Source: Crenothrix polyspora
Lineage (GTDB): Bacteria > Pseudomonadota > Gammaproteobacteria > Methylococcales > Methylomonadaceae
Direction: 5' to 3'
NCBI RefSeq assembly: GCF_900163745.1
Contig: NZ_FUKJ01000429.1
Span: 1 to 33,478 of the forward strand
Length of the DNA stretch: 33,478 bases
The notes beneath the pieces were generated by a model. It was not told the origin of the DNA. It saw only the letters and a program-made list of their open reading frames with translations, and did no database searches. Position numbers and translations under genes: made by a program. Positions within the stretch are counted from its first letter, which is position 1. Every line of letters begins with the position of its first letter. Shown in pieces: positions 1-33,478 of the stretch.

Positions 1-114
1 GACGACGTGCATCGTTGTCCCATTTGCTGGGGTAGTCTGTGGGGTAGTGCGAATATTTACAACAAAAAAAGCTAAACTCTCTGATTTTGTTGTTAATTTG
101 ACTGTAATAGCCAG

Positions 115-1275
115 TCATGGGAGTAGTATTTCAGCCAGTTTTACCCAGTACGCCGCACCAGTCGGCAATATCTCGTCATTGAAATCGTAATTTGGGTTAT
201 GGAGCAGGCAACTGTTTTCCGAAGCACCATTACCAATCCAAAGATAACAACCGGGTTTTTCCTGTAACATAAAAGCGAAATCTTCCGAACCCATGCTGGG
301 TGTGGGATTTTGATTTACGCATTGCTCTCCGGCAACGGCGATAGCGGCTTGTAGAGCCACGGCTGTTTCTGCTTCACTATTAAAAGTGACGGGGTAGCCT
401 GGATTTTCAGGATTAAATACTATTTCAGCGCTTGTTCCAAAGCTTGCGCAGACGGCATGAACCAACTGGTTGATTTTTTCGGTTATTGTTGTTTTAACAG
501 CAGGGTCAAAACAGCGAAAAGTGCCTCTTAATACCACCGATTCGGGCAGGGCATTCCAGGTGTTGCCGGCATGAATTTGAGTGATACTGACAACGGCGGG
601 GTGAGCGGGATCCAGTGTTCGACTGACTATGGTCTGCAAGGCATTAATGACTTGCGCGGCCACCACAATCACATCATTGCCCAAATGCGGCATGGCAGCA
701 TGGGTTGCCTGTCCAGTCAGGGTGATTTCAAAACAGTCGAACGAAGCCATCATGGCACCGGATTTAACGGCAAAATGACCAGCGGGAATGTCAGGAAAAT
801 TGTGCATACCAAATACGTAGTCTGCTGGAAATTTTTCAAACAAACCATCATCAATCATGCTTTTAGCGCCGGCACGACCTTCTTCGGCAGGTTGAAAAAT
901 AAAATATACCGTACCACTAAAGTGTCGATGCTCAGCCAGGTAACGTGCTGCACCTAATAACATGGCCGAATGCCCGTCATGACCACAGGCGTGCATGGCG
1001 TTGGCATGGCGTGATTTATGGGCAAAATTATTTTGCTCTTCAATTGGCAATGCATCCATATCAGCGCGAAACGCAATTTTTTTGTGGCTATCACCCACTG
1101 AAAGCGTCGCTACTACGCCCGTTTTACCTAAGCCCTGATGAACCTGTAAGCCAAATTCAGTGAGTTTATCGGCTATAAACTCGGCTGTTTGGGTTTCTTG
1201 AAAAGCCAGTTCCGGAATTTGGTGCAAATACCGCCGCCAGCTTTGAAGCTCATTTTTTTCGCTTAGGTTGAACAT
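115..1275 (-). CDS. M20 family amidohydrolase (hippurate hydrolase / N-acyl-amino-acid amidohydrolase type)
   Basis: Predicted cytosolic zinc- or manganese-dependent hydrolase that removes an acyl group from an N-acylated amino acid or a related amide; the true substrate cannot be read from sequence. The 386-residue length is normal for the family. Metal-site residues are visible: HACGHDGH at about residues 95-102 (Cys97, His99), the catalytic Glu pair in AEEG at 130-133, His in FGMHNF near 158, and the late SEDFAF and LLHNPNY segments. There is no signal peptide. The ATG start is followed by a typical family opening (LHQIPELAFQE). It stands alone on the minus strand, divergent from the YaiL-like gene. 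Family assignment is firm. Auxin-conjugate, hippurate or diaminopimelate-type specificity remains open. Confidence 0.9.
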   Translation of the reverse strand: MFNLSEKNELQSWRRYLHQIPELAFQETQTAEFIADKLTEFGLQVHQGLGKTGVVATLSVGDSHKKIAFRADMDALPIEEQNNFAHKSRHANAMHACGHDGHSAMLLGAARYLAEHRHFSGTVYFIFQPAEEGRAGAKSMIDDGLFEKFPADYVFGMHNFPDIPAGHFAVKSGAMMASFDCFEITLTGQATHAAMPHLGNDVIVVAAQVINALQTIVSRTLDPAHPAVVSITQIHAGNTWNALPESVVLRGTFRCFDPAVKTTITEKINQLVHAVCASFGTSAEIVFNPENPGYPVTFNSEAETAVALQAAIAVAGEQCVNQNPTPSMGSEDFAFMLQEKPGCYLWIGNGASENSCLLHNPNYDFNDEILPTGAAYWVKLAEILLP

Positions 1276-1302
1276 TTTTATGGTGTACCCGGTGGTTTAT
1301 TC

Positions 1303-1326
1303 ACAGAAATGAAACTTTATTTCTGT
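1303..1326. promoter_or_regulatory. 8-bp inverted repeat between divergent genes
   Basis: Perfect arms ACAGAAAT (1303-1310) and ATTTCTGT (1319-1326) are separated by 8 bases. They lie 28 bases upstream of the M20 hydrolase start and about 120 bases upstream of the YaiL-like gene. A TATAAT hexamer at 1366-1371 could be a -10 box for the plus-strand gene, though no good -35 box is seen. The repeat could be an operator or simply a weak hairpin, and function is inferred from position only. Confidence 0.3.
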
Positions 1327-1444
1327 AAGAGGCGTTGTGGGAGATCATTTTTGTAGGGCATGAATTATAATTGAGTTGCGGTTGTTTTGAATAGCAATCA
1401 GCAGTTGTTGCCACACCCAGAAAACGTGATTGGAATTCATTCGT

Positions 1445-1993
1445 ATGACTCAAAAGAAATTGTCTTTGCAAGAACAGCTGTTAAAAGCAGGCTTGGCCAG
1501 CACGGCTAAAGCCAAGCAAATTAAATCGACTAAGCATAAAGAATCCAAGTTGCAAAAACATAACAATGTACACATTGTTGATGAAGTTGCTTTGCAGGTA
1601 CAAAAAGCGAAAACCGAGCAACTTGCCAAAGATCGCGAGCTGGGCGCGTTACAAAAAAAACAGGCCGAACAAAAAGCCACAGTAGCGCAAATCCGGCAGC
1701 TTATTGAGCTGCATCGCAAGCCACAGGGAGATGAAAACGGTGTTGCCTATCATTTCAGTGATAATAATAAAGTAAAAACCCTTTATGTCAGCGAGTTGAT
1801 ACGTGAGCAGCTCATCAAAGGGCTGTTAGCGATAATTAAGTTCGAAAAACATTACGAGCTGGTTGCAACGGACATTGCTGAAAAAATAAGGCTGCGTGAT
1901 GCAGCCTGTGTGATTGTGTTGAATGCAGCGGATGATAAAGCCAGTGATGATGCTTACGCGGCTTATCAAATTCCTGATGATTTGATGTGGTAG
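1445..1993 (+). CDS. YaiL/DUF2058 family protein
   Basis: A small, very charged soluble protein of 182 residues related to E. coli YaiL, described as a nucleoprotein or polynucleotide-associated protein of unknown exact function. The family signature is clear at both ends: LSLQEQLLKAGL near the start and a C-terminus ending IPDDLMW, as in YaiL. The middle (about residues 20-90) is Lys/Gln/Glu-rich and probably coiled-coil. An in-frame TTG at 1430 would add five residues. The ATG at 1445 is preferred because it matches the family start, although no strong ribosome binding site precedes either codon. It converges on the GGDEF gene with only about 12 bases between the two stops. Confidence 0.88.
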   Translation: MTQKKLSLQEQLLKAGLASTAKAKQIKSTKHKESKLQKHNNVHIVDEVALQVQKAKTEQLAKDRELGALQKKQAEQKATVAQIRQLIELHRKPQGDENGVAYHFSDNNKVKTLYVSELIREQLIKGLLAIIKFEKHYELVATDIAEKIRLRDAACVIVLNAADDKASDDAYAAYQIPDDLMW

Positions 1994-2005
1994 TCGTTGA
2001 CAGGA

Positions 2006-3547
2006 TCAATCATCACAACACAGATTTCGTCCTTGCTGTTTGGCTTTGTATAAGGCATTGTCTGCACGGTCAAACGCGGTTTCTGCGCTATCATCTGCAA
2101 TAAATTCGGTCACCCCACAGGAAATGGTAATCGGCGTGAACTGCTTGCCGTTAAAATTAAAATCTGTTTGCTCAATAATATAGCGCAATTGATTGGCTAA
2201 TCGAATCGCCATTTGTTTATCGGTGTTAGGCAACAACATGGTAAATTCTTCGCCGCCAAAACGGGAAACAAAATCGGTTTCCCGACAATGTTCGGACAGT
2301 TTCTTTGAAATAATCTTTAACACTTCATCGCCGTATTTATGGCCAAATTCGTCATTAACGCGCTTAAATAAATCAATGTCCCAAATAATCATGCTCAGTG
2401 GCATGTGGTAGCGTTTCCAGCGGGCAAACTCGTTTTGTAAGCGTTCTTCGTAGGCGAGCCGATTGGGCAGTCCGGTTAGGGCATCACGCAAAGCCTGGGC
2501 GTTGGCCAGTTCCAGTTTTAATTTTAGCTCTCTGGATTCGGCTTCCATGTGCTTAACTTTAAGGGTTAATTCTTCCAGCTGGAGCTGCGTTTTTTTGCGG
2601 TGAACCGTTTCTTTTTGGGTGTGGTCTTGAATTTCAAGGGTGATGCACATTAAGCGTTCATTAATGATTTCTTTTAATGATTCCAGTTTGGTGGCATTGG
2701 ATGAGCTTATTTGCAAGGCTTCCATTTGTGCTGACACCGACTGATCCAGCCTGCTTCGCATCAGTTCCGATTCCATTGCCGACTCACTGGCACCATGCAC
2801 GGTTTGACCCAGTTCGGTCAATTGTTCGGTGATATGGGTAAGAAATTTATCAATATCCTGGCGTTCCAGTTGATTATGCTGTTTAACTTTCAACAACAGA
2901 TCAATGGATTTGTCCAGCACGACTCGAAATGGGGTAGGGCTGTTAACTGCCAGCAACTCTTGTTTTACGGTTTGTGCCTGCTGGCTAAACACGGTAGGGA
3001 TATCAATACCGTCCAATAAGCGTAGCAGTTGGCCACTGACAATTTTGATGTCGATCTGGTTAGCCATAACGTCCGATGCGTCTGCGGCAGATAAATCGGT
3101 GTTGATAATGGCTAAAATAGTGCCAAATAACTGTTCATGATTAACGGCTTCGCTACTTTCTGATACTGCTTTTAAAGCTTGCAAGGCAGCCTGGTGCGCG
3201 GTGGATGTATATTGGCGCAATAAGAAGTCGAAGAGTAGTCCTGTTCCTGGCGAGGGTTTGCCGGACGATAAGGTGTTGATATCGCCCAGCGCAGTAGCAA
3301 AGTTTTCTAAGTCTTGTTTAAGGGCGTTGCTGTCTATGCCCCGTTCTAAATGGTCGCGAATACTTTGTAGGTGCGCATCAAGTTGTGCATCAAAACCTGA
3401 TGCAGCCAAGGATAAGCGTATGATTGTCTTGCACAGCAACGCCTGTTTTTCGCTTTCCGTTATAGCGAGTTTTTGTTGTTCATCAAAGAGTTTTAAATAT
3501 TTGTCTTTCCATTTATCTTGATCAGTATCTTTGGTAAAGAAACCCAT
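2006..3547 (-). CDS. soluble GGDEF diguanylate cyclase with helical N-terminal region
   Basis: Predicted to make cyclic di-GMP from two GTP. The C-terminal GGDEF domain (about residues 355-513) has the active-site motif GGEEF at 431-435. The product-inhibition I-site RETD lies exactly five residues before it, so both catalysis and feedback control should be intact. DALTGLPNR opens the domain. The N-terminal 350 residues have no signal peptide or membrane segment and look mostly helical, with a long coiled coil just before the GGDEF domain. No PAS, GAF or receiver domain is recognised, so the input signal is unknown. It lies downstream of dsbA in the same direction but is separated from it by a hairpin, so it may have its own promoter. 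Confidence 0.92.
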   Translation of the reverse strand: MGFFTKDTDQDKWKDKYLKLFDEQQKLAITESEKQALLCKTIIRLSLAASGFDAQLDAHLQSIRDHLERGIDSNALKQDLENFATALGDINTLSSGKPSPGTGLLFDFLLRQYTSTAHQAALQALKAVSESSEAVNHEQLFGTILAIINTDLSAADASDVMANQIDIKIVSGQLLRLLDGIDIPTVFSQQAQTVKQELLAVNSPTPFRVVLDKSIDLLLKVKQHNQLERQDIDKFLTHITEQLTELGQTVHGASESAMESELMRSRLDQSVSAQMEALQISSSNATKLESLKEIINERLMCITLEIQDHTQKETVHRKKTQLQLEELTLKVKHMEAESRELKLKLELANAQALRDALTGLPNRLAYEERLQNEFARWKRYHMPLSMIIWDIDLFKRVNDEFGHKYGDEVLKIISKKLSEHCRETDFVSRFGGEEFTMLLPNTDKQMAIRLANQLRYIIEQTDFNFNGKQFTPITISCGVTEFIADDSAETAFDRADNALYKAKQQGRNLCCDD

Positions 3548-3566
3548 AATCTAAGCCTTGTCAATG

Positions 3567-3594
3567 AAAGGGCAGGTTTTGGTAGACTGCCTTT
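3567..3594 (-). terminator. hairpin after dsbA
   Basis: AAAGGGCAG (3567-3575) pairs with CTGCCTTT (3587-3594) with one bulged base and an 11-base loop. It sits immediately downstream of the dsbA stop and upstream of the GGDEF gene. A clean run of T does not follow, so it may terminate weakly or only protect the 3' end. Confidence 0.45.
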
Positions 3595-3599
3595 ATGCT

Positions 3600-4229
3600 C
3601 TATTTCTTTGCGCCGCTTTCTTGCTTAACAAGACGGGTCATAACTTCAATCATTTTTTCGTGAGAGCCCGCTAAAGGTCCATTGGTTTTATATTTTCCGT
3701 TAACGATGATGGCAGGAACGCCGGTTAAAGCATATTGAGCTGCCATTAACGGTGCTTTGCGCATTTTTGCATCGACAATAAATGAGTTGAAAGTGTCGCG
3801 AAATTCGCTTTCTTTAACGCCATGCGCTACAAAAAACTTGGCCAGCTCATCTTCTGTTTCCAGGCTTTGTTTTTTATTTTGTAGTGCATCAAAAAAGTCA
3901 TCATGGATTTTGTCGACCACACCCAATGCTTCAGCCGTATAATACGCTTTAGCATGTTTGGCCCATACTTCATTAAATGCAGCGGGCTGTCTGATAAATT
4001 CGACATTTTTGGCCTGACTTTTTACCCATTTTTTAAGTTCTGGTTCAAAGTCATAGCAATGGGGGCAGCCGTACCAAAAAAACTCAATGACTTCAATTTT
4101 ATCAGTGTGTTGCGTGGGCTGTGCTGGGGATAGCACTTCATAGCCTAAACTGGCTTCTTCGGCTTTTAATACAGTTGACAATGAAAACAATACGATTAAC
4201 AAACCAGCTAGGGGGATTTTCTTAAGCAT
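3600..4229 (-). CDS. dsbA: thiol:disulfide interchange protein DsbA
   Basis: Periplasmic oxidase that introduces disulfide bonds into exported proteins. From the chosen ATG the protein is 209 residues: a hydrophobic signal peptide (about 1-23, ending LKA), then a thioredoxin fold with the redox motif CPHC at 55-58 within WYGCPHCYDFEP. The cis-proline segment TGVPAIIVNG is also present. The reading frame opens further upstream with a TTG at 4262. The ATG at 4229 is preferred because AGAGAG lies eight or nine bases before it and the signal peptide then begins normally with MLKK. It follows cytochrome c4 by about 90 bases on the same strand, the pairing found in Pseudomonas and relatives, so the two may be co-transcribed. 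Confidence 0.93.
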   Translation of the reverse strand: MLKKIPLAGLLIVLFSLSTVLKAEEASLGYEVLSPAQPTQHTDKIEVIEFFWYGCPHCYDFEPELKKWVKSQAKNVEFIRQPAAFNEVWAKHAKAYYTAEALGVVDKIHDDFFDALQNKKQSLETEDELAKFFVAHGVKESEFRDTFNSFIVDAKMRKAPLMAAQYALTGVPAIIVNGKYKTNGPLAGSHEKMIEVMTRLVKQESGAKK

Positions 4230-4318
4230 CGTTGGAAACTCTCTAAAAAAGAAATTAGGCAAATAATATTATGGTAACACTAATCAATCGATGTGATTGA
4301 AACAATTCATTTTAAAGC

Positions 4319-5002
4319 TTATTTCATGGTTGAAAGTCGATATGAAACGGCTTTGATTTGCTCATCGGTCATTTTTTTTGCAATCATCACCATCATATTG
4401 TCAGGGTTGGTGCTGCGAATGCCATTTTTAAAGTCAGTCAGGGTTTTGATGAGGTAATCAGCGTGCTGCGACTGTAAGGCAGGAAACGCCGCCGGTTTGT
4501 TACCTTCGCCATTTGAACCGTGACAAGCAATACAGGCTGATACTTCGTGAGTTATATCGCCGTTACGATACAAATTACGACCCTGTGCCATCAGTTCTTT
4601 CATCTTTACTTTGGGATCCAGCGGTTTTGCTGTGGATGCCGTTTCGTCATCACTGTCGTCAGGGGGTAAAGTCGGTTCGGCATTGAGTGAAATTTTTTTG
4701 CTGGCGTAGTAATCAGCAATATCCAGGATATCTTCCGCATTTAGTGTTTTGGCTATGGAAGACATCATAGGATCATTGCGGGTACCTTCTTTAAAGGCCT
4801 GCAATTGTTTTTCCAGGTAAGAGGCATGTTGCTGAGCCAGTTTTGGAAATGTGGGTACTGCGCTGTTACCATTTTCTCCGTGACAGCCTGTGCAGGACGA
4901 GGATTTGTCTTTTCCTGCATTTGCGTTGCCTTCTGCGTGTAGAATACATGGAGCGCTAACAAACGCTAAAGAAAGTGAAAGTCCCAGCAATTTTTTCTTC
5001 AT
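4319..5002 (-). CDS. di-haem cytochrome c4
   Basis: Periplasmic electron carrier with two class I cytochrome c domains, usually donating electrons to terminal oxidases. A signal peptide covers about residues 1-23 (cleavage near LHA/EG). The haem sites are CTGCH at 37-41 and CIACH at 157-161. Likely axial methionines lie in the parallel segments DPMMSSIAK (near 79) and DNMMVMIAKK (near 203). The two halves are joined by an acidic Asp/Glu/Pro-rich linker at about 108-125, which makes the 227-residue protein slightly long for the family. An AGGGG ribosome binding site precedes the ATG. It is divergent from engB and upstream of dsbA, a conserved gammaproteobacterial order. Confidence 0.93.
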   Translation of the reverse strand: MKKKLLGLSLSLAFVSAPCILHAEGNANAGKDKSSSCTGCHGENGNSAVPTFPKLAQQHASYLEKQLQAFKEGTRNDPMMSSIAKTLNAEDILDIADYYASKKISLNAEPTLPPDDSDDETASTAKPLDPKVKMKELMAQGRNLYRNGDITHEVSACIACHGSNGEGNKPAAFPALQSQHADYLIKTLTDFKNGIRSTNPDNMMVMIAKKMTDEQIKAVSYRLSTMK

Positions 5003-5090
5003 CAGGTTCCCCTTCGGAATATTGAGTCATCTATGGAAGCCTCTAACGCACTTAAGCTACGAGGTTATGGTTGAATTTTATCCTAATTAA

Positions 5091-5100
5091 CTTAGCTAAG
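5091..5100. promoter_or_regulatory. 10-bp perfect palindrome upstream of engB
   Basis: CTTAGCTAAG lies 10 bases before the engB start, in the divergent region between cytochrome c4 and engB. It may be an operator or a chance palindrome. Confidence 0.2.
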
Positions 5101-5110
5101 CGAGATAACG

Positions 5111-5737
5111 ATGAACCCAGTTTATCATCAAGCAAAATTTATTAATAGCTCCCCGCATCTTAAGGACACTCCGGACGATCAGGGACTGGAAATTGCGTTT
5201 GCAGGTCGATCCAACGCTGGAAAGTCCAGCGCCATTAATACCTTGACCCGGCAAAACTCGCTAGCGCGTATCAGTAAAACGCCAGGGCGCACACAAATGT
5301 TAAATTTTTTTGCTATTACCGAACAGCAACGCTTTGTCGATTTGCCAGGATATGGCTATGCCAAAGTGCCTGATGCGGTGAAAAAACAATGGCATGCACT
5401 GATGGAAACCTATTTGAGCCAACGCAAGTCGCTGTGTGCGATTGTATTGGTGATGGATATTCGCCATCCATTAACGGAATTTGACTGGCAAATGATTAAC
5501 TGGTGTCACCATTCCGGTTTGCCGCTGCATATTTTGCTCAGTAAAGCGGATAAGTTGACCTATGGCGCGGCTAAAAACACCTTGCTCGCCGTGCAAAAAC
5601 AGCTAAAAGAAATACCGGTTCCAATAACCCTACAGTTATTTTCTTCGCTAAAGAAAACCGGTGTTGATGAAGTGCATCAAGCACTCGATCTTTTTTTCAG
5701 TTTCTCTCAAGGTGAAGCGAATCCAGTTGATGGTTGA
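5111..5737 (+). CDS. engB: ribosome biogenesis GTPase EngB (YihA/YsxC)
   Basis: Essential small GTPase needed for assembly of the large ribosomal subunit. All G motifs are visible: G1 GRSNAGKSS (about residues 32-40), the TPGRTQ segment for G2, G3 DLPGYGYA, and G4 LSKADK. The length of 208 residues is normal. The ATG is preceded by a modest GAGA ribosome binding site. It diverges from cytochrome c4/dsbA, an arrangement shared with Pseudomonas. The stop is followed by hairpin-forming and repeat sequence rather than by another gene. Confidence 0.96.
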   Translation: MNPVYHQAKFINSSPHLKDTPDDQGLEIAFAGRSNAGKSSAINTLTRQNSLARISKTPGRTQMLNFFAITEQQRFVDLPGYGYAKVPDAVKKQWHALMETYLSQRKSLCAIVLVMDIRHPLTEFDWQMINWCHHSGLPLHILLSKADKLTYGAAKNTLLAVQKQLKEIPVPITLQLFSSLKKTGVDEVHQALDLFFSFSQGEANPVDG

Positions 5738-5744
5738 GTTGGGT

Positions 5745-5772
5745 TATTGGCTGATGTTACGCATGGCCAATA
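5745..5772 (+). terminator. hairpin just after engB
   Basis: TATTGGC (5745-5751) and GCCAATA (5766-5772) can pair across a 14-base loop, beginning about 8 bases after the engB stop. No T-run follows directly (only ATTTTG a few bases on), so termination is uncertain. Confidence 0.35.
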
Positions 5773-5785
5773 GCACGATTTTGTC

Positions 5786-5874
5786 CACGAAAAACACGAA
5801 AGGCGCGAAAAAATGGGGATGCATTACGTAGATACTGCTATTTTTGAATACACGGGCTTTTCGTGCCTTTCGTG
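5786..5874. repeat. palindromic repeat element built of 9-bp CACGAAARR units
   Basis: The left arm has three tandem 9-bp units, CACGAAAAA, CACGAAAGG and CGCGAAAAA (5786-5812). The right arm (5857-5874) has two units in the opposite orientation, whose complements read CACGAAAGG and CACGAAAAG. The arms flank a 44-base centre. Repeats of this CACGAAAGGCACGAAA type are dispersed in a number of environmental bacterial genomes, which is recollection rather than a search result. No open reading frame lies in this engB-glnS gap (5738-5994). The element fits a REP-like or non-autonomous mobile repeat. Confidence 0.6.
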
Positions 5875-5994
5875 GCCAATCCTTAACGGCACTGACTAGC
5901 TTTTTATTGGCCTAAATAAATACATTCGGTTATATTGCCTTAAGTTTACTTTTTCTGCCTTTCATTCACGCCGCATATTAAATACCCACGCACC

Positions 5995-7656
5995 ATGTCT
6001 ACTACTGATACTCAAGTTCCAGCACATTTTATTCGTCAAATCATTGCCACTGATCTTAAAGACAACAAGCACAACGGCAAAGTCGTTACCCGCTTTCCGC
6101 CCGAACCTAATGGTTATTTGCACATAGGTCATGCCAAATCGATTTGCCTGAATTTTGGTATGGCTATCGAAAATAACGGGTTATGTAATCTGCGTTTTGA
6201 CGATACCAATCCCGAAAAAGAAAGCGTCGAATTCATGGAATCTATCGAAAGAGACGTTCAATGGTTAGGCTTTGCCTGGGCAGAGTTGTACCATGCTTCG
6301 GATTATTTTGAACAATTGTACATCTACGCTGAAAACTTAATCGAACAGGGCAAGGCTTACGTAGACAGCTTATCGGCGGAACAGATTCGAGCCTATCGCG
6401 GTACATTAACCGAGCCGGGTAAAGAAAGTCCTGACCGCAACCGTTCTATCGCAGAAAATCTGGATTTATTCCGCCGTATGCGTGCTGGTGAATTTGCCGA
6501 TGGCCACTATGTATTACGCGCCAAGATTGACATGGCCTCGCCCAATATCAATATGCGCGATCCGGCCTTGTACCGTATTCGCCGTGTACATCATCACCGT
6601 ACCGGTAATGATTGGTGCATTTACCCGATGTACGATTACACCCATTGCATTTCCGATGCGTTGGAAGGCATCACCCACTCGTTGTGTACGCTGGAATTTG
6701 AAGACCACAGGCCGTTGTACGACTGGGTATTGGACGCGCTAAAAACACCGTGCCATCCGCAACAAATTGAATTTGCCCGTTTGCAGCTGGAATACACCAT
6801 TGTCAGCAAACGTAAGCTCAACCAGTTGGTGACGGAAAAACATGTCAGCGGCTGGGATGATCCGCGTATGCCAACGATTGCCGGATTACGCAGGGCGGGT
6901 TTTACTCCCAAGGCGATTCGTGATTTTTGTGAGCGTATTGGCATTACCAAACAGAATTCCTGGATTGAAATGGGTGTGCTGGAACATTGCATACGCGAAG
7001 ACTTGAATGACAACTCATCTCGCGTGATGGCTGTTTTGCAACCGTTGCGTGTGGTCATCGACAATTATCCGCAAGACCAAACCGAACAACTGGAGATCAG
7101 CAATCATCCGCAACACCCTGAATTGGGTAAGCGGCAAGTGCCTTTTTCCAACGTTATTTTGATTGAACGCGATGATTTTTCCGATACTCCGCCGCCTAAA
7201 TACAAACGTTTGGTAGAGGGCGGCGAAGTACGTTTACGGGGTTCTTACGTGATTAAATGTAATGCAGTGATAAAAGATGCTAACGGCGCAATCACCGAAC
7301 TGCGTTGCAGTTATGATTCCGATACCTTGGGTAAGAATCCCGAAGGCCGCAAAGTGAAAGGCGTTATTCATTGGGTATCTGAGCAGCATGCGCTGTCGGC
7401 TGAGGTGAGGCTGTACAATCGCTTGTTTGCACTGCCGCAGCCGGATAATGAAGATAACTTTTTGACTGCGATAAACCCTAACTCGCTGGAAGTTTTAGCG
7501 GATTGTAAGGTTGAAGCCAGTTTAGCGGCTGCGTTACCTGAGTCGCGTTTTCAGTTTGAGCGTAACGGTTATTTTTGTCTGGATAAAGACAGTGTTGAAG
7601 GAAAGTTGGTATTCAATCGCACGGTGACCTTGCGCGAGAACTGGGAAAAGGATTGA
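5995..7656 (+). CDS. glnS: glutaminyl-tRNA synthetase
   Basis: Charges tRNA-Gln with glutamine in the cytosol. It is a class I synthetase with HIGH at residues 43-46 ([15 protein letters not shown]) and the KMSKS-equivalent VSKRKL at about 272-277. The C-terminal anticodon-binding beta-barrels follow. At 553 residues it matches the E. coli enzyme closely, including the opening [10 protein letters not shown] and the RFDDTNP motif. The ATG has little ribosome-binding sequence ahead of it, but the family alignment supports this start. It ends just before a strong hairpin and faces a minus-strand gene. Confidence 0.97.
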
Positions 7657-7663
7657 TGATGTC

Positions 7664-7692
7664 TGTAGAGGCGCAAGCAGTGCGCCTCTACA
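7664..7692. terminator. perfect 12-bp hairpin between converging genes
   Basis: TGTAGAGGCGCA (7664-7675) and TGCGCCTCTACA (7681-7692) form a perfect 12-bp stem with a 5-base loop. It starts 8 bases after the glnS stop and lies 14 bases from the stop of the opposing gene, so it could serve both strands. There is no poly-T tract, so a dispersed palindromic repeat with terminator or mRNA-end function is equally likely. Confidence 0.55.
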
Positions 7693-7705
7693 TAATCATT
7701 GTTTA

Positions 7706-8089
7706 CTATGGCGCGACGTTTAACAACCAGCCACCACTGCCTTTACAGCCGTTTGGTCCCAGTGCGTTGATAGTAATACGGGCAAAATCGCCTTTGGCTG
7801 ATTCAGGAATAGTACCGGTGACTTCAGTGCCAGCCTGATTTTTTGGCACAATGGTAATGGCTATCGGTTGGCCTTTAATGGTCACGCTGATGCTGTCGGT
7901 GATTGTGGGCGAAGAAGCTCTAAACGAAAAACTGGAATTAGCTTCGACGACAGAGTTAGCAGTTGGGGTAAACGTGCTGAATGTAGGTTTGGTACAGTTT
8001 GTGCCGTTGCTTTTGCTGCCACCATAAGCCAATCCGCTGCCAGAAACAACCATTAACACAACGAGACATAACGCATTTTTTGTTTTCAT
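7706..8089 (-). CDS. unrecognised small secreted protein
   Basis: I do not recognise this 127-residue protein. It has a clear signal peptide (about residues 1-22, MKTKNALCL then a hydrophobic stretch ending LAYG). The short mature part is rich in Thr, Ser and Val. Two cysteines (NCTKPT near the N-terminus and NGCKG near the end) could form a disulfide. The alternating hydrophobic pattern (SISVTIKGQPIAITIV, FARITINAL) suggests a single beta-sandwich domain of Ig-like type. It is probably periplasmic or extracellular, and possibly a structural or binding module. It stands alone, convergent with glnS. Confidence 0.7.
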   Translation of the reverse strand: MKTKNALCLVVLMVVSGSGLAYGGSKSNGTNCTKPTFSTFTPTANSVVEANSSFSFRASSPTITDSISVTIKGQPIAITIVPKNQAGTEVTGTIPESAKGDFARITINALGPNGCKGSGGWLLNVAP

Positions 8090-8204
8090 TGAAACTCTCT
8101 GAGTGATAGCTGATTTTAATTAATCAGAGGGCTAACTTAACTGATTTTGCTGGTTTGTCAAAGTTATTCATGTCGATTGCTGATGTTCCGTGGGGGGCGT
8201 TGTT

Positions 8205-8717
8205 TTAAATATCCATAAACAGCATGGGAATGCCGTAGGTTAAAATAAAGTAACTGAACGCCAGGGTAACGCTAGTACCGGTCTTGTAAAGCAGCATTTT
8301 CCGCAAAATGTAGCTGACTATCGCTATGTACCAGCCCACTAAAACAAACCCTATGGCAATCGAAATTTCTTCGGCAAATTCGATATGCTGCATTACCATC
8401 AGAAAGTACATGGCTTCGGTGATGGTGGCTAGCGTCATAATGAAGTTTTCGCAGACAAAAATAGCGGTGAACAGTTGCTTAAAATACCCCAGTTTTTTGA
8501 TAATTAACAACAAGGTGGCGCAGGATGAAAACGCCATGATGGTACGCAAAAATACTTCCAGCGAGCCATCGGCAGGATCTGAAATTAATCCTTCTACAAT
8601 ACAGCCGGAAATAAGGTAGAACGCCACTGTATTCCATATAAACGATTTGTGTGGAAATAAGTCTGCGGGGTTGTTTTTAAAAAAGCACAGGGCGAGGTAT
8701 TTGAGTAGTAAAGTCAT
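8205..8717 (-). CDS. unrecognised multi-pass membrane protein
   Basis: No named family is recognised. The protein of about 170 residues has four or five hydrophobic segments: roughly 28-48, 58-76, 84-108, 116-136 and 146-165. The layout, with an N-terminal amphipathic part and a Pro/Phe-rich loop (NNPADLFPHKS), resembles small Yip1-like inner-membrane proteins found in gammaproteobacteria, but this is only a topological similarity. The frame also opens with a TTG at 8723; the ATG at 8717 is preferred although neither has a clear ribosome binding site. It is downstream of yggX in the same direction, about 240 bases away and beyond a hairpin, so it is probably transcribed independently. Confidence 0.65.
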   Translation of the reverse strand: MTLLLKYLALCFFKNNPADLFPHKSFIWNTVAFYLISGCIVEGLISDPADGSLEVFLRTIMAFSSCATLLLIIKKLGYFKQLFTAIFVCENFIMTLATITEAMYFLMVMQHIEFAEEISIAIGFVLVGWYIAIVSYILRKMLLYKTGTSVTLAFSYFILTYGIPMLFMDI

Positions 8718-8894
8718 GGTCAACGATTTTTTGTACTCGCGACAAACGAGTGGCTGGTAGGTTACAAATAGCCGACTATTATAACCATTACAAAAATATC
8801 ATTGGTGTTGCTTTTAGATCGGTTTATCGATAGCAAGTTTGTCATTCTGCCTTGTGCAAACGAAGCGGGTTATTTTTTGCTGGATGAAAAATGA

Positions 8895-8931
8895 CATTGA
8901 TACGGTTCGGGTAATGACTGGCGTATCAATG
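8895..8931 (-). terminator. hairpin downstream of yggX
   Basis: Perfect 9-bp arms CATTGATAC (8895-8903) and GTATCAATG (8923-8931) enclose a 19-base loop. Read on the minus strand, the hairpin follows the yggX stop by about 26 bases and is trailed by the T-rich TCATTTTTCATCC. It is a reasonable terminator for the asmA-mutY-yggX operon. The rest of the 8718-8957 gap shows no gene. Confidence 0.5.
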
Positions 8932-8957
8932 CACAGATTATTTTTGGATAAGCACAA

Positions 8958-9230
8958 TCAGTCTTTCGGTGGTACGTAACCTTCCGGCATTTCGTTGTTA
9001 CCTTCGAACAGGAATTTTGTTCTTTCTTCCGCTAAAAAAGCCCGATGCTTAGGGTCAAAACTGGCCAATTTGTTTTCATTTATCAACATGGTCTGTTTGC
9101 TTAACCAGTCTTTCCAGGCCTGTTTGGATACTTTTTCAAATATCTCTTGGCCTTTAGGGCCAGGAAAAGGCGGCTCATCCAAGCCTTCAGCATTGATGCC
9201 CAGTTTTACGCAATCTACAAATCTAGTCAT
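8958..9230 (-). CDS. yggX: Fe(2+)-trafficking protein YggX
   Basis: Small cytosolic protein of 90 residues linked to protection of iron-sulfur clusters against oxidative damage. The family features are present: a near-N-terminal Cys (VDCVKLG), PFPGPKGQEIFEKVSKQAWKDW, the invariant QTMLINE, and FLFEG near the end. It begins two bases after the mutY stop, with the AGGA ribosome binding site inside the end of mutY, so translation is probably coupled. MutY carries a [4Fe-4S] cluster, which gives the mutY-yggX pairing an obvious logic, and the pairing is conserved in gammaproteobacteria. Confidence 0.95.
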   Translation of the reverse strand: MTRFVDCVKLGINAEGLDEPPFPGPKGQEIFEKVSKQAWKDWLSKQTMLINENKLASFDPKHRAFLAEERTKFLFEGNNEMPEGYVPPKD

Positions 9231-9232
9231 TG

Positions 9233-10288
9233 TTATCCTTGATGGTTAAAGTGTTGTTGCAAGAGTTGTTTAATCGGTGTGGCCAATCCCAGATTATTTA
9301 TTTGCTCGGAACTGCACCACAGTTGTTGTTCCACATCCATGACGCTGTTGACGACATTATCATGAGTTTGTATCAACACGGGCGTATAGTCTAAATGATA
9401 ATGCGAAAAGGTGTGTCGCTTGGTGGCCAGCGTGTGCTGGTTAATGATGGCTATATTGTGGGTTAAGCACCAGTCTTGTGCTGATTCCAGACAAGAAAAT
9501 TCAGGCAAGCTCCATAATCCTCCCCAGATACCATAAGCCGGTCTTTTTTCCAATAATACCTGTCCTGCCGTGTCATGCAGTAGCAATAAAGTTAATTGTT
9601 TGACGGGTATCTTTTTGCTGGCTTTCGGTGTGGGAAATGTGGATACAGTGTCGGATAATCTGGCTTGGCAGTCTTCATTAACAGGGCATAGCGCACAGTT
9701 AGGTTTGCTGCGTGTACACACGGTTGCGCCTAAATCCATAATGGCTTGGGTGTAATCGGCAACCCGCTGTACAGGGGTTAAATCGGTACTGAGAGCCCAT
9801 AATTTCTTATTGACAGCACTATCGCCAGGCCAACCCGAAATGGCGTTAAATCGCGTTAATACCCGTCTTACGTTGCCATCCAAAATAGGGTGGCTTTTTT
9901 GGAAAGCGATACTGAGTATGGCACCGGCTGTCGATAAGCCTATACCGGGCAAAGCCAGAAGTTCATCCACAGTGTCTGGAAAATAGCCTTGTGCGGCGAT
10001 AATCTGTGCGCTTTTGTGCAAATTTCTGGCTCTGGCGTAATAGCCCAAACCTGACCATAAGCTCAATACCTCATCTATGGGCGCTTGTGCGAGATGGTTT
10101 ACGGTAGGAAATTTTTCGGTAAACGCAGCAAAATAAGGCATGACCGTGGCGACTTGGGTTTGTTGCAACATGGTTTCAGACAGCCAGACACGATACGGGG
10201 TGATATCGTGTTGCCAAGGCAAATCTTTACGGCCACACAGGTCAAACCAGGTCAGTAGCTTATCTTGAAAACTTGCAGCATCGATCAT
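9233..10288 (-). CDS. mutY: A/G-specific adenine DNA glycosylase MutY
   Basis: Base-excision repair enzyme that removes adenine mispaired with 8-oxoguanine. The catalytic Glu is E38 in LSETMLQQTQV. The helix-hairpin-helix LPGIG is at about 112-116 and the catalytic Asp is D136 in ILDGNVRRV. The [4Fe-4S] ligands are C190, C197, C200 and C206 in the expected CX6CX2CX5C spacing. The region from about 225 to 351 is the NUDIX-like domain that recognises 8-oxoguanine. The 351-residue length is normal. It starts four bases after the asmA stop and is followed by yggX. Confidence 0.97.
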   Translation of the reverse strand: MIDAASFQDKLLTWFDLCGRKDLPWQHDITPYRVWLSETMLQQTQVATVMPYFAAFTEKFPTVNHLAQAPIDEVLSLWSGLGYYARARNLHKSAQIIAAQGYFPDTVDELLALPGIGLSTAGAILSIAFQKSHPILDGNVRRVLTRFNAISGWPGDSAVNKKLWALSTDLTPVQRVADYTQAIMDLGATVCTRSKPNCALCPVNEDCQARLSDTVSTFPTPKASKKIPVKQLTLLLLHDTAGQVLLEKRPAYGIWGGLWSLPEFSCLESAQDWCLTHNIAIINQHTLATKRHTFSHYHLDYTPVLIQTHDNVVNSVMDVEQQLWCSSEQINNLGLATPIKQLLQQHFNHQG

Positions 10289-10292
10289 AGGT

Positions 10293-11600
10293 TTACTCGC
10301 CCAGTGTAAGCTGAATATGTCGCAGGGTGGCGTTGTTTATGGCTAGTTTATTGATGGCTAGCGACCCTGTCGTACGTAGTTTTCTTAACGTTTCAACAGG
10401 CATAATCGCTAAAATCGCTGCCGGATCAGTGGGTTTTGAGTTTTTAGTCATAGGCGGTAAATAGCGGTCAACATCAATGGCATCAAGGGCTAAATTAAAT
10501 GTGGTTATGGGTTTGGTGTAGTCATTCATTATCACCGAGCCACTTACCGAACTGTCATCGAGTGTCATCAGCAACGGGCTGATGGTAATGCCGTTGCGGG
10601 TAGCATAAAAAGAAAACTGGCCATCCAGATGCTGCAATACCGTTTTATCTCGGTGCGGCGGTTGTGGTAAAGCCAACTGCGTCATCAACTGGCTGGGATT
10701 AAACGGCATAATGCGGATTTTACCGCTCAGTGTGGGCGGTGAATTCAAGCTGGCTATCATATTCGAAGTTACCTGTAAATCGGCTGATTTTAATTGTAAT
10801 TCGCTGACTTTAATGGATTGCTGGGTTTTATCAATTAACACTTCTGGGCTGCTTAAGCTAAACGTTACTGGTTTTTCAGAAGTAACTTTGCGGGTAACGG
10901 TAGTGTGTAAATGGGTGTTGTTCAGAGCAAAAATATTCAAATTATCATTAAACGTTAGTGTGGTTTGCCCGGTGATTGATGCCGTTATCTGGTTTGCTGT
11001 ATCAGTTGCGATCAGGGAAAAATGGCTGGTGATTGGTGTGTTTATGGCAATAGGTGTGGTGGTTAGGTTAATGCTGTCAACTTCAATATTCTGGCCGGAT
11101 TGCTGATTGTTCCAGTTAAGGTGACCATTTTCTATATTGATGCCATTGATGGACAGCCCCGCCATGAGTGCTGCCATATTGGTAGGCGTGTCGGTTGTTT
11201 TGGAAAACACGGTATCCCAATTATGAAGCCCCTGCGGCGTGGTGATTAAATTCAGCTTGAAGCCCCGTATTTGGGCAATATCGGCATCGATTTTTTTGCG
11301 TAGCAGTGGTAATGGCTTTAGGCGTAGGCTAATGTCATCGACAGCCATAAAATAACCTTGAAAGCCATCAGGATTGCCGAGCACAATAGCTCCTGTTGAA
11401 AGGCTTAATTCTGGGAACAGGGTTAGCTTGAGTTGTTCATTAAACGTCACATCGCGGCCAGTCCTGTTTTTTATTGCAGCACTAATCTCAGGTTTAAAGT
11501 CATTAATATCAATGACAAACCACAAGCTGCAAACGATAACTAATAGAATCAAAATCGATGCTACAATGCAGATGAGCATGATTTTAATCGGTTTGAGCAC
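10293..11600 (-). CDS. asmA: AsmA family envelope protein, shortened at the C-terminus
   Basis: AsmA proteins are anchored in the inner membrane and span the periplasm, and are implicated in outer-membrane biogenesis and lipid transport. The N-terminal anchor (about residues 7-29) leads into the typical AsmA start (DINDFKPEISAAIKNRTGRDVTF). The later VDRYLPP segment and LRTTGSLAINKLAINNATL match the beginning of the conserved C-terminal region. The protein then stops at residue 435, whereas E. coli AsmA has 617. The stop is followed within five bases by mutY, so there is no room for a frameshifted remainder. Start codon GTG with GGAG eight bases upstream. First gene of asmA-mutY-yggX. Confidence 0.87.
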   Translation of the reverse strand: MLKPIKIMLICIVASILILLVIVCSLWFVIDINDFKPEISAAIKNRTGRDVTFNEQLKLTLFPELSLSTGAIVLGNPDGFQGYFMAVDDISLRLKPLPLLRKKIDADIAQIRGFKLNLITTPQGLHNWDTVFSKTTDTPTNMAALMAGLSINGINIENGHLNWNNQQSGQNIEVDSINLTTTPIAINTPITSHFSLIATDTANQITASITGQTTLTFNDNLNIFALNNTHLHTTVTRKVTSEKPVTFSLSSPEVLIDKTQQSIKVSELQLKSADLQVTSNMIASLNSPPTLSGKIRIMPFNPSQLMTQLALPQPPHRDKTVLQHLDGQFSFYATRNGITISPLLMTLDDSSVSGSVIMNDYTKPITTFNLALDAIDVDRYLPPMTKNSKPTDPAAILAIMPVETLRKLRTTGSLAINKLAINNATLRHIQLTLGE

Positions 11601-11846
11601 TGTAAATTCTCCGTGTTTAAAAAATGTCGGTTTCCATGATTGATGTATAACATGGGCTGCATTTTATTTAAGTTCTTACCAGGACGATAATCTAACTCAT
11701 TGCATTAAATATAGAGACTGCCTGTATCGCATAGTTGGCTGATAGTAAGTTATTCACTTCTCTCTTTTTCAAAGAGGGGAGCTGACAAGCTGGGGATGCC
11801 AAAATTACTGTGCAGTGCGATGCAGTAGTCAAAGAGATTGAATGAC

Positions 11847-11852
11847 TATAAT
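11847..11852 (+). promoter_or_regulatory. candidate -10 box of the small membrane protein gene
   Basis: A perfect TATAAT lies 22 bases before the start codon, and AAAGGGGTGA gives a strong ribosome binding site. No convincing -35 hexamer is seen at the right distance. The rest of the 11601-11873 gap holds no recognisable gene. Confidence 0.4.
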
Positions 11853-11873
11853 AACTAATTAAAGGGGTGAAAG

Positions 11874-12170
11874 ATGTCACTTTTAGCTAAGTTGGGGGCT
11901 GTTGCCGTAATTGTGTGGTTTTATATGACGGCAAAGGAAAAAGGCGAGAATGCGACCAAATGGGCCATTGTTGGCTTTATTGGCTATTGTTTATCAGCGG
12001 TTTTGGGCTATGTTGCGGTTTACAAACCGTTGGCGGCGGTGTTTCTTACGCATGGTACGGCCAGCAATCCGCTCATGGTGATGTTGATTAGCCAATTACC
12101 TGCAGTTGTTGCTTTGCTTGCCTCCGTGTTAATCAGAAAGCGATTAATCGCCAGTATTCCGGAAAAATAA
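11874..12170 (+). CDS. unrecognised small inner-membrane protein
   Basis: This is a 98-residue protein with three predicted membrane helices (about residues 5-19, 29-52 and 65-87). A charged loop lies between the first two (TAKEKGENATKW) and a basic C-terminal tail follows (RKRLIASIPEK). I cannot assign a family. The gene looks real: it has a strong Shine-Dalgarno sequence four bases before the ATG, a -10 box, and a good terminator directly after the stop, so it is a single-gene unit. Nothing in the neighbourhood indicates its role. Confidence 0.75.
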   Translation: MSLLAKLGAVAVIVWFYMTAKEKGENATKWAIVGFIGYCLSAVLGYVAVYKPLAAVFLTHGTASNPLMVMLISQLPAVVALLASVLIRKRLIASIPEK

Positions 12171-12180
12171 GCACACGCAA

Positions 12181-12214
12181 AAAAGGCGCAGTGTTGAAAC
12201 ACACTGCGCCTTTT
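12181..12214. terminator. bidirectional intrinsic terminator
   Basis: AAAAGGCGCAGTGT (12181-12194) and ACACTGCGCCTTTT (12201-12214) form a perfect 14-bp stem with a six-base loop. The A-rich and T-rich ends make it a Rho-independent terminator on both strands. It serves the small membrane protein gene (+) and the peroxiredoxin gene (-), which converge on it. Confidence 0.92.
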
Positions 12215-12234
12215 AGAATGTTACGGATTAATGC

Positions 12235-12840
12235 TTACAATTTGTCGGCGTTTTTATCCAGGTAGTCTGCAACACCGGCGGGGCTTGCGTTCATGCCTTT
12301 GTCGCCTTTGTTCCAGCCTGCTGGGCACACTTCGCCATGCTCTTCAAAGAATTGCAGGGCATCAATCATACGCAGTAATTCATCCATGTTACGGCCTAAC
12401 GGCAGGTCATTAACAACTTGATGACGCACCATGCCGCTGCGATCAATTAAAAATGTACCCCGGTAGGCTACCGCAGGTGCTGCCGCTTCAACATCATAAT
12501 CTTTACAAATACTGTGCGCCATATCGGCAGCCATTGTATAACGTACAGCGCCTATGCCGCCTTTATTGATCGGCGTATTGCGCCACGCATTATGGGTAAA
12601 ATGCGAATCGATAGACACGGCAATCACTTCAACATTACGGCTGGTAAATTCATCCATCCGGTGATCTAAAGCAATCAATTCACTGGGGCACACAAAAGTG
12701 AAGTCCAGAGGATAGAAAAATACTACGGCGTATTTACCACTGGTCGCAGCAGAAAAGCTGAAAGAATCAACAATTTGGCCATCGCCCAAAACGGCAGGTA
12801 CTGTAAAATCAGGGGCTTGTTTACCAACTAAAACACTCAT
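12235..12840 (-). CDS. typical 2-Cys peroxiredoxin (AhpC/Prx1 type)
   Basis: Cytosolic thiol peroxidase that reduces hydrogen peroxide, organic hydroperoxides or peroxynitrite using thioredoxin or an AhpF-like reductase. The peroxidatic Cys is C51 in FYPLDFTFVCPSE and the resolving Cys is C172 in EVCPAGW. A GGIG motif at about 94-97 is of the kind associated with sensitivity to overoxidation, but the matching C-terminal YF motif is not seen. Length is 201 residues. Ribosome binding site GGAGA lies six bases before the ATG. No reductase gene is adjacent. The 300-base upstream gap (12841-13140) holds no gene; a weak TTTGTA/TACAAA inverted repeat near 13014-13035 is the only structure noted. Confidence 0.95.
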   Translation of the reverse strand: MSVLVGKQAPDFTVPAVLGDGQIVDSFSFSAATSGKYAVVFFYPLDFTFVCPSELIALDHRMDEFTSRNVEVIAVSIDSHFTHNAWRNTPINKGGIGAVRYTMAADMAHSICKDYDVEAAAPAVAYRGTFLIDRSGMVRHQVVNDLPLGRNMDELLRMIDALQFFEEHGEVCPAGWNKGDKGMNASPAGVADYLDKNADKL

Positions 12841-13140
12841 CGATTATCTCCAAATAACATTTATTGTTCGTCTCAGGGGGAGTAAAACCGGGCGTTACGA
12901 GCGTAATGTGCAGCAACTCGACATACCCAGCGGTACGTGCCAGATTTTACACTAAATCAATTAATAAGTGTTTGGTGTTATTTTTTGCTTGCTTTTTTTT
13001 TACATTAGCGATAATTTGTAGTCATTGGATTACAAAATTAACAGAGAACCTGAGTTTTAAATCACGCTAACTGTTAACTAGGTAGTCTGGTGTGATCGTC
13101 GTAACATTTAGCCAATGATTCTTGATGGGGGAATTATTCC

Positions 13141-13653
13141 ATGCCAAAAAATAAACATATCACCGAACCTGATGTGTTCGGTTTTCAAGTACGCATCGTA
13201 AGACGCGGTAAAGAAAGCAGCCGTTATTTTTCTCACAAATTGTGGGGGAATAAGGGTAAATCGCTACAAGCGGCGATTACCTGGCGCGATCAAATGCTAG
13301 TGGTGCTAAAAGGTAGCAAAATGCGTTTCCTTAAGCCGCCCAAAAATAAAACCACAACCGGGGTGACTGGCGTTTCTCGCACCATCAAATATGATCATCG
13401 CAAAGACAAGAGTTATCTGTGCTATACCGTGTTCTGGGTCAGTAATGGCAAGTCCAGAAATAAAACCTTTCAGGTTGGTAATGTCGACAGGGTGACTGCG
13501 GATGATGAATTACACGCATTTCGTACTGCTAAGTTGTTCAGAAGTAGCTATGAGTTTTCTATCGATAATGATATTGAATTTCATGATCACAAATTTGTTG
13601 GCTGGAAGAGAAGCCGCTTGTATGACAATGAGAATCTGAATCCGGTATCCTGA
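13141..13653 (+). CDS. putative AP2-like DNA-binding protein with two repeats
   Basis: A 170-residue, strongly basic protein with no catalytic motif. It appears to hold two related beta-rich modules. The first is about residues 12-52 (FGFQVRIVRRGKESSRYFSH then LQAAITWRDQML). The second is about 72-138 and begins TTTGVTGVSR, then has paired strands ending CYTVFW and an Ala/Leu helix (DDELHAFRTAKLF). The GVTGVSR opening and the strand-strand-strand-helix order resemble bacterial AP2/ERF-like domains, which bind DNA in some phage, integrase and homing-endonuclease contexts. That link is from memory and moderate at best. A GGGGGA ribosome binding site precedes the ATG, and GGAATTATTCC at 13130-13140 is a perfect DNA palindrome touching the start codon. 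Single gene between peroxiredoxin and waaC. Confidence 0.6.
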   Translation: MPKNKHITEPDVFGFQVRIVRRGKESSRYFSHKLWGNKGKSLQAAITWRDQMLVVLKGSKMRFLKPPKNKTTTGVTGVSRTIKYDHRKDKSYLCYTVFWVSNGKSRNKTFQVGNVDRVTADDELHAFRTAKLFRSSYEFSIDNDIEFHDHKFVGWKRSRLYDNENLNPVS

Positions 13654-13671
13654 ATTTTCTAAAAGTTTACT

Positions 13672-13706
13672 GAGCCGACTACAGAATTTTTCCGTGCTGA
13701 CGGCTC
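13672..13706 (+). terminator. weak hairpin after the AP2-like gene
   Basis: GAGCCG (13672-13677) and CGGCTC (13701-13706) can pair over a 23-base loop and are followed by TAAAAACC. It is 18 bases past the stop. The long loop makes termination doubtful. Confidence 0.25.
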
Positions 13707-13846
13707 TAAAAACCTATATAATTATTCGAATAAACAATGGGTTGTATCAGGGCAAATCCCTTTTCATCAGGAGAGGGGGTTTCTTTTCATAATTGTTAGT
13801 GACAGTGATTGTGGGAACAATAACCTAAATCTCCGTACTTTTATCA

Positions 13847-13856
13847 CCCCCCCCCC
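13847..13856. repeat. homopolymer tract of ten C (G on the waaC strand)
   Basis: An uninterrupted run of ten C lies 8 bases beyond the waaC stop codon, in the waaC 3' region. Runs of this length are prone to slippage, but changes here would not alter the WaaC reading frame. Confidence 0.85.
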
Positions 13857-13864
13857 TCTTAATC

Positions 13865-14881
13865 TTAACTAGAGTTTTTGAGCACTAACGGCAAGAGTGA
13901 TTTTGCCAGTTCAATAACCTCATATTCGTTAATATCTTTGATTGAATAATCTTTTTTGTTTAATTTAAAAGGGTTAACAATTGATGGCGACTTAACCACT
14001 TTATTAATGTCGGTTTGATACACACGGCTTACCGGCGTGGGGCCAAACAGGGTAATCGAAGGTTTGTTGAGCGCCCAGGCCATGTGCGTGGGGCCGGTAT
14101 CATTGCCTATCAGTAGATCTGATTGGGCAATTAACGCTTTCAGGCTGTTTAAATCCAGTTTTGGCATTACCTGAATAAATTTGGATTGTGTCGCCATCCA
14201 TTCGGCTTTGCTTTTTTCTTCTTCATTCCCCCAAACAACCAGGCAGTTTTCCTTCAAATTGTTCGCTATGGTGATAAATTTGGCTATTGGATAGTTGCGG
14301 CTGTCCCAGGTTGAGCCTATCACCATGATGATATTGATACGATCCTTCAGTAAAAAGTCATAAATACGTTGATCTTCATTACTGAAAAACAAAAATGGCG
14401 CTTTGTTAATTATCTGGTCTTTGCTGATGCCTATGCCCAGAGGGCTGGACAATACTAATGCTTTTCTATCGATGGTATTTTCGTCGTAAGCGCAGGATAC
14501 TTTTACATCGTAAAACCATGAGGCGGCTTTTTCGCGGATGGAATGTATGTCGTAACCGGCGATGGGTTTGCCCAATAAGCGTGCGGTAACGGCAGATTTG
14601 ATTAATCCTTGTGCATCAATAATTAAATCGTAGTGATTTCTGGCATAGCCGCGCACCTTTTTAACTTGCCGGAAAAAGTTAATTTTATTGGTTTTCAACG
14701 ATTTTATATTAATCGTCAACAACTGATTAATGTCGGGATTATGCCGCAGAATTTCGGCAAAGCGTTCTTCAACAATCCAGTCAATTTGGATATCGCTACG
14801 CTGTGCCTTGATAAATTGCAGGGCTACCATGGCATGGATGATGTCGCCCAAGGCAGAAAGCTTGATGATTGCAATTTTCAT
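13865..14881 (-). CDS. waaC: lipopolysaccharide heptosyltransferase I
   Basis: Adds the first L-glycero-D-manno-heptose to Kdo2-lipid A on the cytoplasmic face of the inner membrane. GT9 family protein of 338 residues from the chosen start. It opens MKIAIIKLSALGDIIHAM, the standard WaaC N-terminus, and holds the GNDTGPTHMAWAL motif for ADP-heptose binding at about residues 252-264. The frame is open upstream to 14911, but the ATG at 14881 matches the family and lies seven bases after the waaF stop. It is the last gene of glnE-ilvE-waaF-waaC. The C-terminal third and the following region are AT-rich compared with waaF. Confidence 0.93.
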   Translation of the reverse strand: MKIAIIKLSALGDIIHAMVALQFIKAQRSDIQIDWIVEERFAEILRHNPDINQLLTINIKSLKTNKINFFRQVKKVRGYARNHYDLIIDAQGLIKSAVTARLLGKPIAGYDIHSIREKAASWFYDVKVSCAYDENTIDRKALVLSSPLGIGISKDQIINKAPFLFFSNEDQRIYDFLLKDRINIIMVIGSTWDSRNYPIAKFITIANNLKENCLVVWGNEEEKSKAEWMATQSKFIQVMPKLDLNSLKALIAQSDLLIGNDTGPTHMAWALNKPSITLFGPTPVSRVYQTDINKVVKSPSIVNPFKLNKKDYSIKDINEYEVIELAKSLLPLVLKNSS

Positions 14882-14888
14882 GGTCGAC

Positions 14889-15923
14889 CTAGTGTATCGT
14901 GCCGAGGGCATCGAGCACCCGATCAGGTTTGATCCCGGTCAGACATTGTGTGTGCTTTTCATGTCCTGGCGGATACAAGGGGCACTCACGTTTGAAACAT
15001 GGTGAACAATCCAGATGCAATGAAATTATTTTGGCTTTTTTATTTAATGGCGGCGTAAAGCCCGGATCAGATGAGCCGTACAAGGCAATGAGATTCTTAT
15101 CCAATGCCGCTGCAACGTGCATTAAGCCAGAGTCGTTAGTGACTATCACATCTGCCAGCGACATCAGTTCCACCGCTTCGGTGAGCGATGTGCGTCCCGT
15201 AAAATTGTTGCACACATTACCAGACGCTTGATTAATTTGCTCGGCTATGTCCCGATCTTTGTCTGAACCCAATAACCAAACCTGCCAACCCAAATCGGCC
15301 TTGCGCCTTGCAACATCGGCAAAATAGCCGATAGGCCAACGCTTGGCTTCGCCGTATTCTGCACCGGGGCACAAGGCCAGGATTTTTGTGTCAGGCGGTA
15401 ATTGAAATTTCAGTGCAGCCGCTTGTTGTTTGTCGTAGTCGCTAACGATATGCGGCGTTGGACATTGTGGCGGTAACGCTGCATTTTTAGCCAAACCTAA
15501 TGCCACGAAACGCTGGACGGTCATTTTGAGCACTGATTTATCCAGCTTTCTGGCATCGTTCAGCAAGCCCCAGCGACATTCACCAATATAGCCGGTACGT
15601 AGTGGGATACCGGCAAAAAAAGGCACTAAGGCTGATTTCCACGAGTTAGGCAACACAATGGCTTGCTCGTAGTTTTCGGTAGCTAACTTTTTACCCAATC
15701 TGTATCGTTGTGCCAAACCAAGCTGGCTGCGCAATACCGGCATTGCTATAGCCTGATGCACTTCCGGCATTTTTTCCAGTAAGGCAAACGACCAGGCGGG
15801 CGCAAGCACATCAATACAGCATAATGGATATTGATCTTTCAGGGCGATAAACAGGCTTTGTGCCATCACCATATCGCCCACCCATGACGGGCCTACAACC
15901 AATATTTTTCGCAGTGGCTTCAA
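14889..15923 (-). CDS. waaF: lipopolysaccharide heptosyltransferase II
   Basis: Adds the second heptose of the LPS inner core. GT9 family, 344 residues. The N-terminal ILVVGPSWVGDMVMAQSLF is the WaaF signature. VLPNSWKSALVPFFAGIPLRTGY follows the usual pattern, and TNDSGLMHVAAAL is the sugar-nucleotide motif. CPLYPPGHEKHTQCL near the C-terminus is also typical. The start is a TTG whose TTGA overlaps the TGA stop of ilvE, so translation is probably coupled. No in-frame ATG gives a complete N-terminus. waaC follows after seven bases. Confidence 0.95.
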   Translation of the reverse strand: MKPLRKILVVGPSWVGDMVMAQSLFIALKDQYPLCCIDVLAPAWSFALLEKMPEVHQAIAMPVLRSQLGLAQRYRLGKKLATENYEQAIVLPNSWKSALVPFFAGIPLRTGYIGECRWGLLNDARKLDKSVLKMTVQRFVALGLAKNAALPPQCPTPHIVSDYDKQQAAALKFQLPPDTKILALCPGAEYGEAKRWPIGYFADVARRKADLGWQVWLLGSDKDRDIAEQINQASGNVCNNFTGRTSLTEAVELMSLADVIVTNDSGLMHVAAALDKNLIALYGSSDPGFTPPLNKKAKIISLHLDCSPCFKRECPLYPPGHEKHTQCLTGIKPDRVLDALGTIH

Positions 15924-16840
15924 ATGTAAGTCAACCAGTCTTTATGGTCGCCTTTACAATCCTTCACATAATCAAAGTACAGAGATTGCAATTTTTCGGT
16001 GACCACACCGCGACTGCCTGAACCTATGATGCGGTTATCCAGTTCTCTGATTGGGGTCACTTCTGCGGCAGAACCGGTAAAAAAGGCTTCATCCGCCACG
16101 TAAATCTCATCGCGGGTAATACGTTTTTCGATGACTTCATAGCCTTGTTCCCTGGCAATCGTCATAACAGTCTCACGGGTAATACCTTCCAGCGCCGAGG
16201 TGGTTTCTGGCGTGTAAATTTTGCCGTTACGGACGATAAACAGGTTTTCAGCACTGCCTTCGGCGGCAAAACCTTCGTGATCCAGCATCAGGGCTTCATC
16301 ATAACCATTGGCACGGGCTTCTTGCAGCGCTAGAATCGAGTTGATGTAATTGCCGTTGGCTTTGGCTTTACACATCGTGCTGTTGTGATGATTGCGGATG
16401 TAAGACGAGGTACGGATGCGTATGCCTTTTTCAATGCTGTCATCACCCAAATACGCGCCCCACGCCCACGCTGCAACCATGACATGTACTTTTAAATTGT
16501 CGGCACGCAAACCCATGCCTTCTGAACCGTAAAAACACATGCTGCGGATATAGGCGCTGTCCAGATTATTTTTAGAGACGGCTTCCAGTTGTGCCTGATT
16601 GATCTGTTCTTTGCTAAACGGCATCGGCATGTTCATGATGTGCGCGGACCGGAACAGACGGTCGGTATGTTCCTGCAATTTAAAAACAGCGGTGCCTTTT
16701 CCGGTTTTGTAAGCTCGGATGCCTTCAAATACGCCTAAACCGTAATGCAGGGTATGGGTTAATACGTGTACTTTTGCTTCACGCCAGGCAGTCCACTGTC
16801 CATCCAGCCAGATAAAGCCATCTCTATCTTCCATTCCCAT
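15920..16840 (-). CDS. ilvE: branched-chain amino acid aminotransferase
   Basis: PLP-dependent class IV aminotransferase that interconverts leucine, isoleucine and valine with their 2-oxo acids, using glutamate. At 306 residues it has the usual length. LHYGLGVFEGIRAY (about 31-44), the PLP-lysine region MCKAKANGNYINS (Lys160 most likely) and EGSAENLF (194-201) are family motifs. The ATG has GGAG eight bases upstream. It follows glnE by 36 bases and overlaps waaF, the same order as in Pseudomonas. Glutamate as amino donor gives a loose functional link to GlnE. Confidence 0.96.
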   Translation of the reverse strand: MGMEDRDGFIWLDGQWTAWREAKVHVLTHTLHYGLGVFEGIRAYKTGKGTAVFKLQEHTDRLFRSAHIMNMPMPFSKEQINQAQLEAVSKNNLDSAYIRSMCFYGSEGMGLRADNLKVHVMVAAWAWGAYLGDDSIEKGIRIRTSSYIRNHHNSTMCKAKANGNYINSILALQEARANGYDEALMLDHEGFAAEGSAENLFIVRNGKIYTPETTSALEGITRETVMTIAREQGYEVIEKRITRDEIYVADEAFFTGSAAEVTPIRELDNRIIGSGSRGVVTEKLQSLYFDYVKDCKGDHKDWLTYI

Positions 16841-16876
16841 TATTTTTTCTCCGCGTTGTAGGTTTGTTTCATTTAT

Positions 16877-19753
16877 TTATTCCATAAAAGTACGCCATAT
16901 TTTCTCCACTTCAGCGCTTAATTGAGCTACTTGTGTTTCATCAACAATAGCACGATCACCTTGTAAGGCTAGCTTATGGCCAACATCGCGGTAAGTGCAG
17001 TAGGCAGTTTTCAGCGTTTGGGCGATGGTGGGAGTCATAAATCCGTGCGCCTGCAATGCGTCTAACAATCTGATGTTATCGGTAAAAGTTGTTAATGACG
17101 TATTTTTTGCTGCTAGCGCCAATACTGCAAATTGTACTATAAACTCAATATCAGCAATACCGCCTTTGCTTTGTTTCAGGTCAAACTTGTTGATTTCTTT
17201 TGTTGTCAGGTGATCGCGCATTTTTTGCCGCATCTCGCGCACCTCATTTTTTAGGGCGACAGCATCACGCGGCAAACTCAGAATACGTTGTCTGATGGCT
17301 TCATACCGGGTTTTTAAACCTGGATCGCCAGCAATAAAGCGGCCACGCACCAAAGCTTGATGTTCCCATGTCCAGGCTTCATTTTTTAAATAATTTTCGT
17401 AAGCTTCAATATTGGTAACCAGTAATCCGGAATCGCCATTGGGTCTTAAGCGCATGTCGACTTCATAAAGATTACCCGATAATAATTTGGTGTCGAGAAT
17501 ATGCTGGATTTTAAGCCCCAATCGACCATAAAACTGTGCGCAGGATATGGATTTTGCACCGTTGGTCATGGCATTGCCATCCTGACAGGTGTACAAAAAC
17601 ACCATATCCAAATCTGAACCATAGCCCAGTTCTATGCCGCCCAACTTGCCAAAACCTATAACCGCAAAGCCAGTGACCGAGCAATCATCCTGGTCATTAC
17701 AAACGGCTGGATAGCCGTGCTTGTTAACCAGAATGCGCCAGGCGTTTTCTACCACATGGCTGACAATGGTTTCGGCAATCCAGGTCAAATAATCACTGAC
17801 CACCATAATGGGAATAATGCCCATAATGTCGGCAGCAGCCACGCGCAACAGTTGCTGTTGTTTAAAATGACGCAACACATTCATCAGTTGTTCTTCGTCG
17901 TTTATATCGACATTGGCTAATAATGCGGCTAACTGGGTATCCAGATCCGCTTTTTTGAGGGGTTCAAACAAGGTGCGCGGATCTAGCAAATCATCGAATA
18001 ATATCGGGTAGCGCGATAAATAATCGCCAAACCACGGACTGGCTGATAGTAAGCGCAATAATTGCTGCAAAGCATGGGGATTTTCGCCCAGCAATGATAA
18101 ATATACGTTTCTACCGGCTACGGCTTCACACAAGCCCAGTGTGCGTTTTAGGGTTTCATCGGGGTTTTCTATTTTTGATAGCGCTTCAATCAGCTGTGGC
18201 ATCAGGCGGTTGAGTACGCCCAGACCTTTGGTGGTGAGGCGTTTAATCGCCAATGAGTTTTTAAAATGCTTAAGCGTGATTAAGCTTTGCTCACAATCCT
18301 GAAAATCATAGTCGGCCAAATGTTGTAACAACTCACTGTCGTCTGCGACACACGACCAGATTTTTTGGCTGTTTTCTTGTCCTTGTGTTTGCTTAGTGAC
18401 TGAAAATACCTGATCGAACACCGCTTGCACTTGCGCCCTGACCGTATCTAATGCGTGTTTAAAGCTGTGCCAGTCCGGGTAATCCAGCGAATAGGCCAGA
18501 ATTTGTTGTACTTTGGGATCGGTCGGTAAATCGTGGGTTTGTTTGTCCTGATATTGTTGAATGTGATTTTCGATGCGGCGTAAAAATCGGTAGGATTGTT
18601 TTAGCTGCGTGGCATCATCGGCTGTTAATAAATGCAGCTCATCGAGCAGTGTCAATACGTCGATAATGCCGCGTGTTTGCAGTCTTTTTTCACTGCCGCC
18701 ACGTATCAACTGAAAGGCTTGGCCGATAAACTCAATTTCGCGTATGCCACCGGGGCCGAGTTTGACGTTTTCCAGTCGGTCTTTACGGCGCAGTTCCTGG
18801 CTGATCTGTAATTTTAACGAACGCAACTCTTCAAAAGCGCCGTAATCCAGATAACGTCGGTACACAAAGGCTCTGAGCATGGCCATCAATTGCTTGCCGG
18901 TGTCGAAATCTCCCGCTACTTGGCGGGCTTTAATCATCGCGTAGCGTTCCCATTCGCGTGCCTGGGTTTGGTAATAGATTTCCATGCCATCAAAGGTCAT
19001 GATGACAGCGCCGCTGTCGCCGTAAGGTCGTAAGCGAATATCGGTACGAAACACAAAGCCGTCAACGGTGATTTCATCCAGCACTTTAACCAGGTTTTTG
19101 CAGACACGGGTGAAAAACTCGCCGTAGCTGGTTTCTTTTCTGTCCGGTAACACGCCGTCTTGCAGGTAGGCGAAGATCAGGTCAATATCCGAGGAGTAAT
19201 TGAGTTCATAAGCACCGAGTTTGCCCATGCCCAGCACTATCATTTGCTGGGGCTGGCCGTTGGGCAACAAAGGCGTGCCGAATCTGTCGCAAGCTTGCTG
19301 GTAAACAAAAGCCAGTGCTGTTTGAATGCAGGCATCGGCGAGCAGGGATAAATCCATTAAGGTTTCATCTAGCGTTGCCCAGCCCGCTAAATCTCGCCAG
19401 GCGATACGTACCATTTCTCTGCGCCGAAACTGTCGCAATTCAGCCATCAGCTCTGCTTCGGTGCTTACGGCAATGTTGGTTAATGCGTCGCTGTAGTGAT
19501 GCGACGGGTATTGCGTCAATAAATCACCTGAGCTGAGCAAGTCGATCAGCATGTGCGGTTTGCGCGTGCAGCTTTCCGCGATAAACTGGCTGCTGCACCA
19601 GACTTTTGCCAGCGATACTTTGAAGTCTTCTGATTCAGGAACAATCAATCCCAATTCCAATACACGCTGATACCAGTCGTTTAAAGAATTGTTGACGGAA
19701 ATTTGCAGGGATTCGGGTAGTTTTTGGGTGTCGATAAAATCAATAGCAGCCAT
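16877..19753 (-). CDS. glnE: bifunctional glutamine synthetase adenylyltransferase/adenylyl-removing enzyme
   Basis: Sets glutamine synthetase activity by adding AMP to it (off) or removing it (on) in response to PII and glutamine. Both nucleotidyltransferase-fold active sites are present. GMGKLGAYELNYSSDIDLIF at about 175-194 belongs to the N-terminal adenylyl-removing half. GFGKLGGIELGYGSDLDMVF near 700 belongs to the C-terminal adenylyltransferase half. Both keep the paired aspartates. The length of 958 residues is close to the E. coli enzyme (946). It begins 30 bases after the Sco-peroxidase stop with a poor ribosome binding site and is followed by ilvE. No glnA or glnB is in the window. 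Confidence 0.97.
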   Translation of the reverse strand: MAAIDFIDTQKLPESLQISVNNSLNDWYQRVLELGLIVPESEDFKVSLAKVWCSSQFIAESCTRKPHMLIDLLSSGDLLTQYPSHHYSDALTNIAVSTEAELMAELRQFRRREMVRIAWRDLAGWATLDETLMDLSLLADACIQTALAFVYQQACDRFGTPLLPNGQPQQMIVLGMGKLGAYELNYSSDIDLIFAYLQDGVLPDRKETSYGEFFTRVCKNLVKVLDEITVDGFVFRTDIRLRPYGDSGAVIMTFDGMEIYYQTQAREWERYAMIKARQVAGDFDTGKQLMAMLRAFVYRRYLDYGAFEELRSLKLQISQELRRKDRLENVKLGPGGIREIEFIGQAFQLIRGGSEKRLQTRGIIDVLTLLDELHLLTADDATQLKQSYRFLRRIENHIQQYQDKQTHDLPTDPKVQQILAYSLDYPDWHSFKHALDTVRAQVQAVFDQVFSVTKQTQGQENSQKIWSCVADDSELLQHLADYDFQDCEQSLITLKHFKNSLAIKRLTTKGLGVLNRLMPQLIEALSKIENPDETLKRTLGLCEAVAGRNVYLSLLGENPHALQQLLRLLSASPWFGDYLSRYPILFDDLLDPRTLFEPLKKADLDTQLAALLANVDINDEEQLMNVLRHFKQQQLLRVAAADIMGIIPIMVVSDYLTWIAETIVSHVVENAWRILVNKHGYPAVCNDQDDCSVTGFAVIGFGKLGGIELGYGSDLDMVFLYTCQDGNAMTNGAKSISCAQFYGRLGLKIQHILDTKLLSGNLYEVDMRLRPNGDSGLLVTNIEAYENYLKNEAWTWEHQALVRGRFIAGDPGLKTRYEAIRQRILSLPRDAVALKNEVREMRQKMRDHLTTKEINKFDLKQSKGGIADIEFIVQFAVLALAAKNTSLTTFTDNIRLLDALQAHGFMTPTIAQTLKTAYCTYRDVGHKLALQGDRAIVDETQVAQLSAEVEKIWRTFME

Positions 19754-19783
19754 ATCGGTATTTTGTGTGGGTGTGGTGGTGCG

Positions 19784-21598
19784 TTATTGCATGTCACCGA
19801 TCGGTGCAGTCTGTGCATCATCGATCACTTCTTGCACATTATCACCGGTCAACTGGGTCAAAAAATGCTCAAGGTCTTTACTTTCCTCATCTGTTAAATG
19901 CAAAGGTTTGATTAATGGATCAAGGTTTTCATTGGCAACACCGCCCTGGTTATAGAAAGTAATCACATCCTGCAACGTGGCCAAACTGCCATTGTGCATG
20001 TACGGTGCGGTCAAACTAATGTTGCGTAGCGATGGCGTTTTATATTTCCAGCGATCTTGCGGATCTTGGGTAATTTCATAACGTCCCAGATCGTTGGTTT
20101 TGGTTGCTGATACCGAATCAATCAGTTTTGAATCGACATCGACATACACATCTGGCGCTAGTTGTACGCGTTGATTTTTATCGGTTGCAACCATTGCGTC
20201 CTGATAACCGATGCCTGTGTTATGCAAGCCATTGTCGGTAAATAACGCATTTTTATCACCGATAGTATGGCATTGTGAACAGCCCGCCTTGCCGGTAAAT
20301 AACTGCAATCCACGTTGTGCTTTGGTATCAAGTGCCTGTTTATCATGGCCGTATTGCCAGCGATCAAACTGCGAATTTGCCGAATTTAAGGTGCGCTCAT
20401 AACTGGCCAAAGCCATGCCGACCGTTTCCATGCTGGCGGGTTTTTTAAAGGCTTTTTGGAAAAGTCCGGCATAGTCCGTGCTGGCGTTGATTTTGTCGAT
20501 AACATAACCAATAGACGGGTTGGCCATTTCGTTATGGGTAAGCAGCGGTAGCCATACTTGTTGTTCCAGTTCGGTTTCACGGCCATCATGAAACAAGCGG
20601 GTAAAATAAGCGGTGTTATACAAAGAGGGGCTATTGCGTCGTACCGTACGGCCTTCCGCACCAACAGCAGTCGCCATTTGGTTGTTAGTAAAGCCTTGAT
20701 CCGCAATGTGGCACATGGCGCAGGACATCGTATTATTCAGCGACAAGCGGCGATCAAAAAATAGTTTTTTTCCCAGGCTGACTTTTTCCTTGCTGATGGG
20801 ATTGTTTTTAGGAAATGATACCGGCGGCAGACCAAGTGGCGCATGATGCACAGTCTTTAATACATCAGTTTTTTTAACCTTACCTTCGGTTGCTTTAGCT
20901 GATTGTGTGTGTAGCAAACTTTTAATATCGTTGATTACGGTATCTGGGTGCAAAAACGACAGACTGTAGATGTTGCGTATTTGCTGATGTTGGTCAATGA
21001 GATAAACTCGCAACACATGCGAAAATGTACCAGTGTCCTGGCCTTTGTCATCATAAATTTTTTGGATGTTTTGCTGGTAGGCAGTGAGTATGGGGTTTAA
21101 TTCCTGCTCGGAACGGGTAGTTAAAAAATGCCATTCCAGTGTACCGTCTTGCAGACTTTCGCCGTAGTGCTTCATTTGGGCGGGTGTGTCGTGCTCTGGG
21201 TTAAAGCTTAACGTCAGCAGGCGTAATTTTTTGGCCAGTTCCGGCTCTTTTTGCAAACGGCTGTTGATTTTATGTAACACCGTGGTGGCTAGCGGACAGC
21301 CGTTGACATCACTGCAGGTTGCATAAATAAAGCTGAGCAATACGATTTTGTCTGCGCCTTTGGAATTATCACCCATTAGCGCGTGTAATGTTGTGTCTTT
21401 GCCTTCGGTATCCAGTACTTTGCCATCGGCGGCTTTGCCTAATGTCGGCAGGGTATAGCTGTCGGGTGGTGGTGCGGTAAATTGCAGATTACCATAGCCT
21501 GGTGCTAGTGTGGGTGTAGGCAATTCTGCGCAATTTACTGTGCCGGCCAGTGCTGTAAATAATAGTCCGCAAAGGGCCTTTAAAAATTGTTGACTCAT
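19784..21598 (-). CDS. Sco1/SenC-di-haem cytochrome c peroxidase fusion
   Basis: A 604-residue exported protein with two parts. A signal peptide covers about 1-24. Residues 45-230 form a thioredoxin-fold Sco-like domain, with the usual metal Cys pair replaced by C95 and C101 (TCSDVNGC, CX5C instead of CX3C) and a candidate His ligand at H194 (FSHVLRVYLID). Residues 260-590 form a BCCP/MauG-type di-haem domain with haem sites CAMCH (293-297) and CSQCH (440-444), HDGRETELEQQ (337-347), and a candidate axial Met534 in APYMHNGSLATL. Likely roles are peroxide reduction or haem-based oxidation in the periplasm, with copper or thiol chemistry by the Sco part. It lies upstream of glnE by 30 bases, perhaps only by position. 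Similar surface-associated peroxidases are known in methanotrophs. Confidence 0.9.
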   Translation of the reverse strand: MSQQFLKALCGLLFTALAGTVNCAELPTPTLAPGYGNLQFTAPPPDSYTLPTLGKAADGKVLDTEGKDTTLHALMGDNSKGADKIVLLSFIYATCSDVNGCPLATTVLHKINSRLQKEPELAKKLRLLTLSFNPEHDTPAQMKHYGESLQDGTLEWHFLTTRSEQELNPILTAYQQNIQKIYDDKGQDTGTFSHVLRVYLIDQHQQIRNIYSLSFLHPDTVINDIKSLLHTQSAKATEGKVKKTDVLKTVHHAPLGLPPVSFPKNNPISKEKVSLGKKLFFDRRLSLNNTMSCAMCHIADQGFTNNQMATAVGAEGRTVRRNSPSLYNTAYFTRLFHDGRETELEQQVWLPLLTHNEMANPSIGYVIDKINASTDYAGLFQKAFKKPASMETVGMALASYERTLNSANSQFDRWQYGHDKQALDTKAQRGLQLFTGKAGCSQCHTIGDKNALFTDNGLHNTGIGYQDAMVATDKNQRVQLAPDVYVDVDSKLIDSVSATKTNDLGRYEITQDPQDRWKYKTPSLRNISLTAPYMHNGSLATLQDVITFYNQGGVANENLDPLIKPLHLTDEESKDLEHFLTQLTGDNVQEVIDDAQTAPIGDMQ

Positions 21599-21809
21599 TA
21601 TATTTATTTACTGTGCAATACGAAGGATTAAGCATTTTACCTAATTCCACCAGGCGATGTGCTGTGTGTCATTGATCAAAATTAAAATGATTTGCGCTAA
21701 CCATTCCTTATGCGATTGCCTGATAGGAAAAAGGTAGAACTCTATCGGGTAACCTTATTTGAATAATGTTGTCCATCTTTCAGGCTATGTTATGAAAAGA
21801 GGAATTATT

Positions 21810-22025
21810 ATGACCACAGGAAAAATGATTATAATTCTTGGGATTGCGATAGCTATTATGGGGCTTGTAATTAGCTATGCGCCTTGGCTGGTTAACTGGT
21901 TTGGTAAATTGCCCGGTGATATTCGTATTCAAAATGAAAAAAGTTTTGTATTTATCCCGCTTGTATCGATGTTAATTATGAGCATTATCTTAACAGTGGT
22001 TATTAATTTATTTTTTCGGAGATGA
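21810..22025 (+). CDS. DUF2905 family small membrane protein
   Basis: A 71-residue inner-membrane protein with two helices (about residues 5-26 and 46-67). They flank the family's hallmark loop WFGKLPGDIRIQNEKSFVFIPL, and the protein ends in two arginines. DUF2905 proteins are widespread and have no known function. The frame is open from 21759, but the ATG at 21810 has AGAGGA six bases upstream and gives the normal family length. It is a single gene, convergent with gmk. The upstream gap (21599-21809) lies between divergent genes and shows no clear promoter pair. Confidence 0.88.
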   Translation: MTTGKMIIILGIAIAIMGLVISYAPWLVNWFGKLPGDIRIQNEKSFVFIPLVSMLIMSIILTVVINLFFRR

Positions 22026-22084
22026 GGCTGGACAAGGTGGGCTGCTCTTGGCAACCCAACTTTAGACGTTATCGTTAACAGTTG

Positions 22085-22705
22085 TTAACTTCCAGACAGC
22101 AACGATGTCAGCATTACCTTTAAACGACAGCTCTGTTTTTGTAAAGTTAACCGCTGAGTAATAAGGATGCTTTTTAATTCCATCAAGGCCTGTTCAAACG
22201 CATCATTAACAATTAGATAATCAAACTCCGCATGGTGTTGCATTTCGGTAACAGCATCACGCATCCGCCGGGCAATGGTTTGTTCATCATCCTGGGCTCG
22301 ATTGTTAAGGCGCTGTCGCAAAACATCTGTTGACGGCGGCAAAATAAAAATAGAAACACTGTCAGGAAATATCGTTCTTATTTGTTGAGCGCCTTGCCAA
22401 TCAATTTCCAGTATTACATCTAAGCCTTGAGCCAGATTATCTTTGACAGTTTGTTGCGCCGTGCCGTAGAAATTATCAAAAACCTGGGCATGTTCAACAA
22501 AGGCCTGTTTTTGCAGCATGATTTCAAAATCAGATAGCGAAACAAAATAATAATCCTGTCCCTCTATTTCACCAGGACGCGCCTGGCGTGTAGTGTGGGA
22601 AATGGAGACCGTTAAATTGTCCAGCGTTGCAGCCAACTGTTTGACCAAGCTGGTTTTACCGGCACCAGAAGGTGCGGAAATTATATAAAGAGTGCCAGTA
22701 TTCAT
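22085..22705 (-). CDS. gmk: guanylate kinase
   Basis: Converts GMP (and dGMP) to GDP with ATP. It has the P-loop SAPSGAGKTSL at about residues 9-19, the GMP-binding SHTTRQARPGEIEGQDYYF segment, and EIDWQGAQQIR. From the ATG at 22705 the protein is 206 residues, the usual size. The longer frame opening at 22774 would overlap the end of yicC and add a non-family tail. The start is 13 bases after the yicC stop and lacks an obvious ribosome binding site, so coupling to yicC translation is likely. Confidence 0.96.
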   Translation of the reverse strand: MNTGTLYIISAPSGAGKTSLVKQLAATLDNLTVSISHTTRQARPGEIEGQDYYFVSLSDFEIMLQKQAFVEHAQVFDNFYGTAQQTVKDNLAQGLDVILEIDWQGAQQIRTIFPDSVSIFILPPSTDVLRQRLNNRAQDDEQTIARRMRDAVTEMQHHAEFDYLIVNDAFEQALMELKSILITQRLTLQKQSCRLKVMLTSLLSGS

Positions 22706-22718
22706 AACAAGTGTGGGA

Positions 22719-23585
22719 TTATTCGATATTTTGGATTTGCTCACGCATTTGTTCAATGAGCACTTTAAGCTCAATCGATATGCGCGTCATTTCTTTATCG
22801 TTTGATTTAGAGCCGATAGTATTGGCTTCGCGGTTTAATTCCTGCATTAAAAAATCCAGTCGTCTACCGGCGGGTTCTGGTTGTGCTAACGCTCTTAATA
22901 CTTCGGTGAGATGGGTATCCAGCCGATCCAGCTCTTCAGCGATATCCAGCTTTTGTGTCAAAATCACCAGTTCTTGTTCCAGGCGATCAAAATCGGGCTG
23001 GGCGACCAGTTCCACTACCCTGTCCGTCAAACGATTGCGTATCAGTTGCAGCACTTCCGGCATGCGTTGAGCCGCCAGAATGACAAGACTGCGCATTTTT
23101 GCACAACGCTCTTCAATAACCAGCTTAAGCTGAGCACCTTCGCGTTGCCGCGTGGCCACTAACGTCGTCAAGGCATTATCAATCATGCCCATAATACCGT
23201 CGCTCAGTGATTCACCATTCAATTCTGGCTCTTGCTGAATACCCGGAAAAGCCAATACATCCAGCGCGGAAAATGCCAATGCGCCAGACATCTGCTGTTC
23301 TATGGTCTGGGTCGCTTCAAGTAAGGCAATGACGGCATCCTGGTTGACATAAAAGCTTTGCCCCGTTTTAGCCTGTTTTTTGCAGTTGACTGTGCATTCG
23401 ATTTTACCGCGATTAATTTTTGTACTCATCGCAGAACGTATCTCTGCTTCAAGAAAACGCAGGCGATCGGGAATTTTTAAAGTGATATCGCAATAACGAT
23501 GATTCACCGAACGAATTTCACAACTGATGGATAGATTACCCAGTTCAGTTTCAGCACTCGAAAATGCAGTCATACTTCTTATCAT
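22719..23585 (-). CDS. yicC: YicC family endoribonuclease
   Basis: A 288-residue cytosolic protein of the YicC/YloC family, recently described as endoribonucleases and linked in E. coli to small-RNA turnover. The family ends are clear: MIRSMTAFSSAE at the start with EIRSVNHRYCDI shortly after, and LDFLMQELNREANTIGSKSND near the C-terminus. The IEQMREQIQNIE tail is also conserved. The AGGTGA ribosome binding site is close to the ATG. It is followed by gmk and diverges from the Ser/Thr kinase gene across only 45 bases. Confidence 0.94.
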   Translation of the reverse strand: MIRSMTAFSSAETELGNLSISCEIRSVNHRYCDITLKIPDRLRFLEAEIRSAMSTKINRGKIECTVNCKKQAKTGQSFYVNQDAVIALLEATQTIEQQMSGALAFSALDVLAFPGIQQEPELNGESLSDGIMGMIDNALTTLVATRQREGAQLKLVIEERCAKMRSLVILAAQRMPEVLQLIRNRLTDRVVELVAQPDFDRLEQELVILTQKLDIAEELDRLDTHLTEVLRALAQPEPAGRRLDFLMQELNREANTIGSKSNDKEMTRISIELKVLIEQMREQIQNIE

Positions 23586-23593
23586 TTTTCACC

Positions 23594-23599
23594 TATAAT
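23594..23599 (+). promoter_or_regulatory. candidate divergent promoter region, yicC / kinase
   Basis: A perfect TATAAT at 23594-23599 reads toward the kinase gene. On the opposite strand the overlapping TTATAG lies 17 bases from TTGGCG and could drive yicC. The two would share about 45 bases, so expression of the two genes may be mutually exclusive or jointly controlled. No strong -35 box is seen for the kinase. Confidence 0.35.
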
Positions 23600-23630
23600 T
23601 GTAGAGGTTTATTAACGCCAACCCAATAAT

Positions 23631-24533
23631 ATGATGGCTGAATACTACGACTCAGAAACTTACCCCCAACAATGGAACTATCTCCAGACGGGCACCATTA
23701 TAGACCAGTATATGATCGAGCGGGAATTGGCGCACGGTGGATTTAGCTCGGTTTATCTGGCAAGGCAAACGGCTGACCAAATTCAGGTCGCCATAAAAGA
23801 ATATTTGCCCCGCAAGCTAGCCCACAGAACCTGGAATAATGTCGTCGTCGCCAACAGCGAAGAAACGCAAACCCTGTTTTTACGTGGCCGCGCTTTATTT
23901 TTTGAAGAAGCCAAAGTCTTGGCCACCTTAAAACACCCTAATATTGTTGAGGTCATCGGATTTTTTAAGGCTAATTCAACCGTTTATATGGTGATGACCT
24001 ATGACTACGGCATTACCCTCGATAAATTATTAAGCAATAAGTTCGTTAGCGTGTCTTTGGAATTTTTATTACCGTTGTTCACAACACTATTGGCTGGCGT
24101 TGAACACATTCACAGCGAAAATTTTGTGCATCTGGATATTAAACCTGCCAATATTTTAGTGCGTCCCGGCTATGATGCCTTGTTGCTGGATTTTGGTGCC
24201 ATCCAAAGCTTTTCCGGCAGATCGTCAAACAAAAAAAGCACGGTGGTATCGCAGGGCTATTCGCCTGTTGAGCAATATAACCAAAATGTCCAGTTTGGGC
24301 CTTGGACTGATGTCTATGCCATCGGTGCCTGTATACGCGCATGTCTTGATGGCAAAACCCCGTTGGATAGCGTAGCGCGGTTAAAAAAAGATACACTGCC
24401 CCCCGCAGTAAACGCGCTGAAAGGTAAGTTTCCAGAGCGTTTTCTGAAAGTGATCGACTGGGCTATGGCGCTGAATCCACAGGATCGCCCGCAAACCATT
24501 GTCCAGTTGAGACAAGCCCTTATAAACGTTTGA
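23631..24533 (+). CDS. eukaryotic-type serine/threonine protein kinase
   Basis: A cytosolic Hanks-type kinase of 300 residues that consists of the kinase domain alone, with no membrane helix and no PASTA or other sensor domain. Key residues are present: glycine-rich loop LAHGGFSSVY (33-42), ATP lysine K56 in VAIKEYLP, helix-C Glu in FEEAK near 92, catalytic D169 in HLDIKPAN, and DFG at 187-189. The APE-like element is SPVEQY (211-216). The usual HRD arginine is Leu, so it is a non-RD kinase and may not need activation-loop phosphorylation. No partner phosphatase is nearby. Two adjacent ATG codons are possible starts. rph follows after about 70 bases. Substrate unknown. Confidence 0.93.
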   Translation: MMAEYYDSETYPQQWNYLQTGTIIDQYMIERELAHGGFSSVYLARQTADQIQVAIKEYLPRKLAHRTWNNVVVANSEETQTLFLRGRALFFEEAKVLATLKHPNIVEVIGFFKANSTVYMVMTYDYGITLDKLLSNKFVSVSLEFLLPLFTTLLAGVEHIHSENFVHLDIKPANILVRPGYDALLLDFGAIQSFSGRSSNKKSTVVSQGYSPVEQYNQNVQFGPWTDVYAIGACIRACLDGKTPLDSVARLKKDTLPPAVNALKGKFPERFLKVIDWAMALNPQDRPQTIVQLRQALINV

Positions 24534-24605
24534 TTATGGTTAACGACATCCTTAACATCCCCAGTTCAGGTATACTGGCCGACTTTAAATTTAAGTGGGA
24601 ATATC

Positions 24606-25328
24606 ATGAGACCTAGCGGACGCAATCCAGATCAACTTCGAGAAATAAAATTCACCTGTGGCTTTACCCGCCACGCAGAAGGATCGGTGCTGGTTGAATT
24701 TGGTGATACCCGTGTATTGTGTACTGCAAGTGTCGATAAATCCGTACCGCGCTTTTTGAAAGGTAAAGGCGAGGGCTGGATTACTGCCGAATACGGTATG
24801 TTGCCGCGCTCAACGCACAGCCGCATGGGACGTGAAGCCAGCCAGGGCAAACAAGGTGGACGCACTATGGAAATCCAGCGCTTGATTGGTCGCTCATTGC
24901 GTGCTGCGGTAGATTTAAAAGCCTTGGGCGAACACACTATAACTATAGATTGTGACGTATTGCAAGCCGATGGCGGCACCCGTACCGCAGCGATTACCGG
25001 GGGCTTTGTCGCCTTATCGTTAGCAGTAAACACCATGCTCAAGAAAAAACTGATCAAAACCAATCCGTTGCACGGCCAAGTTGCTTCAGTTTCAGTTGGA
25101 ATTTACAACGGCATACCGGTACTGGATTTGGATTATGCAGAAGACAGCAGCGCAGAAACTGATATGAACGTGGTGATGAATGATGGTTCGGCTTTTATTG
25201 AAATTCAAGGCACTGCCGAAGGCCATGCCTTTAAAAAATCAGAGCTGGACGCGATGCTGACTTTAGCCGAGCACGGCATCAGTATCCTGCTGGAAAAACA
25301 ACGCACCGCCATAGACGATCATAAATGA
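24606..25328 (+). CDS. rph: ribonuclease PH
   Basis: Phosphorolytic 3'-to-5' exoribonuclease that trims tRNA precursors and structured RNA ends. The 240-residue protein begins [14 protein letters not shown] and carries [14 protein letters not shown], the [17 protein letters not shown] active-site loop and [13 protein letters not shown], all family motifs. It has full length, unlike the truncated E. coli K-12 allele. A GGGA ribosome binding site precedes the ATG, and a TATACT about 34 bases before the start may be a -10 box. rdgB overlaps its end by four bases. Confidence 0.97.
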
Positions 25329-25933
25329 GAGTGGCAACACGGCAAACTATAGTCCTGGCCAGCGGCAATCAAGGCAAAGTGCGAGAGTTTCAGGTTATTT
25401 TGCAAGATAACACTATTCGGCCACAATCCGAATTTGGTATTATCGAATGCGAGGAAACCGGCACTACCTTCGTAGAAAATGCCATACTCAAAGCCAGAAA
25501 TGCGGCATTACATTGCCAGATGCCTGCGATAGCGGATGATTCTGGCTTAGTCGTTGATGCTTTGGGCGGCGCTCCTGGTGTTATTTCAGCACGCTATGCA
25601 GGAGTTAATGCTAGCGATCAGGACAATAACACCAAATTGTTACTGGCACTTAAAGACCTTCCAATCGAGCAACGCAGCGCCCGTTTTATCTGCGTTCTGG
25701 TGTACCTGCGACATGCTAACGACCCATGCCCGATCATCGCGCAAGGCAGTTGGGAAGGCCATATTGTCGATCGTGCGGCAGGTGATAACGGTTTCGGTTA
25801 TGATCCTATTTTTTGGGTGCCCGAACAGCAATGCACTTCTGCACAATTACCCGCCGCCGTTAAAAACGCCCTCAGCCACAGAGGGCAGGCACTAAATGTA
25901 CTCATGCGTCTGTTAAAAAAACCAGGACTATAG
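25325..25933 (+). CDS. rdgB: dITP/XTP pyrophosphatase (RdgB/HAM1)
   Basis: House-cleaning hydrolase that converts dITP, ITP and XTP to monophosphates and so prevents their incorporation. [11 protein letters not shown] (about 12-22) binds the nucleotide, [24 protein letters not shown] is the catalytic centre, and [15 protein letters not shown] and LSHRGQAL are conserved later motifs. Length is 202 residues. It overlaps rph by ATGA, so translation is coupled. In many gammaproteobacteria hemW follows; here a sugar-kinase-like gene does. Confidence 0.96.
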
Positions 25934-25937
25934 CCAA

Positions 25938-26978
25938 ATGACTGCCTTGCTAAACATTGCCCATCAATTTACCAGGACAGTCATTGACATAACGCCACTC
26001 GGCAATGGTCTCATTAATGATACGTATCGGGTAACCACCAATACGCACAGTTTTGTATTGCAGCGTATCAATCGCCAGGTATTTGCTCATCCCGAACAAA
26101 TCATGGCTAACCTCATTATGCTAAATCAGCATGTGCAGCAAAAAGTCCATGCGGACTTAAAATTACAGATGCCCGCTATTTTGCCCACGCACGGTGGCAG
26201 CGTGTTGCACCAAGATGAAAACCAGGACTACTGGCGGGCATTAACGTTTATTGAAAAGACCGAAAGCCTGGAAGCCATAAGGACAATCGCCGATGCCGAA
26301 CAAATTGGCTTTGCGCTGGGACATTTTCACTATTTACTGAGTGATCTTTACCCGGCCTTATTGCAAGACACGCTGCCGGGCTTTCATATTGCGCCCGCTT
26401 ATCTCAAGCAATATCGCAGCATTAGTCAATACACCAAGTTAAAACCGGATAGCTATTGCGCCGAATTTATCGATAAATTTCAGTCGCTAGCCGAGGATCT
26501 TGAAAGCGCAAAACGACAGGGCTTACTGACGTTGCGGGTTATCCACGGCGATCCAAAAATCAATAACTTTCTGTTCGATACCAACAGCCAGCGTATCATC
26601 AGCCTGATTGACCTTGATACTGTCAAACCAGGGCTGGTGCATTATGATATTGGCGATTGTCTGCGCTCTTGCTGTCATGATATCGACACCAACAGCTTCA
26701 ATCTGGACATTGCTGCCGCCATCTTAAAAAATTATCTGGCCGAAACGGCGCATTTTTTCACAGAATACGATTACCAGTATCTGTATCCAGCCATAAGGTT
26801 GATACCGTTTGAATTGGGGCTGCGCTTTTATAGCGATTACCTTGATGGCAATCACTATTTTAAAGTCACCGATTCCGAGCAGAATTTGCACCGGGCCATA
26901 GCGCAGTTTAGTTTGTGTGAAGATATTATGCGTAAGGAATCTGTGATAACCCAGTTGATTGCGCAATTAAAACCGTAA
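25938..26978 (+). CDS. APH-fold phosphotransferase, N-acetylhexosamine 1-kinase (NahK)-like
   Basis: A 346-residue member of the aminoglycoside phosphotransferase superfamily. The pattern follows bifidobacterial NahK from end to end: PLGNGLINDTYRV (20-32), FVLQRINRQVF (39-49), catalytic HGDPKINNFLFD (203-214, with D205) and LIDLDTVKPGLVHYDIGDCLR (223-243, with D225 and D227). NahK phosphorylates GlcNAc or GalNAc at C1, so an anomeric sugar kinase feeding cell-wall or LPS sugar recycling is a reasonable guess. The substrate cannot be fixed from sequence. It starts four bases after rdgB and abuts the hotdog gene with no gap. Confidence 0.8.
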   Translation: MTALLNIAHQFTRTVIDITPLGNGLINDTYRVTTNTHSFVLQRINRQVFAHPEQIMANLIMLNQHVQQKVHADLKLQMPAILPTHGGSVLHQDENQDYWRALTFIEKTESLEAIRTIADAEQIGFALGHFHYLLSDLYPALLQDTLPGFHIAPAYLKQYRSISQYTKLKPDSYCAEFIDKFQSLAEDLESAKRQGLLTLRVIHGDPKINNFLFDTNSQRIISLIDLDTVKPGLVHYDIGDCLRSCCHDIDTNSFNLDIAAAILKNYLAETAHFFTEYDYQYLYPAIRLIPFELGLRFYSDYLDGNHYFKVTDSEQNLHRAIAQFSLCEDIMRKESVITQLIAQLKP

Positions 26979-27923
26979 GTGTCGCCTGATGAAATGAATA
27001 AAGAACCGTACATTTTCGAACAAATTCATATCGAAGTAGCGCGTAACGCATCTGATGATTTCAATTTGTTCCACGATAAGCATAAATGGTTACAGATTAC
27101 CCATAACCCGTTCAAAGGCCCTATCGTTCTTGGCTATCAACTCAATACCCTGATTGAATACCAAATGCGCCTGTATCGGGCAGCGCATCATGAAGACCAG
27201 GTGATTGCCGAGAATAATCTGCGTTTCAGCAATTATCAAATTACCTTTGTCAACGCCGTTCGCCCACGCGTCCCTGTTTATCTGGACATTAAAAAAACCC
27301 TGATTAGCACCATTCCCACGCTGACACTGGGCAATCGCATTGCCCTGAAATCTGATGGCAAAACCGTGTTATTGGGTTTTAAAAAAGAAACCTCCGAGCC
27401 GTTATTTTTAGCGGGTACACCGTTGGATAATCTACCGGATCTTAACGGCATTCCAGATCGTAGCGTCGTTCCTGGCACAGATTATTTTCTTAAACGCAAA
27501 TATCTCAATAACGGTTCGGCTAAAAACTTTTTGTCCGGCTCTTTTGCGGAACAAGCCGATTATTTTGATGAGGTGTTACAGTTTGCGCATTATCCAGAAA
27601 TATTCCCGTGCAGCCTGACATCCGGTGCGTTGCTGGAAAAAGCGCAGTTAGAAAATCACGACTTTAAACGCAATCCGATGGTGTACACCTCGCATGAAAT
27701 TTCTGTAGACCGGCATTATGTCAGCCTGCTTAAAAATAACGACACGTTGAACATTCTGGTCAAACAGGTTCCTGAGTCGTCGGCAAACACCTTGAATCAA
27801 ACCAATATACGCCTTAGAACCTATCACTGTTATGGGTTGCTAGAAAGTAATGCCGTATTATTCAGGCTAACGATGAATCTTGTGCCTTTGGAAGAAATAC
27901 TCAAAAATCTGGCGCAAAAATAA
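26979..27923 (+). CDS. hotdog-fold protein with a hydratase-2/MaoC-like N-terminal motif
   Basis: A 314-residue cytosolic protein that I do not recognise as a named enzyme. Its N-terminal part has SDDFNLFHDK (D27, H32) followed by FKGPIVLGYQL (45-55). This mirrors the DxNPxHxD...GPIxHG pattern of (R)-specific enoyl-CoA hydratases and MaoC proteins, with the catalytic Asp and His kept. The C-terminal half (about 190-314) may be a second hotdog, as in double-hotdog acyl-CoA enzymes. A role on an acyl-CoA or acyl-ACP substrate is an inference. GTG at 26979 directly follows the previous stop; ATG at 26994 is an alternative. It converges on dbpA with only 15 bases between. Confidence 0.6.
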   Translation: MSPDEMNKEPYIFEQIHIEVARNASDDFNLFHDKHKWLQITHNPFKGPIVLGYQLNTLIEYQMRLYRAAHHEDQVIAENNLRFSNYQITFVNAVRPRVPVYLDIKKTLISTIPTLTLGNRIALKSDGKTVLLGFKKETSEPLFLAGTPLDNLPDLNGIPDRSVVPGTDYFLKRKYLNNGSAKNFLSGSFAEQADYFDEVLQFAHYPEIFPCSLTSGALLEKAQLENHDFKRNPMVYTSHEISVDRHYVSLLKNNDTLNILVKQVPESSANTLNQTNIRLRTYHCYGLLESNAVLFRLTMNLVPLEEILKNLAQK

Positions 27924-27938
27924 GTTTGTTAAAAAATA

Positions 27939-29327
27939 TTATCCCCACTGCGATTTACGCACGTTAAAGTTACGCCCCTTTATTTTGCCGCTTCTTAAGC
28001 AGATCAGCGCATTATCGACACTGTTGCGTTTTATGGCGACATAAGCATGGTTATCAAAAATATCGATTTTACCCACTTCGCTACCCGCAATGCCTTTCTC
28101 GCCGGTTAAAGCCCCCAATATATCGCCAGGACGCACTTTATCTTTACGGCCACCGTCTATCCATAGAGTAACCATAGGCGGGTTCAGCTGGTGCTCGCTG
28201 GTCATTTTAAAAGGCGCTACCTCATCCCATTGTGCAGAAGACTTTTGGTAGTCTTCAATGGCTTTAACGCGGGGCAGTTCCTGTGGCGTACACAGGCTTA
28301 ATGCCAAACCTTTATTACCGGCACGGCCTGTGCGGCCAATTCGGTGTACATAAATTTCTGGATCCCACGGCAGCTCAAAATTAATCACCGCCTGTAATTC
28401 TTTAATATCCAGGCCACGCGCAGCCACATCGGTGGCCACCAAAATGGAGCAGCTTTTATTGGCAAAACGCACCAGGACCTGATCGCGATCTTTTTGCTCC
28501 AGATCACCGTGTAAGGCCTGCACGGAAAACCCGTTGCGCTCCAATCCATTGGCAACATCATGGCAATCTTTTTTAGTATTGCAGAATATCACTGTGGATT
28601 CTGGCCGATAATACGCCAGAAGATAGCCCATCGCATTGGTTCTATTGTTTTTCTCTATCTGAAAAAAGCGCTGTTCGATAGCGTCTTCGTGATGGCCTTC
28701 CTCAATGCTGACGGTAACCGGATTGCTCTGAAATTTCCGGCTCAGTTCCCGAATCGGGTCGGCAAACGTGGCAGAAAACAGCAAGGTTTGCCGTTGTTTC
28801 GGTGTGTATGAAATCACCTCGGAAACCGCTTCTTCAAAACCCATGTCCAGCATACGGTCTGCCTCATCCAGCACCAGTATTTTTAGATTATCCAAACGCA
28901 AATTACGCTTACGCAGGTGTTCCTGTAAACGCCCCGGTGTGCCGACAACAATATGTACGCCATGCCCCAGAGATTCCGCTTGCGGACGAGCTGGCGTGCC
29001 GCCGCATAAGGCCAGGACTTTAATGTTTTGGGTGAATCGGGCGAGCTTACGAATCTCGTTACAGACCTGATCGGCCAGTTCGCGGGTGGGGCACACCACC
29101 AGTGCCTGAACTCTAAAATTAGTCAAATCTAACGTGGATAATATGCCGATACCAAAGCAAGCGGTTTTGCCACTGCCAGTTTTGGCTTGTGCAATCACAT
29201 CTTTGCCGTCAAGAATAGGCGGTAAACTTTCGGCCTGAATAGGCGTGAGCTGGGTATAGCCCAGAGATTCTATATTTTCAAGTAGGGCAGGGGTTAACGG
29301 TAATGATGAAAATTTGACAGTATTCAC
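27939..29327 (-). CDS. dbpA: ATP-dependent 23S rRNA helicase DbpA
   Basis: DEAD-box helicase acting in large-subunit assembly, recruited to hairpin 92 of 23S rRNA. The motifs are complete: Q motif with TPIQ, AKTGSGKT (Walker A, about 48-55), PTRELA, LDEADR, FSATF and HRIGRTGRAG. The last 80 residues form the DbpA RNA-binding domain (VTLWIDGGRKDKVRPGDILGAL onward), which separates it from RhlE or SrmB. Length is 462 residues. The start is a GTG. It stands alone. The downstream gap to the toxin-antitoxin pair (29328-29489) holds no gene. Confidence 0.95.
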   Translation of the reverse strand: MNTVKFSSLPLTPALLENIESLGYTQLTPIQAESLPPILDGKDVIAQAKTGSGKTACFGIGILSTLDLTNFRVQALVVCPTRELADQVCNEIRKLARFTQNIKVLALCGGTPARPQAESLGHGVHIVVGTPGRLQEHLRKRNLRLDNLKILVLDEADRMLDMGFEEAVSEVISYTPKQRQTLLFSATFADPIRELSRKFQSNPVTVSIEEGHHEDAIEQRFFQIEKNNRTNAMGYLLAYYRPESTVIFCNTKKDCHDVANGLERNGFSVQALHGDLEQKDRDQVLVRFANKSCSILVATDVAARGLDIKELQAVINFELPWDPEIYVHRIGRTGRAGNKGLALSLCTPQELPRVKAIEDYQKSSAQWDEVAPFKMTSEHQLNPPMVTLWIDGGRKDKVRPGDILGALTGEKGIAGSEVGKIDIFDNHAYVAIKRNSVDNALICLRSGKIKGRNFNVRKSQWG

Positions 29328-29440
29328 AAAGGACTCTTAATATCACGCGAATGCCGACGAATTGCCTTCATTCAATAGTTTATGATACCAGATGCAGATG
29401 ATTTGAGGCAGACAGGACATCACTTGCCGAAAAACGAAGA

Positions 29441-29501
29441 GTAGTCAAAGTAGTGAGCTGTGCTCGGCACAAACCTTGGTTCACTAAATTTACTTTGCTA
29501 C
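29441..29501. repeat. imperfect inverted repeat overlapping the antitoxin 3' end
   Basis: GTAGTCAAAGTA (29441-29452) can pair with TACTTTGCTAC (29491-29501) with one bulged base. GTGA/TCAC forms an inner stem and a small GTGC/GCAC hairpin lies in the centre. The right arm covers the antitoxin stop codon. It may be a transcript-end structure for the toxin-antitoxin operon or a remnant of the ends of an inserted unit. Confidence 0.35.
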
Positions 29502-29804
29502 TACGGCCAAAATAGCAGCCGGATTGGATTGTGCAATAACGAGCAACGTGCGTGCAGCGCCGCTGGGTTGTTTTCGGCCTTGTTCCCAGCCTTGCAAGGT
29601 GCGCACTGAAACGCCCAATAGAGTTGCGAACTGCGATTGCGAGAGCCCCGTTTTTTTACGCGCCTCAATTGCTTCGGAGTAGATGACACGGCCTTGGCCT
29701 GTTTTCATTTCATGAATGGAGTGCAGCAACTCAGCACCCAAATCACGTTGTGCCTCATAGGCCTCAAGCTCAATGCTGGATAGGATTTTAGTCTTCGAGA
29801 GCAC
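29490..29804 (-). CDS. higA: HigA/NadS-type helix-turn-helix antitoxin
   Basis: A 104-residue cytosolic protein. Residues about 45-95 form a Cro/C1-type helix-turn-helix (KKTGLSQSQFATLLGVSVRTLQGWEQGRKQP). It should neutralise the upstream toxin and repress the operon. The start is GTG, with a strong AAGGAG seven bases ahead that lies inside the toxin gene. The 17-base overlap with the toxin and this strong site should favour antitoxin synthesis. The toxin-first order is the HigBA arrangement. The symbol is given by type, not by demonstrated orthology. Confidence 0.85.
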   Translation of the reverse strand: MLSKTKILSSIELEAYEAQRDLGAELLHSIHEMKTGQGRVIYSEAIEARKKTGLSQSQFATLLGVSVRTLQGWEQGRKQPSGAARTLLVIAQSNPAAILAVVAK

Positions 29805-30099
29805 GGCGTATCTCCTTAAGGATTGAACCAGTGAGGTTGTTTGTTTTGGACTTGGCGTATAAAGTAAGCAAGACTAATTCGCCTCGTGCAGTACGAGTGA
29901 AGTAGATAACTCGAACACCACTGGACTTGCCTGATCCTTCGCGTGCCCACCGAACCTTACGCAACCCGCCAGATTCAGGCACTACATCACCAGCATCGGG
30001 GTGTGCCGAAATGTAAGCGGCAAACGATCCGCGCTCTTCTTCCGTCCAGTAGTGTGGCCACTGCTTCTGAAAGAGCGGCGTTTCGATTACAGTAAGCAT
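29788..30099 (-). CDS. higB: HigB/RelE-family toxin
   Basis: A 103-residue basic protein of the RelE/ParE superfamily, HigB2-like, expected to cut mRNA on the ribosome. Family features are FQKQWPHYWTEEER, the GLRKVRWAREG strand-loop, SGVRVIYF and ELVLLTLYAKS. The frame opens with GTG at 30114, but the ATG at 30099 has GGAAG eight bases upstream and gives the usual length and start (MLTVIETPLF). It is first in the operon, overlapping the antitoxin by 17 bases. The pair is compact and bounded by non-coding AT-rich sequence, which fits a horizontally acquired cassette. Confidence 0.87.
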   Translation of the reverse strand: MLTVIETPLFQKQWPHYWTEEERGSFAAYISAHPDAGDVVPESGGLRKVRWAREGSGKSSGVRVIYFTRTARGELVLLTLYAKSKTNNLTGSILKEIRRALED

Positions 30100-30100
30100 G

Positions 30101-30190
30101 CTATAGACTTCCACTGATTTATCTATAACACACTGATTAAAATTAACTTTATTTTTGCAAAATGGAAGTTATTTATCTGAAAAACTATAG
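30101..30190. promoter_or_regulatory. toxin-antitoxin promoter and candidate operator region
   Basis: This AT-rich region holds repeated short motifs: CACTGATT at 30112-30119 and 30131-30138 (19 bases apart), ACTTCCA at 30107-30113 against TGGAAGT at 30163-30169, ATTTATCT at 30117-30124 and 30171-30178, and CTATAG at 30101-30106 and 30185-30190. On the minus strand TATAGAT near 30125 could be a -10 box. Repeats like these upstream of a helix-turn-helix antitoxin operon are likely autoregulatory sites. The rest of the gap to 30412 shows only the palindrome listed next. Confidence 0.4.
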
Positions 30191-30364
30191 ATCATACCTC
30201 CAAGGCGTATAGCTGTCAACCGACAATCTGTCTAAAAACCCAAAAGCGAACTGTGCTTTTAACTTTCGAAGTTGAGCCTGCATCGAATGAGAAATGCGCC
30301 CAGATATTTAGAATCATTTTCTAATTTAAGATCTGTTTAATATTTCCCAACTATTGTCCCTACA

Positions 30365-30383
30365 ACCGAATAAACAATTCGGT
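30365..30383. promoter_or_regulatory. 7-bp inverted repeat upstream of the metalloprotease gene
   Basis: ACCGAAT (30365-30371) and ATTCGGT (30377-30383) are perfect arms around a 5-base spacer, 30 bases before the ATG. A TACAAT at 30383-30388 could be a -10 box, so the repeat would overlap the promoter as a repressor site would. It could also be an mRNA-leader hairpin. Confidence 0.35.
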
Positions 30384-30412
30384 ACAATTTTGACTTAGTA
30401 GAGATATTTATA

Positions 30413-32038
30413 ATGAGAAATAAAACAAGGCACTACTCAACACTGCTTGGAGCAATTTCTTTGGCCAGCATCGCTGTTCGGCCTGCGTTTGCTCAAGAAG
30501 TAGACCCATCCACTCTGGGTGATGATTTTAGAATTATGCACCATGAACCCCTTAACAACATCCGTTTTAGCACACCTGGAGCTTCAGGAAATTCGCGGAT
30601 CGCTGCAAAGAGGGCAGCAGCAACTACCGTTTTGTTAAAAGCTTTTGGAAAGCAATTCGACTTGGCACTTGAACCCAATGATCAGCTGGTTGCTAACTTG
30701 CCAATGGCGCAAAAGAACCGCCTTAAAAAATCGATGCGATTGTACAAAGGCCGGTTAACGGGAGTAAAGGGTTCGTGGGCCAGAATTAATAAAGCCGGTG
30801 AACACATCACCGGTGCATTTTGGGATGGTAAGGAGCTCTATATCATCGATAGATCAGATGATGTCGCTAAAGCCATTGCCGGTAAACAATTTGCAAAGGT
30901 AGCCGCCCAACCGTATTCACTTATTTACAAGCTTTCTGAGACCGAATCCGATGCCACCTGTGCCTTAGACCCCAAAGTCAAAAGTATTCATAAATTTCAA
31001 AAACTCGTAGGGGAACTGCAAACACGCGCTAAAGCCTTGCCTGCAACGACCCGTCAGCTTGATGTCGCTATTGTTACTGATGCCCAATTCACCCAGGCGA
31101 ATAGCGCCAATCCACAAGCTGCTGTTGTCGCGCGGATGAATGTTGTCGATGGCATTTATTCAGATCAAGTTGGCGTTCATATCAATGTCAGCGAAATCCG
31201 GGCATTAACAAACGATGGCGCTATGACTTCGACAAGCTCGACAACATTGCTTAACCAGTTCTCCAGTTTTACAACCGTCCCTGGCTTTAATAATCCCGGT
31301 ATCGCACATCTTTTCACCAGTCGCAATATTGATGGCTCTACAGTCGGTATAGCTTACATTGGCGCGTTATGTTCCAAAGGTTATGGCGTGGGGCTAAGTC
31401 AGGTAACTGGAACAGGGACGGCAGGTGCTTTAACGGTTGCCCATGAAATGGGACATAATTTTGGCGCACCTCACGACAGCCAAAGTGGGTCAGCTTGTGC
31501 CAGCACGCCAGGCACTTACGTTATGAATCCGTTTTTGAATGGCAGTAGCCAGTTTTCTCCATGCAGTTTACAACAGATGTCACCAAACATCGCCAAAGCC
31601 GCCTGCATGACAAATACTAATAACCCACCCACACCCATACCCACGCCTGTACCCACACCCACAAATAACGCAGATGTGCGTCCTGTGTTTCTGTTCAACC
31701 CTATCAATACCAATGTATCCAAAAATTTTACTTACCGCGTTGAAGTGAGAAATGGCGGCATGGGCGCAGCCAAAAACGGCTCGGTAAACATTAGTATACC
31801 GGTAGGCTTAAGCGTATATGGCGCTACAGTCAGTACCGGTTTTAGTGCATGTACCAATACTGCCAGATTATTGAGCTGTAAGTTTGCGACATTGGCACCC
31901 AATACCACCAAGGCGATTGCTATCTCCCTTAGAACCGGCGCTAAACCTGTGCGTCTAATCAGTACTGTAAAAGTCACAGCGAGCAACGATAGTAATGCAA
32001 CCAATAATATCGGCAAAGAGGCCATCGATGTCCGTTAG
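30413..32038 (+). CDS. secreted metzincin (M12B/reprolysin-like) zinc protease with prodomain
   Basis: A 541-residue exported protease. A signal peptide covers about 1-28 (ending AFAQE). A prodomain resembling the M12B propeptide family follows (about 30-185, with RLYKGRLTGVKGSWARI at 109-125). A lone Cys183 in ATCALDPK could act as a cysteine switch. The catalytic domain begins near 213. The zinc site HEMGHNFGAPH at 344-354 fits HEXXHXXGXXH (H344, E345, H348, H354), and M371 is the likely Met-turn. A Pro-Thr linker (405-418) leads to a C-terminal Ig-like domain of DUF11/CARDB type (421-541). No membrane anchor or sorting signal was seen. Substrate unknown; a single gene. Confidence 0.88.
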   Translation: MRNKTRHYSTLLGAISLASIAVRPAFAQEVDPSTLGDDFRIMHHEPLNNIRFSTPGASGNSRIAAKRAAATTVLLKAFGKQFDLALEPNDQLVANLPMAQKNRLKKSMRLYKGRLTGVKGSWARINKAGEHITGAFWDGKELYIIDRSDDVAKAIAGKQFAKVAAQPYSLIYKLSETESDATCALDPKVKSIHKFQKLVGELQTRAKALPATTRQLDVAIVTDAQFTQANSANPQAAVVARMNVVDGIYSDQVGVHINVSEIRALTNDGAMTSTSSTTLLNQFSSFTTVPGFNNPGIAHLFTSRNIDGSTVGIAYIGALCSKGYGVGLSQVTGTGTAGALTVAHEMGHNFGAPHDSQSGSACASTPGTYVMNPFLNGSSQFSPCSLQQMSPNIAKAACMTNTNNPPTPIPTPVPTPTNNADVRPVFLFNPINTNVSKNFTYRVEVRNGGMGAAKNGSVNISIPVGLSVYGATVSTGFSACTNTARLLSCKFATLAPNTTKAIAISLRTGAKPVRLISTVKVTASNDSNATNNIGKEAIDVR

Positions 32039-32067
32039 CTGGGTTCTCAATGATTAGGAAAACAGTT

Positions 32068-32099
32068 GCTGGGTTAACGGCTTTATCGCGTAACCCAGC
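32068..32099 (+). terminator. hairpin downstream of the metalloprotease gene
   Basis: GCTGGGTTA (32068-32076) and TAACCCAGC (32091-32099) form a perfect 9-bp stem with a 14-base loop, 30 bases after the stop. No T-run follows, so it is perhaps a transcript-stabilising structure rather than an intrinsic terminator. Confidence 0.45.
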
Positions 32100-32123
32100 G
32101 CACTGAGGGCGATATGTTATCTC

Positions 32124-32146
32124 GTTCCCACGCGGAGCGCGGGAGC
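32124..32146. repeat. REP-like palindrome
   Basis: GTTCCC and GGGAGC enclose CGC-GGA-GCG, making a 9-bp stem with one A/C mismatch and a three-base loop. Sequences of the form GTTCCCACGC...GCGTGGGAAC recur in intergenic regions of several gammaproteobacteria, from memory rather than search. This copy is slightly degenerate. It lies between converging genes. Confidence 0.45.
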
Positions 32147-32177
32147 TATACATTTTTCCATTGGCTGAGTAATAGGG

Positions 32178-32450
32178 TTAAATTATATCAAACGCCACCA
32201 AACCCACATCGGGTGCAAGTTCGGTTACTTCAACGCGATCCACGCGAGCCGTTATCGGGCCTTTATGACACCAGGCAATAAATGATTCAAACACCGGACT
32301 GTGCGCTTGAGCAATAATTTCCACACCGCCATCGGGCAGATTTCTAACAGTGCCAACCACGCCTAAGTGATTGGCTTTATTTTGGGTAAAACGCCGAAAA
32401 TACACGCCCTGAACACGGCCATAAACCAGAATTTTAGCTTTCTGTGTCAT
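32178..32450 (-). CDS. acyP: acylphosphatase
   Basis: Small cytosolic hydrolase that cleaves acyl phosphates such as carbamoyl or acetyl phosphate. The 90-residue protein has the acyl-phosphate loop GRVQGVYFRRF with the phosphate-binding Arg, and the catalytic Asn in VGTVRNLPDGGVEI. The frame is open to 32468, but the ATG at 32450 overlaps the rlmKL stop as ATGA and gives the usual family length. Translation is probably coupled to rlmKL. Confidence 0.94.
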   Translation of the reverse strand: MTQKAKILVYGRVQGVYFRRFTQNKANHLGVVGTVRNLPDGGVEIIAQAHSPVFESFIAWCHKGPITARVDRVEVTELAPDVGLVAFDII

Positions 32451-33478
32451 TTTTTTATGCTCCAGCAATAATGAATTCTGCTATTGCGGGCAAAATCAGC
32501 CGGTACCGTTGCCGCACTCATATCAGTTACCGTAAATTCAGAAAATGCCGCATGATCAAATTTAAAACGCCGAAAATTAGTGGAAAAATATAACACGCCA
32601 CCAGTCGCCAACAAGGCCAGGGCTTTGTTAATTAATTCCACATGATTTTCCTGTATATCAAAGGCATCATCCATGCGTTTGGAATTAGAAAACGTCGGTG
32701 GATCCAGAAAAATCAAATCATAGCGTTTTTTATAAACCTGCCGCGCTTCAGTTTCCAGCCACTCCAGGCAATCGGCCTGAATATAGTGATGTTGATCTTC
32801 ATCTACCTGATTATTCAACGCCATATTAGCTTTGGCCCAATTTAAATAAGTATTGGACATATCCACCGTTGTGGTTTGCTTAGCGCCACCCATAGCCGCA
32901 TGAACCGTGGCACTGCCCGTATAGGCGAACAAATTTAAAAAGCGTTTATCTTTGGCCTGCTGCTGAATCAACAATCGGATTGGACGATGATCTAAAAATA
33001 AGCCGGTATCCAAATAATCTTCAAAATTAACCCGTAACTTGCAGCCACCTTCTTCAACAACATGAAAGCGGCCTTGATCGCTGAATTTTTCGTATTGGTC
33101 AGTTTTACGTTGCTTACGGCGTATTTTTAAGAACACATTTTCGCGGCTCACGCCAAACACGCCAGGAATTTCCGCCATCACACCTGCCAAACGCTGATCG
33201 GCTTTATGTTGATCGATACTTTTTGGCGGTTCGTATTCTTGCACGTTAATCCAGGTTTGTTCGCCTTGATAAACATCAACCGCTACTGCGTATTCCGGTA
33301 AATCAGCATCATAAACCCGATAGCAACTGATATGGTTTTGCTTCGCCCATTGCCGCCATTTCTTGAGATTTTTTTTCAGGCGATTGGCAAACATCTCTGC
33401 ACCAACACCCACGCCCTCTTCATCTGGCATCGGCCCGCCTGCCGTTGCCAATTCAATCCGCTCTTCCTGGGTTTGCGC
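32447..33478 (-). CDS. rlmKL: 23S rRNA methyltransferase RlmKL, C-terminal part (cut by the window edge)
   Basis: Only the last 344 codons are in the window; the frame stays open to the right edge. The segment matches the RlmK half of bifunctional RlmKL, which in E. coli (702 residues) makes m7G2069, while the missing N-terminal half makes m2G2445. FANRLKKNLKKWRQWAKQ and YRVYDADLPEYAVAVDVY mark the start of the RlmK half. RFLNLFAYTGSATVHAAMGGA is the SAM-binding motif, and FLDPPTFSNSKRM is the catalytic DPPxF-type motif. A TTG at 33451 is not a convincing start. acyP overlaps its stop. Confidence 0.93.
   Translation of the reverse strand, partial: AQTQEERIELATAGGPMPDEEGVGVGAEMFANRLKKNLKKWRQWAKQNHISCYRVYDADLPEYAVAVDVYQGEQTWINVQEYEPPKSIDQHKADQRLAGVMAEIPGVFGVSRENVFLKIRRKQRKTDQYEKFSDQGRFHVVEEGGCKLRVNFEDYLDTGLFLDHRPIRLLIQQQAKDKRFLNLFAYTGSATVHAAMGGAKQTTTVDMSNTYLNWAKANMALNNQVDEDQHHYIQADCLEWLETEARQVYKKRYDLIFLDPPTFSNSKRMDDAFDIQENHVELINKALALLATGGVLYFSTNFRRFKFDHAAFSEFTVTDMSAATVPADFARNSRIHYCWSIKK

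Follow-up and report, generated by a model that had tools for sequence, protein, structure and literature searches.

The protease gene and its domains

The window, by which we mean the whole stretch of 33,478 nucleotides analysed here (Crenothrix polyspora, contig NZ_FUKJ01000429.1, positions 1 to 33,478), carries a gene for a reprolysin-type protease close to a toxin-antitoxin pair. The features are as follows:

29490-30114, minus strand: toxin-antitoxin pair, an HTH antitoxin and a RelE-like protein (the latter just below the Pfam cut-off)
30413-32038, plus strand: protease open reading frame, 541 aa, ATG start, one intact frame with no internal stops
30413..30493, plus strand: probable Sec signal peptide, residues 1-27, cleavage after ...PAFA (translation read by eye)
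30494..31048, plus strand: prodomain, residues 28-212, with an ADAM17-type core at 62-186 (family profile A3, switch-free profile, AF2)
30959..30961, plus strand: Cys183 codon TGT, candidate zinc-binding switch cysteine (column conservation, alignment with ADAM17)
31049..31615, plus strand: reprolysin (M12B) catalytic domain, about residues 213-401 (PF13688, E 2.7e-28; PDB matches)
31442..31474, plus strand: zinc-binding motif HEMGHNFGAPH, residues 344-354 (invariant in alignment A1)
31523..31525, plus strand: Met-turn methionine Met371 (invariant in 65/65 rows of A1)
31619..31672, plus strand: Pro-Thr-rich linker PPTPIPTPVPTPT, residues 403-420 (from the sequence; pLDDT <50 at 406-420)
31706..32035, plus strand: C-terminal DUF11 beta-domain, residues 432-535 (PF01345, E 9.1e-11)

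Five reprolysin Pfam models passed their cut-offs in the window protein, Reprolysin_5 (PF13688) at residues 212-382 (E 2.7e-28) and four others, and its assignment to M12B is based on the HEXXHXXGXXH motif, the Met-turn and the family profile; His344, Glu345, His348 and His354 are invariant in all 65 rows of alignment A1 (see below). When the single sequence was compared with the PDB, the matches were catalytic domains of snake venom metalloproteinases, ADAMs and ADAMTSs, the best of them in the snake venom enzymes of the adamalysin family (E 3.9e-18). The likeness to these enzymes lies in the catalytic domain, whereas the propeptide model Pep_M12B_propep (PF01562) stayed below its cut-off in the window protein (E 0.073, 14.1 vs 23.7 bits, 28 residues). 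In addition, the window protein gave no disintegrin or cysteine-rich Pfam match and no transmembrane part was seen in it by eye; judged from its sequence, it is not an ADAM proper. The signal peptide, catalytic site and Pro-Thr linker described in the first-pass annotation were all recovered, the signal peptide and linker by eye, and the tail it called Ig-like corresponds to the DUF11 domain. Cysteines occur at positions 183, 320, 362, 384, 398, 480 and 489, and Cys183 alone precedes the catalytic domain, in agreement with the single cysteine noted earlier near the prodomain end.

Genomic neighbourhood

The toxin-antitoxin pair lies 298 bases from the protease gene, but it is divergent from it and does not lie upstream within one unit, so that the earlier description of a protease following the cassette has to be corrected. 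In a genome of the same genus (G002), a DEAD-box helicase gene is followed by a RelB/YafQ pair (L084 915-1428), behind which lies the start of the protease gene, ~105 codons long; this fragment (L093 1-410, G002:C156) diverges after these codons, within 90 bases of the contig end. The acylphosphatase gene of G002 has other genes downstream, and in a third genome of the genus the contig ends at the protease site. Unrelated pairs, HTH/RelE-like in the window and RelB/YafQ in G002, fill the same gap between helicase and protease, and this gap is a possible insertion hot spot.

The proximity of the pair, together with the rarity of the gene among the surveyed relatives (of 101 genomes that gave any match, 5 carry it, one of them that of the window), would fit if the gene belonged to a mobile toxin-antitoxin island or encoded an antibacterial toxin delivered to competitors. 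However, the start of the gene adjoins the same helicase in the same-genus genome next to an unrelated pair, and two different cassettes at one spot, with protease sequence beside both, speak against a mobile island that carried the pair and the protease together, as well as against the earlier suggestion that the two had been acquired jointly. Furthermore, no immunity gene was seen in the window and no delivery domain in the window protein, and we regard this explanation as highly improbable; the toxin-antitoxin neighbour looks incidental. The earlier remark that no immunity protein or secretion system lies nearby holds for the immunity gene, but the genome does encode elsewhere a type II secretion secretin, GspD, which scored above its cut-off and makes type II export possible.

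Relatives and conservation of Cys183

Relatives were collected by a genome scan with peptide patterns that excluded Cys183. The scan found 108 stretches encoding relatives, of which 80 loci were kept, and the addition of whole-genome matches gave 87 loci, with 78 open reading frames at phmmer E 1e-5 and 77 with the zinc motif HE..H.....H. More than one row came from some loci (three from L045, two from L056), and the window's own entry is L001. Alignment A1 contains the window protein and 64 of the 74 eligible rows (65 rows); L048, L051, L060, L063, L069, L071, L074, L075, L076 and L079 were left out by choice. L083 and L003, used for comparison below, share 47% and 48% identity with the window protein over almost its whole length. 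A clear second relative or paralogue is also present in the window's genome (L002 961-2808, G000:C297), with a cysteine ahead of its mature domain (FRCDVD) and repeat units in its tail, and L045 (485-6692) comprises three adjacent reprolysin open reading frames on one Phycisphaerae contig, all with the cysteine. The C-termini of L004, L005, L006, L007, L009, L011 and L012, which are of Lysobacterales type, share a recurrent Phe/Tyr-x-x-Gly-Phe-Glu-like motif, possibly a sorting or anchoring signal.

Of the 77 relatives, which come from several phyla, 67 have a cysteine in the Cys183 column, often followed by Gly-Val. In A1 the count is 59/65, the exceptions being L004, L005, L006, L007, L010 and L014, and among the ten rows omitted from A1 seven have the cysteine and three do not. 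Within residues 62-212 only Gly113 (94%) and Cys183 (91%) exceed 90% in A1; the motif of the window protein is C-A-L, versus the common C-G-V. Additionally, a separate sample was taken by searching for Reprolysin_5 in 274 genomes of the same class regardless of prodomain, and was screened with a prodomain model in which the Cys column had been masked (prodomain called at E <1e-3, the window's own locus excluded). A prodomain was present at 17 of the 29 loci examined, with a cysteine in ten and none in seven, under a looser rule that accepts a Cys anywhere 140-215 residues ahead of the zinc motif. The cysteine is therefore common but not universal, and 67/77 overstates its frequency in Gammaproteobacteria. 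The first-pass annotation had made its idea depend on Cys183 being conserved in homologues, which is the case in most of them, alongside several losses in which the prodomain was kept.

The same annotation considered that pairing of Cys183 with another cysteine would count against a switch. By analogy with adamalysins, we assume that the four catalytic cysteines of the window protein pair among themselves, as do the two in the tail, and Cys183 then appears to be unpaired. The six rows of A1 that lack the cysteine retain exactly four catalytic cysteines, so that loss of Cys183 leaves no orphan, which argues against a disulfide. Across the family, 53 of the 59 switch-bearing rows have no other prodomain cysteine; catalytic cysteine parity in these 53 is mixed (33 even, 20 odd), and a cysteine near the mature N-terminus is found in 20 of the 65 rows. 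L003, the nearest relative, has a second cysteine four residues upstream of the switch (CTGSC, 5559-5573), and by its sequence this pair might form a disulfide of its own, disabling or regulating the switch there. A conserved and apparently unpaired cysteine at the end of the prodomain was thus found at the level of sequence.

Homology of the prodomain to ADAM17

Profile A3, built from 61 prodomains taken from the 65 rows, retrieved from the PDB below E 0.1 only five distinct ADAM17 prodomain sequences (E 2.2e-13 to 2.5e-12), aligned in register up to and including the ADAM17 switch Cys-Gly; Cys183 shares its column with the ADAM17 switch cysteine (K-V-C-G-Y). A switch-free control profile, in which everything from about residue 167 was removed, found the same five ADAM17 sequences only (5.3e-9 to 5.3e-8). 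The link to ADAM17 runs via the relatives, because neither the window prodomain alone nor a 14-row gammaproteobacterial prodomain profile found ADAM17 in the PDB, and a profile of 45 non-gammaproteobacterial rows reached the window protein marginally (E 0.23 scaled to PDB size). At the same scale this 45-row profile gave 1.1e-7 for L083 and 6.7e-4 for L003, with no reversed decoy at E <100, and the identity of ~47-48% between these two and the window protein carries the ADAM17 homology across to the latter. The ADAM-type prodomain is recognized in this way through the family and not from the window sequence alone.

The Pfam propeptide model was of little help here. Its match to the window protein was rejected as standalone evidence because it is too weak, and it was not rescued by a PF01562 scan of all 65 and all 61 alignment members, which matched 4 of the 61 prodomains at E up to 5 (best 0.019). 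The M12B-type propeptide proposed earlier consequently stands on the family-profile homology to ADAM17 and not on the sub-threshold Pfam match. We are confident that the prodomain is homologous to that of ADAM17.

Predicted structure

The AF2 model of the window protein has a mean pLDDT of 80.7 and a pTM of 0.69. Blocks of the prodomain at residues 71-150 have mean pLDDT values of 91-95, and confidence drops to 50-58 at residues 181-210, with an average of 58 for 181-190. When the model was searched with Foldseek, ADAM17 zymogens ranked first. They also form the top four rows in VIA-align (Z 28.5-29.6, rmsd 3.3-3.5 A over 313-328 residues, model 37-408), where the superposition covers both prodomain and catalytic domain, whereas the other listed rows are confined to the catalytic domain, with Z no higher than 24.8. 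The matched ADAM17 zymogen structures are dated 2024-2026 and presumably are newer than the training set of the AF2 version used here, which makes copying unlikely. Profragilysin was outside the top 50 VIA-align rows, which is no evidence of a different fold.

The model of L005, a relative without the cysteine from Aquimonas voraii, also superposes on ADAM17 zymogens (Z 25.4-27.3, 3.6-4.4 A); its pLDDT is <50 at 152-155 and 159-190. The group without the cysteine has acidic residues near the Cys183 position, where confidence in the L005 model is low, a feature that recalls the aspartate-switch idea.

Taken together, profile homology, the two-domain fold match and the position of Cys183 in the ADAM17 switch column uphold the ADAM-type zymogen architecture proposed in the first-pass annotation, and there is good support for an exported zymogen that combines a reprolysin domain with a prodomain of the ADAM17 type. 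The differences from human ADAM17 (TACE) are that the window protein is bacterial, ends in a DUF11 tail and is without disintegrin, cysteine-rich and transmembrane parts.

History of the cysteine

An unrooted tree of 90 prodomain-bearing catalytic domains, scored with the same looser rule, contains 77 with the cysteine and 13 without. This label changes five times on the tree, compared with 12.4 times when labels are shuffled (none of 500 shuffles was as low), and at least four of the five changes are forced by well-supported branches. The tree and the separate sample both indicate several losses of the cysteine with the prodomain kept. All 13 rows without it come from Gammaproteobacteria, labelled either with the window's class or as Pseudomonadota under Lysobacteraceae and related names, and the rows that bear it include Bacteroidota, Planctomycetota, Acidobacteriota, Ignavibacteriota, Candidatus Zixiibacteriota and Gammaproteobacteria. 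We infer that the cysteine is the ancestral state.

Proposed mechanism and alternatives

The explanation that we consider probable is that the gene product, a zinc endopeptidase destined for export, is synthesized as a zymogen resembling that of ADAM17, with Cys183 as a zinc ligand. The protein would be exported by Sec and then possibly released through a type II system. Its prodomain, a beta-barrel of the ADAM17 kind according to family homology and the predicted fold, would dock onto the reprolysin domain, and the segment ending in Cys183 would occupy the active-site cleft. The position of this cysteine, its conservation and its lack of a partner suggest that its thiol would complete the coordination of the zinc as a fourth ligand besides His344, His348 and His354, and would push out the catalytic water. 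Cleavage within the low-confidence and probably flexible stretch of ~residues 184-212 would release the prodomain. By analogy with ADAM17, the whole prodomain is probably the main inhibitor and also a chaperone, with the cysteine strengthening the inhibition, and such prodomain-dominated inhibition fits the bacterial lineages that kept the prodomain and lost the cysteine. Position and conservation make a cysteine switch in the window protein likely, and we have good confidence that Cys183 would touch the zinc in the zymogen; we rather doubt that it is strictly required for latency.

The prodomain could also be an ADAM17-type inhibitor and folding chaperone in which Cys183 is a dispensable leftover, latency coming from the prodomain filling the cleft. 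The relatives that keep a prodomain without the cysteine (6/77 in one supported group, plus others) are in line with this, as is the superposition of the L005 model on ADAM17 zymogens. In ADAM17 itself Cys184 ligates the catalytic zinc, and yet it is reported as dispensable, since prodomain mutants without it still inhibit (PMC12184519, PMC11248996). We nevertheless find this reading unlikely, because the prodomain diverges elsewhere and just two of its columns, the cysteine being one, exceed 90%, across phyla, and an unpaired cysteine so well kept in an exported protein suggests selection. A disulfide within or between chains, leaving Cys183 with no role at the zinc, would be compatible with the second cysteine of L003, the cysteines near the mature N-terminus and the mixed parity. 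It is opposed by the fact that every other cysteine of the window protein can pair without Cys183, by the four catalytic cysteines retained in the cysteine-less group and by the 53 rows with no other prodomain cysteine, and we give it very little credence.

Known systems and significance

Bacterial cysteine switches are already known in other metzincin families. The pro-segment of mirolysin (M43, Tannerella forsythia) is short, and neither mirolysin nor myroilysin (M12A, Myroides) has a beta-barrel prodomain. Both are bacterial metzincins, like the window protein, with published cysteine-switch latency: the Cys23 variant of mirolysin is reported to activate much faster or to be degraded (PMC8259862), and the switch of myroilysin is cited in PMC9848320, where the pro-segments of astacins such as this enzyme are described as essentially unstructured. 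Fragilysin-3 of Bacteroides fragilis is, like the window protein, a bacterial adamalysin-like zymogen, and Foldseek matches profragilysin to our model (E about 1e-10), although it superposes less well (rmsd about 8-9). It differs in its reported aspartate switch, a distinct latency mechanism, and in its proposed descent from a host ADAM (PMC9848320). In the literature searched, mostly that outside subscription journals, there was no report of a cysteine switch in a bacterial M12B protease. A 2025 paper on the ADAM17 structure states that the prodomain had no homologous structure in the PDB (PMC12184519).

Lastly, we lean slightly towards the view that the full ADAM17-style zymogen, a beta-barrel prodomain with a cysteine switch and a reprolysin domain, did not originate with animals but is common to many bacterial phyla, where it would have been overlooked because the bacterial prodomain is unannotated, and that it was repeatedly pared down to a switch-less form in Gammaproteobacteria. 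The protease family bears on the proposal that an animal host was the source of a bacterial adamalysin (PMC9848320). In addition, bacterial relatives, being soluble, could serve as simple systems for work on folding and inhibition by ADAM17-type prodomains, and the natural groups without the cysteine offer a ready comparison on the question of what the switch cysteine does, which is disputed. As far as sequences can indicate, a safety catch of the kind known from animals seems widespread among bacteria.
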